Shown here piece after piece: positions 1 to 64,000 of a DNA stretch of 64,000 bases (position 1 is the stretch's first letter; each line of letters begins with the position of its first letter). The stretch is from Amaricoccus solimangrovi (lineage in GTDB: Bacteria; Pseudomonadota; Alphaproteobacteria; Rhodobacterales; Rhodobacteraceae), in the NCBI RefSeq assembly GCF_006385685.1, contig NZ_VFRP01000008.1, forward strand, positions 1-64,000, given 5' to 3'. Both the position numbers and the translations under genes were made by a program. Below the pieces are notes generated by a model that worked only from the letters and a program-made list of their open reading frames with translations, had not been told where the DNA came from and did no database searches.

Positions 1-207
1 GTCGCGGTGATCGTCATCGAGATGGGGATGATCACGCCCCCCGTCGGGCTCAACGTCTTCGTCGTGAAGGGCGTCGCCACCGACGTGCCGATGGCCACGA
101 TCTTCCGGGGCGTCTTGCCCTTCCTGCTGGCGATGTTCATCGGGCTCCTGCTCATCATCGCCTTCCCCGCCATCGCGCTCCTCGTCCCGGACACGATGTT
201 CGGGTGA
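1..207 (+). CDS. TRAP transporter large permease (DctM family), C-terminal end only
   Basis: This is the last 68 codons of a gene that begins before the window. The peptide contains the motif MITPPVGLNVFVVKG followed by a long hydrophobic helix, which is the usual C-terminus of the 12-TM DctM/SiaM subunit of TRAP carriers. These use an ion gradient to import organic acids bound by a periplasmic DctP protein. It runs towards the minus-strand hexuronate operon, with only 40 bp between the two stop codons, and that operon has its own complete DctPQM set. This is therefore a second TRAP system, and its substrate cannot be told from this fragment. Confidence 0.85.
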   Translation, partial: VAVIVIEMGMITPPVGLNVFVVKGVATDVPMATIFRGVLPFLLAMFIGLLLIIAFPAIALLVPDTMFG

Positions 208-247
208 GCGTTGGTGCGCGGCGGTACGGGACCGGCGCGGAGGGCGG

Positions 248-1726
248 TCAGACGGTCGCGCCGATCTGCCAGGGCACGAATTCGTTGTCGCCGAGGCCGA
301 GATCCTCGCTCTTGGTCGGGCGGCCGGAGGCGGTCGAGAGGATCAGGTCCACGATCTCGCGCGCCTTCGTCTCCAGCGGAACGCCCGCGCTCAGCACGTC
401 GCCGCAGTTGAGATCCATGTCGTCGGGCATCGCATGGGCGAGGCGGTCGTTGGTCGCGAGCTTGATCGTCGGCGCGGGTTTGGAGCCGAAGGCGGAGCCC
501 CGGCCGGTGGTGAAGACGATAATCTGCGCGCCGCCCGCGATCTGGCCGGTGGCCGAGACCGGATCGTAGCCGGGCGTGTCCATGAAGTTCAGCCCCGGCG
601 TCCGGATCGGCTCGGCATAGTCGAGCACCGCCTCGAGCGGCGCGTTGCCGCCCTTCGCCACCGCGCCGAGCGATTTCTCGAGGATGGTGGTGAGCCCGCC
701 CGCCTTGTTGCCGGGCGAGGGATTGTTGTCGAGCGAGGCGCCGTTCTTCGCCGTGTATTCCTCCCACCAGCGGATGCGCTCGATGAGCTTCGCCGCGACC
801 TCGGGCGAGGCGGCGCGGTCGAGCAGCAGGCGTTCGGCGCCATAGATCTCCGGGGTTTCCGAGAGCACGGGCGAGGCGCCCTGGGCCGCGAGGATATCGG
901 AGGCGATGCCGAGGGCGGGATTCGCGGTGATGCCCGAGAACCCGTCCGAACCGCCGCATTGCAGCCCGATCCGGAGCGCGGAGGCGGGAGCGGTCTCGCG
1001 CTTCGCGTCGTTGAGCGCGGGCAGCATCCCGCGCACCCTCGCCTTGATCGCGTCGATGGTCTTGCGGGTGCCGCCGGTGTCCTGGATCGTCAGGCCGTGG
1101 AAGCGGGCGGCCTCCCCGAGGTCGCGCTTCATCCGGGCGATCTGCATCACCTCGCAGCCGAGCCCGACGAAGAGCGCGGCGCCCACGTTCGGATGCCCGG
1201 CGTGGCCCGCGAGCACGCGTTCGAGCGCGGCGAAGCCGGGGCCCTGGTCCGCCATGCCGCAGCCGGTGCCATGGGCGAAGGCCACGACGCCGTCGACGTT
1301 CGGGTAGTCGCGGAGCGCGCTTTCCATCCGCAGCTCCTCGGCGGCGCGGCGGATCACGGTGGCGGAGCAGTTCACGGTCGCGACGAGCGCGAGGAAGTTG
1401 CGCGTGCCGACCGAGCCGTCGGCGCGGCGGTAGCCCTGGAAGCTCAGCGCCGGCCCCCGGCGCGCGTCGAGCGCGGCGCGGGCCGCGTCGAGCCCCTGGC
1501 CGGGGTGGTAGTCGCGGGAATGCTCGCCGAATGCGCAGTTGTGGCTGTGCACATGCGCGCCCTCGGCGATGTCCTCGGTGGCATAGCCGATGGTCTGGCC
1601 GTATTTCACCACCCGCGCGCCCTTCGGGATCGGGGCGCGGGCGACCTTGTGTCCGGCCGGGGCCACGCCCTTCTCGGTCAGGATCGCGACCGTGTCCGAC
1701 GGATGCAGGATCAGGGGTTCAGGCAT
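248..1726 (-). CDS. uxaA: Altronate dehydratase (UxaA)
   Basis: Predicted to dehydrate D-altronate to 2-keto-3-deoxygluconate in the cytoplasm, the step after tagaturonate reduction in galacturonate breakdown. The 492 residues match the family length of about 495. An N-terminal SAF domain (about residues 1-100) is followed by the altronate/galactarate dehydratase core, with motifs such as GSVGTRNFLALV, HGTGCGM and QCGGSDGFSG. It is the last gene of the minus-strand uronate operon, and its ATG lies 8 bp inside the end of the reductase gene, implying translational coupling. The SAF domain and the core are both present in one chain, as in E. coli UxaA and unlike the split galactarate enzymes. 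A galactarate dehydratase is the main alternative, but uxaC and the reductase next door favour UxaA. Confidence 0.88.
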   Translation of the reverse strand: MPEPLILHPSDTVAILTEKGVAPAGHKVARAPIPKGARVVKYGQTIGYATEDIAEGAHVHSHNCAFGEHSRDYHPGQGLDAARAALDARRGPALSFQGYRRADGSVGTRNFLALVATVNCSATVIRRAAEELRMESALRDYPNVDGVVAFAHGTGCGMADQGPGFAALERVLAGHAGHPNVGAALFVGLGCEVMQIARMKRDLGEAARFHGLTIQDTGGTRKTIDAIKARVRGMLPALNDAKRETAPASALRIGLQCGGSDGFSGITANPALGIASDILAAQGASPVLSETPEIYGAERLLLDRAASPEVAAKLIERIRWWEEYTAKNGASLDNNPSPGNKAGGLTTILEKSLGAVAKGGNAPLEAVLDYAEPIRTPGLNFMDTPGYDPVSATGQIAGGAQIIVFTTGRGSAFGSKPAPTIKLATNDRLAHAMPDDMDLNCGDVLSAGVPLETKAREIVDLILSTASGRPTKSEDLGLGDNEFVPWQIGATV

Positions 1727-3161
1727 GGACGAGCCCCCCGGCCATCGCCCGTGCCCCCCGCGCGAGCAGCCCTTCGAGCGCGGCGGTCAGGTCGGCGGCG
1801 AAGCCCTGGTCCGAGGCGAGCGCGGGCGGGAACACCTCCGCCACGCCGAGATAACCCCGGACCGTCTCCGCCGGATCGTCGCGCCAGAGCGCGGCGAGCC
1901 TCGGCGCGAGCGGGTCCTTGACCTCGATCGGCTGGCCCTTCTCGTCGCGGCCGGAGGTGTAGCGGATCCAGGCGGCGACGGCGAGCGTCAGGCCCGGAAC
2001 GGGGCGGCCGGCGGCGCGGCTCTCGGCGATGGTGCCGAGGATGCGTTGCGGCAGTTTCTGGCTGCCGTCCATCGCGATCTGCCAGGTGCGGTGGCGGATG
2101 CCGGGATTGGCGTAGCGCGCGGCGAGCGCGTCGGCGTAGGCGCTGAGCTCCTCGCCCGGCGGCGGTGTCAGCGCGGGGATGATCTCGTCGCGCCAGAGGC
2201 TCCGCGCGAAGCCGGCGAGCACCGGATCGGCCACGGTCTCGGCGATGGTCTCGTGCCCGGCGAGATAGCCGAGATAGGCGAGCGAGGAATGGGTGCCGTT
2301 CAGCATCCGGAGCTTCATGTGCTCGAAGGGCGTCACATCCGCGACCATCTGCGCGCCGGCGGCGGCGAAATCGGGACGGGGGCCGGCGAAGTGATCCTCG
2401 ATCACCCATTGCCGGAACGGCTCGTGCATCACCGGCGCCTCGTCGCGGTACCCGGTGAGCTCTTCCACCCGGTCGAGATCGGCCGCGGTCGTGGCGGGAA
2501 CGATCCGGTCCACCATCGTAGCGGGGAAGGCGCCCTCGGTCTCGATCCAGGCGGCGAGGTCGGGGTCGATCAGCCGGGCGAGTTCGAGCGTCACCCCGCG
2601 CGCGACGCGGCCGTTCTCGGGCAGGTTGTCGCAGCAGAGCACGGTGAAGGGGGGACGACCCGCCGCCCGGCGCGCCGCGAGCGCGCGCACGAGAAAGCCC
2701 GGCGCGGAGCGCGGCAGCGGATCGGCGATGTCATGGACGATGTCGGGGTGGTCGCGGTTCAGCCGCCCGCTCGCCGGATTGTGGCAATAGCCCTTCTCGG
2801 TGACGGTGAGGCTGACGATGGCGACCTCGGGCGCCGCCATCGCGTCGAGCACGGCGCGGGGATCCTCCGGCGCCACGAGCACGCCCCGGAGCAGGGTGAC
2901 GACCTCGGCGCTCTCGCCCTCCGGCCCGAGCTCGACCGCCGTATAGGCCCAGCCCTGCGGCGCGAGCCGGTCGCGGGTGCCGGGCGATTGCAGCGAGACG
3001 CCGAGCACGCCCCAGTCCTCGCCCGATTTCCGAGCGGCCTCGGCGATGTAGATCGCGCCATGGGCGCGGAAGAAGGCGCCGAGGCCGAGATGGACGATCC
3101 GCGCCGGGGCGGGCGAGGGATCGCGGTGGAGCCTATCGTGCAAGCCAGCCTCCATCGACAT
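1719..3161 (-). CDS. Mannitol dehydrogenase family hexuronate reductase (tagaturonate/fructuronate reductase)
   Basis: NAD-dependent polyol dehydrogenase family protein of 480 residues, near the 483-486 of E. coli UxaB and UxuB. The N-terminal dinucleotide-binding stretch IVHLGLGAFFRAH resembles UxuB, although a Phe replaces the usual His of GAFHRAH. The C-terminal half carries the family signature KLRMLNGTHS. The neighbour uxaA uses altronate and no mannonate dehydratase (uxuA) is visible, so the operon logic calls for tagaturonate-to-altronate reduction, while the sequence looks more like fructuronate reductase. The start overlaps kduD by 29 bp; a second in-frame ATG lies at 3155. The exact substrate is left open. 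Confidence 0.8.
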   Translation of the reverse strand: MSMEAGLHDRLHRDPSPAPARIVHLGLGAFFRAHGAIYIAEAARKSGEDWGVLGVSLQSPGTRDRLAPQGWAYTAVELGPEGESAEVVTLLRGVLVAPEDPRAVLDAMAAPEVAIVSLTVTEKGYCHNPASGRLNRDHPDIVHDIADPLPRSAPGFLVRALAARRAAGRPPFTVLCCDNLPENGRVARGVTLELARLIDPDLAAWIETEGAFPATMVDRIVPATTAADLDRVEELTGYRDEAPVMHEPFRQWVIEDHFAGPRPDFAAAGAQMVADVTPFEHMKLRMLNGTHSSLAYLGYLAGHETIAETVADPVLAGFARSLWRDEIIPALTPPPGEELSAYADALAARYANPGIRHRTWQIAMDGSQKLPQRILGTIAESRAAGRPVPGLTLAVAAWIRYTSGRDEKGQPIEVKDPLAPRLAALWRDDPAETVRGYLGVAEVFPPALASDQGFAADLTAALEGLLARGARAMAGGLVHA

Positions 3162-3858
3162 TGAGGACCGCGCCGTTGATGTAGTCCGAGGCCGGGGCGG
3201 CGAGGAAGACCGCGGTCTGGCCGATGTCCTCGGCCCGGCCCCAGCGCCCGGCGGGGATGCGGTCGAGGATCGCCTTCGAGCGCTCCGGATCGGCGCGCAG
3301 CGCCTCGGTGTTGTTGGTCTCGATATAGCCCGGCGCGATCGCGTTCACATTGAGCCCCTTCGCCGCCCATTCGTTGGCGAGGAGCTTGGTGAGGCCCGCG
3401 ATCCCATGCTTGGACGCGGTATAGGAGGGCACGCGGATGCCGCCCTGGAAGGAGAGGAGCGAGGCGATGTTGACGATCTTGCCCATGCCCCGCGGCAGGG
3501 CGGCCTTCGCGAAGGCCTGGGCCGTGAAGAACGCCGCCTTGAGGTTCACGTCGATCACCGCGTCCCAGTCCTCTTCCGAGAACTCGACCGCGTCGGCGCG
3601 GCGGATGACGCCGGCGTTGTTGACGAGGATGTCGATCCGCTCCGCGGCGAAGACGTCGCGCGCGGCCATCGGATCGGCGAAGTCGAGCCTCAGCGACCGC
3701 CCCGAGCCCATCAGCGCCAGCGTCTCGTCGCAGTCGCGCCGGCCGGCGGCGATCACCTCGGCCCCGGCCCGGGCCATCGCCACCGCGATCGCCTGGCCGA
3801 TGCCGGTATTGGCGCCGGTGACGAGCGCGACCCGGCCTTCGAGCGAGAACGGATTCAT
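3133..3858 (-). CDS. kduD: 2-dehydro-3-deoxy-D-gluconate 5-dehydrogenase (KduD), SDR family
   Basis: Classical short-chain dehydrogenase of 241 residues that reduces 2,5-diketo-3-deoxygluconate to 2-keto-3-deoxygluconate. Visible motifs are TGANTGIGQA (cofactor loop), NNAG, the catalytic Ser in NIASLLSFQGG and the YTASKHG Tyr/Lys pair. The segment NIASLLSFQGGIRVPSYTAS and the C-terminus NGAVLNVDGGWLAR are characteristic of KduD. Its ATG overlaps the kduI stop in an ATGA, so the two enzymes are translationally coupled in pathway order. Together they show that unsaturated uronates, the products of polysaccharide lyases acting on pectin or similar polymers, are catabolised as well as simple hexuronates. 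Confidence 0.93.
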   Translation of the reverse strand: MNPFSLEGRVALVTGANTGIGQAIAVAMARAGAEVIAAGRRDCDETLALMGSGRSLRLDFADPMAARDVFAAERIDILVNNAGVIRRADAVEFSEEDWDAVIDVNLKAAFFTAQAFAKAALPRGMGKIVNIASLLSFQGGIRVPSYTASKHGIAGLTKLLANEWAAKGLNVNAIAPGYIETNNTEALRADPERSKAILDRIPAGRWGRAEDIGQTAVFLAAPASDYINGAVLNVDGGWLAR

Positions 3859-4679
3859 CGCAGATCCGCCGGCTGGATGAAGTCCATGTCGGTATAGTCG
3901 ATGTTGTCGCCCGCCATGGCCCAGATGAAGGTATAGCCGCCGATCCCGGCGCCGGAATGGATCGACCAGGTGGGCGAGATCACCGCCTGCTCGTTGGCGA
4001 CGAAGAGGTGGCGCGTCTCGGTCGGCTCGCCCATCAGGTGCAGCACGCGCGATTCCGGGGCCATGCCGTGGTAGAGATAGGCCTCCATCCGCCGGTCATG
4101 GACGTGGGAGGGGATGGTGTTCCAGACCGAGCCGTCCTCGAGCGTGGTATAGCCGAGCACGAGCTGGCAGCTTTCCATCACCAGCGGGTGGATGAACTGC
4201 CGGATCGTGCGCTTGTTGGAGGTCTCGACCGCGCCGGTCCTCATCTCCTTGGCCTCGGAGACGGTGACGAGCCGGCAGGGCAGGGCGCGGTGCGCGGGGC
4301 AGGAGGTGATGTAGAAGCGGCCCTCGCCGGAGAAGGTGACGGGGCCGGAGCCCATGCCGAGGTAGAGCACGTCGCCGTAGCCCATGTCCCAGCCCTGCCC
4401 GGCGGCCTCCACCCGGCCGGGGCCGCCGATGTTGACGATTCCCATCTCGCGGCGTTCGAGGAAGGTGGCCGTCCGCGTCTCCTCCACCTTGTCGAGCGTC
4501 AGGGACCCGCCTGCGGGGACCGCGGCGCCGACGGTGAAGCGGTCGTAATGGGTGTAGACGAGCCGGATCTCGCCCTCGGCGAACATGCCCTCCGTCAGGA
4601 AGTGGCGGCGGAGCGTCTCGGTATCCATGCCCTTCGCGTGATCGGGATGGATGGCGTGGCGGGTTTCGACGGAGAGCAT
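3855..4679 (-). CDS. kduI: 5-dehydro-4-deoxy-D-glucuronate isomerase (KduI)
   Basis: Cupin-fold, metal-dependent isomerase converting 4-deoxy-L-threo-5-hexosulose uronate to 2,5-diketo-3-deoxygluconate. The length of 274 residues is close to E. coli KduI (278). The N-terminus (ETRHAIHPDHAKGMDTETLR) and the metal-site region (IPSHVHDRRMEAYLYHG, with two His and a Glu) are typical, and HSGAGIGGYTFIWAM matches the conserved C-terminal block. It lies 10 bp after the kdgF-like gene and overlaps kduD by 4 bp. The step it catalyses is the entry point for unsaturated uronate monomers. I see no sign of damage. Confidence 0.94.
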   Translation of the reverse strand: MLSVETRHAIHPDHAKGMDTETLRRHFLTEGMFAEGEIRLVYTHYDRFTVGAAVPAGGSLTLDKVEETRTATFLERREMGIVNIGGPGRVEAAGQGWDMGYGDVLYLGMGSGPVTFSGEGRFYITSCPAHRALPCRLVTVSEAKEMRTGAVETSNKRTIRQFIHPLVMESCQLVLGYTTLEDGSVWNTIPSHVHDRRMEAYLYHGMAPESRVLHLMGEPTETRHLFVANEQAVISPTWSIHSGAGIGGYTFIWAMAGDNIDYTDMDFIQPADLR

Positions 4680-4689
4680 GGGGAACCTT

Positions 4690-4971
4690 TCAGAGGAAGT
4701 CGTCGCGGCGGGGGGTGAAGCTGTCGATCAGCTCCCCCGCTTCGAGGCAGAGGCAGCCGTGCTCGGCGCCCGAGGGGATGACGAAGGCGTCGCCGGGGCC
4801 GATCTCGAAGTCCCGGCCGTCGAGCGTGAAGCGGTAGCGGCCGGAGCGGACATAGGTGGATTGCACATGCGGGTGGCTGTGGAGCGCGCCCCGGTCGCCC
4901 GCCGCGAAGGCGAAGCGGACCAGCATGAGTTCGGGGGAGTGCGCGAGCACGGTCCGGACGGGATCGCTCAT
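4690..4971 (-). CDS. kdgF: Small cupin, KdgF-like uronate-linearising protein
   Basis: Single-domain cupin of 93 residues. The metal-binding motif GALHSHPHVQSTYVRSGRYR is followed by the second cupin motif GPGDAFVIPSGAEHGC, with the His positions expected for metal binding. KdgF proteins (about 105-115 residues) speed the ring opening of 4,5-unsaturated uronates to the linear ketone used by KduI, which is encoded just downstream. Position between the transporter and kduI, and the resemblance to KdgF around HSHPH-Q, support the call. The protein is somewhat short. Its ATG overlaps the dctM stop by 4 bp. Confidence 0.78.
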   Translation of the reverse strand: MSDPVRTVLAHSPELMLVRFAFAAGDRGALHSHPHVQSTYVRSGRYRFTLDGRDFEIGPGDAFVIPSGAEHGCLCLEAGELIDSFTPRRDDFL

Positions 4972-6248
4972 TTGAACAACGCGGGCAGCCAGAGGGAAAG
5001 GGCGGGGATGTAGGTGACCAGCATCAGGGTCGCGAACGCGGCGAAGTAGAAGGGCCAGATCGTGCGCATCGCCTGCCAGATCGAGATCCGCCCGACCGCG
5101 CAGCCGACGAAGAGCACCGCGCCCACCGGCGGCGTGCAGAGCCCGATGCCGAGGTTCAGGATCAGGATCACGCCGAAATGCACCGGATCGACGCCGAAGG
5201 CCTGCGCCACGGGAAGGAAGATCGGCGTCGTGATGATGATGAGCGGCGACATGTCCATGAAGGTGCCGAGGATCAGCAGCGTCGCGTTGATGAGCAGCAG
5301 GATCACGATCGGGTTGTCGGAGATCGACTGGAGCCCGTTCACCATCGCGGTCGGCACGCGCAGATAGGCGAGCAGCCAGCCGAAGCAGGCGGCGGTGCCG
5401 ATCACGAGCAGCACCATCGAGGTGGTGCGGACCGCGGCGATGGTCGCGTCGGTGAATTCGTGCCAGGGCAGCGTGCGGTAGACCAGCGCGGTGACGAGCA
5501 GCGCGTAGACGACCGCGACGTTGGCGCTCTCGGAGGCGGTGAAGAAGCCGGAGCGGACGCCGCCGAAGATGATCGCGACCAGGATCAGGCCGGGCACAGC
5601 CGAGAGGAAGAGCCGGCCGAGCGCCGCGAGGCCCGGGAAGGGCTCGGTCGGATAGCCGCGGCGCCGCGCGACGAACCAGGCGGCGGTCATCAGCGAGAGC
5701 GCGAGCAGCAGGCCCGGGATCACGCCCGCGGTGAAGAGATCGGCGATCGAGAGCCGGCCGCCCGCCGAGATCGAATAGATGATCATGTTGTGCGAAGGCG
5801 GGATCAGCAGCGCGATGATCGAGCCGACGACGGTGAGGTTCACCGCGTAGTCGACATCGTAGCCGCGCGCCTTCATCTGCGGCACCATCAGTCCGCCGAC
5901 CGCGCTCGCATCGGCCGCGGCCGAGCCCGAGACGCCGCCGAACATGACCGAGGCGAGCACGTTCACCTGGCCGAGGCCGCCCCTCAGATGGCCGACCATG
6001 GCACCCGCGAGGGCGACGAGCCGCCGGGCGATGTCGCCGCGCACCATCAGGTCGCCGGAATAGATGAAGAAGGGGATCGCCATCAGCGCGTAGACCGAGA
6101 CGCCGGAATTCAGGCGCTGGAACACGACGACGGGGGGCAGGCCGAGATAGAGCACGGTGGCGAAGCTCGACACGCCGAGGCAGAAGGCGACCGGCGTGCC
6201 GATCAGCAGCAGGAACACGAAGGTTCCGAAGAGTATCCAGAGTTCCAT
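4968..6248 (-). CDS. dctM: TRAP transporter large permease DctM (uronate operon)
   Basis: Twelve-helix integral membrane subunit of 426 residues that forms the transport channel of a TRAP carrier. The N-terminus (ILFGTFVFLLLIGTPVAFCL), the loop FGGVSGSAAADASAVGG and the C-terminal block LNLGIGLCTPPVGAVLFVGC are all conserved in the DctM family. It follows dctQ after one base and precedes the kdgF-like gene with a 4-bp overlap. Its place inside a uxa/kdu operon points to hexuronates or unsaturated uronates as substrate, which is an inference from context. The 5' end was chosen as the only ATG consistent with the family start. Confidence 0.93.
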   Translation of the reverse strand: MELWILFGTFVFLLLIGTPVAFCLGVSSFATVLYLGLPPVVVFQRLNSGVSVYALMAIPFFIYSGDLMVRGDIARRLVALAGAMVGHLRGGLGQVNVLASVMFGGVSGSAAADASAVGGLMVPQMKARGYDVDYAVNLTVVGSIIALLIPPSHNMIIYSISAGGRLSIADLFTAGVIPGLLLALSLMTAAWFVARRRGYPTEPFPGLAALGRLFLSAVPGLILVAIIFGGVRSGFFTASESANVAVVYALLVTALVYRTLPWHEFTDATIAAVRTTSMVLLVIGTAACFGWLLAYLRVPTAMVNGLQSISDNPIVILLLINATLLILGTFMDMSPLIIITTPIFLPVAQAFGVDPVHFGVILILNLGIGLCTPPVGAVLFVGCAVGRISIWQAMRTIWPFYFAAFATLMLVTYIPALSLWLPALFK

Positions 6249-6249
6249 G

Positions 6250-6804
6250 TCAGGCCCCCGTGCCGGTCTGTTCGGCCAGATCCTCGTCTTCCGGATCGAG
6301 GTCGCCGAAGCGCGCGGTCGGCAGGCCCGCGACGCGGCGCAGCACGCGCTCGGCGGAGAAGAGGATGATGAGCACGCCGCCGACCATCAGCGGCAGGAAG
6401 TCGTAGAAGCGCGAGATCCCGATGCCGGGCACCATGTCGCGCGCCGCCTTGGCGGCCAGCTGGGAGCCGTACCAGGTCATGCCGAAGCCGAAGGCCGCCA
6501 CGACGAAGTCGGAGATCGTGTGGAGCCAGGGCGCCACGCGGTCGGGCAGGAACACGAGGAGCACGTCGAAGGAGAGGTGATAGCCCTCGCGCAGGCCGAC
6601 GGCCGCGCCGAGGAAGATGAACCAGGCCATGATCATGACCGAGCTCGGCTCGGCCCATTGCAGGCTGTCGTTCAAGAAGTAGCGCACGAAGACCTGCGCG
6701 AAGATGATGACCGTCATCAGCACGAGCCCGATGCCCGCGATCCAGAGCGCGAGGCGCGCGATCCAGCCGGTGGCGAGGGCCAGGCCCTGCATCCTGTCCT
6801 GCAC
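6250..6804 (-). CDS. dctQ: TRAP transporter small permease DctQ (uronate operon)
   Basis: Four-helix membrane protein of 184 residues, the usual size for DctQ. The typical motif EPSSVMIMAWFIFLGAAVGL is present, followed by the REGYHLSFDVL segment. A GTG start at 6804 was preferred over an ATG at 6792 because a GGAAGGAG ribosome-binding site sits 7 bases upstream of the GTG. The gene follows dctP with a 59-bp gap that contains a strong hairpin (6830-6853). That arrangement could let the binding protein be made in excess over the membrane subunits. Confidence 0.9.
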   Translation of the reverse strand: MQDRMQGLALATGWIARLALWIAGIGLVLMTVIIFAQVFVRYFLNDSLQWAEPSSVMIMAWFIFLGAAVGLREGYHLSFDVLLVFLPDRVAPWLHTISDFVVAAFGFGMTWYGSQLAAKAARDMVPGIGISRFYDFLPLMVGGVLIILFSAERVLRRVAGLPTARFGDLDPEDEDLAEQTGTGA

Positions 6805-6829
6805 GTCATGACTCCTTCCTGGGGGGGAG

Positions 6830-6853
6830 GCCCGGCCGCGGGAACGGCCGGGC
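6830..6853 (-). promoter_or_regulatory. Intercistronic hairpin between dctP and dctQ
   Basis: A perfect 9-bp GC stem (GCCCGGCCG paired with CGGCCGGGC) around a 6-base loop lies 10 bp after the dctP stop and before the dctQ ribosome-binding site. There is no following U-run, so a 3'-end stabiliser or partial attenuator of the dctP message fits better than a full terminator. Similar stem-loops are known between binding-protein and permease genes of other transporters. Confidence 0.7.
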
Positions 6854-6863
6854 GAGCGGATGG

Positions 6864-7850
6864 TTACTCGGTTTCCTGAATGCGCTTCACCAGGTCCTTG
6901 GCCTCGGGCGTGGTGACGTATTTCTCGTAGACGGGGCCCATCGCATCGACGAATTCCTGCTTGTTCACGTCGGTGACGACCTGGACGCCGGCGGCCTCGA
7001 CCTTCTCCTCGGAGGCCTTCTCCTGCTGCGCCCAGAGGTCGCGCATCACGGGGACCGAGTTCTTCGCCGCCGTGCGCATGATCTCCTGGTCCTCGGCGCT
7101 GAGCTTGTCCCAGCTGACCTTCGACACCGCGAGGAGTTCGGGCACCATCAGGTGCTCGTCGAGCGTCAGGTACTTCGCGACCTCGTAATGGCCCGAGCTG
7201 TCGTAGGAGGGCCAGTTGTTCTCGGCCCCGTCGATGACGCCGGTCTGGATCGAGGAATAGACCTCGCCATAGGGCATCGGCGTCGCATTGGCGCCGAGCG
7301 CGGACATCATGTCGACGAAGACGTCGGACTGCATCACGCGGAACTTCATGCCCTTGAGATCGGCGACCGACTTGATCGGCTTCTCGGAATTGTAGAAGCT
7401 GCGCGAGCCGCCGTCGTAATAGGCGAGCACGACGAGGTCATGCGCGTCGAAATCCTGCGCGATCTCCTCGCCGATCGGCCCGTCCATCACATGGTGCATC
7501 TGCTCCTCGGACTTGAAGAGATAGGGCAGCGAGAGAAGCTGCGCGCTCGGCACCATGTCGTTGAACGAGCCGAAGCTGGCGCGCACCATGTCGATCACGC
7601 CGAACTGGGTCTGTTCGATCGTGTCCTTCTCCTCGCCGAGCTGCGAGGAGGGAAAGACCTGGATGCAGAGCCGGCCGCCGCTCTTCTCCTCGACCTCCTT
7701 GGCCATGGATTTCACGGCCTCGACGGTCGGATAGCCGTCGGGATGGGTGTCGGACGAGCGCAGCGTGATCTCGCAATCGGCCGCCGCCGCGGCCGAGACG
7801 AGCGCGGCCGAGGCGAGCAGCCCGGCGAGAGTGGTGTTCAGGAACTTCAT
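6864..7850 (-). CDS. dctP: TRAP transporter substrate-binding protein DctP (uronate operon)
   Basis: Periplasmic solute receptor of 328 residues with a cleavable signal peptide ([20 protein letters not shown], cut near AAAA-D). Family features are the early block [19 protein letters not shown], the substrate-contact region [16 protein letters not shown] with its conserved Arg, and the [10 protein letters not shown] segment. It is the second gene of the operon after uxaC (21-bp gap), with a GGAGGA ribosome-binding site close to the ATG. The operon context suggests galacturonate, glucuronate or a 4,5-unsaturated uronate as ligand; the sequence alone does not decide which. Confidence 0.93.
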
Positions 7851-7871
7851 CTAATCCTCCCGATGCGAAGT

Positions 7872-9278
7872 TCAGAGCTTGTAGGCCTTCTTGGCGAGGC
7901 CGTGGGCGAGGTCGCGCGCCAGCTCCGGCGCGTCCTCCTCGTCGAGCCGGCCGCTCAGGACCAGCGTCGAGAGATACGCGCAGTCCACCCGCCGCGCGAC
8001 GTCGTGGCGCGCGGGGATCGAGCAGAAGGCGCGGGTGTCGTCGTTGAAGCCCACGGTATTGTAGAAACCCGCCGTCTCCGTCGCCATTTCGCGGAAGCGG
8101 CGCATCCCCTCGGCGCTGTCGTGGAACCACCAGGGCGGGCCGAGCTTCAGACAGGGATAGACGCCGGCGAGCGGCGCGAGTTCGCGCGAATAGGACGTCT
8201 CGTCGAGGGTGAACAGGATCACGCTCAGATCGGCGCGGGTGCCGACCGCGTTCAGGAGCGGGCGGAGCGCGGCGACGTAATCGGTGCGGCCGGGAATGTC
8301 GAAACCCTTGTCGCGGCCGAACATCGCCAGCATCGCATCGGAATGGTTGCGCCGGGAGCCGGGGTGGATCTGGAGGACCAGCCCGTCCTCGAGGCTCATC
8401 CGCGCCATTTCGGTCAGCATGTGCCCGCGGAAGGCGTCCGCCTCCTCCGCCGAGCAGGCGCCCCGGAGCGCCTTCCCGAACAGCGCCGCCGCCTCGGTGG
8501 GCGCGAGGTCCTCGGTCCGCGCGGTCGCATGGCCGTGATCCGAGGAGGTGGCGCCGAATTCCTTGAAATAGGCGCGGCGCGCGCGGTGCGCGTCGAGATA
8601 GCCGTCCCAGGTCGCGGTGTCGAAACCGGTCTGCTCGCCCATCAGCGCGACATTCTCGGCGAAGCCCGCCATTTCCGGATCCACCACGCCGTCCGGCCGG
8701 TAGGCGGTGATCACCCGGCCGCCCCAGTTCGAATCGCGGATCATGCCATGCCAGCGCAGCTCGTCGGTCGCGGGCTCGGTCGTGCTGATGACCTCGATGT
8801 TGAACCGCTCGAAGAGCGCGCGGGGGCGGAACTCGGGCCGGGCGAGGCAGTCGGCGATGTGGTCGTAGTACCAGTCCGCCGTCTCGGCGCTCAGCACGCG
8901 GTCGATGCCGAAGACGTGCTGGAAGCTGTGGTCGAGCCAGAGCCGCGAGGGCGTGCCCCGGAACAGGTGATAATGGCTCGCGAAAAGGCGCCAGATCGCG
9001 CGCCCGTCGGTCTCGGTCGGGCCGCCGTCGGCGCGCGGCACGCCGAGCGCCTCGAGCGGGACGCCCTGCGAGAACAGCATCCGGAACACGTAGTGGTCGG
9101 GCGTGACGATCAGCTGCGCCGGATCGGGGAAGGGCTCGTCGAGCGCGTACCAGCGCGGATCGGTATGGCCGTGCGGGCTGACGATCGGCAGGTCGCGGAC
9201 CTCGGCGTAGAGCGCGCGGGCCAGATCGCGGGCGCGGCCTTCGATCGGAAACAGCCGGTCTTCGTCAAGCAGGGCCAT
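7872..9278 (-). CDS. uxaC: Glucuronate/galacturonate isomerase (UxaC)
   Basis: Uronate isomerase of the amidohydrolase-related TIM-barrel family, 468 residues against 470 in E. coli. It interconverts glucuronate with fructuronate and galacturonate with tagaturonate. Visible signatures are the N-terminal metal motif SPHGHTDP, the segment FNIEVISTTEPATDELRWH and the active-site block IHPGSRRNHSD, with NTVGFNDDTRAF near the C-terminus. It is the first gene of the nine-gene minus-strand operon and is separated from a divergent GntR regulator by about 100 bp that holds a good promoter. No damage is visible. Confidence 0.95.
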   Translation of the reverse strand: MALLDEDRLFPIEGRARDLARALYAEVRDLPIVSPHGHTDPRWYALDEPFPDPAQLIVTPDHYVFRMLFSQGVPLEALGVPRADGGPTETDGRAIWRLFASHYHLFRGTPSRLWLDHSFQHVFGIDRVLSAETADWYYDHIADCLARPEFRPRALFERFNIEVISTTEPATDELRWHGMIRDSNWGGRVITAYRPDGVVDPEMAGFAENVALMGEQTGFDTATWDGYLDAHRARRAYFKEFGATSSDHGHATARTEDLAPTEAAALFGKALRGACSAEEADAFRGHMLTEMARMSLEDGLVLQIHPGSRRNHSDAMLAMFGRDKGFDIPGRTDYVAALRPLLNAVGTRADLSVILFTLDETSYSRELAPLAGVYPCLKLGPPWWFHDSAEGMRRFREMATETAGFYNTVGFNDDTRAFCSIPARHDVARRVDCAYLSTLVLSGRLDEEDAPELARDLAHGLAKKAYKL

Positions 9279-9325
9279 GCGCCTCGTCTCCTCCTGTCGC
9301 CTCCGCTTGTCTCGCGGCTAGACTT

Positions 9326-9354
9326 CTAATATGCTAGTTTGTGAGATACGTCAA
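9326..9354 (-). promoter_or_regulatory. Predicted sigma-70 promoter of the uronate operon
   Basis: On the minus strand TTGACG (9354-9349) and TATTAG (9331-9326) are separated by exactly 17 bases, giving a start near 9319 and a leader of about 40 bases before uxaC. The AT-rich spacer lies between divergent uxaC and the GntR gene, the natural place for that repressor to bind. No clear symmetrical operator was identified. Confidence 0.6.
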
Positions 9355-9379
9355 TCACCCCGTCAACGAGGAGCCTCCG

Positions 9380-10084
9380 ATGGCCGCGTCAGAGTCCGGG
9401 ATCGCCGCCTTGCCGTCGCTGGGCGATCTTCGTCCCCGCACCGTCACGGACCAGATCTTCGATCTGCTCTACGAACGGGTGGTGAATCTGTCGCTGATGC
9501 CCGGGGCGAAGCTCTCCGAGGCCGAGGTGGCGGCGCAGATGGGCGTGTCGCGCCAGCCGGTCAGGGACGCCTTCTACCGGCTGTCGCAGCTCGGCTTCAT
9601 CCAGATCCGGCCGCAGCGCGCGACCACCGTCACGCCGCTCTCCGAGGCGGCGGTGCTGCGCGCCTATTTCATCCGCTCCGCGCTCGAGGAGGCCTGCCTG
9701 CGCAAGGCGGCGGAGCGGCTGACGCGGCGGGATCTCGACGCGCTCGGGCGGCTGATCGCGGCGCAGGAGAAGGCGGTCGCCGCCGACGCGCGCGCGGAGT
9801 TCCACGCGCTCGACGACCAGTTCCACCATGACATCTGCGAATACGCGGGGCTCGAATTCGTCTGGACGCTGGTGAAGGAGAACAAGGGGCACATGGACCG
9901 CGCCCGCTACCTCAGCCTCTCCTATGGCGCGGCCACGGCGCTCGCGGAGCATCGGCTGATTCTGGACGCGCTCCGGGCGCGCGACGCGGAGGCGGCGGTG
10001 GCGGCGATCCGCCAGCACCTGTCGCGGATCGAGGACATCATCGCGCGCCTGCACGTGGACCAGCCGGAGGTCTTCGGGGACTGA
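9380..10084 (+). CDS. GntR-family regulator with FCD domain, probable uronate-operon regulator
   Basis: Predicted DNA-binding repressor of the FadR subgroup. The N-terminal winged helix contains LMPGAKLSEAEVAAQMGVSR followed by QPVRDAFYRLSQLGFI. The C-terminal FCD domain has the metal/ligand His pattern in FHALDDQFHHDICEYAG, and the late EHRLILDALRARD block. The ATG at 9380 was chosen over one at 9341 because GAGGAG lies 6 bases upstream of it, giving 234 residues. It is divergent from uxaC, so control of the uronate operon by a pathway intermediate is likely. Family members such as UxuR and ExuR are the obvious comparison, but no one-to-one match is claimed. Confidence 0.85.
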   Translation: MAASESGIAALPSLGDLRPRTVTDQIFDLLYERVVNLSLMPGAKLSEAEVAAQMGVSRQPVRDAFYRLSQLGFIQIRPQRATTVTPLSEAAVLRAYFIRSALEEACLRKAAERLTRRDLDALGRLIAAQEKAVAADARAEFHALDDQFHHDICEYAGLEFVWTLVKENKGHMDRARYLSLSYGAATALAEHRLILDALRARDAEAAVAAIRQHLSRIEDIIARLHVDQPEVFGD

Positions 10085-10159
10085 CGGGGCGCGCGGGCGC
10101 GGGTGCTTTCGCCGGGGCTTCCCTTGCCGGCGGGTAAAATCGGGCTAACGCTCTTGTGA

Positions 10160-10179
10160 GGGCGGCGCGCGCGCCGCCC
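10160..10179. terminator. 20-bp perfect GC palindrome after the GntR gene
   Basis: GGGCGGCGCG followed by its exact complement forms a perfect palindrome 75 bp after the GntR stop. It could form a tight hairpin, but no T-run follows. It may end or process the GntR message before the gluconate dehydrogenase operon; the rest of 10085-10284 shows nothing else. Confidence 0.4.
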
Positions 10180-10284
10180 GCCGACCTCCCGGGGGTTGTC
10201 CCGGCCGGCGGATCCGGAAGGGCACGCGGGCGGGGGGCTTCCGGAGTGCCAAGCCGAGCCTCGAAGCCAAGCCGGAGCCGCCAG

Positions 10285-11163
10285 ATGTTTCCTCCCAGCC
10301 ACACTTCCCGCCGCCGCCTGCTCCAGGCCGGCGCGGCGGGCCTCGCCCTCGGACAACTGGGCCTGCCGCTCCATCCGCGCGCGGCGGAGGCGCCGCCGAT
10401 CGACACGTACCGGCCGGTCTTCTTCTCGGCGCCCGAATGGGCCTTCATCCTCGCGGCGACCGGGCGTCTCATCCCCTCCGACGGCGATGGCCCCGGCGCG
10501 ATCGAGACGCGCGTGCCGGTCTTCATCGACCTGCAGCTCGCCGGAGATTTCGGGGCGGCGGCGGACTGGTACATGGAAGGGCCGCACCAGCCCGACGCCG
10601 ATCCCAAGCTCGGCTACCAGACGCCGCTGACCCCGGCCGAGATCTACCGGGGCGCGATCGGAACCTTCGACCAGTGGTGCGGCTCGACCTATGGCAAGGT
10701 CTTCGCCGATCTCTCGCCCGAGCAGCAGGACGAGGCGCTCGCCACGCTGGAAAAGAACGCCGTCGGCGCCTCGGAGCCCCGGGTCGCGGGCGGCGCGCAG
10801 GGCGACGTGGGGGCGACAGAGGGAACGCCCCAGACCGACGAGGGCGGCCAGTCCGCGCAGGGCGACGCGGGCGGAGCCGGGGGCATGCCCCATCCCGAAC
10901 TCAACGCGGGCGGCGCGCCGGCGGCCGGCGAGACGCTCGAGGTGGCGATCCTGCCGCCGGAGCTGCGCGACTTCTTCACGCTGCTCGTGCAGAACACCAA
11001 GGAGGGCTATTTCGCCGATCCGAAATACGGCGGCAACGCGGGCATGGCGGCCTGGGCCTATATCGGATTTCCCGGAGCGCGGGCGGCCTATTCCGAATGG
11101 GTGACGCGCTACAACGAGCCCTACACGCTCGGCCCGGTCTCGATCTCCGGCGAGAGGGCCTGA
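10285..11163 (+). CDS. Gluconate 2-dehydrogenase subunit 3 family protein (small subunit, Tat-exported)
   Basis: Small subunit of a periplasmic FAD-dependent membrane dehydrogenase. A twin-arginine signal (SRRRLLQAGAAGLALGQLGL) lies near the N-terminus. In such complexes this subunit is thought to carry the co-folded flavoprotein through the Tat system. The conserved core is visible as FSAPEWAFILAATGRLIPSD and the C-terminal GGNAGMAAWAYIGFPGARAAY. The ATG at 10285 has a GGAG 7 bases upstream and gives 292 residues. About residues 160-215 form a Gly/Ala/Glu-rich low-complexity insert, which makes the protein longer than usual. It precedes the GMC flavoprotein and triheme cytochrome genes with almost no gap. 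Confidence 0.88.
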   Translation: MFPPSHTSRRRLLQAGAAGLALGQLGLPLHPRAAEAPPIDTYRPVFFSAPEWAFILAATGRLIPSDGDGPGAIETRVPVFIDLQLAGDFGAAADWYMEGPHQPDADPKLGYQTPLTPAEIYRGAIGTFDQWCGSTYGKVFADLSPEQQDEALATLEKNAVGASEPRVAGGAQGDVGATEGTPQTDEGGQSAQGDAGGAGGMPHPELNAGGAPAAGETLEVAILPPELRDFFTLLVQNTKEGYFADPKYGGNAGMAAWAYIGFPGARAAYSEWVTRYNEPYTLGPVSISGERA

Positions 11164-11166
11164 GCC

Positions 11167-12936
11167 ATGGCACGTCAGGAGAAGAAGAAGGACGTCGTCA
11201 TCATCGGCCTCGGCTGGACCGGCTCGATCCTCGGGATGGAACTCGCGAACGAGGGCTTGGAGGTTCTCGCGCTGGAGCGGGGCGACGATCGCGACACGGT
11301 GCCCGATTTCGAATATCCCAAGGTCGCGGACGAGCTGCGCTACGGCATCCGCTACGGCTTCATGCAGAAGCCGCGCAACTCGACGCTGACGATCCGGCGC
11401 ACGCTCGACGAGACCGCGCTGCCCTACCGTGTGCTCGGCTCCTTCCTGCCCGGCGACGGCGTCGGCGGCGCGGGGATCCACTGGAACGGCCAGACCTGGC
11501 GGCCGCAGGCGGTCGAATACCGGCTTCGCTCCCATGTCGAGGAGGCCTTCGGCGCGGATATCATCCCGCCGGAGATGCGGCTCCAGGACTGGGGCGTGAC
11601 GGCGGAGGAGCTCGAGCCGCATCTGACGCGGTTCGAATACCTGCTCGGCATCTCGGGCAAGGCGGGCAATCTCGACGGCACCATCGTCGCGGGGGGCAAT
11701 CCGTTCGAGGCGCCGCGCTCGAAGGAATATCCGTTGCCGCCGCTCGTCAACACCTACGACTCGGTGCTCTTCGCGGACGCGGCGCGGGCGATGGGCTACC
11801 ATCCGTTTCCCCGGCCCTCGGCGAATGCGAGCGCGGCCTATGTGAACGAATACGGGATGCAGCTCGGTCCCTGCAACTATTGCGGCTTCTGCGAGCGGTT
11901 CGGCTGCCTCAACTACTCGAAGTCGAGCCCCCAGACCTGCGTGCTCGACGCGCTGAAGCGCAAGCCTAACTTCGAGTATCGCGTCCGATCCGAAGTGCTC
12001 CGGATCGAGAAGGCGGCGGATGGCAAGACGGCGACCGGGGTCACCTATTTCGACGAGCGGGCGGGGGAGGAGGTGTTCCAGCCGGCCGATCTCGTCGTGC
12101 TCTGCGCCTATTCGCTGCACAACGTCCACCTGCTGCTCCTATCGGAGATCGGGACGCCCTATGATCCGCGCAGCGGCGAGGGGGTGGTCGGGCGCAACTA
12201 TTCCTACCAGATGAACGGCGGCACGACGCTGTTCTTCAAGGACAAGGAGTTCAATCCCTTCGTCGGCAACGGCTCGGGGGGCATCACGATCGACGACTTC
12301 TCGATGAGCCAGATCGATTTCGCGAAGGAAGGTTTCATCGGCGGCAGCTACATCACCGCGGGACATACCGGCGGGCGGCCGATCCAGCAGATGGCGCTGC
12401 CGCCCGACACGCCGAGCTGGGGCGCGGGATGGAAGCGGGCGGTCGGCGAATGGTACGGCCATGCGATGAGCATCGGCAGCCACGGCTCCAACATGGCCTA
12501 TCGCGACACCTGTCTCGACCTCGATCCGACCTACAAGGATCGCCACGGCCGGCCGCTGATGCGGATGACCTTCGACTGGAAGCCGAACGACATCCGGATG
12601 ACGCAGTTCATGAAGTCGAAGATCGAGCCGATCGCCAAGAGCATGAACCCCGACATCATGCGCTCCTCCTTCAAGTCCGAGGGCGCGGCCTACGACGTGC
12701 GGCCCTACCAGACCACGCACAATGTCGGCGGCGCGATCATGGGCGCCGACCGGGCGACCTCGGCGGTCAACCGCTACCTGCAGAGCTGGGATCTGCACAA
12801 TCTCTTCGTGATGGGGGCCTCGGCCTTCCCGCAGAACATCCAGTACAACCCGACCGGCGCGGTCGGGGGTCTCGCCTACTGGGCGGTGGCGGCGATCCGG
12901 AAGGATTACCTGCCGAACCCGCGGCCGCTGATGTGA
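11167..12936 (+). CDS. GMC-family flavoprotein subunit of gluconate 2-dehydrogenase-like complex
   Basis: Large FAD subunit of 589 residues, the normal length for membrane-bound gluconate/2-ketogluconate/sorbitol dehydrogenase flavoproteins. The N-terminal Rossmann motif is VVIIGLGWTGSILGMELANE. A four-cysteine cluster, CNYCGFCERFGC (about residues 237-248), is likely to hold the iron-sulfur centre described in this group. The C-terminus has the GMC His/Asn region THNVGGAIMG and NPTGAVGGLAYW. It has no signal of its own and starts 3 bp after the Tat-exported small subunit, implying piggy-back export. The substrate could be gluconate, 2-ketogluconate or another polyol; the sequence does not decide. 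Confidence 0.9.
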   Translation: MARQEKKKDVVIIGLGWTGSILGMELANEGLEVLALERGDDRDTVPDFEYPKVADELRYGIRYGFMQKPRNSTLTIRRTLDETALPYRVLGSFLPGDGVGGAGIHWNGQTWRPQAVEYRLRSHVEEAFGADIIPPEMRLQDWGVTAEELEPHLTRFEYLLGISGKAGNLDGTIVAGGNPFEAPRSKEYPLPPLVNTYDSVLFADAARAMGYHPFPRPSANASAAYVNEYGMQLGPCNYCGFCERFGCLNYSKSSPQTCVLDALKRKPNFEYRVRSEVLRIEKAADGKTATGVTYFDERAGEEVFQPADLVVLCAYSLHNVHLLLLSEIGTPYDPRSGEGVVGRNYSYQMNGGTTLFFKDKEFNPFVGNGSGGITIDDFSMSQIDFAKEGFIGGSYITAGHTGGRPIQQMALPPDTPSWGAGWKRAVGEWYGHAMSIGSHGSNMAYRDTCLDLDPTYKDRHGRPLMRMTFDWKPNDIRMTQFMKSKIEPIAKSMNPDIMRSSFKSEGAAYDVRPYQTTHNVGGAIMGADRATSAVNRYLQSWDLHNLFVMGASAFPQNIQYNPTGAVGGLAYWAVAAIRKDYLPNPRPLM

Positions 12937-12946
12937 GGTGGATGCG

Positions 12947-14317
12947 ATGCTGACCCTTCTGCGTATCATCGCCTGGCTCCTGCTCCTCGCCATCGTCGCC
13001 GCGCTCGCGCTGATCTTCGTGCCCGCGCGCCACACCGGTCCCCAACCCGTCGAGATGGCCGCCGCCGGCGCGACCGGGGATCCCGACGCCGCCGCGCTCT
13101 ACGCCGCGCGGGTCGCCGATTGCGCCGGATGCCACACCGCCGACGACGGAGAGCCCTTCGCCGGCGGGCGGCCGATCCCCAGTCCCTTCGGCGCGATCTA
13201 TTCGCCCAACATCACGCCCGATCCGGAGACCGGGATCGGCGGCATCACGCTCGACCAGTTCCGCGCCGCGCTCTACGACGGGATCGGCCGCGACGGCCGG
13301 AACCTCTACCCGGCGATGCCCTACGACAGCTACCGCGAGCTGTCCGAGGCCGATGTCGAGGATCTCTACCACTACTTCACGAAGGTCCTGGCGCCGGTCC
13401 GGAACGAGCCGCGGGAGACGGACCTGCCGTTCCCGCTCGACCAGCGCTGGGGCATCCGCGCCTGGAAGCTGGTCGGCCTGCCGGAGGCGGGCTTCGAGCC
13501 CCGGTTCGACGATCCGGTGCTCGACCGCGGCGCCTATCTCGTCGAGGGGCCGGGCCATTGCGGCGCCTGTCACAGCCCGCGCAACCTCGTCTACGCCCAG
13601 GCGGGCTTCACCTCGGAGGATCCCGACTTCCTGACCGGCGGCGAGATCGGCGGCTGGACCGCGCCCGACCTGCGCTCGGACCAGAGCGCCATCGCGCGGT
13701 GGAGCGACGCCGACCTGAAGCTCTTCCTCGCCTCGGGCCGCAACGCCCACGCGGGCGTGCGCGGGGAGATGAAGCTCGCGATCGAGCATTCGCTCCAGTA
13801 CTTCTCGGACGACGACCTCTCCGCCGTCGTCGCCTATCTGCGCGCGATCGGTCCGGCCGGGGCGGGATCGGGCGCGGGCGCCGCGGAGGCGCCGCCGGTG
13901 GGTCAGCCCATTCCGCGCGTCGACAGGCTCGCGGACGAGTCCGCGACCGAGACCGAGCGCCTGCTCTCCGCCGCCGAGCCCGGAATGCCGCTCGGGGCGC
14001 GGCTCTATCTCGACAACTGCGCCGCCTGCCACTTCGTCGACGGCAAGGGCGCGGACCAGATCTTCCCCGCGCTCGACGGCAATTCGCTGGTGACGGCGCC
14101 GAAGGTCACGGGGCTCGTCTCGACGATCCTCGCCGGCGCGGCGCTGCCCTCGACCGGGGAGCGGCCGGCCGCGGTCAGGATGCCGGGCTTCGCCGACCGG
14201 CTGTCGGACGCCGAGGTGGCCGAACTCGCGACCTTCGTGCGCGGCGCCTGGCACAACGACGCGCCGGCGGTGAAGGAGGAGGATGTCCGCGGCCTGCGCG
14301 ACGCCGGCGCCGACTGA
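12947..14317 (+). CDS. Triheme cytochrome c subunit of the membrane dehydrogenase
   Basis: Electron-transfer subunit of 456 residues that passes electrons from the flavoprotein to ubiquinone. An N-terminal hydrophobic helix acts as signal or anchor. Three CxxCH haem motifs are seen: CAGCH (first Cys near residue 59), CGACH (near 205) and CAACH (near 358). This is the layout of FAD-gluconate and acetic-acid-bacterial dehydrogenase cytochrome subunits. The ATG at 12947 is preferred over a GTG at 12938 because an AGGTGG site sits 5 bases upstream. It begins just after the GMC gene, completing a three-subunit operon. A Gly/Ala-rich linker (about residues 306-320) joins haem domains 2 and 3. Confidence 0.91.
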   Translation: MLTLLRIIAWLLLLAIVAALALIFVPARHTGPQPVEMAAAGATGDPDAAALYAARVADCAGCHTADDGEPFAGGRPIPSPFGAIYSPNITPDPETGIGGITLDQFRAALYDGIGRDGRNLYPAMPYDSYRELSEADVEDLYHYFTKVLAPVRNEPRETDLPFPLDQRWGIRAWKLVGLPEAGFEPRFDDPVLDRGAYLVEGPGHCGACHSPRNLVYAQAGFTSEDPDFLTGGEIGGWTAPDLRSDQSAIARWSDADLKLFLASGRNAHAGVRGEMKLAIEHSLQYFSDDDLSAVVAYLRAIGPAGAGSGAGAAEAPPVGQPIPRVDRLADESATETERLLSAAEPGMPLGARLYLDNCAACHFVDGKGADQIFPALDGNSLVTAPKVTGLVSTILAGAALPSTGERPAAVRMPGFADRLSDAEVAELATFVRGAWHNDAPAVKEEDVRGLRDAGAD

Positions 14318-14405
14318 CGGCGCGGGGGCTGGACACGGGGCCGCGGAAGCGGTCTCAATGCCGGAGGGTCCGCGCCCCGGACGGGCCGGCATTGGGGAGA
14401 AAGCG

Positions 14406-14840
14406 ATGCTCAAGGGGATCGACCCGCTCATCGGCCCGGATCTGTTGCGGGCGCTGGCGGCGATGGGCCATGGCGACGAGATCGCCATCGTCGACGCGAA
14501 TTTCCCGGCCGCCTCGGTGGCGCGGGAAAGCGTGCTCGGCCACCCGCTCCGGATCGACTGCGACGCGGTGCGCGCCGTCCGCGCCGTGCTCTCTCTGCTG
14601 CCGCTCGACACGTTCGAGCCCGATCCGGCGCTGACGATGCAGGTCGTCGGACGGCCCGAGGAGATCCCCGAGGTCGTGCGCGAGGCCGCCCCCCTCTTCG
14701 AGGCCGAGGGGGTGGCGACCGCGGCGCTGGAACGCTTCGCCTTCTACGCGCGCGCGAAGCGGAGCTTCGCGGTGCTTGCCACCGCCGAGACCCGGATCTA
14801 TGCCAACTTCATCCTGCGCAAGGGCGTGGTCTTTCCGTAG
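14406..14840 (+). CDS. RbsD/FucU-family sugar mutarotase
   Basis: Cytoplasmic 144-residue protein of the RbsD/FucU family, which interconverts sugar anomers. Typical features are the N-terminal LKGIDPLIGPDLLRALAAMGHGDEI-type block (only part is needed for recognition), the catalytic-region His in MGHGD, and the C-terminal YANFILRKGV with a conserved Tyr. The pattern is closer to FucU than RbsD. A GGAG precedes the ATG at 14406. It follows the gluconate-dehydrogenase-like operon on the same strand after 88 bp, so it may supply the right anomer of a sugar or lactone, but the partner sugar is unknown. Confidence 0.85.
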   Translation: MLKGIDPLIGPDLLRALAAMGHGDEIAIVDANFPAASVARESVLGHPLRIDCDAVRAVRAVLSLLPLDTFEPDPALTMQVVGRPEEIPEVVREAAPLFEAEGVATAALERFAFYARAKRSFAVLATAETRIYANFILRKGVVFP

Positions 14841-14870
14841 CGGGCGGCGGGGACCGCGCCGCCCGGATCC

Positions 14871-15176
14871 TTAGTAGGTCGCCGCGAGATAGGCCGCGAT
14901 GGCCTTCGCATCCTCCTCGCTGATCGGCGCGCCGTAGACCTTGATCATCTTCGTCACCTCGGCGCTCCAGAAATCCGCGCCCATCCCCGGCGGCTGGTAT
15001 TCGATGTAATCGGCCGAATGGCAGGCGCCGCAGTTGGATTCGGCTGTCTCGACGCCGGGGCCGGGCCGGAACGTCGCCGACTCGTCGGGAAGCGCGTAGG
15101 TCACGGGCGCCGCCGGGGATGCGAGCGGGGCGGCGAGAAGCAGCGCGGCGAGCGCGGTGCGAAAGACATGTTTCAT
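14871..15176 (-). CDS. sorB: Sulfite dehydrogenase cytochrome subunit (SorB-like)
   Basis: Small periplasmic monohaem cytochrome c of 101 residues with a signal peptide (KHVFRTALAALLLAAPLASP). The single haem motif is NCGACHSADY, followed by YQPPGMGADFWSAEVTKMIK, a block typical of SorB. It accepts electrons from sulfite oxidation at the molybdenum subunit SorA, encoded 10 bp upstream, and passes them to a soluble cytochrome. The small size, the short C-terminal SEEDAKAIAAYLAATY helix and the location directly after sorA support the call strongly. Confidence 0.88.
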   Translation of the reverse strand: MKHVFRTALAALLLAAPLASPAAPVTYALPDESATFRPGPGVETAESNCGACHSADYIEYQPPGMGADFWSAEVTKMIKVYGAPISEEDAKAIAAYLAATY

Positions 15177-15186
15177 CGTCGCCTCC

Positions 15187-16398
15187 TCAGTTCACGGTGA
15201 TCCGGGTCGTCTCGACCACGTCGCGCATGTAGCCCGAAGGGTTCCAGAGCGGTTCCGTCGGCTGGCTCTGCCCGATCCGGTTGACCGCGCGGACCATCAG
15301 CGTCCGCTCGCCCTTCGCGACGGCGAGGCTGGTGGTCCATTCGCGGAACGCGTAGCGGCCCAGATCCTCGCCCAGGGCCGCCGATTGCCAGGACCTGCCC
15401 CCATCCGCCGAGACATCGACCTCGGTGACGCCGTAGCCGCCGTCGAAGGCGATGCCGCGCAGCGCGAGCGTCCCGGCCGGCACCGTCGCGCCGTCCTCGA
15501 CGCTGGTGATGAAGGACCGGATCGAGAAGCGGCCGATCGGGACGGTCGCCGCGGGCTTCGTCCCCGGCTCGACGCAGGCGCAGGCATTCGCGGGAACGCG
15601 GTAGGCGGGTTTCATCCAGAAGTCCTCGAACGGCTTCTCGACCACCGTGATCGTGCTCAGGTGCTTGACCCAGTAGGTGCCGTAATAGCCGGGCACCACC
15701 AGCTTGACCGGATAGCCGTTCAGCCAGGGGATGTCCTCGCCGTTCATCTGGTAGGCGACCATCACCTCGCCGTCGAGTGCGTGGTCGATCCCGAGCGCCT
15801 TGCGGAAGTCGGGTGTCTTGTCGATGACCGGCCCGTCGAGCCCGTCGAAAACCACCTGCGCCGCGCCTTCCCCGACGCCCGCCTTCTCGAGCAGCGCCCT
15901 GAGCGGCACGCCCTTCCAGACCGCGCAGCCCATCATGCCGTTCCCGGCCTGCCCGCCGCCGACGCGCGGCGTGAAGAGGCCCCGGCTGTTGCCGGAGCAC
16001 TGGTTCACCGCCGTGATCTCGACCGGCTCGTAGGCCGATTTCAGCTCCGCGAGGCCGACCCGGACCGGCGTGTTCACGAGGCCGCCGATCTCGATCGCAT
16101 AGGTGTCGGGGTCGATCTCGGTCGGGACCCCGGCGAGGTGGTAGCGGACGAAGAAGGCGTCGTTCGGCGTGATGACTCCTTCGTCGAACACGCTGAACGG
16201 GGTTTCGAGCTGTGGCGGGCGGGCGGTGAGCCGCAGCAGCGGCCGCTTCCCCGGGTAGGCGACGAGCTCGCGCTCGCCATTGGCGAAGGGCAGTCGCGCG
16301 ACATCGGCGAAGGCGGCGCGCAGCCCCGCCCCGCCCAGGATGCCGACCGCGGCCGCCGCGCGCGCCGAGGCTCCGAGAACCTGTCTTCTGGTGACCAT
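15187..16398 (-). CDS. sorA: Sulfite dehydrogenase molybdopterin subunit (SorA-like)
   Basis: Periplasmic sulfite:cytochrome c oxidoreductase catalytic subunit, 403 residues. A Tat signal, MVTRRQVLGASARAAAAVG, is followed by the sulfite-oxidase molybdopterin domain. The molybdenum-ligating Cys lies in VNQCSGNSRGLF and the substrate-site region in GNGMMGCAVWKGVPL. The C-terminal Ig-like dimerisation domain contains GYGVTEVDVSADGG. The start at 16398 places the RR motif correctly. With sorB directly downstream, the pair should detoxify sulfite or draw energy from it, for example during taurine or thiosulfate metabolism. An ECF-type promoter lies 50 bp upstream. Confidence 0.9.
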   Translation of the reverse strand: MVTRRQVLGASARAAAAVGILGGAGLRAAFADVARLPFANGERELVAYPGKRPLLRLTARPPQLETPFSVFDEGVITPNDAFFVRYHLAGVPTEIDPDTYAIEIGGLVNTPVRVGLAELKSAYEPVEITAVNQCSGNSRGLFTPRVGGGQAGNGMMGCAVWKGVPLRALLEKAGVGEGAAQVVFDGLDGPVIDKTPDFRKALGIDHALDGEVMVAYQMNGEDIPWLNGYPVKLVVPGYYGTYWVKHLSTITVVEKPFEDFWMKPAYRVPANACACVEPGTKPAATVPIGRFSIRSFITSVEDGATVPAGTLALRGIAFDGGYGVTEVDVSADGGRSWQSAALGEDLGRYAFREWTTSLAVAKGERTLMVRAVNRIGQSQPTEPLWNPSGYMRDVVETTRITVN

Positions 16399-16447
16399 GA
16401 GTTCCTCCCTACGCGGCCCCCGATTCCGGGTGGTCCGATGGAAAGAA

Positions 16448-16473
16448 AACGTCCGGGAAGCCGGGTTTATTCC
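16448..16473 (-). promoter_or_regulatory. Candidate ECF-sigma promoter upstream of sorA
   Basis: On the minus strand GGAAT (16473-16469, within GGGAATAAAC) is followed after 17 bases by CGTT (16451-16448). This resembles the GGAAY-N16/17-CGTT layout of alphaproteobacterial ECF promoters. It sits in the 101-bp gap between the anti-sigma gene and sorA. No identical copy was found in front of the sigma gene. Confidence 0.45.
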
Positions 16474-16499
16474 CTCCTCCGCCGAGGTGGGCGAGAACT

Positions 16500-17300
16500 C
16501 TAGCCGAGGCAGGGGCGATGCGCGCCGGAGAGAAGCGCCAGCGGCTCGCCCTCGTCCCCGCCCTCCCGCCGCGTCGCCGCCATGAGCGCGCTGGCGATGG
16601 TCGCGAAACGCGGCACGTCCATGCCGCGGGAGACGAGATGATAGTCCCGCCCCGCGGACCAGGAGGCGAGTCGGAGATCCCCCTCGATCTCCACCACCAG
16701 GCGCTCCCGCGCCGGCCGGGGGGCCGCGTCCTCGGCCCGGAACAGGCTCAGCCGGCATCCATGCGCGCCCAGGTAATCCGTCTGACCGGCGGCGCGGCCG
16801 TCGGCGAGCGGCAGCCGGCCGGAGCGGACCAGCCTCAGGCCCGTCGCGCCGATCAGCGCGGAGAGGCGGTCCGGCGGCGGCGCGGCGGCCGGCGGCGCCG
16901 CGCCGGCCACCCAGGCGTCATGGGCCGCGACCATGCGTGCCACATCGCCCGAGACGACGCCGCCCGCGGCCGCGCCACGCTCCGGTGACGCCGGTGTCAT
17001 CGATTGCCAGCCGGCGAGACCGAGACCGAGGGCGAGGACCGCCGCGGCGGCGGTGGCGGCGCCGAGCCACCGCGCGTTCCGCCGCCGGACCATCCGGCCG
17101 CGGATCGCCTCGACGTCTACCCGGGCCGTTTCCTCGCCGATGGCGGCGACCCCCGCGCGCAGCGACCGGAGGATCGCGACGCGCCGCGCGGTTTCCGGGT
17201 CCGAGGCGGCGATCCGCGCGATCCGCGCCGCCTGCCCGGGCGCGAGTTCGCCATCGACATAGGCGCTCAGCTCCTCCATCGAGACGGGTTTCTGCGTCAT
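16500..17300 (-). CDS. Membrane-anchored anti-sigma factor (partner of ECF sigma)
   Basis: Predicted inner-membrane anti-sigma factor of 266 residues. The cytoplasmic N-terminus (SMEELSAYVDGELAPGQAAR) matches the start of RsiW/RskA-type anti-sigma domains but lacks the H-x3-C-x2-C zinc motif. One transmembrane helix (ATAAAAVLALGLGLAGW, about residues 82-98) leads to a periplasmic domain of about 165 residues containing QTDYLGAHGCRLSLF and SRGMDVPRFATIASAL. Its ATG overlaps the sigma stop in an ATGA, the standard coupled arrangement. The periplasmic part should sense the signal; its position just upstream of sorAB suggests sulfite or another redox stress, which is inference. Confidence 0.85.
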   Translation of the reverse strand: MTQKPVSMEELSAYVDGELAPGQAARIARIAASDPETARRVAILRSLRAGVAAIGEETARVDVEAIRGRMVRRRNARWLGAATAAAAVLALGLGLAGWQSMTPASPERGAAAGGVVSGDVARMVAAHDAWVAGAAPPAAAPPPDRLSALIGATGLRLVRSGRLPLADGRAAGQTDYLGAHGCRLSLFRAEDAAPRPARERLVVEIEGDLRLASWSAGRDYHLVSRGMDVPRFATIASALMAATRREGGDEGEPLALLSGAHRPCLG

Positions 17301-17836
17301 GGCATCCTCCGGGCGGCGGCGGGGAAGGGGACGACGCCCTCGTCCGACAGGCGCCGGAGCAGGTCGCGCCGGGCGCGGCTGACCCGGCTCATCACGGTTC
17401 CCGGTCTGACCCCAAGCAGTTCGGCCGCCTCGCCATAGCTGAAGCCGAGGATGTCGATCAGCGCCAGGATCTCGCGGTGGCTGGCGCTGAGGCGGCCGAA
17501 CGCCTCGCGCACGACGATCCGGTTGAGGATCAGATCCTCCGACCGGAAGCCGGCCGGAAAATCCGCCACCTCCCCGGCGGGAGCTTCCGCCCGGTCCGCG
17601 CGCCGCCGCCGCGCCCGGCAGCGGTCGATCCAGAGGTTGCGCAGGATCCGCGTGATCCAGGCGCGGAAGGCGCGCTCGTCCGCCGGGACGTTCCTGCTCT
17701 CCACCGCCCTGACGATCGCATCCTGGACCAGATCCCCGGCGAGGTCGGGATCATGCGTGAGCGCGACCGCGTAGCCGACGAGCCGCGGTGACACCCGACG
17801 CAGCATTGTCCAGTTGGCCGTCGAGAACACTGGCAT
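17297..17836 (-). CDS. ECF-family RNA polymerase sigma factor
   Basis: Group 4 sigma factor with only regions 2 and 4 (179 residues). Region 2 contains DPDLAGDLVQDAIVRAVE and FRAWITRILRNLWIDRCR. Region 4 has the helix-turn-helix GFSYGEAAELLGVRPGTVMS followed by RVSRARRDLLRRL. The ATG at 17836 was chosen; longer starts at GTG or TTG would add up to 19 poorly conserved residues. The gene is coupled to the anti-sigma gene by a 4-bp overlap, and the pair is followed by sorAB. The likely regulon therefore includes sulfite oxidation, supported by a candidate ECF promoter before sorA. Confidence 0.9.
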   Translation of the reverse strand: MPVFSTANWTMLRRVSPRLVGYAVALTHDPDLAGDLVQDAIVRAVESRNVPADERAFRAWITRILRNLWIDRCRARRRRADRAEAPAGEVADFPAGFRSEDLILNRIVVREAFGRLSASHREILALIDILGFSYGEAAELLGVRPGTVMSRVSRARRDLLRRLSDEGVVPFPAAARRMP

Positions 17837-17914
17837 CTCCGATCCCGTTCCGGCGCCGCCGGCCACGTTCCGCGAAAGCGCCGGGCCTTGCAACCGTCGC
17901 GGCGGGCGCGAGCG

Positions 17915-18682
17915 TCACGCCTGCCCGCCGCGCGGTCCCTTCGGCAGCAGTTCCGCGGGCAGCGGAAAGACGATCGTCGTGGTCCTGTCGTTCGCGATGT
18001 CGTTCAGCGCGTTGAAGTAGCGCAGCTGCATCGCGTTCGGCTGTTCGGCGAGCATCCGGCCGGCCTCGACCAGCTTCGCCGCCGCCTGCTGCTCGCCCTC
18101 GGCGTTGATCACCCGGGCGCGGCGGTGGCGCTCCGCCTCGGCCTGCCGGGCGATGGCGCGCACCATGCTCTCGTCGATGTCGACATGCTTGATCTCGACA
18201 TTCGCCACCTTGATCCCCCAGGCGTCGGTCTGGCGGTCGAGGATCTCCTGGATATCCACGTTCAGCCGGTCGCGCTCGGCCAGCATCTCGTCGAGCTCGT
18301 GCTTGCCGAGCACCGAGCGCAGCGTCGTCTGCGCGAGCTGGCTGACCGCCATCTGGAAATCGGCGACGTTGATGATCGCGCGTTGCGGGTCGACGACGCG
18401 GAAATAGATCACCGCGTTGACCTTGACCGAGACGTTGTCGCGGCTGATCACGTCCTGACTCGGCACGTCCTCGACGCGGGTCCTGAGGTCGGTGCGCACC
18501 ACCTGCTGGACGAAGGGGATCATCAGCGCGAAGCCGGGCCCGCTCACGCGCGAGAACCGGCCGAGGGTGAAGACGACGCCGCGCTCGTATTCGCGGAAGA
18601 CGTAGACGGCGAGCGGCAGGACCAGCAGGACGAGCGCCAGCCCGAGCAGCGGGAAGATCCAGTTGAAGATGTCGATCGGCAT
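17915..18682 (-). CDS. Slipin/stomatin-like SPFH (band 7) protein
   Basis: Membrane scaffold protein of 255 residues. One N-terminal hydrophobic segment (WIFPLLGLALVLLVLPLAVYV) is followed by the SPFH domain, seen in REYERGVVFTLGRFSRVSGPG, then a helical region (AIARQAEAERHRRARVINAE) that forms oligomers. The GPG and TDLRTRVEDVPSQDVISRDN motifs are those of prokaryotic slipins. It lies 3 bp after an NfeD-type protease gene, the conserved partnership in which the protease is thought to cut the C-terminal tail of the slipin. The physiological role, probably membrane quality control, is not shown by the sequence. Confidence 0.92.
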   Translation of the reverse strand: MPIDIFNWIFPLLGLALVLLVLPLAVYVFREYERGVVFTLGRFSRVSGPGFALMIPFVQQVVRTDLRTRVEDVPSQDVISRDNVSVKVNAVIYFRVVDPQRAIINVADFQMAVSQLAQTTLRSVLGKHELDEMLAERDRLNVDIQEILDRQTDAWGIKVANVEIKHVDIDESMVRAIARQAEAERHRRARVINAEGEQQAAAKLVEAGRMLAEQPNAMQLRYFNALNDIANDRTTTIVFPLPAELLPKGPRGGQA

Positions 18683-18685
18683 GGC

Positions 18686-20050
18686 CTAGCCCCTTTCCTG
18701 AACGCCGTCCCCGGGCGCGGCCTCGACGTGAAGGACGAGCCCCTCCCTGCCGCGCACGCGGACCTCCTCGCCCGGCTTCAGCCCGGGCGGGCCGGCGGCC
18801 TGCCAGCGCTCTCCCTCGGCCCAGACGAAACCCGCCTCGCCCGACCATTCGAGCACCCGCGCCGGCGCGCTCGTCATGCGCGCGCGTCCGCTGGCGGGCG
18901 CGCGGCGATAGGCGCGGATCGTGGCGCCAAGAAGCAGCGCGAAGGCCGCGGCGCCGACCGTCCCCAGCGCGGCGATCGTCCACCACGAGATCTGGTATTC
19001 GGGCACATCCGTCTCGATCAGGATCGAGGCGCCGAGCACGAAGGCGACGAGCCCGCCGGCGCCGAGGACGCCGAAGCTCGGCGTCACCGCTTCGAAGGCC
19101 ATGAAGGCGGCGCCGAGCCCGATCAGCGCGAGGCCGGCGTAGTCGAGCGGCAGCTGGTTCAGCCCGTAGAGCGCGAGCGTGAGGCAGATCGCCCCGATCA
19201 CGCCGGGCGCGACCGCGCCGGGATTGAGAAATTCGAAGATCAGCCCGTAGATGCCGATCATCATCAGGACGAGCGCGAGATCGGGATTGGAGAGGACGGC
19301 GAGCAGGCGCGTCGTCGCGCTCATCTCCACGGTCTCGACCGGCGGCCCGGCGACGGCGAGCGTCACCTTCGCGCCATCGACCTCGACAATCCGGCCGTCT
19401 GCGGCGGCGAGAAGTTCGGGCAGGTTTCGCGCGACGATGTCGATCACGTGCTCGCGCAGCGCGGCTTCCGCGGACAGGCTCTCGGCCTGGCGCACCGCCC
19501 GCTCCGCCCAGTCGGCGTTCCGGCCGCGCATCTCGGCGAGGCTCCGGATCAGCGCCACCGCGTCGTTCGTGGCCTTGGCCGCGTGCGCGTCCTCGGGCGC
19601 CGGCTTTTCCGCGCCGCCCGGCAGTCCCTCGGGCAGTCCGCCGATCCGGACCGGGGTCGCCGCGCCGAGATTGGTTCCCGGCGCCATCGCCGCGACATGG
19701 GTCGCGTAGAGGATATACGTTCCCGCGCTGGCGGCGTGCCCGCCGGAGGGCGCGACATAGCCTATCACCGGAACCCGGGAGGCGAGGATGGCGGAGACGA
19801 TCCGGCGCATGGCCTCCGCCAGCCCTCCCGGCGTATCGATCCGGAGCACCAGCGCCGCCGCGCGCCGATCCTCCGCGAGGCGGATGACACGGTCGACATG
19901 CTTCACCGTCGCGGGGCCGATCGGTCCCTCGATCGCGGTCATCAGCACGACCCGCGGGCCACCGGCGGGCACCGGCGCCGCCTGGGCCGACAGGACCGCC
20001 GCCAGCGCGAGGGCCGCGGCCAGCGCGGCCAGAAGGGCGAGACGTCGCAC
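18686..20050 (-). CDS. NfeD-family membrane serine protease (long form)
   Basis: Protein of 454 residues with a signal peptide, a ClpP-like serine protease domain, several membrane helices and a C-terminal OB-fold NfeD domain. The catalytic Ser sits in the conserved GGHAASAGTYILYATH, and the Lys of the Ser-Lys dyad is likely the one in AHAAKATNDAV. The membrane region begins near TRLLAVLSNPDLALVLMMIG. The C-terminal OB fold holds PGLKPGEEVRVRGREGLVL. It is the upstream member of the NfeD-slipin operon. The long protease-carrying form is well known in bacteria and archaea, where it cleaves the slipin C-terminus. Confidence 0.92.
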   Translation of the reverse strand: MRRLALLAALAAALALAAVLSAQAAPVPAGGPRVVLMTAIEGPIGPATVKHVDRVIRLAEDRRAAALVLRIDTPGGLAEAMRRIVSAILASRVPVIGYVAPSGGHAASAGTYILYATHVAAMAPGTNLGAATPVRIGGLPEGLPGGAEKPAPEDAHAAKATNDAVALIRSLAEMRGRNADWAERAVRQAESLSAEAALREHVIDIVARNLPELLAAADGRIVEVDGAKVTLAVAGPPVETVEMSATTRLLAVLSNPDLALVLMMIGIYGLIFEFLNPGAVAPGVIGAICLTLALYGLNQLPLDYAGLALIGLGAAFMAFEAVTPSFGVLGAGGLVAFVLGASILIETDVPEYQISWWTIAALGTVGAAAFALLLGATIRAYRRAPASGRARMTSAPARVLEWSGEAGFVWAEGERWQAAGPPGLKPGEEVRVRGREGLVLHVEAAPGDGVQERG

Positions 20051-20106
20051 ATTCGCCTCCCTTCGCCGATCATACCGCTTCGCGCCTCCCGCGACAACGC
20101 GGGGCC

Positions 20107-21384
20107 TCAGGCCGGCTCCCGCGGGAGGCCCGGCTCACCCCGGCCAATGCCGGTCACGAGCCGGGTCAGCGGTGTCGCCGTGATGCCATGGACGAGAACG
20201 GAGGCGAAGACCACGAGGCTCGTCCAGGGCCATAACTCCGCCACGCCGGTTTCCCGCGCGGCGAGCAGCGCGTAATAGGTGGAGGAGACGCCGATGGGTC
20301 CGAACCAGCCCATGAAGGCGAATTCCGCGCGGGTGCCGAATTCCGGCGCCACCACGCGCCCCAGCATCCACCAGGGCAGGCGCCGCAGTGCCAGCACCGC
20401 GGCGGCGAAGGCGGGCGCTGCCCAGCCGAGCGCGGCCCAGTCGCCCCAGGGCAGGGCGACCCCGATCAGGATGAAGGCGGGGAGGTCGAAGAAGCGTCCG
20501 ATCGCCTCCTGCGCGTGTTCGTGCCGCGTCTCGCGGCGCGAGACGTAACGGGCGAAGGTGACGCCCGCGGCGAAGACCGCGAGGATGCCGTCGCCGCCCA
20601 TCAGCCGGACCAGCGCGAGGACGGTGAGCGAGAGCGCGAGGCCGACGGTGATGAGCGAATGATCGTCCGAGAACGGCTGGCGATAGGCCCAGAGCAGCAG
20701 CCGTCCCGCGAGCCAGCCGGCGGCGGCGCCGATCACGACCGCGCCGCCGATCTCCCAGAGAAGGACGCGCGTCAGCCATTCGGTCACCGCCGCGCCCGGC
20801 GGCTCGGTCAGGAGCAGCAGCGGCAGCATGACGAAGAGAAGGCCGAGGCCGTCGTTGGCGCCGCTCTCGGCGATCAGCAGGCGGCGGATCCGGGCGGGGA
20901 GATGCTCGGCGATCTTGCCGGTCGTGATCGAGCCGGCGACGACCGGATCCGTCGGCGCGAGGATCGCGCCGAGGAGCAGGGCGACCAGGGGCGAGGCGCC
21001 GAGAAAGACCGCTGCGAGGCCGGCGGAGGCGAGCCACATGACGAGGAGGCCGGGGCCGAGCACGAGGAGGAGCGGGGCGAGGTTGCGCCGGACATAGCCC
21101 GCCGGCAGGCGCAGCGCCGCGCCCATCACCGCGATCGCGAGCGTCATCCGCGCCACTTCGAGCAGCGCGTCGCGCGGCTCCACGGGCAGCCGCGCGGGAT
21201 CCGCGAGACCGAGCACCGCGGGACCGGCGAGCACGCCCAGCAGAAGGCAGAGCGTCGGTTCCGACATCCACAGGCGGTTCTTCACATATCCCGCGAAGAG
21301 GCCGAGCACGAGCACGACACCGGCGGAGAGGGCGATCGCGATGTTGAACTCGGTCAGGGGGTCGAGGTCGAGAAGAGCGTCCAT
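20107..21384 (-). CDS. Cation:proton antiporter (NhaP/CPA1 type)
   Basis: Integral membrane protein of 425 residues with about 12 helices, exchanging Na+ or K+ for protons. The hallmark helix contains GAILAPTDPVVAGSI and, after an SGANDGLGL motif (ESGANDGLGLLFVMLPLLLL), a series of hydrophobic segments ending in SLVVFASVLVHGITATPLTR. These are typical of the CPA1 family. The ATG at 21384 (MDALLDLDPLTEFNIAIALS) was chosen over an upstream in-frame start because the first membrane helix begins there. It is unlinked to the slipin operon in function as far as can be seen. The exact cation is unknown. Confidence 0.9.
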   Translation of the reverse strand: MDALLDLDPLTEFNIAIALSAGVVLVLGLFAGYVKNRLWMSEPTLCLLLGVLAGPAVLGLADPARLPVEPRDALLEVARMTLAIAVMGAALRLPAGYVRRNLAPLLLVLGPGLLVMWLASAGLAAVFLGASPLVALLLGAILAPTDPVVAGSITTGKIAEHLPARIRRLLIAESGANDGLGLLFVMLPLLLLTEPPGAAVTEWLTRVLLWEIGGAVVIGAAAGWLAGRLLLWAYRQPFSDDHSLITVGLALSLTVLALVRLMGGDGILAVFAAGVTFARYVSRRETRHEHAQEAIGRFFDLPAFILIGVALPWGDWAALGWAAPAFAAAVLALRRLPWWMLGRVVAPEFGTRAEFAFMGWFGPIGVSSTYYALLAARETGVAELWPWTSLVVFASVLVHGITATPLTRLVTGIGRGEPGLPREPA

Positions 21385-21532
21385 GCCGGGGAACGAGGCG
21401 CGGCGGGGTTTGTTCCGGGATCGGCGCGGTCGGCCGATCCCGGCGTGGCGCGCCCCGGCGCCGTTTTCCACGCCGGACTCCCTCCGGCATGCTATTCTCC
21501 GCGCCGGGGAGCAAACGCGCTGGGAGAGAGCG

Positions 21533-22321
21533 ATGGCGAAACTTCACGGGACCCCGTGCTGGTACGAACTGGTGACCGAGGGGCCGGATCTGGAGGGGGC
21601 GGAAAGGTTCTACGCCGAGGTTCTGGGCTGGAGCTTCCGCGACGCGGGGATGGAGGGGTTCACCTATCACCTCGCCGCCGCGGGCGACGACCTGGTGGCG
21701 GGGGTGATGGAGAAGCCCGCCGAACTCGGCGAGACGCCGCCCTTCTGGATGATCTACTTCGCGGTCGAGGACGCCGACGCCGCCGTCGCGGCGATCCGCG
21801 CCGCCGGGGGCGCGGTCCATCGCGAGCCGGCGGACATCCCGGGCACGGGCCGCTTCGCCGTCGTCGCCGATCCGCAGGGCGCGGGCTTCGGCGTCCTTCA
21901 GCCCGAACCGATGCCGGGCGACAGGCCCGCCGGCCATGCCTTCGACCAGGCGAAGCCCGGGCACGGCAACTGGAACGAACTGATGTCGAGCGATCCGGAG
22001 GCGGGGCTGCGCTTCTATTCCGACCTCTTCGGCTGGGAGAAGTCGCGCGCGATCGACATGGGCGAGACGGGCGTCTACCAGTTCTTCGCGCATGACGGCG
22101 CCGATATCGGCGGCATGATGGGCCTCGGGCCCGCGCCGGTCCCATGCTGGCTGCCGTATTTCGGCGTCGAGGGGGTTGGAGGGGCCATCGCGCGGATCGA
22201 GGCCGGCGGCGGCGTGCTCGCGCATGGGCCGATGGAAGTTCCCGGCGGCGCCCATATCGCCGTGGCCCGCGACCCGCGCGGCGCGTGGTTCGCGGTCGTC
22301 GGACCGAACGACGCGCCCTGA
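21533..22321 (+). CDS. Double-domain VOC-family protein (glyoxalase/bleomycin resistance superfamily)
   Basis: Two tandem vicinal-oxygen-chelate modules in 262 residues. The first begins GTPCWYELVTEGPDLEGAER and the second GHGNWNELMSSDPEAGLRFY; each contains FYxxxxGW (FYAEVLGWSF and FYSDLFGWEK). The C-terminal ARDPRGAWFAVVGP is typical of the subgroup annotated as 27-kDa antigen-like or VOC proteins. A GGGAGAGAG ribosome-binding site precedes the ATG at 21533. Function is unknown: such proteins bind metal or small hydrophobic compounds, but no substrate can be assigned. Confidence 0.85.
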   Translation: MAKLHGTPCWYELVTEGPDLEGAERFYAEVLGWSFRDAGMEGFTYHLAAAGDDLVAGVMEKPAELGETPPFWMIYFAVEDADAAVAAIRAAGGAVHREPADIPGTGRFAVVADPQGAGFGVLQPEPMPGDRPAGHAFDQAKPGHGNWNELMSSDPEAGLRFYSDLFGWEKSRAIDMGETGVYQFFAHDGADIGGMMGLGPAPVPCWLPYFGVEGVGGAIARIEAGGGVLAHGPMEVPGGAHIAVARDPRGAWFAVVGPNDAP

Positions 22322-22326
22322 GCGGG

Positions 22327-22354
22327 GCCTCCGGGGCCACGGGCCCCCGGAGGC
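22327..22354 (+). terminator. Hairpin after the VOC gene, possible terminator
   Basis: GCCTCCGGGG and CCCCGGAGGC form a perfect 10-bp stem around an 8-base loop, starting 6 bp after the VOC stop codon. No T-run follows, so termination efficiency is uncertain. Confidence 0.5.
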
Positions 22355-22486
22355 TCACCCTCGGCGGCATTGCCACCCGGTCCTTGAGGGGGGTAGCATC
22401 CGGAGAGAAGCCGCCGCCCCCGCGCCCGGCAGTCGGCGAGGCGGACTGGCCGGATCAGGGGCGGGCGGCTCCGGAGGGCCCGAGGC

Positions 22487-25105
22487 ATGGACACGTCGCG
22501 CGAGAGATTCGCCGATCGATCCGCCGCCGGCCGGCGGCTGGCGGCGCTGCTCGCGCCGATGACCCTGGAACGGCCGGTGGTCTATGCCTTGCCCCGGGGC
22601 GGCGTTCCCGTGGCGGTCGAGGTCGCCCGCGCGCTGCGCGCGCCGCTCGACCTCATTCTCGTCCGCAAGATCGGCGCTCCCGGCTCGCCGGAGGTGGCGC
22701 TCGGCGCGGTCGTCGACGGCGAGGATCCCCGGACCGTGATCAACGAGGAGGTGCGGCGCCGCGCGCGCGCGGACGACGCCTTCCTCGAACGCGCCCGCGC
22801 GCGCGAACTCGCGGAGCTCGAGCGGCGGCGGGCGCGCTATCTCGCCGACCGTCCGCCAGTCAGCCCCGCCGGCCGCGCCGCGATCGTCGTCGACGACGGC
22901 CTCGCCACCGGCGCGACGATGAAGGCCGCGCTGATCTCGCTCAGGCGGCGCGGCGCGGCGAAGGTCTGCGTCGCGCTGCCCGTGGCGCCGGAGGATGCGT
23001 TGAACGAGATCCGGGAACAGGCCGACCTGGTCGTCTGCGCCCGTCCCGCGCGGCATTTCGAGGGTGTCGGCGCCTTCTATCACGACTTCCACCAGCTCAC
23101 CGACGAGGAGACGGTCGGGCTGCTCCGCCGGTACTGGGCGGAGCAGGCCGATCCGCCCGCCGCCCGCGAGGTCGCGGTGCCGCCGCTCGGTCTCGCCGGC
23201 GATCTCCGCGTGCCGGCCACGCCGCGGGGTCTGGTGCTCTTCGTCCACGACGGTTCCGGCCGGCTCGACCCGCGCGACGCCGCCGTCGCCGGGACGCTCG
23301 AGGCGCGGGGTTTCGCCACGCTGCGCTTCGACCCGCTGACGCCGGCCGAGACACGGGACCGCCGGAACGTCTTCGACATCCCGCTGCTGGCGGAACGCGT
23401 CGTCGAGGCCGTGCTCTACGTGAGCGGCGAGCCCGATGTCGCCGTCCTGCCGCTCGGCCTCCTCGGGGTCGGCACGGGCGCCGGGGCGGCGCTGCTCGCG
23501 GCGGCCGAGCTTGGCGACAGGATCGGGGCCATCGTCGCCAGGGGCGGACGGGGGGACCTCGCCGGCACGCGCCTCGTCGCCGTCCGCTCGCCGACGCTGC
23601 TGATCGTCGGCGGCGAGGACCGGCACGTGCTGGAGCTGAACCGCCAGACGCTGGCGGCGCTGACCTGCGAGAAGCTGCTGCGGGTGGTTCCCGGCGCCGG
23701 CCCCCTGTTCGATGAGCCCGGCGCGCTCGACACCGTCGCCGATCTCGCGGCGAGCTGGTGCGAGCAGCACGCGGCGGCGCGACCCCCGCCCGCGCCGCGG
23801 GCGAGACAGCCATCGCTCGCCGGGCGGCTGCGCGGCGCGGTGACGCCGCTTCCCGCCCTCGACGATCCCGCCTTCGCGGATGCTTTCGAGCGTTTCGCCT
23901 CGGCCCGCGTCGTGCTCCTCGGCGAGGCGTCGCATGGCACCTCCGAATTCTACCGCGCCCGCGCCGCCATCACCCGGCGCCTGATCGAGCGTCACGGCTT
24001 CGGGATCGTCGCGGTGGAGGCCGACTGGCCCGACGCGGCGGCGATCGACCGCCACATCCAGCGGCGGTCCGCGGCGGCGCCGTCCGAGCCGCCGTTCACC
24101 CGGTTTCCGACCTGGATGTGGCGCAACCGGGAGGTCGAGGATTTCGTGGAATTCCTGCGCCGCCACAACGCTGCGAAGCCGCCGGGGGAGCAGGTCGGGT
24201 TCCATGGCCTCGATCTCTACGGCATGACCGCCTCGATCGCGGCCGTGCTCGCCTATCTCGACCGGGTCGATCCCCCGGCGGGGCGGGAGGCGCGCGTCCA
24301 GTACGGCTGCCTCGCGCCGTGGTCGCGGGAATTCGCCGCCTACGGGCGCGCCGCGCTCAGCAAGGGCTACGCGCTCTGCGAGGCGCCGGTCACGCGCGCG
24401 CTGACCGATCTGCTGGCGAAGCGGCTGAGCTACGCGGAACGCGACGGCGAGCAGTTCTTCGACGCGGCGCAGAACGCGCGGCTGGTGACGAGCGCGGAGC
24501 GCTACTACCGGGCGATGTATTACGGCTCGCGTGAATCGTGGAATCTGCGCGACCGGCACATGTTCGACACGCTCGGGCGGGTGCTCGAGCGGGCGGGGCC
24601 GGAGAGCAGGGCGGTGGTCTGGGCGCACAATTCCCATATCGGGGACGCGCGGTTCACCGACATGGGATCCGAGCGGGGCGAGATCAACATCGGCCAGCTC
24701 TGCCGCCAGGCATACGGGCGCGACGCCGCGCTGATCGGCTTCGGCACCCATTCGGGAACGGTCGCCGCCGCGTCCGAATGGGACGGGGCGATGGAGATCA
24801 TGAACGTGCGCCCCTCCCGGGCGGACAGCTACGAGGCGCTCTGCCACGACCTTGGCGAGGAGCGGTTCCTGCTGCCCTGCGCGGACCTCGCGCCCGACCT
24901 CGGGCAGGCGCTCGCCGAGCCGCGGCTCGAGCGCTACATCGGTGTCATCTACCGGCCCGAGACCGAACGCTGGAGCCACTATTCCCGTGCCTCGCTTCCG
25001 GAGCAGTACGACGCCTTCGTCTGGTTCGACGAAACCCGCGCGGTCACGCCGCTCCCCGGGCGGGCGACGGCGGGCGAGGATGAGACCTATCCCTTCGGCC
25101 TCTGA
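22487..25105 (+). CDS. Phosphoribosyltransferase / alpha-beta hydrolase-like / erythromycin esterase-like fusion protein
   Basis: A single 872-residue chain with three modules. Residues 1 to about 220 form a phosphoribosyltransferase with the PRPP loop VVDDGLATGATM and YALPRGGVPVA. Residues about 225-425 resemble a dienelactone-hydrolase fold, but the nucleophile elbow reads GVGTG, with Gly329 where Ser is expected, and the usual His near VPGAGPLF is Pro406. Residues about 455-870 are an erythromycin-esterase-like domain with the catalytic set kept: Glu480 and His483 in GEASHGTSE, Glu511 in EADWPDA, His714 and His717 in WAHNSHIGD. No signal peptide is present. These three families often occur as neighbours, which suggests one process of unknown nature. 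The true substrate is unlikely to be erythromycin. Confidence 0.88.
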   Translation: MDTSRERFADRSAAGRRLAALLAPMTLERPVVYALPRGGVPVAVEVARALRAPLDLILVRKIGAPGSPEVALGAVVDGEDPRTVINEEVRRRARADDAFLERARARELAELERRRARYLADRPPVSPAGRAAIVVDDGLATGATMKAALISLRRRGAAKVCVALPVAPEDALNEIREQADLVVCARPARHFEGVGAFYHDFHQLTDEETVGLLRRYWAEQADPPAAREVAVPPLGLAGDLRVPATPRGLVLFVHDGSGRLDPRDAAVAGTLEARGFATLRFDPLTPAETRDRRNVFDIPLLAERVVEAVLYVSGEPDVAVLPLGLLGVGTGAGAALLAAAELGDRIGAIVARGGRGDLAGTRLVAVRSPTLLIVGGEDRHVLELNRQTLAALTCEKLLRVVPGAGPLFDEPGALDTVADLAASWCEQHAAARPPPAPRARQPSLAGRLRGAVTPLPALDDPAFADAFERFASARVVLLGEASHGTSEFYRARAAITRRLIERHGFGIVAVEADWPDAAAIDRHIQRRSAAAPSEPPFTRFPTWMWRNREVEDFVEFLRRHNAAKPPGEQVGFHGLDLYGMTASIAAVLAYLDRVDPPAGREARVQYGCLAPWSREFAAYGRAALSKGYALCEAPVTRALTDLLAKRLSYAERDGEQFFDAAQNARLVTSAERYYRAMYYGSRESWNLRDRHMFDTLGRVLERAGPESRAVVWAHNSHIGDARFTDMGSERGEINIGQLCRQAYGRDAALIGFGTHSGTVAAASEWDGAMEIMNVRPSRADSYEALCHDLGEERFLLPCADLAPDLGQALAEPRLERYIGVIYRPETERWSHYSRASLPEQYDAFVWFDETRAVTPLPGRATAGEDETYPFGL

Positions 25106-25152
25106 GAGCGTCATCGGCCCGTCGGGGACCGGCGAGGCGCGGCGGGCGAAAT

Positions 25153-25180
25153 GGACGGCGCGGCGATCGCCGTGCCGTCC
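25153..25180. terminator. 28-bp near-perfect palindrome downstream of the fusion gene
   Basis: Starting GGACGGC and ending GCCGTCC, this 28-bp sequence is its own reverse complement except for one pair that becomes G-T in RNA. It starts 48 bp after the fusion-gene stop and before the convergent madM. It may be a bidirectional transcription end. The remainder of 25106-25288 shows no gene. Confidence 0.45.
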
Positions 25181-25288
25181 TCCACGCCGGCCTGATCGGG
25201 GGCCGGCTCACGGCCGGGAGCGTGCTCCCCGAAGTCGGGGAAGACCGGCCGCTTCATCCCGACGGATCGCGGCCGGAGGGGCCATTGC

Positions 25289-26050
25289 TCAGCCCGCGAT
25301 GGCGCGGATCGCGAAGAAGATGAGCGAGGGTCCGAGCAGGCAGCCGAGGCCGGTGTAGAAGGTCGCCGTCATCGCGCCATAGGGGACGAGGCGCGGGTCG
25401 GTGGCGGCGAGGCCGCCGGCGACGCCGCTCGTCGTGCCCATGAGCCCGCCGAAGACCATCGCGGTGCGCGCGTTGTCGAGGCCGATCGAGCGGGCGACGA
25501 AGGGCGTGCCGATCATCACCAGCACCGACTTGACGAGCCCGGCGGCGACGCTGAGCGCGATGACCTCGGAGGAGGCGCCGAGCGCGGTGCCGGTGACGGG
25601 GCCGACGATATAGGTCGCGGCGCCGGCGCCGATCGTGGTCATCGAGACCGGGTCGGTATAGCCGAAGCCATAGGCGACGAGCGCCCCGACCGCGAAGGAG
25701 ACGAAGACGCCCGCGAAGAGCGAGACGACGCCCGAGAGACCCGCCCGGCGGATCTCGGAGAAATCGACCCCGAAGGCGGTGGCGACGATGGCGAAGTCGC
25801 GCAGCATCGCGCCGCCCATCAGGCCGATCCCGGCGAAGAGCGGGATGTCGGCGAGGCCCTTGGAGCCGCCGGTGAGCGTGCCGCCGACCCAGGCCAGCGC
25901 GAGGCCCGCGAGGATGGCGATGGCGGAGCCGTGGATCCGGCCGTTGGTGAAGCGCTTCGAGACCCAGTAGCAGAGCCACATCGTCAGGCCGACGAAGGAG
26001 AAGGCGAAGAGCAGGCCGTTCTTGATCAGGAGTTCGGACAGGTCGGTCAT
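25289..26050 (-). CDS. madM: Malonate transporter subunit MadM
   Basis: Integral membrane protein of 253 residues. It works with the small subunit MadL to import malonate with a cation. Several hydrophobic helices are seen, with conserved stretches KRFTNGRIHGSAIAILAGLA, GYTDPVSMTTIGAGAATYIV and RTAMVFGGLMGTTSGVAGGL. Its start is 1 bp after the madL stop. The gene ends the matA/matB/madL/madM operon. The match to MadM is good in length and motifs. Confidence 0.9.
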   Translation of the reverse strand: MTDLSELLIKNGLLFAFSFVGLTMWLCYWVSKRFTNGRIHGSAIAILAGLALAWVGGTLTGGSKGLADIPLFAGIGLMGGAMLRDFAIVATAFGVDFSEIRRAGLSGVVSLFAGVFVSFAVGALVAYGFGYTDPVSMTTIGAGAATYIVGPVTGTALGASSEVIALSVAAGLVKSVLVMIGTPFVARSIGLDNARTAMVFGGLMGTTSGVAGGLAATDPRLVPYGAMTATFYTGLGCLLGPSLIFFAIRAIAG

Positions 26051-26051
26051 C

Positions 26052-26471
26052 TCAGCAGGCCTTCTCGGGAGCGATGGCGGGGGCGGTATCGGAACGGGTT
26101 TCCGGGGCGGTCGCGGATCGGCCGCCGACGCGGGCGATGACGGGAACCAGCGCGACGCAGACCGCCGCCGTCAGGACGCCCGCGAGGATCGCGGCCGGGC
26201 CGCCGGAAACGGCCGCGACCACGTTCTGCTGCGCGGCCATGGCGACGACGATGGGGATGTACATCGCGCTCCAGAAGCCGATGCCCATCTGCGAGATCTC
26301 GCAGAAGGCCTTCCTGCGCCGCAGGTAGTCGGTGATGAAGATCAGGAGCAGCATCGCGAAGCCGACGCCGCCGACATTGGCCTGCACGCCGATGAGATTG
26401 CCGAGAAGGTCGCCCACGAACACGCCGGCCAGCAGGCAGGCGGACAGGATGGCGACGCCATAGATGATCAT
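26052..26471 (-). CDS. madL: Malonate transporter subunit MadL
   Basis: Small membrane protein of 139 residues with three or four helices. It begins MIIYGVAILSACLLAGVFVG and contains GNLIGVQANVGGVGFAMLLL, both typical of MadL. A cytoplasmic loop DYLRRRKAFCEISQMGIGFW follows. The C-terminal tail after residue 115 is hydrophilic and less conserved. It lies between matB and madM on the minus strand; an 86-bp gap separates it from matB. MadL and MadM together form the sodium- or proton-coupled malonate carrier. Confidence 0.9.
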   Translation of the reverse strand: MIIYGVAILSACLLAGVFVGDLLGNLIGVQANVGGVGFAMLLLIFITDYLRRRKAFCEISQMGIGFWSAMYIPIVVAMAAQQNVVAAVSGGPAAILAGVLTAAVCVALVPVIARVGGRSATAPETRSDTAPAIAPEKAC

Positions 26472-26557
26472 TGGTATTCCTCCGAGTTGTATCTTTGTTC
26501 TGTCTTTCGGGAGTCGCGCCCTCCCGGGGAAGCGAGGCCTTTCGGCCCCGCCGGGGC

Positions 26558-28093
26558 TCAGCCCGCCGCCAGCGCCTCCGCCGGCTGATAGAGCGCGGCG
26601 TGGCGCTTGCGAAGTTCCGCCTTCTGCACCTTGCCCATCACGTTGCGGGGCAGTTCATCGGCGAGAATGACCCGCTTGGGCTGCTTGTAGCGCGCGAGCC
26701 GGTCCGCGAGCGCGGCGGCGAGGCCGGCGGGATCGACGCTCTCGCCCTCGCGCGGCACGACGACGGCGGTGACGCCCTCGCCGAGATCCGGATGCGGCAG
26801 GCCGATCACGGCGGATTCGAGCACGCCCGGCAGTTCGTCGATCAGCGCCTCGATCTCCTTCGGATAGACGTTGTAGCCGCCCGAGATCACGAGATCCTTG
26901 TCGCGGCCGACGATGCGCAGGTAGCCCTCCGCGTCGATCAGGCCAAGGTCGCCGGTGATGAAGAAACCGTCGGGGCGGAATTCGGCCGCGGTCTTCTCCG
27001 GCATCCGCCAGTAGCCCGCGAAGACGTTCGGGCCGCGCACCTCGATCGCGCCGATCTCGCCCTGGGGCAGGGGCGCGCCGGTCTCGCGGTCGGCGACGCG
27101 GATCTCGACGCCGGGCAGCGCGAAGCCGACCGCGCCGGGGCGGCGCGCGCCGTCATAGGGGTTGGAGGCGATCATGCAGGTCTCGGTCATGCCGTAGCGC
27201 TCGAGGATCGCATGGCCGGTCCGCGCCGAGAATTCGGCGTGGGTATCGGCGAGCAGCGGGGCCGAGCCGGAGACGAAGAGCCGCATTCCGGCGGTCGAGA
27301 CCGCGTCGAGCCGCGGCGACTGGACGAGGCGGGTGTAGAAGGTCGGCACGCCCATCAGCACGGTCGCATCCGCCATCTCGGTGATGATCTCGTCCGCGTC
27401 GAACCGGGTCAGGAAGATCATCGTCGCCCCGGCGGCGAGCGCCATGTTGGCGGCGACGAAGAGCCCGTGGGTATGGAAGATCGGCAGCGCGTGGATCAGC
27501 CGGTCGCGCTCGGTGAAGCGCCAGCAGTCGAGAAGCGCGGCGCAGTTGGAGGCGAGATTGCCATGCGTCAGCACCGCGCCCTTGGAGCGCCCGGTGGTGC
27601 CGGAGGTGTAGAGGATCGCCGCCGGATCCTCCGCGCCGGGCGCGGCCCGTTCCGCCAGCGGCTCCGCCGCCGCGAGCCGGTCCATCAGCGTGCCCTCGCC
27701 CGCCGCGCCGAGGGTCTCGACCGCGAGGCTTTCCGTCGCGCGGCCGGCATGCGCCTCGAGCGTCTCCGGGCGGCAGACGAAGAGCCGCGGCTCGGCGTCG
27801 CCGAGGAAATAGTCGATCTCGGCGCCGGTATAGGCGGTGTTGAGCGGCAGGAAGACACCCCCCGCCGTCAGCGTCGCGAGATAGAGCAGGATCGCCTCGG
27901 GGCTCTTGTCGACCTGGACCGCGACGCGGTCGCCGGGGCGCACGCCGAGGTCCCGGAGCACGCGGGCGAGTCGGCGGCTCCGGTCGAGCGCCTCGGCGAA
28001 GCCGATCGGCGCGAGGCCGGGGCGTTCGAAGAGCGCCTTGTCGCCCTGGGCGCGGCAACTCCGCTCGAACATCTCGATGAGGGTGGTCGTCAT
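26558..28093 (-). CDS. matB: Malonyl-CoA synthetase (MatB)
   Basis: Adenylate-forming enzyme of 511 residues that activates malonate with ATP and CoA. The AMP-binding P-loop is ILYTSGTTGRSKGAVLTHGN. Further motifs are GVPTFYTRLVQSPRL, YGMTETCMIASNPYDGARRP, GYWRMPEKTAAEF, and the C-terminal hinge DGFFITGDLGLIDAEGYLRI and catalytic Lys region PRNVMGKVQKAELRK. The ATG at 28093 begins at MTTTLIEMFE; the frame stays open far upstream, but that part overlaps the decarboxylase gene and is not coding. With malonyl-CoA decarboxylase upstream it makes acetyl-CoA from malonate. Confidence 0.94.
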   Translation of the reverse strand: MTTTLIEMFERSCRAQGDKALFERPGLAPIGFAEALDRSRRLARVLRDLGVRPGDRVAVQVDKSPEAILLYLATLTAGGVFLPLNTAYTGAEIDYFLGDAEPRLFVCRPETLEAHAGRATESLAVETLGAAGEGTLMDRLAAAEPLAERAAPGAEDPAAILYTSGTTGRSKGAVLTHGNLASNCAALLDCWRFTERDRLIHALPIFHTHGLFVAANMALAAGATMIFLTRFDADEIITEMADATVLMGVPTFYTRLVQSPRLDAVSTAGMRLFVSGSAPLLADTHAEFSARTGHAILERYGMTETCMIASNPYDGARRPGAVGFALPGVEIRVADRETGAPLPQGEIGAIEVRGPNVFAGYWRMPEKTAAEFRPDGFFITGDLGLIDAEGYLRIVGRDKDLVISGGYNVYPKEIEALIDELPGVLESAVIGLPHPDLGEGVTAVVVPREGESVDPAGLAAALADRLARYKQPKRVILADELPRNVMGKVQKAELRKRHAALYQPAEALAAG

Positions 28094-28119
28094 GATGCGT
28101 CTCGCTTCCGTTGGGGGGA

Positions 28120-29454
28120 TCAGGCGGCGGAGGAGCGGGCGGACAGCGCGCGCCGCACCTCGGGGCCGTGGGCGATGGTGCCATCGGCGGCGAAGGCCTC
28201 GTGCCGGGCCTCGATGGCGTCGAGTTCGTAGAGGTAGTTGATCATCAGGCCATGGGCGCGCTTGAGGGCGCTCGGCGCGAAATCGGCCGGCCAGTTGATC
28301 CGGTGCGCCGAGGCGCCGTTGCCGAGGTGGAAACGCGCGACCGGATCGACCGGCGCCCCGCGCTTCGTCCTGGCCTCGACGAAATAACGCGCGGCCCAGA
28401 GCTGGATCCGGGGCGCGAGCGCGGCCTGGAGCCCCAGGTCCTCGCGCCAGTTCTCCCCGGCCAGCGTCGCGGACAGCGCGCGGGCCTCCGGATCCTCCTC
28501 CGCCGCGAGCCAGGCGGCGAAGCCCGGCGCGGGCGAGAGCGTGACGAAGGTCTCGAGCCCGGGCAGGTCCTCCCGCAGGTCGCGCACCACCTGCTTGATG
28601 AGGAAGTTGCCGAAGGACACGCCCTTGAGGCCCGGCTGGCAGTTGCTGATCGAATAGAAGACCGCCGTGTCGGCCTCCGCCGCCGCCCCCTCGGCCGCCC
28701 CGCCCGCGGCGATGAGCGGGCCGATCGCATCGGGAATGCCCGCGCAGAGCGCCACCTCGACGAAGATCAGCGGCTCGTCGCCGGTCGCCGGGTGGAAGAA
28801 GGCGTAGCAGCGGCGATCCTCCGGATCGAGACGGCGGCGCAGGTCGTCCCAGTCGCGGATCTCGTGCACCGCCTCGTAGGCGACGATCTTCTCGAGGATC
28901 GCCGCCGGCGTGTTCCAGTCGATGCGTCGCATCACGAGGAAGCCGCGGTTGAACCACGAGGCGAGCAGATGATCGAAATCGATGTCGAGCGGCGCGAGCG
29001 AAGGCTCGCCCCGCAGCGCCTCGAGCAGGCTCGCGCGCATGCGCACGAGCCTGAGCGTGCCGCCGGGCGCGAGGTTGAGCCGGCGGAGCAGCGTCTGGCG
29101 GCGCGGCTCGACCGCGGCGAAGAGCCGGGCCAGCGCGGCCTGGTCCGGGGCCGCGTCCCAGGCCGCGTAGGCCGCGCGGACCTGGGCCGGATCGGCGCCG
29201 TAGTCGTCGAGAAGCGCCCGGAAGAAGGCGGCGCGGCCGGCCGCGTCGAGCGCGTCGAAGGCGTCGAGCGCCTCGCCGGCCACCGCGATCCGCGAGGCCT
29301 CGCCGCTCGGGCGCATCAGCCGCGCGCAGGCGGCGGCGAGGCGGGGGCCGGCGGGGGTCTCGGAAACGGCGGCGGGGCGCGCGAGCCGCGGCCGCACATT
29401 GGCGCCGATGCTCTGGATGAGGTCCTGCAGGAAGGCGATGTTCGGCTTTGGCAC
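28120..29454 (-). CDS. matA: Malonyl-CoA decarboxylase
   Basis: Cytoplasmic enzyme of 444 residues that converts malonyl-CoA to acetyl-CoA and CO2. An N-terminal helical domain (residues about 1-150) precedes the acyltransferase-like catalytic domain, which has SISNCQPGLKGVSFGNFLIK (catalytic Ser region) and the C-terminal FHLGNGASAHRINWPAD with its His. The GTG at 29454 is the start: a full AGGAGG lies 5 bases upstream, whereas the frame upstream lacks any ATG. It is the first gene of the mat/mad operon, divergent from the matR regulator, with an inverted-repeat operator candidate between them. Confidence 0.93.
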   Translation of the reverse strand: MPKPNIAFLQDLIQSIGANVRPRLARPAAVSETPAGPRLAAACARLMRPSGEASRIAVAGEALDAFDALDAAGRAAFFRALLDDYGADPAQVRAAYAAWDAAPDQAALARLFAAVEPRRQTLLRRLNLAPGGTLRLVRMRASLLEALRGEPSLAPLDIDFDHLLASWFNRGFLVMRRIDWNTPAAILEKIVAYEAVHEIRDWDDLRRRLDPEDRRCYAFFHPATGDEPLIFVEVALCAGIPDAIGPLIAAGGAAEGAAAEADTAVFYSISNCQPGLKGVSFGNFLIKQVVRDLREDLPGLETFVTLSPAPGFAAWLAAEEDPEARALSATLAGENWREDLGLQAALAPRIQLWAARYFVEARTKRGAPVDPVARFHLGNGASAHRINWPADFAPSALKRAHGLMINYLYELDAIEARHEAFAADGTIAHGPEVRRALSARSSAA

Positions 29455-29501
29455 GGGTTCCTCCTGGGTCGTTGGTAATGTTATACGCCTGATTGGTTCT
29501 G

Positions 29502-29514
29502 TTGTATATAACAA
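29502..29514. promoter_or_regulatory. Candidate MatR operator between decarboxylase and matR
   Basis: TTGT and ACAA arms separated by ATATA form a 13-bp inverted repeat in an AT-rich patch of the divergent intergenic region. The TTGTA/TACAA type of half site is characteristic of several FadR-subgroup GntR regulators, including MatR-type proteins. It lies 48 bases upstream of the decarboxylase start codon and 37 bases upstream of matR, so it could control both. Confidence 0.5.
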
Positions 29515-29550
29515 ACCGCATCTGGATGTTGATCCGAGGAGTCCCTAGAA

Positions 29551-30249
29551 ATGAGAGGCTTGGCAGAGGAGACTGGCGCCGCGATGAGCACGCTGCCGAA
29601 CGTGGTCCGGATCCGCGAGGCGCTGGAGAACGCGATCGTGGACGGGCGATTCGCTCCCGGGGCGAAGCTCGATCCCGAGGCGCTGGCCCGGGAGTTCGAC
29701 GTGTCGCGCACCCCGATCCGCGAGGCGCTGCAGCAGCTCGAGGCCTCGGGTCTCGTCCGGGTCGCCGCCAAGCGCGGCACCTTCGTCTCGGAATGGAGTC
29801 CGGAGGAACTGGCCGAGCGGTTCGAGATGATGGCCGAGGTCGAGGCCTCCTGCGCCCGGCTCGCCGCCCGGCGGATCACCGATACCGAACTGGCCGAACT
29901 CGAGGCGCTGCACGCCTCCTGCCACCGTCTGGCCGAGGCGGGCGACATCGACGCCTATTACGCCGAGAACTCGGCCTTCCACCATTGCCTCTACCGCGCC
30001 ACCCACAACGCCTTTCTCGCGCGCGAGGCCGGCCGTCTGCACGCGATGCTGCAGCCCTACCGGCGGATGCAGCTGCAGGTGCGCAATCGCCTCGGCCGCT
30101 CCTTCGACGAGCACGAGGCGGTGGTCCGGGCGATCCGCGCCGGCGACGACGCCGCGGCCGGGGAGGCGATGCGCGACCATGTCGTGGTGCAGGGCGACCG
30201 GTTCCACGACCTCCTCGCCGCGCTCCGTCAGGCGCGCCGAGCCGGATAG
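29551..30249 (+). CDS. matR: GntR-family regulator of malonate genes (MatR-like)
   Basis: FadR-subgroup repressor of 232 residues. The winged helix contains GRFAPGAKLDPEALAREFDV, then SRTPIREALQQLEASGLVRV. The FCD domain includes the metal-type His pattern AFHHCLYRATHNAFLA and EHEAVVRAIRAGDD. It is divergent from the malonyl-CoA decarboxylase gene, the standard position of MatR, and malonate or malonyl-CoA is the likely effector. The start at 29551 follows GAGGAG at a slightly long spacing; an internal ATG at 29584 is possible. Direct repression of the mat/mad operon is inferred from layout. Confidence 0.87.
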   Translation: MRGLAEETGAAMSTLPNVVRIREALENAIVDGRFAPGAKLDPEALAREFDVSRTPIREALQQLEASGLVRVAAKRGTFVSEWSPEELAERFEMMAEVEASCARLAARRITDTELAELEALHASCHRLAEAGDIDAYYAENSAFHHCLYRATHNAFLAREAGRLHAMLQPYRRMQLQVRNRLGRSFDEHEAVVRAIRAGDDAAAGEAMRDHVVVQGDRFHDLLAALRQARRAG

Positions 30250-30262
30250 GCGGCCGGCGCGC

Positions 30263-30292
30263 GGGCGCGGCGCGGCGTGCCTGGCCGCGCCC
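30263..30292 (+). terminator. Hairpin after matR, possible terminator
   Basis: GGGCGCGG and CCGCGCCC pair perfectly around a 14-base loop, 14 bp after the matR stop. There is no T-run, so it may only stabilise the mRNA end. Confidence 0.4.
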
Positions 30293-30527
30293 CTGGATCT
30301 CGCGGATCCGGGCGTCGCCGCCTGCTCGGCGCGGCGACGCGGAACAAGCATTATGATACAAGAGCCATCCCGTCATCGCGCCGAGCGCATGGCGTTCAGC
30401 TGGTCGGGATTCGCGCGAGGGGAGCGTGCGCGGGCGACCGGGAGGCTGCGTCCCGCCCGAAGCTGGAACCGGTTCCCGCCTCCGCCGGTCGGGCACGGAC
30501 CGCGGCGGGCCTTTCGCCGGCCGGGCG

Positions 30528-30540
30528 TAACATGATGTTA
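30528..30540. promoter_or_regulatory. Perfect palindrome TAACATGATGTTA upstream of tctC
   Basis: Six-base arms TAACAT/ATGTTA around a single G, in AT-rich sequence within a very GC-rich region, 110 bases before the tctC start codon. This is the expected size and place for a dimeric regulator site. The regulator is unknown; MatR is the nearest candidate, though the half sites differ from the mat operator. Confidence 0.45.
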
Positions 30541-30649
30541 TGCAAGCGGTCATTTCCGCACTAGGTCCATGGCGGCTTCGCGCTTACTCTGGCCCGAGGT
30601 GGAGACAATTCGCTCCCCTCAAGAACCGGAAGACCAAAGGGAGGATTCC

Positions 30650-31645
30650 ATGAGGAGATTGCTGGTGGGCGCGGCCGCGCTCACGATGGTTGTCGCGGGT
30701 CCGGTGGTGGCCCAGGACTTTCCGGCCAAGGACCTGCAGGGCATCATCCAGTGGGGCGCGGGCGGATCCACCGACGTGGTGATGCGCTCCGTCACGCCGC
30801 ATGCCGAGGAGGTGCTCGGCGCCGACGTGGTGATGCAGAACAAGACCGGCGGCGTCGGCGCGATCGCGACGAAATTCGTCTACGCGCAGAAGGCGGATGG
30901 CTACACGCTGCTGATGGGCGCGGAGAACCCCCAGCTCTACAAGGTCATGGGCCTCGGCGACATCGACTATTCGAGCTTCGTCCCGATCGACATCCTGGCG
31001 CGCGGCGTGCCGATCCTCGTCGCCAAGAACGACGCGCCCTACGGCACCCTGAAGGAGCTGATCGACTACGCCCAGGCCCATCCGGGCGAGGTCAAGGTCG
31101 GCTCGACCGGGCCGGGCGGCCTGCCCTCGGTCGTGACCGCGATGCTGCAGAGCCAGACGGACCTGCCGATGACGGCGGTGCCCTACGACGGCGACGGCCC
31201 GGCGCTGACCGCGCTGATGGGCGGCGCGATCGACGTGATGCCGGCCGTGCTCGGCGCCGCGCTCGAGAACATCAAGGCCGGGCGGATCAAGCCGCTCGCC
31301 GTCATCGAGACGGAGGCCAATCCGGTGCTGCCGGACGTGCCGCCCGTCACCGACACGCTCCCTGACATCGCCACTTACCTCCCCTGGGGCCCGTTCTTCG
31401 GCGTCTTCGTCAAGGAGGGCACTCCGCCCGAAGCCGTCGAGAAGCTGACCGCGGCCTACAGGGCCGGCGCCGAATCCGATGACTTCAAGAAGCTGATGGA
31501 CGAGCGCGGCTACAAGCTGATGAACCTCTCGGGCGAGGAGGCGCGCGCGTTCCTCGACCGCTGGCAGTCGGTGACCTCGTGGCTCGTCTACGACGCGGGC
31601 ATTGCGAAGAAGTCGCCGGAGGAATTCGGCATCCCGAAGCCCTGA
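30650..31645 (+). CDS. tctC: Tripartite tricarboxylate transporter binding protein (TctC/Bug family)
   Basis: Periplasmic receptor of 331 residues with a signal peptide (MRRLLVGAAALTMVVAGPVV, cut at VAQ-D). Bug-family motifs are QWGAGGSTDVVMRSVTPHAE (the phosphate/carboxylate-binding loop), KTGGVGAIATKFVYAQKADG and GSTGPGGLPSVVTAML. A strong AGGGAGG site precedes the ATG at 30650. It is first in a tctCBA operon. Ligand is unknown: family members bind citrate, other carboxylates and amino acids, and the nearby malonate and beta-alanine genes suggest a C3-C4 carboxylate. Confidence 0.9.
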   Translation: MRRLLVGAAALTMVVAGPVVAQDFPAKDLQGIIQWGAGGSTDVVMRSVTPHAEEVLGADVVMQNKTGGVGAIATKFVYAQKADGYTLLMGAENPQLYKVMGLGDIDYSSFVPIDILARGVPILVAKNDAPYGTLKELIDYAQAHPGEVKVGSTGPGGLPSVVTAMLQSQTDLPMTAVPYDGDGPALTALMGGAIDVMPAVLGAALENIKAGRIKPLAVIETEANPVLPDVPPVTDTLPDIATYLPWGPFFGVFVKEGTPPEAVEKLTAAYRAGAESDDFKKLMDERGYKLMNLSGEEARAFLDRWQSVTSWLVYDAGIAKKSPEEFGIPKP

Positions 31646-31651
31646 CCGGTA

Positions 31652-31684
31652 CGCCCGGCGCGCGCCCGATCCGCGCGCCGGGCG
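31652..31684 (+). promoter_or_regulatory. Very strong intercistronic hairpin between tctC and tctB
   Basis: A perfect 13-bp stem of G-C pairs only (arms 31652-31664 and 31672-31684) with a 7-base loop CCCGATC starts 6 bp after the tctC stop. It lacks a U-run and is followed by the tctB ribosome-binding site. It likely protects the tctC message from 3' decay or reduces read-through to the permeases. Confidence 0.75.
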
Positions 31685-31712
31685 GCGAACGGCTCAATCC
31701 GGCGGAGGAATC

Positions 31713-32225
31713 ATGGATTACCACGAACATCACGTGAAGCACCGGGGCGAGGACGCGTTCGGCCTCGTCGTGCTCGTCGTCAGCGTCCTGCTGCTCTGGA
31801 AATCATACACGATCGCGGGCTTCTCGGCGCTCAGTTCGCCCGGCGCCTTCCCGATGGCCGCCTCGGCGGTGATGGTCTTCTCCGCTTCCCTCGTCGTGAT
31901 CGGCAATGCCCGAAGGCGCGGCCGGCTCTCGGGCGAGGAGATCCTGCCGAGGACGGTCGTGCTCTTCACCGCGCTGGTGATCGCCTACGCCGCGGCGCTG
32001 GTGCCGCTCGGCTTCCTGCCGGCATCCTTCCTGTTCCTGATCCTCGCGATGAAGCTCCTCTACCGCGCCTCCTGGCTCCGGAGCCTGATCATCGCCCTCG
32101 CCTCGCTCGCGCTCGTCTATATCGTCTTCCGGCTGGTCTTCCAGGTCGTGCTGCCGCAGGGGATCGTGCCCGAGGACGAGATCCTCGCGATGTTCCGCCA
32201 CCACCCGGCCCCGGAGGCTCCGTGA
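31713..32225 (+). CDS. tctB: Tripartite tricarboxylate transporter small permease TctB
   Basis: Membrane protein of 170 residues with four predicted helices (starting FGLVVLVVSVLLLWKSYTIA; SPGAFPMAASAVMVFSASLV; VLFTALVIAYAAALVPLGFL; LIIALASLALVYIVFRLVFQ). The SPGAFP motif after the first helix is conserved in TctB. A GGCGGAGGAA ribosome-binding site precedes the ATG at 31713. The stop overlaps the tctA start in TGATG, giving tight coupling of the two membrane subunits. Confidence 0.9.
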   Translation: MDYHEHHVKHRGEDAFGLVVLVVSVLLLWKSYTIAGFSALSSPGAFPMAASAVMVFSASLVVIGNARRRGRLSGEEILPRTVVLFTALVIAYAAALVPLGFLPASFLFLILAMKLLYRASWLRSLIIALASLALVYIVFRLVFQVVLPQGIVPEDEILAMFRHHPAPEAP

Positions 32226-33727
32226 TGACCGAGGCCCTCAGCTATTTCACCACCGCCTGGTTCGACCCCTGGCTGCTCTTCCTGATCGCCGCCGGCACCT
32301 TCGCGGGGATCTACATCGGCGCGATCCCCGGGCTCTCGGTCACCATGGCGGTGTCGATCCTGATCTCCTTCACCTTCTCCTGGGACGTGAACGACGCGCT
32401 CTGCCTGATGGTCGGCATCTTCATGGGCGGCGTCTACGGCGGCTCGCGGACGGCGATCCTGCTCAACATCCCGGGCGCGCCATCGGCGATCGCCACCGCG
32501 CTCGACGGCTATCCGCTGGCGCAGCGCGGCGAGGCGGGCGAGGCGATCGGCATCTCGACGGTGATGTCCTTCTTCGGGGGAATGGTCGGCATCGCCCTGC
32601 TCGCGATCGGCGCGCCGATCATCTCGGACTTCGCGCTGACCTTCCAGCCGCGCGACTACATGCTGCTCGCGATCCTCGGCATCCTGCTCGTCGGATCGCT
32701 GTCGGGCGAGAGCCTCGCCAAGGGGGTGGTCGCCGGCGCCTTCGGCATGCTGATCGGCACCGTCGGGCTCGACCCGCTGACGGCGGAGGAGCGCTTCACC
32801 TTCGGCTTCACGGAACTCTGGAACGGCATTTCCTTCGTCGCGGTGATGATCGGGCTCTTCGGCGTCGCCGAGGCGCTCGGCCAGCTCCGCCAGCTCGAGC
32901 TTCCCGCCATCAAGCAGAAGATCACCCGGATCGTTCCCTCCTGGGCGTCGCTCCGCCGCTACCTGCCGCTCAGCCTCCAGACCTCGATGATCGGCGTGAT
33001 CATCGGCGCCCTGCCGGGCGTCGGCGGCGACATCGCCGCGCTCATGGCCTATGACTACGCCAAGCGGACGGTGCGCGATCCCGAGGTGCCCTTCGGCAAG
33101 GGCGCGCGCGAGGGGCTCGTCGCGCCCGAGAGTGCCAACAACGCGGCGGTCGGCGGCGCCTTCATCCCGATGCTGACGCTCGGCATCCCCGGCGACGCGG
33201 TCACCGCGATCTTCATCGGCGCGCTCTTCATCCACGGGCTGAACCCCGGGCCGATGCTGATGATCGAGCAGCCGCACATGTTCTGGTTCATGGTCGGCAA
33301 TCTGGTGCTCGCCTGCGTCTTCATGCTGATCTTCGGACTGACCGGCATCCGGATCTTCACGAAGATCGTCGAGATCCCGAAGGGAATCCTGATCCCGCTG
33401 ATCCTGCTGCTCTCCGTCGTCGGCGCCTACGCGGTCAACAACTCGGTGACCGATGTCTACTGGATGCTGGGCTTCGGGGTGCTCGGCTACTTCATGAAGC
33501 AGTACGGCTATCAGGTCGGGCCGGTCATCCTCGGCGTGATCCTCGCGCGGCTGATCGACGAGAACTGGCGCCGCGCGATCATCTCCGAGCAGGAGCATTT
33601 GGGGAGCTTTTTCGCCAACATGTTCGCGAGCCCGCTGTCGCTCGTGCTCTTCGCCGCGGTCGTGCTGACCGTGCTGAGCCAGACGCCGGTCCTCGGCTGG
33701 ATCCGGCGCCTGTTCCGGCGGGCGTGA
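32225..33727 (+). CDS. tctA: Tripartite tricarboxylate transporter large permease TctA
   Basis: Twelve-helix membrane subunit of 500 residues that forms the transport path. TctA hallmarks are GAIPGLSVTMAVSILISFTF, GVYGGSRTAILLNIPGAPSA and the repeat-like GALPGVGGDIAALMAYDYAK, then ESANNAAVGGAFIPMLTLGI. It starts at 32225 in a TGATG overlap with tctB. It is the last gene of tctCBA and converges with a sugar-isomerase-like gene after 54 bp. No damage is visible. Confidence 0.94.
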   Translation: MTEALSYFTTAWFDPWLLFLIAAGTFAGIYIGAIPGLSVTMAVSILISFTFSWDVNDALCLMVGIFMGGVYGGSRTAILLNIPGAPSAIATALDGYPLAQRGEAGEAIGISTVMSFFGGMVGIALLAIGAPIISDFALTFQPRDYMLLAILGILLVGSLSGESLAKGVVAGAFGMLIGTVGLDPLTAEERFTFGFTELWNGISFVAVMIGLFGVAEALGQLRQLELPAIKQKITRIVPSWASLRRYLPLSLQTSMIGVIIGALPGVGGDIAALMAYDYAKRTVRDPEVPFGKGAREGLVAPESANNAAVGGAFIPMLTLGIPGDAVTAIFIGALFIHGLNPGPMLMIEQPHMFWFMVGNLVLACVFMLIFGLTGIRIFTKIVEIPKGILIPLILLLSVVGAYAVNNSVTDVYWMLGFGVLGYFMKQYGYQVGPVILGVILARLIDENWRRAIISEQEHLGSFFANMFASPLSLVLFAAVVLTVLSQTPVLGWIRRLFRRA

Positions 33728-33781
33728 CGCGGGAGCCGCTCGCCCTGCGAGGCGGGCGGCGCCCGGCGGAGGAAAAAGCCC

Positions 33782-34579
33782 TCAGGCCGCGGCCGTCAGG
33801 CTGGCCCCGACATGATCCATGCTGGCGCGGACGGCGGCCTCGGGATCGGCGAGTTCGTGCACCTCGGTGGCGAAGGGCTCGAAGCTGAACGGGCCTTCGT
33901 AGCCGAGCGCGAGCAGTTCGCGGACCTGGGGCAGGTTTCCGAGCCGGTCGGCGCCGTCGACCAGCACGCGGTGCGCGTCGAGCATGTCGGCGACGGCCAC
34001 GGCGGGATTGGTCACGCCGGAGATGTGCACGAGCCCCGTCATCTCGGGAAAGAACTCGGTCTCGCCCGCGAGATGGTGGTGGAAGGTGTCGTGCACGAGC
34101 TTGTAGGTGCCCTCGCCGCCGGCCTCCCGGATCGCCGTCACCGCCTCTGCCTTGGTGCGCATCGAGGAAACGGGGAAGCCGAGCGGCTCGACCAGGCCGG
34201 TCAGCCCACGCTCGTCCAGGATCGGCTTCATCGCCGTGAGCGCCTCGACCAGCCTGTCATGGCCGATCTTCGTCCCGTCGTTGCGCGGGCACATCACCAG
34301 CGCCTTCGCCCCGGCCGCCTTCGCGTAATCGGCCATGGCGACCGCGCGCTCCGGCAGATCGCCGGTCCAGTCGTTGAACGGGTAGAGCGCGTTGATCGAG
34401 ATGATGGTGACGCCCGCCTTCGCGGCCTCGGCCTTCACGTCCCCGGCCTTCCAGGCGCCGAGCACGTCGGGCAGGTCGTTGCGGATCTCGACCTCGGTGA
34501 TGCCGAGCCCGCGCGCCAGCGCGAAGAACTCGGGCAGCGGCAGTTTCGGCGTGGTGATGTGGTTCAGTGCGAAGCGCAT
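33782..34579 (-). CDS. TIM-barrel sugar isomerase/epimerase (IolI-like)
   Basis: Xylose-isomerase-like TIM barrel of 265 residues. It opens MRFALNHITTPKLPLPEFFA and includes VEIRNDLPDVLG, SINALYPFNDW, PRNDG, VEPLGFPVSSMRTKAEAV, KLVHDTFHHHLAGE and HISGVTNPAVAVADM, the metal-site Glu/His/Asp pattern of IolI (2-keto-myo-inositol isomerase) and related proteins. The ATG at 34579 was chosen because the barrel begins there. No inositol genes lie nearby, so the true substrate may differ; a hydroxypyruvate isomerase or ketose epimerase is possible. It is a single gene between the tct operon and dadA. Confidence 0.75.
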   Translation of the reverse strand: MRFALNHITTPKLPLPEFFALARGLGITEVEIRNDLPDVLGAWKAGDVKAEAAKAGVTIISINALYPFNDWTGDLPERAVAMADYAKAAGAKALVMCPRNDGTKIGHDRLVEALTAMKPILDERGLTGLVEPLGFPVSSMRTKAEAVTAIREAGGEGTYKLVHDTFHHHLAGETEFFPEMTGLVHISGVTNPAVAVADMLDAHRVLVDGADRLGNLPQVRELLALGYEGPFSFEPFATEVHELADPEAAVRASMDHVGASLTAAA

Positions 34580-34771
34580 GGATCTGCCTTTCAGGCGTAG
34601 AGGGCGTGGCGGAAGGGACGCGGGATGGGAACGCGCGTGCGTCGGGGGGAGAAATCCTCCCAATCTCCACGCCGGTCAATCGGCGGGAGGAGCGGGGACC
34701 TATCAATCCGGATGGAAAGCGACGGCTTCGGGATGAAAACCTATCCCAAAGTCACGTACCGCCGGGAGGCC

Positions 34772-36064
34772 TCAGGCCGCGAGCGCCCTCGGGAACCGGG
34801 CGCCGCGCACCGCGGAATAGCGGTCGAGCCCGAGCGGGCGGGCGTCGATTTCCGGCGCGCGGCCCGAGACCAGGTCGGCGAGGACGGCGCCCGAGCCGCA
34901 GGCCATGGTCCAGCCCAGCGTGCCATGGCCGGTGTTGAGCCACAGGTTCGGATATTTCGCCCGGCCGATCACCGGGGGTCCGTCGGGCGTCATCGGCCGG
35001 TGGCCGGCCCAGAAGCTCCCCGCCTTCGCATCGCCGCCGGCGGGGTAGAGGTCCGAGACGACATGTTCGAGCGTCGCCCGGCGGTTCGGGTGCAGCTCGG
35101 TCGAGTAGCCGTCGAGTTCGGCCATGCCGCCGACGCGGATCCGGTCGCCGAGCCGGGTGATCGCGACCTTGTGCTTCTCGTCCATCACCGTCGATTGCGG
35201 CGCACCCGAGGGATCGGTGATCGGCACTGTCAGCGAATAGCCCTTCACCGGGTAGACCGGCAGGTCGATGCCATGCTCCCTCAGCATCAGCGGCGAATGG
35301 CTGCCGAGCGCGAGGACATAGGCGTCTCCGGTCACCAGGCCCGCGCTCGTCGCGACCCCGGCGACGCGGCCACCCTCGGCCACGATACGCTCGATCTTCA
35401 CGCCGTGGCGGAACTCGGCGCCCCGGGCGGCGGCGAGATCGCGCAGCGCGTTGGTGAACTTGAAGCAGTCCCCGGTCTCGTCGTTCGGCAGCCTGAGGCC
35501 GCCGACGAACCTCTCACGCACCCGCGCCAGCGCCGGCTCGGCCGCGACGCAGCCCTCCGGGTCGAGCAGCATGTTGGGCACGCCGAGCGCGTCCAGCACC
35601 TTCTGGTCCTTCGCGGCCCCGGCCATCAGCTTCTCGGTCCGGAACAGCTGCAGCGTGCCTTGCGTCCGCGCGTCATAGGCGACGCCGGTCCCGGCGCGCA
35701 GCGCCTTCAGCATGTCGTGGCTGTATTCGGCGATCGGGACCATGCGGCTCTTGTTCACCGCGTAGCGCGCGGCGGTGCAGTTGCGCAGCATCGCGACGCC
35801 GAAGCGCCAGAAGGCCGCGTCGAAGCTCGGATGGATGAGCAGCGGGCTGTGCCGCATCAGCATCCACTTGATCGCCTTCACCGGGATGCCCGGCGCCGCC
35901 CAGGGCGAGGCGTAACCGGGCGAGATCTCGCCCGCGTTGGCGAAGCTCGTCTCGAGCGCGGGGCCCGGCTGGCGGTCGAGCAGGGTCACCTCGTGACCGG
36001 CGGCCGCGAGATACCACGCACTCGTCACGCCGATCACACCGCCGCCGAGGATGACGATCTTCAT
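34772..36064 (-). CDS. dadA: D-amino-acid dehydrogenase (DadA)
   Basis: FAD-dependent, membrane-associated dehydrogenase of 430 residues that oxidises D-alanine to pyruvate and passes electrons to quinone. The FAD motif VILGGGVIGVTSAWYLAAAG is at the N-terminus, followed by ETSFANAGEISPGYASPWAA, then KGYSLTVPI and the C-terminal NTGHGTLGWTMACGSG. All are characteristic of DadA. Its ATG overlaps the stop of the alanine racemase remnant in an ATGA. The normal order is aminotransferase-dadX-dadA, so the IS element in dadX is probably polar on this gene unless the insertion provides a promoter. Confidence 0.93.
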   Translation of the reverse strand: MKIVILGGGVIGVTSAWYLAAAGHEVTLLDRQPGPALETSFANAGEISPGYASPWAAPGIPVKAIKWMLMRHSPLLIHPSFDAAFWRFGVAMLRNCTAARYAVNKSRMVPIAEYSHDMLKALRAGTGVAYDARTQGTLQLFRTEKLMAGAAKDQKVLDALGVPNMLLDPEGCVAAEPALARVRERFVGGLRLPNDETGDCFKFTNALRDLAAARGAEFRHGVKIERIVAEGGRVAGVATSAGLVTGDAYVLALGSHSPLMLREHGIDLPVYPVKGYSLTVPITDPSGAPQSTVMDEKHKVAITRLGDRIRVGGMAELDGYSTELHPNRRATLEHVVSDLYPAGGDAKAGSFWAGHRPMTPDGPPVIGRAKYPNLWLNTGHGTLGWTMACGSGAVLADLVSGRAPEIDARPLGLDRYSAVRGARFPRALAA

Positions 36065-36701
36065 GCGGAGAGCCTTTCGGTCTGGGCGTTGGCATAGCGG
36101 CGGGCATAGCGGCTGCCGAGCGAGGTCAGGATTTCGTAGCCGATCGTGCCGGCCGCCGAGGCGACGGCGTCCACCGGATTGCGCGGCCCGATCAGCTCGA
36201 CGAAGCCGCCCGCGGCTGCTTCGGGCGCGTCGGTCACGTCGAGGGTGACGCTGTCCATCGACACGATGCCGACGAGTGGCACGGCCGTCTCGCCGACATG
36301 GGCGATGGCCCGGTGGCTGAGGCCGCGGAGATAGCCGTCGGCATAGCCCACCGAGACGGTGGCGATCCGGCTCGGCCGAGCGGCGGTCCAGCCGGCGCCG
36401 TAGCCGACGTTCGCGCCGACGGGAATGTCGCGGATCTGGACGATCCGGCCCGACAGACGCACGACGGGCCGCATCGGGTTCGCCTCGCCCGCGACCGGGG
36501 CGAGGCCGTAGAGCGCGGCGCCGGGACGGGCGAGCTCGAAGTGGAAATCGGCGCCGAGGAAGATGCCCGAGGAATTGGCGAGGCTCGCCGGCGCGGCGGG
36601 CAGCCGGCGCCGCGCCGCCTCGAACCGCGCGAACTGGGCGCGGTTCATCTCGTGAGCCCGCCGTTCGGCGCAGGCGAGATGGCTCATGAGGAGGCGCGGA
36701 G
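36061..36701 (-). pseudogene. dadX: Alanine racemase (dadX), 3' part, cut off by an IS630-type insertion
   Basis: The C-terminal two thirds of a PLP-dependent alanine racemase: RLLMSHLACAERRAHEMN, SLANSSGIFLGADFHFELAR, RPGAALYG, the catalytic Tyr region GANVGYGAGWTA and VSMDSVTLDV. It continues the 5' piece at 37868-38344, and the two are separated by a 1,160-bp element. If the element plus one copy of a flanking TGA (minus strand) is removed, the pieces join at GL/TPRLLMSH with the spacing normal for the family. The downstream part may still be translated from an internal start, but it lacks the PLP-binding Lys, so it cannot be active. Confidence 0.9.
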
Positions 36702-37776
36702 TCATACCAACGCGCATTGATCAAACCCTTCGGCCCAGTCGCGCCGTCCTATGGATCGAATGCGCCACGGTTGGCCGATCAGGTCGTTCCAGGCATCGCA
36801 GCAATGGGCGACGATGTCGTCGTAGCCCTTGAAGACCGGTTCGAGAGCCAGTTCTCGCGGAGAAACTGCCAGATGTTCTCCATAGGGTTCAGTTCTGGCG
36901 AGCGCGGCGGCAGGGGCAGGATCGTGATATTGTCCGGCACGACGAGAGCGCCGGCGAGATGCCATCCCGCCTGGTCGAGGATCAGCACGGCGTGCGCGTC
37001 GGGCGCGACCATGGCGCTGATCTCGGCGAGATGCGCCCGCATCGCGGCGGTGTCGCAGAAGGGCATGACCAGTCCGGCGCCCTTGCCCTCGGCCGGGCAG
37101 ATCGCCCCGAAGATATACGCCCATTGGGTGCGCTGGTCATGCGGCGCCCGGGGCCGGGTCCCGCGCCGGGCCCATCGGCGCGTGAGCTTGTTCTTCTGCC
37201 CGACGCGGGCCTCGTCTTGAAACCACAGCTCTATGCGCTTGCCGGGATGCGCGGCGCTGATCTCCGCCACGCGCTCCGGGAGACTTTTTTAAAGCCCTCC
37301 GCCGCTTCGGGATCCTGCGCGTAGTGGCGCGGCCGGGCGGAGAGCTTGCGGAAGCCGAGCGCGCGCAGTTCCCGCCCCACGGTCGCCTCGCTCACCGAGA
37401 CCCGGAACTCTTCCCAGAGCCACTGGACCAGATCGATCAGCCGCCAGCGGACCACCCCGTCGCGCCACGGCTCCGGGCCAGCCTCGACGACCCGCGCCAG
37501 TGCCGTGCGCTGATCCGCCGAAAGCGTCGGAGATTTGCCCGGCGCCTTGCGGTCGAGGAGCCCGTCCGGACCCTCGGCGTTGAAGCGCAGCACCCAGTCC
37601 CGCACGATCTGGAGCCCGACCCCGCCAATCCTGGCCGCCTCCGTCCGGCTTCCGCCGTCGCGGATCACCGCCAGCGCCAGAAGCCGCCGGACCTGCTTCG
37701 CATCCCGGCTCTCGCGTGCCAGTCGTCGCAATTCATCACCGGAAAAGTCGCCCCGAAGCTCGATCGCCGCCGCCAT
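36702..37776 (-). pseudogene. IS630-family transposase, frameshifted
   Basis: A DDE transposase in three reading-frame pieces. The N-terminal part (37776 to about 37285) has the HTH region LRRLARESRDAKQVRRLLAL and ends at GFKK. The central part continues after a run of six A (minus strand, 37290-37285) as SLPERVAEISAAHPGKR and carries the catalytic Asp motifs WFQDEARVGQKN and LILDQAGWHLAG plus PPRSPELNPMENIWQF with the Glu. The A6 slip may be programmed, as in some IS630 relatives. A second shift near 36836-36841 (one base missing in NWLSNR-FKGYDD) is not expected for a working element. The last codons read DWAEGF then DQCALV, ending at a TGA in the flank. The element is probably inactive. 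Confidence 0.85.
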
Positions 37777-37864
37777 GGAAAAACCCCAACCTGTTTTCCA
37801 GGATGAATCATGCCAGACGCGATCCGGGAAGCCCTTGGTGAGTCATGCTCTCCGAGGGTTGGTA
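36705..37864 (-). mobile_element. IS630-family insertion sequence inside dadX
   Basis: A 1,160-bp element bounded by TACCAAC and GTTGGTA inverted ends (36705-36711 and 37858-37864), with weaker complementarity further in (GATCAAACCCTTC against GACTCACCAAGGGCTTC). The trinucleotide TCA (plus strand) flanks both ends (36702-36704, 37865-37867). The family norm is duplication of a TA target, which would put the ends at CCAAC, but only removal of TCA plus the whole 1,160 bp restores a normal dadX spacing. Length and a single transposase are typical of IS630. Confidence 0.8.
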
Positions 37865-37867
37865 TCA

Positions 37868-38344
37868 GGCCCGCCAGCCGTGTCGGATCGGCGGCGAGGA
37901 TGGCGAGCTCGTCCTCCGGCAGCCCATCCGCGACATGCCGGTATCGACCTGGATCGCCGCGGGCAGCGGCCTGCCCCTGCGCGACGCCAGAGCCGTCCAG
38001 GCGTCGACCTGCCCGAGGCTGTTCAGCACGGGGATGATCTCGGCCGCGGCGCAGTCGGCTTCGGCTCCCGGCGGCAGACCGTTCAGGACGAGGATCTCCG
38101 TTCCGATCGGAAGCGCCGGGCGCAGCGCGAGCGCTTCGTCGAGGTGGGCGACGAAGAACCGCCGCGCGCCCTCGGCGTGGAGGGCGGAGGCGACGACCGC
38201 CGCCCCGAGCCCGTAGGCGTCCGCCTTCACGACCGCCGCGCAGGCGCCCCGCGTCCGCGCGCGGAGGTCGCGGTAGTTGGCGCGGATCGCGCCGAGGTCG
38301 ATCTCGAGCAGCGCGCCGGCGTGGCGCGGATCGGTGCCGGTCAT
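37868..38344 (-). pseudogene. dadX: Alanine racemase (dadX), 5' part, with an extra one-base deletion
   Basis: N-terminal third of the racemase: LLEIDLGAIRANYRDLRART, the PLP-Lys motif AAVVKADAYGLGAAVVA and PAAIQVDTGMSRMG. After DTGMSRMG the frame shifts by one base (near 37923-37935, where GGCTGCCGG appears to lack one C or G); the other frame continues LPEDELAILAADPTRLAGLI up to the IS end. So the gene carries two lesions. It follows the aminotransferase gene after 21 bp and belongs to the aminotransferase-dadX-dadA operon. The combined restored length is 373 residues, normal for the family. Confidence 0.88.
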
Positions 38345-38365
38345 CGTCTCGCCCCGCCGCCCGGA

Positions 38366-39697
38366 TCAGGCCGCGCGGGCGAGCGCGTCGCCGAGGGTGG
38401 CGACGATCTCGTCGATCTGGCTTTCCGCGACGATCAGCGGGGGCGAGAGCGCGATGATGTCGCCGGTGACGCGGATCAGCAGGCCCTTCGCGAGACAGTC
38501 GGTGAAGACGTCGTAGGCGCGCGTCCCGGCCGCGCCCTCGCGCGAGCCGAGCTCGATGCCCGCGATCAGGCCGATGGTGCGGATGTCGATGACGTGCTTC
38601 GCGGACCTCAGCGAATGGATCGCGTCGTCCCACTTCGCCTGAAGCTCGGCCGCGCGGGTCAGCAGCCCGTCGCCCTCGTAGATGTCGAGCGCGGCGAGGC
38701 CGGCGGCGCAGGCGACCGGGTGGCCGGAATAGGTATAGCCGTGGAAGAGCTCGATCGCGTTCTCCGGCCCGGTCATCAGCGCGTCGTGGACGGCGCGCGA
38801 GGTGAATACCGCGCCCATCGGGATCACGCCGTTGGTGAGCCCCTTGGCCGTCGTCACGATGTCGGGCGTCACGCCGAGGAAGTCGGTGGCGAAGGGCGCG
38901 CCGAGGCGGCCGAAGCCGGTGATGACCTCGTCGAAGATCAGCAGGATGCCATGCTTCGTCGCGATCTCGCGCAGCCGCTCGAGATAGCCCTTCGGCGGCA
39001 CCAGCACGCCGGTCGAACCCGCCACCGGCTCGACGATCACGGCGGCGATGGTCTCGGCGCCGTGCAGGTCGACCATGCGCTGGAGATCGTCCGCGAGTTC
39101 CGCGCCATGCTCCGGCTGGCCCTTCGCGAAGGCGTTCCGCGCGAGGTCGTGCGTGTGGCGCAGGTGGTCGGCCGGGATCTGCGGAAAGACCCGGCGGTTG
39201 TTGACGAGCCCGCCGACCGAGATGCCGCCGAAGCCGACGCCGTGATAGCCGCGCTCGCGGCCGATCACGCGGGTGCGCGTCCCCTGCCCGATCGCGCGCT
39301 GATAGGCGATGGCGATCTTCAGGGCGGTATCGACCGATTCCGACCCCGAGCCGGTGTAGAAGATCCGGTCGAGCTTCGCCCCTTCCGGCCCGGGCGCGAT
39401 CGCGGCGAGCCGCTCGGCGAAGTCGAAGGCGATCGGGTGGCCCATGTTGAACGAGGGCGCGTAGTCGAGCGTCGAAAGCTGCCGGCTCACCGCCTCGGTG
39501 ATCCGCCGCCGCCCGTGGCCCGCGTTGCAGCACCAGAGCCCGGCGGTGCCGTCGAGCACCTTATGCCCGTCGGCGGAGGTGTAGTGCATCCCCTCCGCCG
39601 CCACGAGCAGCCGCGGCGCCGCCTTGAACTGCCGGTTGGCGGTGAAGGGCATCCAGTAGCTGTCGAGCTTCGGCGTGTTCGGGCGGTCGAGCGGCAT
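38366..39697 (-). CDS. Omega-amino acid:pyruvate aminotransferase (beta-alanine-pyruvate transaminase type)
   Basis: Class III PLP aminotransferase of 443 residues. Signatures are WMPFTANRQFKAAPRLLVAA (typical of beta-alanine:pyruvate transaminase), YTGSGSESVDTALKIAIAYQ, RERGYHGVGFGGISVGG, the PLP-Asp region LIFDEVITGFGRLG and the PLP Lys in TTAKGLTNGVIPMGAVF. The ATG at 39697 fits the family start. In the operon with dadX and dadA it would make L-alanine from pyruvate and an omega-amino acid, and the two downstream enzymes would return it to pyruvate. Beta-alanine would yield malonate semialdehyde. A divergent XRE/cupin regulator lies 127 bp upstream. Confidence 0.9.
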   Translation of the reverse strand: MPLDRPNTPKLDSYWMPFTANRQFKAAPRLLVAAEGMHYTSADGHKVLDGTAGLWCCNAGHGRRRITEAVSRQLSTLDYAPSFNMGHPIAFDFAERLAAIAPGPEGAKLDRIFYTGSGSESVDTALKIAIAYQRAIGQGTRTRVIGRERGYHGVGFGGISVGGLVNNRRVFPQIPADHLRHTHDLARNAFAKGQPEHGAELADDLQRMVDLHGAETIAAVIVEPVAGSTGVLVPPKGYLERLREIATKHGILLIFDEVITGFGRLGAPFATDFLGVTPDIVTTAKGLTNGVIPMGAVFTSRAVHDALMTGPENAIELFHGYTYSGHPVACAAGLAALDIYEGDGLLTRAAELQAKWDDAIHSLRSAKHVIDIRTIGLIAGIELGSREGAAGTRAYDVFTDCLAKGLLIRVTGDIIALSPPLIVAESQIDEIVATLGDALARAA

Positions 39698-39764
39698 GGC
39701 GGGTCTCCCTGAGTGATGACGGGTATAGGCCATGTGGAGAAGATCCGAACAAGTCTGTTTCTGA

Positions 39765-39793
39765 TTGGAGGCAAGCCACTGATTTGATATGAT
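39765..39793 (+). promoter_or_regulatory. Predicted promoter of the XRE/cupin regulator
   Basis: TTGGAG (39765-39770) and TATGAT (39788-39793) are spaced by 17 bases, with the start codon about 30 bases downstream of the -10. A CATTG/CAATG inverted repeat (39805-39809, 39822-39826) overlaps the start codon and could be an autoregulatory operator. Confidence 0.5.
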
Positions 39794-39823
39794 CCATGCA
39801 GATACATTGCTGGATATCGAACA

Positions 39824-40390
39824 ATGGAAACACGCTCCCCGACTCAGGTCGATCTCGGCGGCCGGCTGCGGCATCTGCGGATGCTCCACGGCCTCTCGCA
39901 GCGCGAGCTCGCCAAGCGCGCCGGGGTCACCAATTCGACGATCTCGCTCATCGAGTCGAACGGCACCAATCCCTCCGTCGGCGCGCTGAAGCGCATCCTC
40001 GACGGCATCCCGGTCGGGCTCGCGGAATTCTTCGCCTTCGAGCCGGAGCGGCCGCGCAAGGCGTTCTACGCCGCCGAGGAACTCGTGGAGATCGGCAAGG
40101 GTCCGGTCTCCTACCGGCAGGTCGGCGAGACGATGTTCGGCCGGTCCCTGCAGATCCTGAGGGAATGCTACCAGCCGGGCGCCGATACCGGCAAGGTGCC
40201 GCTCAGCCACGAGGGCGAGGAAGGCGGCGTGGTGATCTCCGGCCGGCTCGAGGTGACGGTCGAGGACGAGCGCCGCGTGCTCGGCCCCGGCGACGCCTAC
40301 TGCTTCGAGAGCCGCCGCCCGCACCGCTTCCGCTGCGTCGGAAGCGAGCCCTGCGAGGTCGTCAGCGCCTGTACCCCGCCCAGTTTCTGA
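39824..40390 (+). CDS. XRE-family regulator with C-terminal cupin domain
   Basis: Regulator of 188 residues. The N-terminal helix-turn-helix is LRMLHGLSQRELAKRAGVTN followed by STISLIESNGTNPSVG. The C-terminal cupin (about residues 105-185) has PLSHEGEEGGVVISGRLEVT and GPGDAYCFESRRPHRFRCVG. This is the PuuR-like architecture found beside polyamine, amino-acid and aminotransferase genes. It is divergent from the omega-aminotransferase/dadXA operon and lies just upstream of the convergent hydroxyproline operon end. Regulation of the aminotransferase operon by an amino or keto acid is likely from position. Confidence 0.88.
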   Translation: METRSPTQVDLGGRLRHLRMLHGLSQRELAKRAGVTNSTISLIESNGTNPSVGALKRILDGIPVGLAEFFAFEPERPRKAFYAAEELVEIGKGPVSYRQVGETMFGRSLQILRECYQPGADTGKVPLSHEGEEGGVVISGRLEVTVEDERRVLGPGDAYCFESRRPHRFRCVGSEPCEVVSACTPPSF

Positions 40391-40393
40391 CGA

Positions 40394-41965
40394 TCAGACG
40401 AAGAGCGCGCGAATGGTGTCGGTCACCGGGATCCCCCGCTTCTCCGCCGCGTCGCGGTGCCGATAGCGGCGGTCGGAGGGCAGGCGGCCGATGCCGTGGG
40501 CGCGCAGGACGTCGATGAAACCGGCGACGCGCGCGGCAAAGCCATCCTGGCCTCGGGACGGATCGATCACGATGAGAAACTGGCCGGTTCGCGGCGACTG
40601 GTTGCCGTTCTCGAAACCGCTCTCGTGCGAGAAGCCGCCACCGGTCAGGCTCGAGGCCAGCACCTCGACCATCAGCGACAGCGCGGCGCCCTTGTGGCCG
40701 CCGAAGGGCAAGGCGTCGCCATGGGCCAGGATCTCGTCCGGATCATCGATATCGCGGCCGCCCCGACCGAGGCCGGTCCCGATCGGCACCTCGCGGTCCT
40801 CGTCGCGGACGATACGGAGATCGCCGTTCGAGGTCGTCGAGGTGGCGAGATCCATCGCCAGAGGGCGCGCGCCTGCGACGGGACACCCGAAGGCGATCGG
40901 GTTGGTGCCGAACACGTTGCGCGTCGCGCCGCGCATCGTCACCGTCGGCCCGCCCGCCACCATGGTCAGGGCCACGAGTCCCGCTTCGGCGAAGGGTTCG
41001 AGGTCGGGCCAGAGCGCGCTGAAGTGGTGCGAGTTTCGCATCATCACCGTCGCCGTGCCCGCCTCGGCCAGCATTTCGTGGATCGTCGTCGTCGCACGGG
41101 CGAGCGCCGGCTGAGCGAAGCCGCCGCGCGCATCGATCCGCGGCGCCCCGGCGGCGACGCGGTCGAACTCGGGCTCCGCGGCCGCGTCGATCGCGCCACT
41201 CCCCAGCGACGCGCGATAGCCCGGGACGCGGGAGACGCCATGGCTGAGGCCGCCGTCGCGCTTGCGGCGGACTGGACCCATGAATTCGGTGTTGGTGAGG
41301 CCGGGCATCGCCGGATTCTCCGGATGCGCGACCGCGAGCTGCGCCGCCGCCGCGGCCTTGATCCTCTGGCCCAGCACACAGAGGTCACGCGCCTCCGACG
41401 GCTCGATGGCGAAGCCGCGCGCGGCCGCGTCGACCATCGCCTCGGTCATGCCGCCATCGGCGACGCTGACCGGGATGGTGCCGAGGCCCTCGACCTCGAC
41501 CGGCGCGTCGAGGTGGTAGCAGAACGCCGGCTGGTTCACGAGGCGCACGCTCGTCACCTTGCCGCCCTCGCATGCGCAGCGGAGCCGGATCAAGCCCGCG
41601 GGGCTTTCGAGCGTCAGTTCCGTCACCGGCTCGATCATCGGCAGGATGCCGGTCTCCAGCAGCACCGTCGCCACGCACATGGTGTTGGAGCCCGACATCG
41701 CCGGATACTCGGTGGTCTCGAGGATCACGTAGCCCATCCGGGCCGCGGGATGGTTCGAGGGCAGGACGATGTTGGCGTTGTGCCAGACCGCGCCGCGCGG
41801 CTCGAACAGGATGAACTCGCGGATGTCGTCCATCCCCGCCTCGAGATGGAGCTTCTTGTCGAACATGGTGGCGCCGGGAACCTGACCGACGCCGCCGGTG
41901 ATGACCCTGCCGATCTCGCCTTCCGCATGGCAGTCGACGACGTTGAGCACCCGGCGCCAGCGCAT
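40394..41965 (-). CDS. Chimera: N-terminal half of a proline-racemase-family 3-hydroxyproline dehydratase fused to a truncated Ldh-family reductase
   Basis: One open frame of 523 residues made of parts of two genes. Residues 1 to about 238 match the first part of a proline-racemase-family protein, with VVDCHAEGEIGRVITGGVG and YPAMSGSNTMCVATVLLETG, where Ser replaces the first catalytic Cys, as in trans-3-hydroxy-L-proline dehydratases. The match stops at NTEFMGPVRRKRDG, so the half with the second catalytic Cys is missing. From GLSHGVSRVPGY onwards it is an Ldh/MDH-family NAD(P) reductase (RNSHHFSALWPDLEPFAEAG, RNVFGTNPIAF, LPFGGHKGAALSLMVEVLAS) lacking roughly the first 40 residues. The reductase type fits Delta1-pyrroline-2-carboxylate reduction to proline. 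A deletion near 41243-41256 is the simplest origin. Dehydratase activity is unlikely; reductase activity is uncertain. Confidence 0.85.
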   Translation of the reverse strand: MRWRRVLNVVDCHAEGEIGRVITGGVGQVPGATMFDKKLHLEAGMDDIREFILFEPRGAVWHNANIVLPSNHPAARMGYVILETTEYPAMSGSNTMCVATVLLETGILPMIEPVTELTLESPAGLIRLRCACEGGKVTSVRLVNQPAFCYHLDAPVEVEGLGTIPVSVADGGMTEAMVDAAARGFAIEPSEARDLCVLGQRIKAAAAAQLAVAHPENPAMPGLTNTEFMGPVRRKRDGGLSHGVSRVPGYRASLGSGAIDAAAEPEFDRVAAGAPRIDARGGFAQPALARATTTIHEMLAEAGTATVMMRNSHHFSALWPDLEPFAEAGLVALTMVAGGPTVTMRGATRNVFGTNPIAFGCPVAGARPLAMDLATSTTSNGDLRIVRDEDREVPIGTGLGRGGRDIDDPDEILAHGDALPFGGHKGAALSLMVEVLASSLTGGGFSHESGFENGNQSPRTGQFLIVIDPSRGQDGFAARVAGFIDVLRAHGIGRLPSDRRYRHRDAAEKRGIPVTDTIRALFV

Positions 41966-42708
41966 CAGGCGACCGCCTGCGCGCCGGTGATCTCGACGAG
42001 CGAGCCGCAGATGAAGGCGGCCTCGTCGGAAGCGAGGAAGGCGACGAGCGCCGCGACCTCCTCCGGCCTGCCGATCCGGCCGAAGGGCACGAGCCTGTCG
42101 AGGTCGGCGATGGCGCGGCCGGAGCGGATCACGCCCGCCTCCAGCATCGGCGTATGAATTTCGCCCGGGCACACGGCGTTCACCCGGATCTTCTCGGGCG
42201 CGTAATCGCGGGCGAGGTTCTGGGTGAAGCTCGCCACCGCCGCCTTGGTGACGTTGTAGGCGATGTGGTTCGGCGCCGGGTGGAGGCCCCACTGCGAGCA
42301 GGTGTTGACGATGGCCCCGCCGCCCGCCGCGATCATGTGCGGCAGCGCCGCCTGGCAGAGGTGGAAGAGCGCGTCGACGTTGATTGCGAAGCTCAGGCGC
42401 CAGTCCTCTTCCGAGAGCGACAGCAAGGGACCGCGGCGGTTGATGCCGGCGTTGTTGCAGAGGACGTCCATGCGGCCCTCGGTCGCCATGACGTTCTCGA
42501 TCACAACCTTGCAGCCGTCCGGGGTCGAGATGTCGGACGCGAAGGCGCGGGCGCCCGCGCCGATCCCGGCCGCGGTGGCGGCGGCGCCCTCGGTGTCCAC
42601 ATCGGTGATGACAACCCGCGCGCCCTCGCAGGCGAAACGGCGCGCGATGGCGGAGCCGATGCCGCCGGCCGCGCCGGTGACGAGGACGGTCTTGTTCTGA
42701 AAGCGCAT
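41965..42708 (-). CDS. Short-chain dehydrogenase/reductase
   Basis: Intact classical SDR of 247 residues: TGAAGGIGSAIARRFACEGA (cofactor), NNAGINRRGPLLSLSEEDW, the Ser region GGGAIVNTCSQWGLHPAPNH, YNVTKAA (catalytic Tyr and Lys) and CPGEIHTPMLEAGVI. A usual Ser in the NxxS segment is present as the Ser of TCSQWG. It lies 3 bp after a second, interrupted SDR and its stop overlaps the chimera's start (TGATG). SDRs are frequent in hydroxyproline clusters, but the reaction here is unknown; oxidation of a hydroxy-acid intermediate is possible. Confidence 0.85.
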   Translation of the reverse strand: MRFQNKTVLVTGAAGGIGSAIARRFACEGARVVITDVDTEGAAATAAGIGAGARAFASDISTPDGCKVVIENVMATEGRMDVLCNNAGINRRGPLLSLSEEDWRLSFAINVDALFHLCQAALPHMIAAGGGAIVNTCSQWGLHPAPNHIAYNVTKAAVASFTQNLARDYAPEKIRVNAVCPGEIHTPMLEAGVIRSGRAIADLDRLVPFGRIGRPEEVAALVAFLASDEAAFICGSLVEITGAQAVA

Positions 42709-42711
42709 GAT

Positions 42712-43464
42712 CTACCTCAGGTAGCTGCCGCCGTTGACGTCGAGAACGGCGCCATTGAGCGAGGATTGCGAGGGGCGGAAGGCGAAGGCGACGATCTCGC
42801 CGATCTCCTCCGGCGCGGCCATCGCGCCGATCGAGATGCCCGCGAGCGCCGCCGCCTCGCCGTGCTGGGCAACGAAGGCCTCGGCCATTTCCGTGCGGAC
42901 CCAGCCGGGCGCGAGCGCGACCGCGGTGATGTTCTCGTGCCCGTGGCTGAGCGCGACGGATTTGGTGAGATTGATGAGCGCCGCCTTCGACGCGCCATAG
43001 GCCATGGCGTTCGAGGCATAGCCGCGCTGGCCCGCCCGGCTTGCCATGTTGACGATCCGGCCGCCGCCATGCGCGCGGAAATGCAGCATCGCGGCGCGGG
43101 TGAGGTCGACGGCGGCGAGGAAGTTCACACGGAACTCCCGCTCCCAGGTCGCCTGCCAGTCGTCGAGGGGAGCGTCGACCGCGACCTCCGAGCGGATGCC
43201 CGCGTTGTTGACGAGGCTGTGGAGCGTGCCGGCCTCGACCTACGCCGCCCGCCAGAGCGCCGTGGCGCCGGCCGGGTCGGAGAGGTCGGCGGAGAGGACG
43301 AAGCCCCGGCCGCCGACCTCGGCGAGGATCGCCTCGGCGCTCGCACGATTGCGCCCATGGTGGATGCCGACGCTCGCGCCCTCGGCCGCGAGCGCGACGC
43401 AGATCGCGCGGCCGATCGCACCGGTCGGGCCGGTGACGAGGATGGTCTTGCCGCCGAGGGTCAT
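42712..43464 (-). pseudogene. SDR gene interrupted by an in-frame amber codon
   Basis: A normal 250-codon SDR frame, with TGPTGAIGRAICVALAAEGA at the start, NNAGIRSEVAVDAPLDDW, RIVNMASRAGQRGYASNAMA with the catalytic YGASKAA, and the C-terminus SSLNGAVLDVNGGSYLR. Codon 75 is TAG (43242-43240) between WRAA and VEAGTLHS, with the frame unchanged on both sides. A single C-to-T or similar change (for example CAG to TAG) would explain it. An internal restart could make a 130-residue fragment without the cofactor site, so activity is unlikely. The ATG overlaps the previous gene's stop in an ATGA. Confidence 0.85.
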
Positions 43465-44493
43465 AGCTCGGCCACCTGCGGACCCCAGGTGTCCGAGAGC
43501 GCGAAGCCGGTGGCGAAGGGGTCGCCCGGATCGAGCCGCAGTTCCTGCCGGCCGAAGACGTATCCCCGGCCGGTGATGCGCGGGAGCACCGCCGGACGGC
43601 CCCCCACCGTGGTCTCGCCGATCATCTCGGCGGTGAACTCGCCGCCGATGATCGAGCGCGAGATCCGCCTGTCGCCGACCTTGAGGTGGCCCCGCGCATG
43701 CAGGATCGCGAGGTTCGCGGAGGAGCCGGTGCCGCAGGGCGAGCGGTCCACCCTCCCCGGCTTCAGCGTGGTGCAGGTGACGATCGACCCGTCCTGCTGA
43801 TAGTCGCGGAACATCCGCATAGGCGATCTCGTCGAGGCTCGGGATCTCGGGATGGACGACCGACATCTGCTCGGCCAGCAGCGACTTGATCTCCATGCCC
43901 GCCTCGGCCAGCGCGCGCGCCGCCTCGGGCGTGATGCGCAGGCCGACCTTGTCGACGTCGATCTGGGCGTAGAACACGCCGCCGAACGCGATGTCGGCCT
44001 TGATCGTGCCCCAACGCGGCGTGACGACCGGCGCGTCGAGTTGCTGGACGAAGGCCGGAACGTTGTCGAGGCTGACCGCGACGCAGCGGCCGTTCTCGCA
44101 TCGCGCGCGCGCCGTGATGAGCCCGACAGCGGTGTCGAGGCGCACCAGCGTCTCGGGCTCGACCATCGGGACGCGGCCGGATTCGAGCAGCGCGGTGACG
44201 ACGCAGACGCAGTTGGAGCCCGACATCGGATGCGCCCGGTCGGGCTGGAGCACGATGAAGCCCGCGTCCGCGTCGGGCCGCGTCGGCGGCAGCAGCAGGT
44301 TCGTCGTGTGCACCACCTGCGCGCGGGGCTCGCGCGTCAGGAACAGGCGCAGGCTCGGGTCGACGTCGTTGAGATGGTTCATCTTGTCGAGGATCGTCGC
44401 CCCGGGGATCTCCGGGGCGCCGGAGACGAGCACGTTGCCGCTCTCGCCCTGGCAGTGGACGAGCAGGATTTCGAGTGTTTTCCCGAAGGTCAT
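43461..44493 (-). pseudogene. trans-3-hydroxyproline dehydratase-like protein (proline racemase family), frameshifted
   Basis: Proline-racemase-fold protein in two frames. The first (to about 43818) runs from MTFGKTLEILLVHCQGESGN through RAHPMSGSNCVCVVTALLES (Ser in the first catalytic position) to PSLDEIAY. The second frame continues MRMFRDYQQDGSIVTCTTLK and keeps GRVDRSPCGTGSSANLAILH, the second catalytic Cys, to the stop. The span of 1,033 bases is not a multiple of three, so one base was gained or two lost near 43815-43823. The Ser/Cys pair suggests a trans-3-hydroxy-L-proline dehydratase instead of an epimerase. The gene starts in an ATGA overlap with the aldehyde dehydrogenase gene. Confidence 0.85.
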
Positions 44494-45965
44494 TTCAGGT
44501 ACCACCCCCAGGGCTCGTCGGAGACGAACCGCGTGATCGGCTTGGTTTCGAGGTAGTTGGCGAGGCCCCAGCGGCCGAGTTCGCGGCCGACGCCCGACTG
44601 CTTATAGCCGCCCCAGGGCGCCTCGGTGAACGTCGGCTGCGAGCAGTTGATCCAGACGATCCCGGCGCGGAACGCCTTGGCGACGCGCTCGGCGCGGTCG
44701 TCGTCGGTGCTCATCACCGCCGCGGCGAGGCCGAAGCGCAACTCGTTGGCGAGCCGGATCGCCTCCTCCTCGGTCTCGAACGGCCGGACGCAGACCACCG
44801 GGCCGAAGATCTCCTCGGTCCAGGCCTCGGAGTCGAGCGGCGTGTCGGCGAGGATCGTGGGGGCGACGTAATAGCCCTTGTCGAACCCCTCGGCGCGGCC
44901 GCCGCAGGCGACCGTGACGCGGGCCTCGCGGGCGCGGTCGATGAACCCCAGCACCTTCTCGAACTGCCCCCGGCTCACCAGCGGTCCGAGCAGCGTGCCC
45001 TCGGCGAGCCCGTCGCCGATGGTGATCCGGCCCGCCTCCTCGACCAGCCGGTCGAGGAGCCTCGGATAGAGCGACGCCTCGACCAGCACGCGCGAGGTGG
45101 CCGAGCAGACCTGCCCCTGGTTCCAGAAGATGCCGAACATGATCCATTCGACGGCCTTCTCGACGTCGCTGTCGGCGAAGACGACGAAGGGCGACTTGCC
45201 GCCGAGTTCGAGGCTCACCTTCTTCACGTCCCGCGCCGCCGCCGCCATCAGGCGCGATCCGGTCGGGACCGAGCCGGTGAAGGCGATCTTGTCGACCATC
45301 GGGTGCTCGACCAGCGCCTGCCCGACCTCGGCGCCAAGGCCGGAGACGACGTTGAGCACACCCCTCGGCAAGCCCGCCGCCTCGGCGATCGCGCCGAGTT
45401 CGAGCGCGGTCAGCGAGGTCCATTCCGAGGGCTTCAGCACCATGGCGCAGCCGGCGGCGAGCGCCGGGGCGACCTTCCAGAGGGCCATCAGCAGCGGATA
45501 GTTCCAGGGCACGATCCCGACCGCGACGCCGAGCGGCTCGCGCACCGCCTTCGCGGTGAAGCGCGCGTCGGGGAGCGCGATCTCCTCGACCTCGCCGTCG
45601 AGTTCCTCGGCCAGATCGGCGTAGAAGTCGAAGCAGCCGGCGGCGTCCGTGAGATCCCATTCGGCTTCGGGCAGCGGCTTGCCGTTGTCGATCACCTCGA
45701 GCCGGGCGAGCTCGGGCAGCCGGTCGCGGATGCCCCGGGCCATCGCGCGAAGGTAGACGGCCCGCTCGGCGCCGCTCATCCGCGGCCAGGGGCCGGTGTC
45801 GAAGGCCGCGCGCGCGGGGCGCACCGCCGCGTCGGCGTCGGCGGCCGAGCCGGCGGGGATGTGGTGGACGATTTCCTCGGTCGCCGGGTTGGTGACGGGG
45901 AAGGTGTTCGCCGTGGCGACCCAGCCGCCGTCGATGAAAAGGTCGGTTCGCATGGTTCCTCGCAT
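44490..45965 (-). CDS. Aldehyde dehydrogenase (2-oxoglutarate-semialdehyde or aminoaldehyde type)
   Basis: NAD(P)-dependent aldehyde dehydrogenase of 491 residues with the nucleophile Cys in NQGQVCSATSR and the general-base Glu in VSLELGGKSPFVVF. In the hydroxyproline pathway this step oxidises 2-oxoglutarate semialdehyde to 2-oxoglutarate, which fits its operon position. Its closest motif resemblance is to betaine-aldehyde/aminoaldehyde dehydrogenases: VGIVPWNYPLLMALWKVAPA and a C-terminal SDEPWGWYLK tail like that of plant BADH. Which aldehyde is used is therefore open. A second in-frame ATG at 45953 is an equally good start. The gene is intact in an otherwise damaged operon. Confidence 0.85.
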   Translation of the reverse strand: MRGTMRTDLFIDGGWVATANTFPVTNPATEEIVHHIPAGSAADADAAVRPARAAFDTGPWPRMSGAERAVYLRAMARGIRDRLPELARLEVIDNGKPLPEAEWDLTDAAGCFDFYADLAEELDGEVEEIALPDARFTAKAVREPLGVAVGIVPWNYPLLMALWKVAPALAAGCAMVLKPSEWTSLTALELGAIAEAAGLPRGVLNVVSGLGAEVGQALVEHPMVDKIAFTGSVPTGSRLMAAAARDVKKVSLELGGKSPFVVFADSDVEKAVEWIMFGIFWNQGQVCSATSRVLVEASLYPRLLDRLVEEAGRITIGDGLAEGTLLGPLVSRGQFEKVLGFIDRAREARVTVACGGRAEGFDKGYYVAPTILADTPLDSEAWTEEIFGPVVCVRPFETEEEAIRLANELRFGLAAAVMSTDDDRAERVAKAFRAGIVWINCSQPTFTEAPWGGYKQSGVGRELGRWGLANYLETKPITRFVSDEPWGWYLK

Positions 45966-45974
45966 GACCTGGGA

Positions 45975-46919
45975 TCACGCCGCCCGGGAGCCGGAGGCGC
46001 CGGAGGCGGGTTGAACGGGAGCGGTTCCGGCGGGGACCAGAGCCGAGGCCCGGCGGGAGAGGCGCGCCTCGCGCCAGAGCGTGTAGCAGCCCGAGCCGAC
46101 GATGATCGCGGCGCCCGCGAGGGTCAGCGGATCCAGCCGCTCGCCGAAGACGATCCGCGCGAGGATCAGCGCGAAGACGAGGCGCGCGTAGCGCACGGGC
46201 GCGAGGGCGGAGGCCTCCCCGATCCGCGTCGCGGCGACGAGCAGGGTATAGCCGGTGATGGTGAGCGTGACGCAGCCGAGCGCGAGCAGCGTCTGCGCGG
46301 CGGTCGGGGGCACCGGCGTCTCGCCGAGGACGAGCCCCATCAGCACGGCCCCGAGCAGGATCGCCGCGAAGGCGGAGGCCGAGAGATGCGGCGAGCTCAT
46401 CCGCGCCGGAACGCGGCGGGTCGCGAGGTCGCGCGCGGCGAGGCCCGCCGCCGCGACCACCGCCCAGAGCGACGCCGGCTCGAAGCCCGCGAGCCCCGGC
46501 TTCACGATCAGCAGCACGCCGACGAAGCCGAGGCCGATCGCCGTTGCGCGCCGCCAGCCGACCCGCTCGCCGAGCAGGAGGGCGGCGCCGAAGGTGATGA
46601 AGAGCGGGACGGCCTGCGTGATCGCCGCGGTCACCGAGAGATCGGCCAGTCCGAGCGCCAGCACGATCGCCACCGCCGAGACCGCCTCGCCCGAGTTGCG
46701 CAGCACGACGGCGGGAGCGAGCAGGTCGCGGGTCCAGAACCGCCCTCCCCCGAGGCGCAGCAGGCCGCCGAACACGAGGACGCCGGCGAGCCCGATCATT
46801 CCCAGCACCTGCGAGAAGGGAAGCTCGCGCGTGAGCGTCTTGATGAGCGCGTCCTCCCCGGCGAAGAGCAGCATCCCGAGGGTCAGGAGCGCGGCGGCGC
46901 GAAGGTTGTGGTTCATCAT
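45975..46919 (-). CDS. EamA/DMT-family transporter
   Basis: Ten-helix drug/metabolite-superfamily membrane protein of 314 residues made of two EamA repeats. The first helix is LRAAALLTLGMLLFAGEDAL. The hallmark VTAAITQAVPLFITFGAALL ends the first repeat, and RYARLVFALILARIVFGERL followed by DPLTLAGAAIIVGSG is the corresponding C-terminal repeat. It lies between the aldehyde dehydrogenase and a decayed SDR gene, so it may export or import a hydroxyproline-pathway metabolite. Such proteins have broad roles; the substrate is unknown. No lesion is visible. Confidence 0.87.
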   Translation of the reverse strand: MMNHNLRAAALLTLGMLLFAGEDALIKTLTRELPFSQVLGMIGLAGVLVFGGLLRLGGGRFWTRDLLAPAVVLRNSGEAVSAVAIVLALGLADLSVTAAITQAVPLFITFGAALLLGERVGWRRATAIGLGFVGVLLIVKPGLAGFEPASLWAVVAAAGLAARDLATRRVPARMSSPHLSASAFAAILLGAVLMGLVLGETPVPPTAAQTLLALGCVTLTITGYTLLVAATRIGEASALAPVRYARLVFALILARIVFGERLDPLTLAGAAIIVGSGCYTLWREARLSRRASALVPAGTAPVQPASGASGSRAA

Positions 46920-46955
46920 GGCGGGGCTCCGGGATGCGGCGTGTCGCGGGACGGG

Positions 46956-47279
46956 TCACATGGCCCGGGTGAGGCCGCCGTCGCCGCGGAGGGTCTGGCC
47001 GGTGATGTAGCTCGACTCGCCGGAGAGAAGGAAGGCGGCGGCCTTCGCCTGCTCCTCGATCCGGGCGATGCGCCCGAGCGCCGCCAGATCGCCGAGCTTC
47101 GCCACGTCGCGCTGTCGGTGAAGCCCGGCGCGAGGTTTGAAGGTCGCGTAGGTGGTGACGTTGACGATCGAGCCGCCGCCCTGCCCTTCCATGATCGGCG
47201 TGACGAGCCGGGCCATCCGGGCGACGGTGGCGCCGATGCCGTGGCCGCCGTCGGTGACGAGGCAAACCTTCTCGGTCAT
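46956..47279 (-). pseudogene. SDR remnant with internal deletions
   Basis: A 107-codon open frame that keeps only pieces of a classical SDR of about 250 residues: the N-terminal KVCLVTDGGHGIGATVARMA (cofactor loop), then GGGSIVNVTTYATFKPRAG (the Ser region) and the C-terminal GRIARIEEQAKAAAFLLSGE to SSYITGQTLRGDGGL. The parts between, including NNAG and the YxxxK motif, are missing, so it cannot be a working dehydrogenase. Because the frame is open, the deletions may have been in-frame or may have occurred more than once. It sits between the D-amino-acid dehydrogenase-like and EamA genes. Confidence 0.8.
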
Positions 47280-47292
47280 GGAGGATCTCCCT

Positions 47293-48525
47293 TCAGAAAC
47301 GGTCGATGCGATAGGGCCGCATGTCGATCGGCGGCGTCGCCCCGGTGACGAGATCGCCCATCAGCCGCGCGGTGGTCGCCGCGTAGGTGACGCCGAGATG
47401 ACCGTGGCCGGTGGCGACGTAGACGCCCCTGGTCTTCGCCGAGGCGGACAGGATCGGCACCGTGTCGGGGAGCGCCGGGCGATGGCCCATCCACTCGGCG
47501 AACTTCTCGCAGCGCAGGTTCGGCAGCGCCTCCCTCGCCCGCTTCACGGTCTCCTTCGCGCGGCGATAGTCGGGCGCGGCGTCGAGCCCGGCCATCTCGA
47601 CCGTGCCGCCGACGCGGATGCCGCCGGCGGCCGGGGTGACCATGAAGGCCTTCGCCGGCCAGATGATCGAGTGCCGCATGGAGATGCCGGGCGACATGAT
47701 CTGCGTGTGAGAGCCGCGCTCGGTCTCGAGCGGGATCAGCTCGCCGAGCATCGCGGTGAGCCGGCCGGTGAAGGCGCCCGCGGCGAGCACCACCTCGTCG
47801 GCGGGAAGCACCCGGCCATCGCTCAGGCGGACGCCCGTGACGCCCTCGCCCCGCTCGAACCCGGCGACCTCGCCGGTCTCGATCCGGCCGCCGAGCGCGA
47901 GGAAGCGTTCGGAGAGCTTCACGACCAGCCGGTGCGGGTCGCGGAGCGAGCGGTTCTGGGGAAAGACGACGGCCATGCCGATCTTGTCGGAAAGCTCCGG
48001 CTCCAGCGCGCGGATCGCCTGGCGGCCGATGACCTCGTGCGGGAAGCCGAAGCGTTCGAGGATCTCGATATGGTCGCGGTCGGCCGCGAACTCCGCCTCG
48101 TCGGTGTAGAGCGAGAGACAGCCTTCCTCGGTCAGTTCGCCTTCCAGACGGGTTTCGGCAAGCAGTGGCAGGAGGTCTTCGTAGACGCGGCCGCAGAGCG
48201 CCGCGCCCTGGGCCTCGAGTTCGCGCAGCTTCGCCGGACGCGAGGCGGCAAGGAAGCGGGCGAACCACGGCAGGAGCTTCGGCATGTAGGATGGCTTCAC
48301 GCGAACCGGCCCCTCCGGATCGAGCATCCAGCCCGGCATCTGGCGCCAGACCGAGGGACGCGAGGCCGGCATGAACTCGGTCACCGCGATCGAGGCCATG
48401 TTGCCGTAGGAGGCGCCCATGCTGACCGGACCACGGTCGACGAGGACGACGTCCCGACCGCGCCGCTGAAGGTCATGGGCGATGGCGACGCCGATGATGC
48501 CGGCTCCGACGACGACCGTGGTCAT
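47293..48525 (-). CDS. FAD-dependent D-amino-acid/D-hydroxyproline dehydrogenase (DadA-like)
   Basis: Single-subunit FAD oxidoreductase of 410 residues. The FAD motif is TTVVVGAGIIGVAIAHDLQR, followed by MGASYGNMASIAVTEFMPAS and later GIRVGGTVEMAGLDAAPDYR and GHGHLGVTYAATTARLMGDL. The DAO-fold length and motifs resemble DadA and LhpB-type D-hydroxyproline dehydrogenases. Next to a Delta1-pyrroline-4-hydroxy-2-carboxylate deaminase-type gene, it most likely oxidises cis-4-hydroxy-D-proline. The intergenic hairpin at 48548-48571 separates it from that gene. No lesion is visible. Confidence 0.84.
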   Translation of the reverse strand: MTTVVVGAGIIGVAIAHDLQRRGRDVVLVDRGPVSMGASYGNMASIAVTEFMPASRPSVWRQMPGWMLDPEGPVRVKPSYMPKLLPWFARFLAASRPAKLRELEAQGAALCGRVYEDLLPLLAETRLEGELTEEGCLSLYTDEAEFAADRDHIEILERFGFPHEVIGRQAIRALEPELSDKIGMAVVFPQNRSLRDPHRLVVKLSERFLALGGRIETGEVAGFERGEGVTGVRLSDGRVLPADEVVLAAGAFTGRLTAMLGELIPLETERGSHTQIMSPGISMRHSIIWPAKAFMVTPAAGGIRVGGTVEMAGLDAAPDYRRAKETVKRAREALPNLRCEKFAEWMGHRPALPDTVPILSASAKTRGVYVATGHGHLGVTYAATTARLMGDLVTGATPPIDMRPYRIDRF

Positions 48526-48547
48526 GGTGATTTCCCCCGAGGAACCT

Positions 48548-48571
48548 GGCCGGGCGGGGGTCCGCCCGGCC
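48548..48571 (-). promoter_or_regulatory. Intercistronic hairpin between the deaminase-like and dehydrogenase genes
   Basis: GGCCGGGCGG and CCGCCCGGCC form a perfect 10-bp stem with a 4-base loop (GGGT), 16 bp after the upstream gene's stop. It has no U-run. It may protect or limit the upstream message; the downstream ATG lies 23 bases further. Confidence 0.6.
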
Positions 48572-48586
48572 GAGAGCGCTTGTGAC

Positions 48587-49450
48587 TTACCAGGCCAGGA
48601 TCGGCTCCATCGCCTTGCGGGAGGCGGTCTTTTCCGCGTCGGTCAGCGAACCGAGCGGCGCGCGGCATTCGCCGACCGGCGTGCCGTGCACCTCGCAGCC
48701 GAACTTCAGCTTCTGCACGAACTTGCCCGATTCGAGGATGTTCATCGCCTCGTAGAGCGTCGCCATCTTCGCCCCCGCGATGTCGCCGGCCTTCCAGGTC
48801 TCGTCGAGATCGACGCAGGCCTTCGCCATGCAGTTCGCCGGCCCGCAGATCCAGCTCTCGGCGCCCCAGAGCATGAAGTCGAGCGCCATGTCGTCCGAGC
48901 CGGAGACGAGCTGGATCCGGTCCTTGTAGCGCGTCGCGATCGTCACCGCGCGCTGCAGGACGCCCGAGCTCTCCTTGATGCCGATGACCCGCGGGTGGTC
49001 GTCGAGCACGTCGGTCGAGATCTCGATCCCGTCCTTGCCCGGGTAGGAGTAGAGCACGAGGTTGACGTCGACCGCGTCGAGCACGGCCCTGAAGTGGCCG
49101 GGCAGCTCCTCGTCGGTCGGCTTGGTGTAGTAAGGCGTGGCGAGCAGGACGGTGTCGTAGCCGATCTCCTTCGCGCGCTTCGTATTGGCGATCACGCCTT
49201 TGGTGTGGGGCGCGTTGGTGCCGGCGATCAGGATCTCATCGTCGGTGGCGAAATCCTTCACGAGCTGGAGCACGGACTCGCGCTCCGCGTCCGACATGAA
49301 GTTGTATTCGCCCGAGGAGCCGCAGGGCACCCAGCCCGAGACGCCGGCGGCGCGCAGGTTGGTCAGGTGCTTCCCGAAGGCGGGGAAGTCGATCTCGCCC
49401 TTCGCGTCGAACGGGGTGACGAGGGCGGGCATGACGCCGGTGAGCTTCAT
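48587..49450 (-). CDS. DapA-family lyase, probable Delta1-pyrroline-4-hydroxy-2-carboxylate deaminase
   Basis: TIM-barrel aldolase/lyase of 287 residues. The Schiff-base Lys is Lys159 in VIGIKESSG and the catalytic Tyr is Tyr134 in LYSYPGK (the usual YNxP is altered to YSYP). The N-terminal GVMPALVTPFDAKGEIDFPA and GSSGEYNFMSDAE are typical of the dihydrodipicolinate-synthase family. The neighbours are a D-hydroxyproline-type dehydrogenase downstream, an aldehyde dehydrogenase and amino-acid ABC genes, so deamination/dehydration to 2-oxoglutarate semialdehyde fits best. A dihydrodipicolinate synthase or a sugar-acid aldolase is less likely here. Confidence 0.82.
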   Translation of the reverse strand: MKLTGVMPALVTPFDAKGEIDFPAFGKHLTNLRAAGVSGWVPCGSSGEYNFMSDAERESVLQLVKDFATDDEILIAGTNAPHTKGVIANTKRAKEIGYDTVLLATPYYTKPTDEELPGHFRAVLDAVDVNLVLYSYPGKDGIEISTDVLDDHPRVIGIKESSGVLQRAVTIATRYKDRIQLVSGSDDMALDFMLWGAESWICGPANCMAKACVDLDETWKAGDIAGAKMATLYEAMNILESGKFVQKLKFGCEVHGTPVGECRAPLGSLTDAEKTASRKAMEPILAW

Positions 49451-49481
49451 TTTTCTGGTTCCTTTCGGGGAGAGGGCGCCG

Positions 49482-50147
49482 TCAGGCGGCGATTTTCCGG
49501 AGCATCTTCCGCTCGACCAGGCTCACGAGCCGGGTCAGCGGGAAGGCGATGACGAAATAGACGAGCGCGACGAAGGTCAGCACCTCGACCGGCTTGGCGG
49601 TGTTGTTCGAGATGTTCTGGCCGACGAACATCAGATCCGCGACGCCGACCGCCGAGACGAGCGCGCTCTCCTTGAAGAGGCTGATCGCATTGGAGAGCAG
49701 CGGCGGGATCGCGCGGAGCACCGCCTGGGGCAGGATCACGTTCAGGATCCGGGCGCGGGGCGGCAGGCCGAGCGCGACGCAGGCGTCCATCTGCTCGCGC
49801 CCGACCTGGCGCAGCGACGAGCGGAAGGATTCCGAGGTGATCGCGCCCATGTAGAGCGTGAGCGCGATGCAGGCCGAGACGAAGTTCGGCGGTTCCGTGC
49901 CGAGGATCAGCGGCAGGCAGAAGAAGATCCAGAACAGCTGGATCAGCACCGGCGTGCCGCGGAAGACGTCGACATAGGCCGTGGCGACGCCGCGCAGGAT
50001 CCGGCTCCGCGAGGTCCGCGCGAGCCCGGTCAGGAAGCCGAGCGCGGTGCCGAGGATCACGCAGACCACGGTGATCCGGATCGTCATCCACAGGCCGAGC
50101 GCGAAGGCGGTCTGGAACTTGTCGAGGAAGGAGAAATCGAGGGCCAT
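49482..50147 (-). CDS. Polar amino acid ABC transporter permease 1
   Basis: HisM/HisQ-type membrane subunit of 221 residues with about five helices. It contains the TMIRITVVCVILGTALGFLT block, FRGTPVLIQLFWIFFCLPLI and the EAA loop REQMDACVALGLPPRARILN, which contacts the ATPase. The gene is 11 bp after permease 2 and 31 bp before the DapA-like gene on the minus strand. Hydroxyproline, proline or a related amino acid is the likely cargo from context. It is intact, but its ATPase partner is truncated and no binding protein is seen. Confidence 0.9.
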   Translation of the reverse strand: MALDFSFLDKFQTAFALGLWMTIRITVVCVILGTALGFLTGLARTSRSRILRGVATAYVDVFRGTPVLIQLFWIFFCLPLILGTEPPNFVSACIALTLYMGAITSESFRSSLRQVGREQMDACVALGLPPRARILNVILPQAVLRAIPPLLSNAISLFKESALVSAVGVADLMFVGQNISNNTAKPVEVLTFVALVYFVIAFPLTRLVSLVERKMLRKIAA

Positions 50148-50158
50148 GGCGGATTACC

Positions 50159-50821
50159 TCACGCGGTGCCGTGCCGCCGCTCGATCCAGCCGACGATCTG
50201 GGCGACGGGGAGCGAGATGGCGAGATAGACGAGGGCCACGACCGTGAAGGTCTCGATCGGGCGATAGGTCTCGGTGGCGACGAGCTTGCCCTGGTACATG
50301 AGGTCGGCGACGCCGACGATCGCGACCAGCGCGCTCTGCTGGAACGTGCCGATGCCGTTGGTCAGCAGCACCGGAACCGAGGCGCGCAGCGCCTGCGGCT
50401 GGACGATGTGGCGGACGCGCTGGACCGGTGAGAGGCCGAGCGCGATGCCCGCGTCGAGGTGCTCCTTCGGCACCGCCTGGATCGAGGCGCGGTAGGCCTC
50501 GGCGTTGAAGGCCGTCAGGTTCAGCCCCAGCGCCATGACGCCCATCGTGATCGGGTCGAGCCAGACGTTGAAGAGCATCGGGACGCAATAGAAGAACCAG
50601 ACGATCTGCACGATCGCCGGCGCGCAGCGGAAGAACTCGACGAAGAGTGTCGCCAGCCAACTGAGGACCTTGTAGGGCGACAGCACGATGAGCGCGAGCA
50701 GGAACCCCGCGATCACGCCGATCACGTTCGCGGCGATCGTGAGCTGGAGGGTGACGAAGAGCCCTTCCCAGAGCTTGTCGAGGTTGCGCGTCACCGCGCC
50801 GATGTCGAGGGCGTAATCCAT
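50159..50821 (-). CDS. Polar amino acid ABC transporter permease 2
   Basis: Second HisM/HisQ-type permease, 220 residues. Motifs are LWEGLFVTLQLTIAANVIGV, FFRCAPAIVQIVWFFYCVPM and the EAA loop KEHLDAGIALGLSPVQRVRH. It differs enough from permease 1 to be the other half of the heterodimeric channel. The gene is 4 bp after the truncated ATPase gene. No lesion is visible. The operon therefore keeps both membrane subunits while other parts are lost. Confidence 0.9.
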   Translation of the reverse strand: MDYALDIGAVTRNLDKLWEGLFVTLQLTIAANVIGVIAGFLLALIVLSPYKVLSWLATLFVEFFRCAPAIVQIVWFFYCVPMLFNVWLDPITMGVMALGLNLTAFNAEAYRASIQAVPKEHLDAGIALGLSPVQRVRHIVQPQALRASVPVLLTNGIGTFQQSALVAIVGVADLMYQGKLVATETYRPIETFTVVALVYLAISLPVAQIVGWIERRHGTA

Positions 50822-50825
50822 CGTC

Positions 50826-51176
50826 TCACGCCTTGATGTGGAAGACGCGGTTGATGAATTCGCGGGTGCGCTCCTCCTTCGGCTCGCCCAGCACCTGCTC
50901 GGGCGGGCCGTCCTCGACCACCACGCCGCCGGCGCAGAAGATCACTCGGGAGGCGACGTCGCGGGCGAACCACATGTCGTGCGTCACCATCATCATCGGC
51001 ATTCCCTGCTCGGCGAGGCCCATGATCACCGCCTCGACCTCGGCCACCCGCTCGGGGTCGAGCGCGGAGGTCACCTCGTCGAAGAGCATCGGCTTCGGAT
51101 CGGGCATCAGCGCGCGCGCGATCGCCACGCGCTGCTTCTGGCCGCCGGAAAGCTGGCTCGGATAGGCGTCGGCCTT
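50826..51176 (-). pseudogene. Amino acid ABC transporter ATPase, 5'-truncated
   Basis: Only the C-terminal half of a GlnQ/HisP-type ATPase remains: the ABC signature ADAYPSQLSGGQKQRVAIAR, Walker B LMPDPKPMLFDEVTSALDPE and the switch HDMWFARDVASRVIFCAGG. The Walker A motif and the first 130 or so residues are missing. The frame is joined near 51177-51181 to foreign sequence in another frame. A 100-residue product could start at the GTG at 51128 but could not bind ATP in the normal way. The lesion disables the importer of this operon unless an ATPase from elsewhere substitutes. Confidence 0.85.
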
Positions 51177-51734
51177 GGGTCGCGTTGACCTGGTCAGCGG
51201 CCTTCCTGATCAGCTCCTCGACGTTGCCGGTCGCGACCTTCTCCTCGAGGAAGATGTCGACCACCGCGACGTCCGAGGCCGAGAGCTGGTGCGGCAGGCC
51301 GAAGGCCACACCCTGCTTCGCGAGGGCCGGGGTCGGCTGTAGCCCGTGTGGGTGAGGAAGCCGACCATCACCGCGTAGAGCCTGAGATACCAGGGCGGCG
51401 TCTCCGCCGTCAGCCGGCTGATCCGCTTGCGCGTCGGCGGCCCCGGGAGATCGTGGTCGCGATGGCGACGAGGATCGCGTCGCGCGAGAGGCGACCGCCG
51501 AGCTACTTCAAAGGCGGACTTGCGCCCCCCCCCGCCGCCTCGATCGCGGCGAGCATCGCCTCGGGGCGCGGATCGTCCGCTTCCGCCTCGTTCGCCCGAG
51601 GGGCGGGTCTCCGGCTCAAGCTCGCTATGGCTCGGGTCGAAGGCCTCGTTCCGACCGTCCGCGCATCCCCCACAGTGACGGGGAGAGGCGGTTCGGGAGC
51701 GCGCCGCGGGCGGGGGACGCTCCCGAAGCGGGGC
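51177..51734. other. Degenerate region upstream of the truncated ATPase
   Basis: No intact gene. On the minus strand 51309-51181 encodes the in-frame stretch VAFGLPHQLSASDVAVVDIF followed by LEEKVATGNVEELIRKAADQ, which looks like a genuine protein C-terminus but which I cannot assign with confidence. Further upstream a short in-frame piece (ETPPWYLRLYAVMVGFLTH, about 51395-51340) looks protein-like but is out of frame with it. A run of nine C occurs at 51525-51533. The region is probably debris from deletions that also removed the start of the ATPase gene and any binding-protein gene. Confidence 0.5.
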
Positions 51735-53033
51735 TCATGCCTCGAGAGGCTCATCCAGCAAGTCGACGGAGCCCTCGTCCAGAGTGCCGTCCAGAACCGC
51801 CCGCGCGCGCTCTCGGTCAATGTCGCCCTCCCACGCCGCGATCACCACCGTCGCGACGCAGTTGCCGATCAGGTTGCCGAGCGCGCGGGCCATGCCCATG
51901 AACCAGTCGACGGAGAGCACCAGCACGAGGCCGATCGCCGGTATCACCGGCACCGCCGACAGCGTCGCCGCCAGCACCACGATCGCCGAGCCCGGGATGC
52001 CATGCGCCCCCTTGGAGGTCAGCAGCGCGACGCCGAGGATCAGCAGCAGGTCCGAGAAGGCGAGCGGCGTGTTCGTCGCCTGGGCGATGAAGACGGTGGC
52101 GAGCGTGAGGTAGATCGAGAAGGCGTCGAGGTTGAAGGAATAGCCGGTCGGGATCACGAGGCCGACCGTCGAATCCTTGATCCCCATGTGCTCGAGCTTC
52201 TTCATGATCTGCGGCAGCACGCTGTCGGAAGAGGCGGTGCCGAGCACGATCATCAGCTCCTCGCGCAGGTAGCGCAGGAACTTCAGGATCGAGAAGCCGG
52301 CGAGGCGCAGGATGCCGCCGAGAACGACGAGGACGAAGAAGATCACCGTCAGGTAGTAGAGGACGACGAGCGTGCCGAGCTGCTGCAGCGAGCCGACGCC
52401 GTACCTGCCGACGGTATAGGCGATCGCGCCGAAGACGCCGAGCGGCGCGAGGCGGACGATGAAGCCGATGATCTTGAACAGCACTTCGGTCGTGAGCTCG
52501 ATGAGATGCGTCACCGGCCGCGCCCGCTCCCCGATGAGCGACAGCGCCGCCCCGAACAGCACGGCGAGGACCAGCACCTGGAGGATGTCGCCGTTCGCGA
52601 AGGCGCCGACGAAGGTCGAGGGGATGATCCCGAGCAGGAAGTCGACAGGGCCGTGAATGTCCTTCGTCCGCTCCACGTAGGACGAGAGCGCGCTCGAATC
52701 GAGCGTCGCGGTATCGACGTTCATCCCGTGCCCCGGCCCGACGATATAGGCGACGAGTATGCCGAGGATGAGCGCGATGGTCGTCACCGCCTCGAAGTAG
52801 ACGATCGACTTCACTCCGACACGGCCGACCTTCTTGAGATCGCCCGCGCTCGCGATGCCGTGGACGACCACGCCGAAGACGAGCGGCGCGATCACCATCT
52901 TGATGAGCTTGATGAAGCCGTCGCCGAACGGCTTCATCGCGGCCGCGAAGTCGGGCCAGAATACGCCCACGACGATGCCGAGGACGAGGGCGACCATGAC
53001 CTGGCCGAAGAGTGATTTTGTGAACGCGGGCAT
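51735..53033 (-). CDS. dctA: C4-dicarboxylate/amino acid:cation symporter (DctA/GltP family)
   Basis: SLC1-type symporter of 432 residues. The reentrant-loop and binding motifs are present: GTASSDSVLPQIMKKLEHMG, VIPTGYSFNLDAFSIYLTLA, and LLTSKGAHGIPGSAIVVLAA. The N-terminal PAFTKSLFGQVMVALVLGIV is typical of DctA. The TASSDSVLP serine-rich loop fits DctA, and the acidic tail DIDRERARAVLDGTLDEG is like DctA. The ATG at 53033 was chosen as the family start. It is separated from a divergent GntR regulator by about 150 bp with a clear palindrome. Succinate, malate or fumarate is the likely cargo, although 2-oxoglutarate or glutamate are possible. Confidence 0.92.
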   Translation of the reverse strand: MPAFTKSLFGQVMVALVLGIVVGVFWPDFAAAMKPFGDGFIKLIKMVIAPLVFGVVVHGIASAGDLKKVGRVGVKSIVYFEAVTTIALILGILVAYIVGPGHGMNVDTATLDSSALSSYVERTKDIHGPVDFLLGIIPSTFVGAFANGDILQVLVLAVLFGAALSLIGERARPVTHLIELTTEVLFKIIGFIVRLAPLGVFGAIAYTVGRYGVGSLQQLGTLVVLYYLTVIFFVLVVLGGILRLAGFSILKFLRYLREELMIVLGTASSDSVLPQIMKKLEHMGIKDSTVGLVIPTGYSFNLDAFSIYLTLATVFIAQATNTPLAFSDLLLILGVALLTSKGAHGIPGSAIVVLAATLSAVPVIPAIGLVLVLSVDWFMGMARALGNLIGNCVATVVIAAWEGDIDRERARAVLDGTLDEGSVDLLDEPLEA

Positions 53034-53096
53034 CTCAGGCTCCCTTCCTGCTGGTCTCGCAAGCTCTTGCGGCTTCGCGAGTGAAACGCTATCTGA

Positions 53097-53112
53097 CATG
53101 TTAGCAAACATG
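53097..53112. promoter_or_regulatory. Perfect palindrome CATGTT-AGCA-AACATG between dctA and the GntR gene
   Basis: Six-base arms around AGCA in an AT-rich patch of the divergent intergenic region; a second inverted repeat GCATAG/CTATGC lies at 53133-53160. The GntR regulator encoded 70 bp away is the natural candidate to bind here and control dctA and itself. Confidence 0.55.
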
Positions 53113-53181
53113 CTGACGGACGCGTAACAGTGGCATAGTGCGAAGCACTTTCGTCTATGCCCTGAAAATGGGGAGCCGGAA

Positions 53182-53847
53182 ATGAACCGCGAGCGGCCGA
53201 TTGGCGAGGCGCTGATGGTCGATCAGGCCTATGGACGGCTGATCACGCATCTTCGCGACGGGGCGCTCACCGCGGGACAGTTCGTCTCGATGCCAAGGCT
53301 GGTGGGCCTGCTCGACCTGCCGCTCGCAGCGACCCGCGAAGCGGTGAAGCGGGGCGAGGTCAACGGGCTCGTCCGGGTGTTGCCCAAGCGCGGCGTCATG
53401 GTGATGAACGCCGACAGCGCGACGACACGCGACTGCATGGACATGCGTGCGATGCTGGATCAGGAAGGCGCGCGCCGGCTGATCACGGCCGGGGTCGAGT
53501 TGCCGCTCGCGACGCTCCGCCGCGATCATCTCGAACTGATCGAGGACGCCCTTCGGGCGATCACTCCCGACCTGCCGGGCCGGGCGGTCGCAACCGACCT
53601 GAGCCTGCACGACGCGCTCTCGACCGGCCTCGACAACGCGCTCGTTTCCGAGGCCTATCAGGCCAACCGCGACCGCGTCGCGGTGATCCAGAACACCCGG
53701 CCATTCCTGCCCGATCGGATCGTCTCCGCGATGAACGAGCACCTGACGATCATAGAGGCGCTCGAGCGCCGCGACGCGGAGGAAGCCGTCGCGGCGATCG
53801 CCGCGCACTACCAGATGACACTGCGCTGGTGGGGCATCCTCATCTGA
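53182..53847 (+). CDS. GntR-family regulator with FCD domain
   Basis: Protein of 221 residues. The N-terminal winged helix is recognisable in LTAGQFVSMPRLVGLLDLPL and ATREAVKRGEVNGLVRVLPK, ending with RGVMV, though the usual VSRTPVREA is modified to LAATREAVK. The C-terminal helical FCD domain includes LSLHDALSTGLDNALVSEAY and NEHLTIIEALERRDAEEAVA. It is divergent from dctA and separated from the hydroxyproline operon only by dctA and a degraded region. It may control dctA, the hydroxyproline genes, or both. The effector is unknown. Confidence 0.83.
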   Translation: MNRERPIGEALMVDQAYGRLITHLRDGALTAGQFVSMPRLVGLLDLPLAATREAVKRGEVNGLVRVLPKRGVMVMNADSATTRDCMDMRAMLDQEGARRLITAGVELPLATLRRDHLELIEDALRAITPDLPGRAVATDLSLHDALSTGLDNALVSEAYQANRDRVAVIQNTRPFLPDRIVSAMNEHLTIIEALERRDAEEAVAAIAAHYQMTLRWWGILI

Positions 53848-54045
53848 GACGCGCCCCGACGCGAGGCACCCTGAGTTGCCCTGCGCGGCTGTCGGCGAGC
53901 AGCCAGGGACAGGATGCCGAGGACGCTCGGGACCGGCGTAACGAAAGGCGCGGTCCATGGCGACAGCTGCCCTTCCGTGAGCGAAAGGCAGGCATCGAAT
54001 GAAGCGCGGGCAGGCGGATGTCCATCACAGGTCCGCGGGGCCTCG

Positions 54046-54830
54046 TCATCGCGCGCCCCATTGACGTTGGCCGAGGCCGCGCCAGCGCTGACCGTGTCGC
54101 GGCTGGCAGCGTCGTGGGGGCCTCTGCCATGCCCCCGGGGACGTCAGCCGGTCGTCGCCTCGCGAGAGCCCACCCGTACGATCGATCTCGCCGGATTGAT
54201 GGCGTGCCGGGGTCAGTCCAAGATCGGCTCCGACGGACCGAGAGTGACGGAAGTGCTCGGGCGCTTCGATAGCGGCCGCGAAGCTCGCGGCGACGATGAT
54301 CCCGACGCCGGGACAGGTCATCAGCAGGCGGCAGGTCGCATCATCTTTGGCCAGGGTGATAAGCCGCCGATCCGGGACACCGATCTGGCCGCGCACGGCC
54401 TGCCATGCCGCCAGGGGGGCTCAATGATGGCGGCGATGATCGGACCGGCCTGGATGAGCTCGCGCACCCGGTTTTCGAGAGCACGCCCGGCTCCTTTGCC
54501 GGCCATCAGGCCGAACGTCTTGAGCGCGCCGCGGATCTGGTTGGACAGGTCGATCGCCACACCCATGTTTCGCTGCGAGGCGGTGGCCGTTCGCGCATGC
54601 CGCGCGTCCAGGCAGAGGATGGGCAGGCCAAGCGCCTCGCAGGTGTGGGAAAGCAAGGGAGTGAGCGGCCCTGTCTCCAGGCCTACGCGCGCAAGGTCAG
54701 GCGCGTGACGCCGCGGGGTCGTGGTCAGCGCGTCCGGATCGCTCGCGCGCTTGCCGCGCCAGATCGTGGCGCCCGTCTCATCGATGACGGGGATGGCGGT
54801 CTCCTCATTGAGACGTCGAAGGGGGGGCAT
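54046..54830 (-). pseudogene. IS110-family transposase remnant
   Basis: Two overlapping frames show an IS110/IS116/IS902 transposase. The N-terminal part has IPVIDETGATIWRGKRASDP, HAPDLARVGLETGPLTPLLS and LDLSNQIRG-type residues (AIDLSNQIRGALKTFGLMAG), and the C-terminal part has LMTCPGVGIIVAASFAAAIE and GADLGLTPARHQSGEIDRTG. The stretch expected between DARHA and the VDLSNQIRG segment (about 45 residues, including the NKTDRNDAEGLA motif) is missing, the frame shifts near 54396-54330, and the C-terminus is unrecognisable after 54100. The element is dead. The flanks 53848-54045 and 54831-55089 show no gene. Confidence 0.8.
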
Positions 54831-55089
54831 CGCAGCGTTCCCGCGCGGGTGAGAACGCGGCTCTCAGAGCGCATCGCGTCCTTCTTGGCAGCCTTCGATC
54901 CCGCCTTGGGTCGCGATCAGCGCATGTCGAACGCACCTTCGCCTGGCTCGGACGATGCCGCCGACTGGCGAAGGATCGGGAGAGATCCATCGCTTCGGGC
55001 GAGGCGTGGATTTTCATCGCCCACATCCGCGTCACGACCAGACGCCTCGCAAGGCTCCCCTGTCGGGAAGTGAGTTTCAAGTCCGGCAC
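54831..55089. other. Non-coding flank between IS110 remnant and cupin gene
   Basis: No recognisable gene in either strand and no clear transposon end. It probably contains leftover DNA from the IS110 insertion or earlier rearrangement. It ends next to the stop of the minus-strand cupin gene. Confidence 0.5.
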
Positions 55090-55764
55090 TCAGAACAGGA
55101 CGACACCCTCGAGCAGGAGCGGCGCGCTCTTGTACCAGACCCGCGCGCCTTCCGCGCCCGTCACGGCGGCGAGGTCCGTTCCCGCCGGAAGGCGGAGCCA
55201 GCTCCATCGCTCGAACGTCCCGGTCCCGTCGGAGAAGGAGCCCGAGAGCACCAGAAGCTCGAGCCCGCGGGGGTTGGCGATCCCGACCTCCGCGCCGGGC
55301 CGCCAGTCCTCGAGCATGACCCGCTCGTGGCCGTCGTCGAAGAGAACCGTCGAGGCCGCGACGCCGGGGCGGAGCGCGGCGGGCTCGCCCTCGCCGGGGC
55401 GGCGCACGGTCCGGGCCTCGTCCTCCGCCCGGAACTGCCAGAGCTTCACGAAGATCACGCAGCCGCCGTCGCTGCCCGGCGCGTGGCCGGTGCCGGGCGG
55501 GTTGCGCACGTAGCTGCCTTCCGGGAAGTCGCCGCTCTCGTCCTGGAACACGCCGTCGAGCACCAGGAATTCCTCGCCGCCGGTATGGGTGTGGCGGGGA
55601 AAATGGCTGTCGGGCGCGTAGCGCACGATCGAGGTGGCGCGCGCCTTCTCCTCGCCGATCCTGAACAGCATCCGCCGGTCGACGCCCTTCGTCGGGCTCG
55701 GGATCCAGTCGAGGTTCCGGGCGTGAACCACCGCCCGGACGTTCAGATCATCGTTGAGACGCAT
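55090..55764 (-). CDS. ChrR-like double-cupin protein
   Basis: Protein of 224 residues with two cupin modules. The first has DSHFPRHTHTGGEEFLVLDG followed by FQDESGDFPEGSYVRNPPGT and GHAPGSDGGC, closely matching the ChrR cupin domain of Rhodobacter anti-sigma factors, where the His and Glu bind zinc. The second runs through PGVAASTVLFDDGHERVMLE and FERWSWLRLPAGTDLA. The N-terminal zinc-binding anti-sigma domain of ChrR is absent, so this is a free-standing ChrR-cupin protein of unknown ligand. The ATG at 55764 lies 149 bp from the divergent Fis-type regulator gene. Confidence 0.82.
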   Translation of the reverse strand: MRLNDDLNVRAVVHARNLDWIPSPTKGVDRRMLFRIGEEKARATSIVRYAPDSHFPRHTHTGGEEFLVLDGVFQDESGDFPEGSYVRNPPGTGHAPGSDGGCVIFVKLWQFRAEDEARTVRRPGEGEPAALRPGVAASTVLFDDGHERVMLEDWRPGAEVGIANPRGLELLVLSGSFSDGTGTFERWSWLRLPAGTDLAAVTGAEGARVWYKSAPLLLEGVVLF

Positions 55765-55912
55765 CGCCACCACCTCCGCCCCGGCCGCCACCGGCCCTGT
55801 CCCCGAGCATATCGCGCGAAAGCGGATCGTCCAGAAAATGAACAGATCGCCGATCCTGTTTGCAGCGGCGCCCGGATTGGCTGATTGTGCCCGCAAAAGA
55901 CGGGAGGGAAGG

Positions 55913-57793
55913 ATGAGCCAGGAGGTGCTGGCGCTCGCGCGGACCGCGCCGGGCGCCGTCGACCCGGGCATGGCGGATACGATCTCCGCGAGCTGGAAGG
56001 CCTGTCTGGGCCGGGGCATGGATCCGCATGCCTCTCCCGAGCGCACGAGCCTCTCGGCGCAGGATTTCCTGCTCCGCAAGCAGATGGTGGAACGCGTCCT
56101 CCTGCTCGCGCGGCCCGAGATGGAACTGCTGAGCAGCCAGATCGCGGGATCGAACAACCTCATCGCCTTCGGCGATCCCACGGGCACGCTCATCGACGTG
56201 ATCGCGGATACCGAATGCGCCGCCAGCGAGGTGCGCGCCGTGATCACGCCCGGCTCGGTCTGGGACGAGACGATCCGGGGCACGAACGCGCTCGGCCTGT
56301 CGGCCAAGCACAAGAAGCTCGTCACCGTGATCGGAAGCGAGCACTTCTTCCGCGAGAACAGCGGGATCGGCTGCACCGCCGCGCCGATCTTCGACAGCGC
56401 GAACAACATTCTCGGCGTGCTGAACGTCACATCGCCGCTTCTGGACCGGCAGTACTACTGCGCGACCCTCGTGAACATCGCCGTCAACAACATCTCGAAC
56501 CGGCTGTTCGTGGAGGACCATCGGAACGACCTAATCATCCTCTGTCATTCGCGGCGGGAATATCTCGACACGCAAAGCGCCGGGATGCTCGCCTTCGACG
56601 CCGACGGGCGCCTGACCGGGCGCAACATGATGGCGCAGAGGCTGCTCGGCGCGCTGCCGAAACGCGACGAGGTCCATTTCTCGGACCTGTTCCTGCAGGA
56701 TTTCGGCGGGGCGATGGACCAGATCGGGCTCGGCGACACCGTCGTGCTGAGGGACCGGACGAATTCCGCGATCGCGGTGAAACTGCGCCTGACCCGGGGC
56801 AGGTATCTCCAGCTTCCGCCCCGGACCGGAGAAGCGATCATTGGTGTCGATGCCGTGCGCGTGCCGAGAAGAACCGACCGCGAGCCCGAGGGGTTCGGCC
56901 AGCCGGAGGATGAACTGCTGCGCCAGCGCGCGCGGATGTCGGTCGACGCGCTGCGGCTCGGGATGCCGGTGCGCGTCCTCGGGCTTTCGGGACACGGGCT
57001 GAGCCGTGTCGCCGAGACCATCCACGCGCTCTCCGGACTGAACCCGCGCCGGGTCGTCGTCGATTGCGGCGCCATCGTCGAGACCCATCTCAGCAGCACG
57101 CTGAAGGCGCGCGTCCACGGGTCCGGCGCCGCGGTGGCCGGAGAGTTCCTCGATCTCGCGGAGCCCTCCACCCTGATCATCGACGGGATCGAGAAAGTCG
57201 GATCGCGGTCGAAATCCATTCTCGAGACGCTGGCCGACCAGGTCCGCGAGATGAACGGCGCGCGCGACGCCGGGGACGAGCGGATGTGGGCGCTGATCGC
57301 GATCGAGAACCGAAAGCCCGGCGCGGAGGAGATCCTCTGTCCGAACCTCGCCCATGAGAGCATGAACGACATCTGGGGATACACCTGCGAGGTGATGCCG
57401 CTCGCCGCGCGCGCGGATTTCGACCGGATCGCGGTCCGCATGCTCGCCGACATCGCGCCCGGGATCCGCCTCTCGGACGACGCGGCGGAGCGGATGCGCG
57501 GCCTGGGCGGCCGGCTGACCTTCTACCTGCTGCGCCGGCTGCTCTTCCAGCTCACGCGCGTGCCGGACGCGCAGGCGATCCGCGACGAGGACGTGCTGCG
57601 GCTCCTGCCCTGGATCACCTCCCGGATCGAGCCCTGCGCGCATTGCGCGGGCCACCCGGTCAAGACGCTGAAATGCCTCGAGATCCAGAAGGCGGTGGCC
57701 GAATGCGGCGGGAACATCAGCATCGCGGCGCGGCGCCTAAACATGTCGCGGACCACGGTCTACAAGCATATCGGCCCGGGGCCGGAGCCATGA
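55913..57793 (+). CDS. Fis-family regulator with GAF domain and degenerate AAA+ domain (AcoR-like)
   Basis: Regulator of 626 residues. An N-terminal GAF-type sensor (about residues 50-210) has GTLIDVIADTECAASEVRAV, and GTNALGLSAKHKKLVTVIGS, typical of AcoR. The central sigma-54 AAA+ domain is decayed: the Walker A position reads GLSGHGLSRVAETIHALS with no GKT, the GAFTGA loop is lost, and the Walker B position reads TLIIDGIEKV. The C-terminus has a Fis helix-turn-helix (VAECGGNISIAARRLNMSR). A Cys cluster Cys575-x2-Cys578-x9-Cys588 lies just before it. It precedes the PQQ alcohol-oxidation operon on the same strand, so it is the likely activator. The ATG at 55913 has a GGGAGGGAAGG upstream. 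Confidence 0.85.
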   Translation: MSQEVLALARTAPGAVDPGMADTISASWKACLGRGMDPHASPERTSLSAQDFLLRKQMVERVLLLARPEMELLSSQIAGSNNLIAFGDPTGTLIDVIADTECAASEVRAVITPGSVWDETIRGTNALGLSAKHKKLVTVIGSEHFFRENSGIGCTAAPIFDSANNILGVLNVTSPLLDRQYYCATLVNIAVNNISNRLFVEDHRNDLIILCHSRREYLDTQSAGMLAFDADGRLTGRNMMAQRLLGALPKRDEVHFSDLFLQDFGGAMDQIGLGDTVVLRDRTNSAIAVKLRLTRGRYLQLPPRTGEAIIGVDAVRVPRRTDREPEGFGQPEDELLRQRARMSVDALRLGMPVRVLGLSGHGLSRVAETIHALSGLNPRRVVVDCGAIVETHLSSTLKARVHGSGAAVAGEFLDLAEPSTLIIDGIEKVGSRSKSILETLADQVREMNGARDAGDERMWALIAIENRKPGAEEILCPNLAHESMNDIWGYTCEVMPLAARADFDRIAVRMLADIAPGIRLSDDAAERMRGLGGRLTFYLLRRLLFQLTRVPDAQAIRDEDVLRLLPWITSRIEPCAHCAGHPVKTLKCLEIQKAVAECGGNISIAARRLNMSRTTVYKHIGPGPEP

Positions 57794-57863
57794 CCTAGCT
57801 CCGCCGAAGCCGGCCGCCGAGCCGGCAAGCCAGCTCCAACGCGAAGAGACGTCGCATCGGGTG

Positions 57864-57891
57864 GACCCCCCGTCCGCCCGGTCGAGGGGTC
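57864..57891. promoter_or_regulatory. Inverted repeat upstream of aldA
   Basis: GACCCC and GGGGTC arms (57864-57869, 57886-57891) flank 16 bases between the regulator gene and aldA, 56 bp upstream of aldA. It could be a weak terminator of the regulator gene or an activator-binding site; nothing in the sequence decides between these. Confidence 0.35.
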
Positions 57892-57946
57892 GCGTCGTCC
57901 TGACGGGCGGCGAAACGGTCAACGGAACAGAAGAGAGGAGATCCCA

Positions 57947-59413
57947 GTGAACAAGGTCATGTCCGCGGAGAACAAGGCCGCGCCGATGCACCGCAACTAC
58001 ATCAACGGCGAATTCGTCGAGACCCGGGGCGGCGATGCGATCCCGGTGCTGAACCCGTCGACGGACGCGGTCATCTCCGAGGTGCCGGACACGCCCGCCG
58101 CGGTGGTCGAGGACGCGGTCGCCGCGGCCGCCGCCGCCCAGCCGGCCTGGGAGCGGCGCCCGGCGATCGAGCGCGCGGGCTTCCTGCGCCGGATCGCGGC
58201 GAAGATCCGCGAGAACGTGCCCGAGCTCGCCCGCGTCATCGTCGAGGAACAGGGCAAGGTCATGGGGCTCGCGGAGGTCGAGGTCGCCTTCACCGCGGAT
58301 TACATCGACTACATGGCCGAATGGGCCCGCCGGATCGAGGGCGAGATCATCAATTCGGACCGCCCGGGCGAGACCATCTATCTCTACCGCCAGGCGATCG
58401 GCGTCGTCGGCGGGATCCTGCCCTGGAACTTCCCGTTCTTCCTGATCGCCCGCAAGCTCGCGCCGGCGCTGATCACCGGCAACACGATCGTCATCAAGCC
58501 CTCCGAGGAGACGCCGAACAACGCCGCGATGTTCATGAAGCTCCTCGCGGAGACCGACATGCCGGCGGGCGTCGTCAACATGGTCTACGGCCGGGGCGCG
58601 ACCACCGGCGCGGCGCTCTGCGAGAACCCCCGGGTCGGCATGCTGAGCTTCACCGGCTCGGTCGCGACGGGCTCGCGCATCATGGCCGCCGCCGCGAAGA
58701 ACATCACCAAGGTCAATCTCGAACTCGGCGGCAAGGCCCCGGCGATCGTGATGAACGACGCGGATCTCGATCTCGCGGCGCAGGCGGTGACCTCCTCGCG
58801 GATCATCAACTCCGGCCAGGTCTGCAACTGCGCCGAGCGGGTCTATGTCCACAAGGATGTCGAGGCGGAATTCGTCGAGAAGCTGGCCGCGAAGATGCGG
58901 GCCGCGCGCTGCGGCGATCCGCTGGCCGATCCGGGCGTCGACTACGGGCCGATGATCAACCGGGCGGGGCTCGAGAAGGTCGCGGGCATGGTCGGGCGCG
59001 CGACGGCGGCGGGGGCGACGCTCGTGACCGGCGGCGCGGCCGCCGATCTCGGCGCGGGCAATTTCTACCAGCCCACCGTGCTGACGAACTGCGCCCAGGA
59101 CAGCGAGATCATGCGCGCCGAGACCTTCGGCCCGGTCATTCCCGTCAACACGGTCGAAAGCCTCGACGAGGCGATCGAGCGGTCCAACGACAGCGACTAC
59201 GGCCTGACCTCCTCGATCTATACCCGCGACATCGGCAATGCGATGCGCGCGAGCCGCGAACTGAAATTCGGCGAGACCTACGTCAACCGCGAGAATTTCG
59301 AGGCGATGCAGGGCTTCCACGCCGGAACGCGCAAGTCCGGCATCGGCGGCGCCGACGGCAAGCACGGGCTCTACGAGTACACGCAGACCCACGTGGTCTA
59401 CCTGCAGAGCTGA
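57947..59413 (+). CDS. aldA: NAD-dependent aldehyde dehydrogenase, AldA (lactaldehyde/glycolaldehyde) type
   Basis: Enzyme of 488 residues that follows E. coli AldA closely: VEVAFTADYIDYMAEWARRI, GILPWNFPFFLIARKLAPAL, NITKVNLELGGKAPAIVM (base Glu), the nucleophile Cys in INSGQVCNCAERVY, KFGETYVNRENFEAMQGFHA and the C-terminal THVVYLQS. It starts at a GTG with GAGGAG 6 bases upstream. It is first in the operon with a cytochrome and a PQQ dehydrogenase, so it would oxidise the aldehyde made by the PQQ alcohol dehydrogenase. AldA-type enzymes prefer glycolaldehyde or lactaldehyde, so ethylene glycol or 1,2-propanediol are plausible substrates. Confidence 0.9.
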   Translation: MNKVMSAENKAAPMHRNYINGEFVETRGGDAIPVLNPSTDAVISEVPDTPAAVVEDAVAAAAAAQPAWERRPAIERAGFLRRIAAKIRENVPELARVIVEEQGKVMGLAEVEVAFTADYIDYMAEWARRIEGEIINSDRPGETIYLYRQAIGVVGGILPWNFPFFLIARKLAPALITGNTIVIKPSEETPNNAAMFMKLLAETDMPAGVVNMVYGRGATTGAALCENPRVGMLSFTGSVATGSRIMAAAAKNITKVNLELGGKAPAIVMNDADLDLAAQAVTSSRIINSGQVCNCAERVYVHKDVEAEFVEKLAAKMRAARCGDPLADPGVDYGPMINRAGLEKVAGMVGRATAAGATLVTGGAAADLGAGNFYQPTVLTNCAQDSEIMRAETFGPVIPVNTVESLDEAIERSNDSDYGLTSSIYTRDIGNAMRASRELKFGETYVNRENFEAMQGFHAGTRKSGIGGADGKHGLYEYTQTHVVYLQS

Positions 59414-59468
59414 TCGCGGCGCGATCGTAACAAGCGTCCCGCGCGCCCGGAGGCGGCGCGCGCGGACG
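59412..59468 (+). promoter_or_regulatory. Hairpin cluster between aldA and the cytochrome gene
   Basis: Two inverted repeats follow the aldA stop: GATCGC/GCGATC (59412-59426, 3-base loop) and a longer stem CGTCC-GCGCGC / GCGCGC-GGACG (59435-59468) with a small bulge. No U-run follows. They may adjust the expression ratio of aldA to the periplasmic proteins. Confidence 0.45.
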
Positions 59469-59497
59469 ATCCCGGACCCCGGAATGGAGATCGAGGA

Positions 59498-59902
59498 ATG
59501 ACAGCACGGGAATGGGGGAGATCCGGACTGGCGCGGAGCCTGCTCGCGTTCGCCCTGGTGGCCGCGGGCGCGCGGGACGGGGCCATCGCCGCCGAGGCGG
59601 CGGCGCCGGATGACCCCGCGCTCGCCGCCGCCGTGGAGGCGGGGCAATCGCTCTATCTGCGGAACTGCCGCGTCTGCCACGGCAGCAAGGGAACGGCGGG
59701 CGTTCCGCTCGCGGGCAACCCCAAGGTGCGGGTGGATTCGGGCTATCTCGTCAACGCCATCCTGACGGGCCCCGGATACATGCCCGACTTCGCAGCCGCC
59801 CTCTCGGACGAGGACATCGCCGGCATCGCGACCTTCATCCTCAACAGCTGGGGCAACGACTACGGGCCGGTGACCGTGGATGAAGTCTCCGGCATGCGCT
59901 GA
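59498..59902 (+). CDS. Monohaem cytochrome c of PQQ dehydrogenase system
   Basis: Periplasmic class I cytochrome c of 134 residues with a signal peptide (LARSLLAFALVAAGARDGAIA). The haem motif is NCRVCHGSKGTAGVPLAGNP and the C-terminal half has PGYMPDFAAALSDEDIAGIA followed by TFILNSWGNDYG, where the Met of YMPDF is a likely axial ligand. It is directly upstream of the PQQ dehydrogenase gene (38 bp). Its role is to accept electrons from PQQ and pass them to the respiratory chain. Genes of this type are common partners of XoxF/ExaA-like enzymes. Confidence 0.87.
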   Translation: MTAREWGRSGLARSLLAFALVAAGARDGAIAAEAAAPDDPALAAAVEAGQSLYLRNCRVCHGSKGTAGVPLAGNPKVRVDSGYLVNAILTGPGYMPDFAAALSDEDIAGIATFILNSWGNDYGPVTVDEVSGMR

Positions 59903-59940
59903 ACGCTGAGAACCACGAACAAACGACACGAGGAGGAACC

Positions 59941-61689
59941 ATGTCATCCCGCAAACTGCTTGTCTCTCTCTCAGCCCTCACGATCGGACTCGCCTCCGTC
60001 GCATGGGCCGGCGAGGTCGAGAACTACAACAGCGTGACCGCCGGGCGCCTGAAGGATCCCGAGCCGTCCAACTGGCTGAGCACCCGCCGCACCTATGACG
60101 GGCAGTCCCACAGCCCGCTCCGCGAGATCACGGCCGAGAATGTCGCCGGGCTCGAGGAAGTGTGGCACGCCTCGACCGGGCCGCACCAGCCCGTGACGGA
60201 ATTCGCCGCGCTGCCGGCGGCGCCGGCCCATCAGGCACCGCCGCTCGTCAACGACGGCGTGATGTTCATGAGCACGCCGGACAACCAGGTCATCGCCTAT
60301 GACGCGGCGTCGGGCGCCGAGATCTGGCGCTACATGTGGAAGCTGCCCGAGGGGCTCATCCCGCTGCATCCGACCAACCGCGGCGTCGCGCTCTACGGGG
60401 ACAAGGTGTTCTTCGCCACGCTCGACGCGCATCTCGTCGCGCTCGACGCGCGCACGGGCGCGCAGCTCTGGGAGCGCACGCTCGCGGACTGGGAAGAGGG
60501 CTACTACATGACCCTCGCGCCGCTCGTGGTCGACGGCAAGGTCATGGTCGGCGTATCGGGCGGCGAGCTTGGCGTGCGCGGTTTCGTCGAGGCTTCCGAC
60601 GCGGAGACCGGCGCGCAGGTCTGGAAGACCTACACCATTCCCGAACCCGGCCAGCCGGGCAGCGAGACCTGGACCGGCGATACCTGGAAGCACGGCGGCG
60701 GCTCGGTCTGGATCACCGGCACCTACGACGCGCAGAACGACATCGCCTACTGGGGCGTGGGCAACGGCGCGCCCTGGGTCGGCTCGCTGCGTCCGGGCGA
60801 CAACCTCTATACCTCCTCCACCCTCGGCCTCGATCCCGAGACGGGCGAGATCAAGACGCATTTCCAGTATCAGTGGAACGAGACCTGGGACTGGGACGAG
60901 ACCACGCCGCCGACGCTCATCAACGTCGAGGAGGACGGCGCGGAGAAGGAACTCGCGTTCAAGTTCGCCCGCAACGGCTATCTCTACAAGTTCGACCGCG
61001 GCGACGGACAGCTCTCCTTCCTCCAGGGCAAGCCCTACGTGTTCCAGAACGTCTTCCTCGGGCTCGACCCCGAGACCGGACGCCCGGAATACGATCCCGA
61101 GCACACGCCCGTCCTCGGCGTCCGCACGGATTTCTGCCCCTCGGCCTGGGGTGGGCGCGACTGGCCCGGGGAATCCTATGACCCCGAGCTCGGCTACGCC
61201 TTCATCTCGGTGAACGAGAACCACTGCGGCTCCATGGAAGGCGCGGAGGTCGAATACGAGCCCGGCGTGCTCTACCTCGGCTCCGGCCTCGAGATGACGC
61301 CGTCCGAGGGCGCCAAGGACCATATCGGCGCCGTCCAGGCCTGGAACATCAAGACGATGGAGAAGGTCTGGCAGGTCAACTTCAAGTCGCCGAACTGGGG
61401 GCCGATCCTCTCGACCGCCGGGGGGCTCGTCTTCTCGGGCGGCACCAACGACGCGGAGTTCCGGGCCTTCGACGCCAAGACCGGCGAGGTGCTCTGGAGC
61501 AAGCGGCTCGATGGCGGCATCGTCGCGCCTCCCGTGAGCTTCGAGCGTGACGGCCGGCAGTACATCGCCGTGGCCACCGGCTGGGGCGTGGATGCCGGCC
61601 GGTTCGAGGATTTCGTGGACACGGCCTGGGGAACCGATACGAAGACTCCGCTGGGGGGCAGCCTCTGGGTCTTCGCCCTGCCCGGCTGA
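59941..61689 (+). CDS. PQQ-dependent alcohol dehydrogenase, lanthanide-type (D-x-D) signature
   Basis: Eight-bladed quinoprotein alcohol dehydrogenase of 582 residues with a signal peptide (MSSRKLLVSLSALTIGLASV, cut at AWA-G). Metal and PQQ ligands are seen: Glu in VSGGELGVRGFVEA, Asn in YWGVGNGAPW and Asp317 in NETWDWDETTPP. Asp319, two residues after the catalytic Asp, is the extra carboxylate that marks lanthanide-dependent XoxF/PedH enzymes. The conserved vicinal cysteine pair before TNRG is replaced (IPLHPTNRGVAL), a rare feature. The GAGGAGG site precedes the ATG closely. Substrate is unknown; the downstream AldA-type enzyme suggests ethanol, ethylene glycol or a short diol. Confidence 0.9.
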   Translation: MSSRKLLVSLSALTIGLASVAWAGEVENYNSVTAGRLKDPEPSNWLSTRRTYDGQSHSPLREITAENVAGLEEVWHASTGPHQPVTEFAALPAAPAHQAPPLVNDGVMFMSTPDNQVIAYDAASGAEIWRYMWKLPEGLIPLHPTNRGVALYGDKVFFATLDAHLVALDARTGAQLWERTLADWEEGYYMTLAPLVVDGKVMVGVSGGELGVRGFVEASDAETGAQVWKTYTIPEPGQPGSETWTGDTWKHGGGSVWITGTYDAQNDIAYWGVGNGAPWVGSLRPGDNLYTSSTLGLDPETGEIKTHFQYQWNETWDWDETTPPTLINVEEDGAEKELAFKFARNGYLYKFDRGDGQLSFLQGKPYVFQNVFLGLDPETGRPEYDPEHTPVLGVRTDFCPSAWGGRDWPGESYDPELGYAFISVNENHCGSMEGAEVEYEPGVLYLGSGLEMTPSEGAKDHIGAVQAWNIKTMEKVWQVNFKSPNWGPILSTAGGLVFSGGTNDAEFRAFDAKTGEVLWSKRLDGGIVAPPVSFERDGRQYIAVATGWGVDAGRFEDFVDTAWGTDTKTPLGGSLWVFALPG

Positions 61690-61755
61690 CTCTCGCGGGC
61701 GCGCGGTCCTCAGGGCCGCGCGTCCACCCCTCACCCGCCGCGACGAGCCCCTGCG

Positions 61756-62589
61756 ATGTCATTTCTCTCGAACCTCCTCCGCGTCCTGATCGGCCTCGCC
61801 GCCGTCCCGGCCGCCTTCGCCCAGGCGGCCGAGACCGGATGGGAGTTGCGGGTCTGCGCCGATCCCGACGACCTGCCCTTCTCGAATCGCGCCGGCGAAG
61901 GGTTCGACAACAGGATCGCCGAGATCCTCGCCGGGGATCTCGGCGCGCGCCTCTCCTATGTCTGGCTGCCCGACACGCGCGCGCGCACCCGCCAGCGCTA
62001 CGTCCAGAGCGGGGCCTGCGACATGGTCATGGGCGCGATGGACGGGCAGCCGGGCTTTCTCTCGACCCATGCCTACTACCGGACCGGATACGTGTTCGTT
62101 TATCCCCGGGACGCGGATTTCGAGGTGAGCTCGCTCGACGACGAGGCGCTGAGACGGCTGCGCATCGGCGTGCCCGGAAGCCCGAGCAAGCTCGCGGCGC
62201 CGAGCGTCTCGCTCGCGAACCGCGGCATCGTCCAGAACCAGATCCATTTCCTCGATTCCGGCGACGGCCCGCGCGAGGCGCCGCTGACGCGGGCGCTCAG
62301 CGACGGCAAGATCGACATCGCCCTGCTCTGGGGTCCCGTGGCCGGGATGTTTGCGAAGGAAACCGGAGGCATGGTCGTCACGCCGGTCTCGCCCGAGATC
62401 GACGCGCCCTTCATCCCGATGGTGGCCTCGATGGTGATCGGCCTGCGTCCCGGCGACGAGGCGCTGCGCGACGAGATCGACGGTGCGCTGTCGCGGCGGT
62501 GGGACGAGACGCGGGCCGTCCTGGCCGCCGCCGGGGTTCCGCTCATCGACCTGCCGGCGCCGACCGAAAGCATCGGAGGAGCCTACTGA
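61756..62589 (+). CDS. XoxJ/MxaJ-like periplasmic binding protein of the quinoprotein system
   Basis: Periplasmic solute-binding-fold protein of 277 residues with a signal peptide ending near AQAAET. Motifs such as LRVCADPDDLPFSNRAGEGF, the segment YVWLPDTRARTRQRYVQSGA and GACDMVMGAMDGQPGFLSTH match the quinoprotein-dehydrogenase-associated binding proteins (MxaJ/XoxJ). XoxJ is thought to bind its dehydrogenase and help in maturation or metal loading, which fits its place after a lanthanide-type enzyme. The stop overlaps the next gene (TGATG). Confidence 0.88.
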   Translation: MSFLSNLLRVLIGLAAVPAAFAQAAETGWELRVCADPDDLPFSNRAGEGFDNRIAEILAGDLGARLSYVWLPDTRARTRQRYVQSGACDMVMGAMDGQPGFLSTHAYYRTGYVFVYPRDADFEVSSLDDEALRRLRIGVPGSPSKLAAPSVSLANRGIVQNQIHFLDSGDGPREAPLTRALSDGKIDIALLWGPVAGMFAKETGGMVVTPVSPEIDAPFIPMVASMVIGLRPGDEALRDEIDGALSRRWDETRAVLAAAGVPLIDLPAPTESIGGAY

Positions 62590-63920
62590 TGGCGAGGATT
62601 TCCGATCCCACGCGCCGCGCCTTCCTGGCGGGAACCGGCGCGGCGGCGCTGATGCCGCTCGCCTCCGCCCTTCGCGCCGGAACCCCGGCGGCGGAGAATG
62701 TCCTGCGCATCGGCGCGACGCTGCCGATCGCCGGCGCCGCGCTGCCGGAGGGAGCCGTCAACCTGCGCTCCGTCGGCGAGGCCGCGCGCATGGGCCTCGC
62801 CCTGGCGGAGGAGGACGCGGCGCTCAACGCCGGGCTGCTCGGCTGGTCGCCCGAACTCGCCATCGGCAACGCTCCGGGCGCCGGGGCGGTCGCCCGCGCG
62901 GCGCGCCGGCTCGTCGCGCGCGAGCAGGTCTCGGTGCTGATCGGAGGCTACACGACCGAGGAGGCGGAGATCCTCTCCGCCATCGCCGAGGAGAGTGGCG
63001 CGCTCTTTCTCAATGTCGGGGCGACCAGCGATCTGGCGCGGTCCGGACCCTGCCGGGCCAATACCTTCCATGTCGAGGCGAGCGCGGCGATGTATGTCGA
63101 CGCGATCCTCGGCTGGCACGTGCGCGCGGGGTTCCGGCGGTGGCATTTCGTCCATGACGAGACCGCCGAGGGCGAGGCCCGACGCGCCCGGGCCGCCGCC
63201 GGGCTCGAGGATCGCTACTGGGGCGCCGAGGTGGTCGGGGCGAGCGTCGCGCGGCGAGGCGAGACGCGCGATACGGCGGCGGTCCTCGACGCCATCCGCG
63301 AGAGCCGGTCGGACGTCGTCTTCCTGCTGACCGACTGGCAGGCGCAGCGCGACTTCCTGTCCCATTACGAGGCGGCGGGGCTGACGGCGGCCGTCGTCGG
63401 CTTCCCCGAACCGGCGGCGCAGACGCGCGACTACTACTTCACGCTGAGCCAGGTCGCGCCGGCGGCGGGCGCCGGCTACCGCGCCGCGCTCTGGGAGCCG
63501 ACGCTCGACGCCTACGGGGCGCGCGAGCTCAACACCCGCTTCGCCGCGCGCTGGGGCGCGCCGATGGATCCGGCGGCCTGGTCCGCCTATCAGGCGGTCA
63601 AGATCGCCATGGAGGCGGCGATCGCCACCGGCTCGGCCAGGGGCGAGGATCTTGCCCGGCATCTCGCGCGCGAGGAGTCGGTCTTCGACGTCAGCAAGGG
63701 CATCGGTGTGAGCTTCCGGCCCTGGGACCACCAGTTGCGCCAGCCGCTCTATCTCGTGAAGGTCAATCCCGACGCCTCGCCCTCGCGCGAACTGCCCGCG
63801 CTCGCGGCCCGCGCCTCGCTCGCCGGCGAATTGCCGGCGATCTACATGCCGGGCACCGAGCCGGTCGAACGGCTGGACCAGCTTGGCGACATCCGCCGTT
63901 CCGGGGAGTGCCGCGCATGA
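62589..63920 (+). CDS. ABC-type substrate-binding protein of PQQ alcohol dehydrogenase system
   Basis: Type I periplasmic binding protein of 443 residues with a Tat signal (MARISDPTRRAFLAGTGAAA). It has the LivK-like segment IGATLPIAGAALPEGAVNLR and GGYTTEEAEILSAIAEESGA. Proteins of this kind are found next to PQQ-dependent alcohol dehydrogenases and are described as PQQ-ADH-system ABC binding proteins. The start at 62589 overlaps the XoxJ-like stop; the stop overlaps the next start (ATGA). What it binds is not known; a lanthanide chelate or a small alcohol has been suggested only by context. Confidence 0.85.
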   Translation: MARISDPTRRAFLAGTGAAALMPLASALRAGTPAAENVLRIGATLPIAGAALPEGAVNLRSVGEAARMGLALAEEDAALNAGLLGWSPELAIGNAPGAGAVARAARRLVAREQVSVLIGGYTTEEAEILSAIAEESGALFLNVGATSDLARSGPCRANTFHVEASAAMYVDAILGWHVRAGFRRWHFVHDETAEGEARRARAAAGLEDRYWGAEVVGASVARRGETRDTAAVLDAIRESRSDVVFLLTDWQAQRDFLSHYEAAGLTAAVVGFPEPAAQTRDYYFTLSQVAPAAGAGYRAALWEPTLDAYGARELNTRFAARWGAPMDPAAWSAYQAVKIAMEAAIATGSARGEDLARHLAREESVFDVSKGIGVSFRPWDHQLRQPLYLVKVNPDASPSRELPALAARASLAGELPAIYMPGTEPVERLDQLGDIRRSGECRA

Positions 63921-64000
63921 GGAGACACCGGATGCCCGCCTTGAGAATGCCCCGCCCGAGAATGCTCGCGCTCGGCCTCGCCGCGCTCGCCGGCATGGCG
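63917..64000 (+). CDS. Start of a secreted protein gene, cut by window end
   Basis: The first 28 codons (MRRHRMPALRMPRPRMLALG then LAALAGMA) show a basic N-terminus and a hydrophobic stretch, consistent with a signal peptide. The ATG overlaps the previous stop in an ATGA. In related clusters the next gene is usually another periplasmic protein (for example a YVTN beta-propeller), but this is expectation, not sequence evidence. Confidence 0.6.
   Translation, partial: MRRHRMPALRMPRPRMLALGLAALAGMA

What the first reader, a model, noticed from the sequence alone, without database searches (positions are those of the whole stretch)
22487..25105. Three-enzyme fusion with a dead middle hydrolase
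One 872-residue chain joins a phosphoribosyltransferase, a dienelactone-hydrolase-like fold and an erythromycin-esterase-like enzyme. The PRPP loop and the esterase catalytic set (Glu480, His483, Glu511, His714, His717) are kept, but the hydrolase nucleophile is Gly329 (GVGTG in place of GxSTG) and its catalytic His position is Pro406. The central domain may be a structural or binding module linking two active enzymes. The three families recur as neighbours, so the fusion suggests a common unknown pathway, perhaps modification of a nucleoside-like or ribosylated compound.
Basis: partly seen in the sequence, partly recalled or inferred. Interest (0 to 1): 0.75.

Follow-up and report, generated by a model that had tools for sequence, protein, structure and literature searches.

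The report
Stress-linked triple enzyme, middle part dead
One bacterial gene fuses a phosphoribosyltransferase, an alpha/beta hydrolase and an erythromycin-esterase-like enzyme; the fusion recurs in other bacteria, often beside heat-shock genes, but in this genome, unlike nearly all relatives seen, the middle enzyme has lost its catalytic machinery.

Summary
One 872-residue frame joins a TT1426-type phosphoribosyltransferase (PRT), a 2o2g-type alpha/beta hydrolase (HYD) and an erythromycin-esterase-family domain (ERE). In HYD the nucleophile Ser is Gly329, the catalytic His is Pro406, and the conserved HGSGSSR loop is damaged. The reading is only half right. The fusion is no rarity: 35 other loci with it were found, most in an alphaproteobacterial clade, three in a Bdellovibrionota-type clade. 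In 33 of those 35 the hydrolase keeps Ser, Asp and His; the other two lost only His. So loss of both Ser and His is private to this copy and does not define the architecture. The damage is confined to that domain: the window breaks 14 of 74 otherwise invariant HYD columns, against 0-2 in each of 27 other fusions, while PRT and ERE are ordinary. No second copy of the three domains was found in the genome. Many relatives sit in stress islands (Hsp20 in 8 of 20 triple-fusion loci; also USP, GrpE, DegP- and Lon-like proteins); the window shows no such neighbours. Best reading: a stress-associated fusion whose hydrolase decayed into a folded spacer between two probably active enzymes. Substrates are unknown.

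The parts
22487..25105 (+). fused gene, 872 aa: PRT - alpha/beta hydrolase - erythromycin-esterase-like
   Evidence: open frame; Pfam; PDB matches; one frame spanning the three domains in 35 other loci, five of them broken or cut
22487..23137 (+). PRT domain, residues 1-217, TT1426 type
   Evidence: 1wd5 E 2.7e-44, Foldseek TMt 0.86; PF00156
22880..22921 (+). PRPP-binding loop AIVVDDGLATGATM, residues 132-145
   Evidence: conserved in the 16 fusions aligned
23162..23770 (+). middle alpha/beta-hydrolase domain, residues 226-428, without catalytic Ser and His in this copy
   Evidence: 2o2g E 4.2e-42, Foldseek TMt 0.91, rmsd 1.6; pLDDT 84-97 per 10-residue block from 231 to 430; 14 of 74 otherwise invariant columns changed
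23240..23278 (+). damaged loop 252-264 (FVH-DGSGRLDPRD where relatives have FAHGSGSSRxSPRN), one residue missing
23471..23473 (+). codon 329, Gly at the nucleophile position
   Evidence: Ser in all 35 other triple fusions
23702..23704 (+). codon 406, Pro at the catalytic His position
   Evidence: His in 33 of 35 other triple fusions, Asn in L094, Cys in L100
23849..25102 (+). erythromycin-esterase-like domain, residues 455-872
   Evidence: PF05139 E 2e-137; 2qgm, 2rad, 6xcq
23924..24637 (+). span of the conserved Ere active-site residues Glu480 to His717
   Evidence: alignment with EreC and Bacillus homologues, conserved in fusions
21341..22321 (+). upstream neighbour, glyoxalase (VOC) family protein; longest frame, true start not determined
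   Evidence: Pfam
25289..26050 (-). downstream convergent neighbour MadM, end of a malonate gene group
   Evidence: Pfam

Best explanation
This is a member of a recurrent fusion of three enzymes for which I found no experimental study. Normally the PRT end binds PRPP and transfers a phosphoribosyl group to an unknown acceptor, the middle Ser-hydrolase cleaves an ester- or lactone-like bond, and the C-terminal Ere-type enzyme uses its Glu/His set to activate water on another ester; the joint lets steps be coupled during stress or dormancy. In this copy the hydrolase has decayed: nucleophile, catalytic His and the HGSGSSR loop are gone or damaged, and the folded domain remains as a spacer or binding module between two enzymes under ordinary constraint. 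SHOWN by sequence: fusion, recurrence, loss of both Ser and His in this copy only among those examined, acceleration mainly in this domain, stress-gene neighbourhood of part of the relatives. PREDICTED: retained fold. INFERRED: activity of PRT and ERE, coupling of steps, role in stress. UNKNOWN: substrates.
For: 33 of 35 other triple fusions, 28 of 30 PRT-HYD fusions (one more is cut off before the His) and 27 of 27 single-gene hydrolases keep Ser/His/Asp. Leave-one-out over 28 fusions of the alphaproteobacterial clade: window HYD 14/74 against 0-2 in each other row; PRT 2/61, ERE 2/130. Relative-rate test against the closest relative L089 (75% identical): HYD 29-35 window-only against 8-14 L089-only changes, p 0.0001-0.016 with 6 of 6 outgroups; PRT p > 0.18 in 6 of 6; ERE p < 0.05 in 2 of 6. 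HYD end branch 0.52 against 0.13 for L089. The L089 hydrolase still scores against Pfam Hydrolase_4, Abhydrolase_1 and DLH, the window's against none. Fold: 2o2g TMt 0.91, rmsd 1.6. No further copy of the three domains found in the genome (21 of 21 candidates scored; 16 of 16, E <= 10). PRT and Ere genes stand side by side without a hydrolase hit in Komagataeibacter, and single PRT-ERE frames occur in L115 and L116, which also hold a PRT-HYD frame. Stress neighbourhood: Hsp20 in 8 of 20 triple and 6 of 30 PRT-HYD loci, 1 of 19 PRT-only, 0 of 11 separate; Pfam of neighbours.
Against: No stress genes were seen beside the fusion here (Hsp20 0 in 64 kb; nine neighbours scanned are VOC, antiporter, NfeD, SPFH, malonate genes and a GntR regulator). 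12 of 20 triple-fusion loci have no Hsp20 within the DNA held. No substrate, expression or activity is known. The clustering of changes in active-site loops is not significant (9 of 32 in loops, 4 of 41 outside, Fisher p 0.064), so selective loss of the site and general decay of the domain cannot be told apart. ERE is also somewhat faster than in L089 with 2 of 6 outgroups. L112, which keeps the triad, has a long HYD branch too (0.42), though its gene is frame-broken. 3 of 36 relatives (35 other triple fusions plus L112) are frame-broken (L055, L094 in ERE, L112 in HYD), so whole genes of this type may be dispensable.
Confidence: 0.7

Rival explanations
1. Pseudoenzyme with a job: the middle domain lost hydrolysis but is kept by selection as a ligand-binding or regulatory module that controls the flanking enzymes.
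For: Fold predicted well; frame kept; window-L089 dN/dS of HYD 0.28, well below 1. By hand (window, L089, L063), the window's own share of HYD dN is about 0.155 against 0.05 for L089; with half the window-L089 dS (0.37) that is a ratio of about 0.4, so not fully neutral over the whole branch.
Against: The same figure arises if the domain was constrained for part of the branch and free afterwards. Only one genome has it, so no conserved new feature can be tested.
Confidence: 0.3
2. The whole gene is on the way to loss and the hydrolase went first.
For: Frame breaks in L055, L094 and L112; His lost also in L094 and L100; patchy presence: 11 of 394 family genomes with the full fusion, 1 of 11 in the genus.
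Against: PRT and ERE of the window are within the spread of the relatives; window-L089 dN/dS 0.20 and 0.22.
Confidence: 0.15
3. The Ere domain is an antibiotic-resistance esterase and the fusion a resistance gene.
For: PF05139 membership; E480, H483, E511, H714 match EreC catalytic residues.
Against: NCBIfam EreA, EreB and EreD scores 18-35 bits against cut-offs of 750-800; stress genes recur beside relatives (a search for resistance genes there was not made); the same Ere type is fused to a protein-isoaspartate methyltransferase in 4 of 4 longer Ere proteins scanned.
Confidence: 0.04
4. Sequencing or assembly error mimics the losses.
For: Draft assembly of 135 contigs; only one genome shows it; reads were not available.
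Against: Fourteen separate invariant columns changed, frame intact; GC3 of the domain 0.94 against 0.91 for the other two.
Confidence: 0.02

Closest known systems
Rv2030c (PRT-Ere, Mycobacterium dormancy genes)
   Same: PRT domain and erythromycin-esterase superfamily in one protein, operon with hspX, hypoxia-induced (PMC4410610, passages); listed as uncharacterised in a dormancy review (PMC5309233, passages)
   Different: No hydrolase domain is mentioned in the passages read; its sequence was not compared here
PRT-HYD two-domain proteins found here; Rv0571c
   Same: PRT-HYD order in Streptomyces, Rhodococcus, Rhodanobacter and others. Rv0571c is called a putative phosphoribosyltransferase (PMC5309233) and a DosR-regulated protein seen in carbon starvation (PMC12090744, passages); that it carries the hydrolase is recalled, not tested
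   Different: No Ere domain; Ser/His/Asp kept in 28 of 30
2o2g, hydrolase of Anabaena variabilis deposited as dienelactone hydrolase
   Same: Fold and 44% identity over the middle domain
   Different: 2o2g has Ser and His; the window has Gly and Pro
TT1426 (1wd5) of Thermus thermophilus
   Same: 47% identity, TMt 0.86 over the PRT domain
   Different: A 208-residue chain of its own; acceptor not found in any call
PCMT-Ere fusions
   Same: The same Ere type (64.5% identical in L062) at the C-terminus
   Different: The N-terminal part holds a protein-L-isoaspartate methyltransferase instead of PRT-HYD (L062, L035, L004, L003)
Unfused Ere-hydrolase-PRT gene rows of Sphingobium and Novosphingobium
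   Same: The three families as consecutive genes
   Different: Separate genes, reverse order, hydrolase Ser/His kept in L059 and L060

Membership tests
PRT, TT1426 type (PF00156) | family match above cut-off | tested here: met
   48.2 bits against 26.3; 1wd5
PRT, TT1426 type (PF00156) | PRPP loop with two acidic residues and small residues (motif recalled) | tested here: met
   VVDDGLATGAT, conserved
PRT, TT1426 type (PF00156) | phosphoribosyl transfer from PRPP | not testable with these tools
   needs an assay
2o2g-type Ser hydrolase | sequence and fold of the family | tested here: met
   E 4.2e-42; TMt 0.91
2o2g-type Ser hydrolase | nucleophile Ser in GxSTG | tested here: not met
   Gly329
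2o2g-type Ser hydrolase | catalytic His in xHLF | tested here: not met
   Pro406
2o2g-type Ser hydrolase | conserved Asp of the triad | tested here: met
   Asp378
2o2g-type Ser hydrolase | HGSGSSR loop | tested here: not met
   one residue missing, two of its Ser and a conserved Ser just after it replaced
classical dienelactone hydrolase | Cys nucleophile | tested here: not met
   Gly here, Ser in nearly all relatives; Cys123 from the PDB title of 1ggv
erythromycin esterase superfamily PF05139 | family match above cut-off | tested here: met
   459.1 bits against 26.4
erythromycin esterase superfamily PF05139 | EreC residues E47, H50, E78, H289 | tested here: met
   E480, H483, E511, H714; R261 not checked
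EreA, EreB, EreD resistance esterases | NCBIfam cut-offs | tested here: not met
   25.1, 34.6, 18.3 bits against 750, 750, 800
PRT-HYD-ERE triple fusion (no published name found) | three domains in one frame in this order | tested here: met
   36 loci including the window's own
PRT-HYD-ERE triple fusion (no published name found) | location in a stress island (true of part of the relatives only, 8 of 20 with Hsp20) | tested here: not met
   no Hsp20 in the window, no stress family among nine scanned neighbours

The most novel reading that the evidence does not exclude
The PRT, Ser-hydrolase and Ere domains (and, elsewhere, PCMT with Ere) form a widespread stress- or dormancy-linked repair or salvage enzyme whose Ere part has a native substrate unrelated to antibiotics, made by phosphoribosyl or methyl transfer; in this genome the hydrolase became a selected pseudoenzyme that holds or regulates the two remaining steps.
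Probability: 0.2. Interest if true: 0.7.

Novelty: new variant of a known kind. Interest (0 to 1): 0.4.

Why it matters
The Ere family is named after its drug-resistance members, yet the relatives here are fused to a PRT, a hydrolase or a protein-repair methyltransferase, and 8 of 20 triple-fusion loci hold heat-shock genes. The fusion suggests that the activities belong together and gives one protein on which the native Ere substrate could be sought. This copy is a natural experiment: it indicates that the hydrolase step can be lost while the other two domains stay constrained.

Tried and rejected
Rejected: a dead middle domain as a rule of the fusion (33 of 35 others intact). Rejected: another Ser, Cys or His as clear nucleophile or base (inventory); Thr330 beside Gly329 is invariant in the alignments of 14 and 30 rows, so it is no new replacement. 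Rejected: a fusion unique to this assembly. Not found: a backup copy in the genome. Considered and not shown: that changes cluster at the active site (Fisher p 0.064). Considered: one or two origins of the triple fusion; the HYD tree needs two changes, an alphaproteobacterial set of 33 (plus the broken L112; support 84) and a Bdellovibrionota-type set of 3 (support 100) beside actinobacterial PRT-HYD (support 84), but supports are SH-aLRT from a quick search and one origin is not excluded.

Literature: the three family names together gave 0 papers, 'erythromycin esterase' with 'phosphoribosyltransferase domain' 0, 'erythromycin esterase' with 'phosphoribosyltransferase' 4 (listing only, except PMC4410610, passages). 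Searches (1 paper; 2 papers) gave papers that look unrelated from title and abstract start. PMC8939145 (passages) names both families in separate places, no fusion. Other searches. No paper on the triple fusion was seen; the library holds only open-licence PMC papers.

Rows dropped: the leave-one-out set holds 27 of the 35 other triple fusions (left out: L055 and L094 frame-broken; L102, L104 and L105 cut by contig ends; L122, L133 and L139 distant). L067 and L098 are identical. L017 gave no usable HYD segment and L026, a duplicate of L023, was skipped. In some searches at most two candidates per genome were scored, so counts of separate genes there are lower bounds. The Pfam neighbour scans took 15 of the 20 triple loci and 14 of the 60 other loci, with genes from a home-made codon-usage caller, so starts and small genes may be wrong. 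The Hsp20 profile was built from 14 neighbours of triple fusions, loci differ in length, and related loci are not independent.

Full report
What is there. The frame 22487-25105 (+) codes 872 residues. Residues 7-217 match the putative PRT TT1426 (1wd5, E 2.7e-44), 226-425 the Anabaena hydrolase 2o2g (E 4.2e-42), and about 467-769 structures of the erythromycin-esterase family. Pfam finds PF00156 and PF05139 but no hydrolase family for the middle, although the middle domain of the closest relative L089 still matches Hydrolase_4, Abhydrolase_1 and DLH. A model built on 30 sequences has mean pLDDT 83 and pTM 0.54, with the PRT and HYD parts confident and several stretches between 520 and 680 below 50, so domain arrangement should not be read from it. 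Foldseek gives 2o2g TMt 0.91, 1wd5 0.86, 2qgm 0.68, EreC 0.57.

Active sites. The PRPP loop is intact. EreC's E47, H50, E78 and H289, described as catalytic in PMC7979712 (passages), align with E480, H483, E511 and H714. In the middle domain Ser becomes Gly329 and His becomes Pro406, one residue of the HGSGSSR loop is missing, two of its serines and a conserved one just after it are replaced, and a conserved Leu is Pro283; Asp378 remains. No other Ser, Cys or His stands at the elbow or the His loop.

How common is the fusion? Full-length matches occur in 2 of 101 relatives, 11 of 394 genomes of the family, 1 of 385 genomes drawn from the class and 1 of 11 in the genus, the own genome included each time, and on five plasmids of Salipiger and Rhizobium, one of them in two frames. 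Over everything fetched there are 36 triple-fusion loci including the window, one pair of them identical.

Is the death general? No. In 95 aligned middle domains, 33 of 35 other triple fusions, 28 of 30 PRT-HYD fusions, 27 of 27 single-gene hydrolases, the HYD-ERE frame of L112 and 2o2g have Ser, His and Asp. Exceptions: L094 His to Asn (its Ere is frame-broken), L100 His to Cys, L141 Ser to Gly by alignment (with neighbouring Ser residues), and L157 cut off before the His. The window alone lost both Ser and His.

Is only that domain affected? Largely. In three leave-one-out counts the window breaks 18 of 95 (14 other fusions), 13 of 78 (13 others) and 14 of 74 (27 others) otherwise invariant HYD columns; any other fusion breaks 0-4, 0-3 and 0-2. 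PRT (2/72, 2/69, 2/61) and ERE (6/161, 6/165, 2/130) lie within the spread of the others. The third set joins the first two. The relative-rate test against L089 is significant for HYD with all six outgroups, for PRT with none, and for ERE with two of six, so a mild acceleration of ERE is possible. Window-L089 dN/dS is 0.28 for HYD, 0.20 for PRT, 0.22 for ERE; synonymous sites of most other pairs are near saturation. L112 has a long HYD branch as well (0.42) although its triad is kept.

Context. Neighbours of 15 of the 20 named triple-fusion loci (131 proteins) include 14 Hsp20, 6 USP, 3 GrpE, 3 DegP-like (trypsin with PDZ) and 3 Lon-type proteins; the Hsp20 lie in 7 of the 15 loci. A profile search of the 80 named loci finds Hsp20 in 8 of 20 triple, 6 of 30 PRT-HYD, 0 of 11 separate and 1 of 19 PRT-only loci (fused against not, 14 of 50 against 1 of 30, Fisher p 0.007; loci are not independent and differ in length). 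Neighbours of 14 further loci (127 proteins) include 11 USP, 4 Hsp20 and sensor or response-regulator domains. The Sphingobium gene row lies near USP, a BON protein, a PfkB-type kinase, a ribose-phosphate diphosphokinase and a thymidine-phosphorylase-family gene. In mycobacteria a PRT-Ere protein, Rv2030c, is hypoxia-induced and in an operon with hspX (PMC4410610, passages), and Rv0571c, called a putative PRT, is DosR-regulated (PMC5309233 and PMC12090744, passages). The window itself shows none of this: VOC protein, antiporter, NfeD, SPFH on one side, malonate transport and catabolism on the other, no Hsp20 in 64 kb.

Reading. The family is best seen as a stress-linked multi-step enzyme with unknown substrates. 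In this genome the middle step seems lost, with no backup copy found, while the outer domains look constrained. That PRT and Ere genes also stand together without a hydrolase in Komagataeibacter, and in one frame in L115 and L116, which hold a PRT-HYD frame as well, makes such a loss plausible. Whether the remnant is a spacer or a selected pseudoenzyme cannot be settled with one genome.

Noticed in passing
L112 about 8600-8810 (Devosia oryzisoli): PRT and HYD-ERE lie in two overlapping frames, the break falling at the start of the hydrolase domain; decay, error or recoding not decided.
   Followed up: partly
L055 about 12080; L094 about 9838: Triple fusions of Rhizobium johnstonii and Shinella yambaruensis are frame-broken inside the Ere part.
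   Followed up: partly
L100 8001-10652 (Boseongicola MAG): His of the HGSGSS loop is Tyr and the catalytic His is Cys with Ser kept: a second, separate wearing of the hydrolase.
   Followed up: no
L141 7974-9284 (Allonocardiopsis): PRT-HYD protein with Gly at the nucleophile position by alignment and an odd HGQASGR loop.
   Followed up: no
L062 5230-7221, L035, L004, L003: The same Ere type fused to protein-L-isoaspartate O-methyltransferase; several such genes are annotated on rhizobial plasmids.
   Followed up: partly
L122, L133, L139: Triple fusions of a Bdellovibrionota-type clade group beside actinobacterial PRT-HYD in the hydrolase tree: possible second origin of the fusion.
   Followed up: partly
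L098, L099, L101 downstream of the fusion: Conserved row of three Hsp20 genes, a DegP-like protease and a GrpE-like gene after the fusion.
   Followed up: partly
L059 11216-15000 (Sphingobium TKS): Unfused trio near PfkB-type kinase, CBS protein, ribose-phosphate diphosphokinase and thymidine-phosphorylase-family gene: a possible PRPP supply.
   Followed up: no
L006 (G001, same genus): An Ere part (65% identical, residues 586-872) running into a contig end, so whether it is fused cannot be seen.
   Followed up: no
window 25289-30249: Malonate gene group: MadM, MadL, AMP-binding enzyme (malonyl-CoA ligase like, by context), malonyl-CoA decarboxylase and a divergent GntR/FCD regulator.
   Followed up: partly
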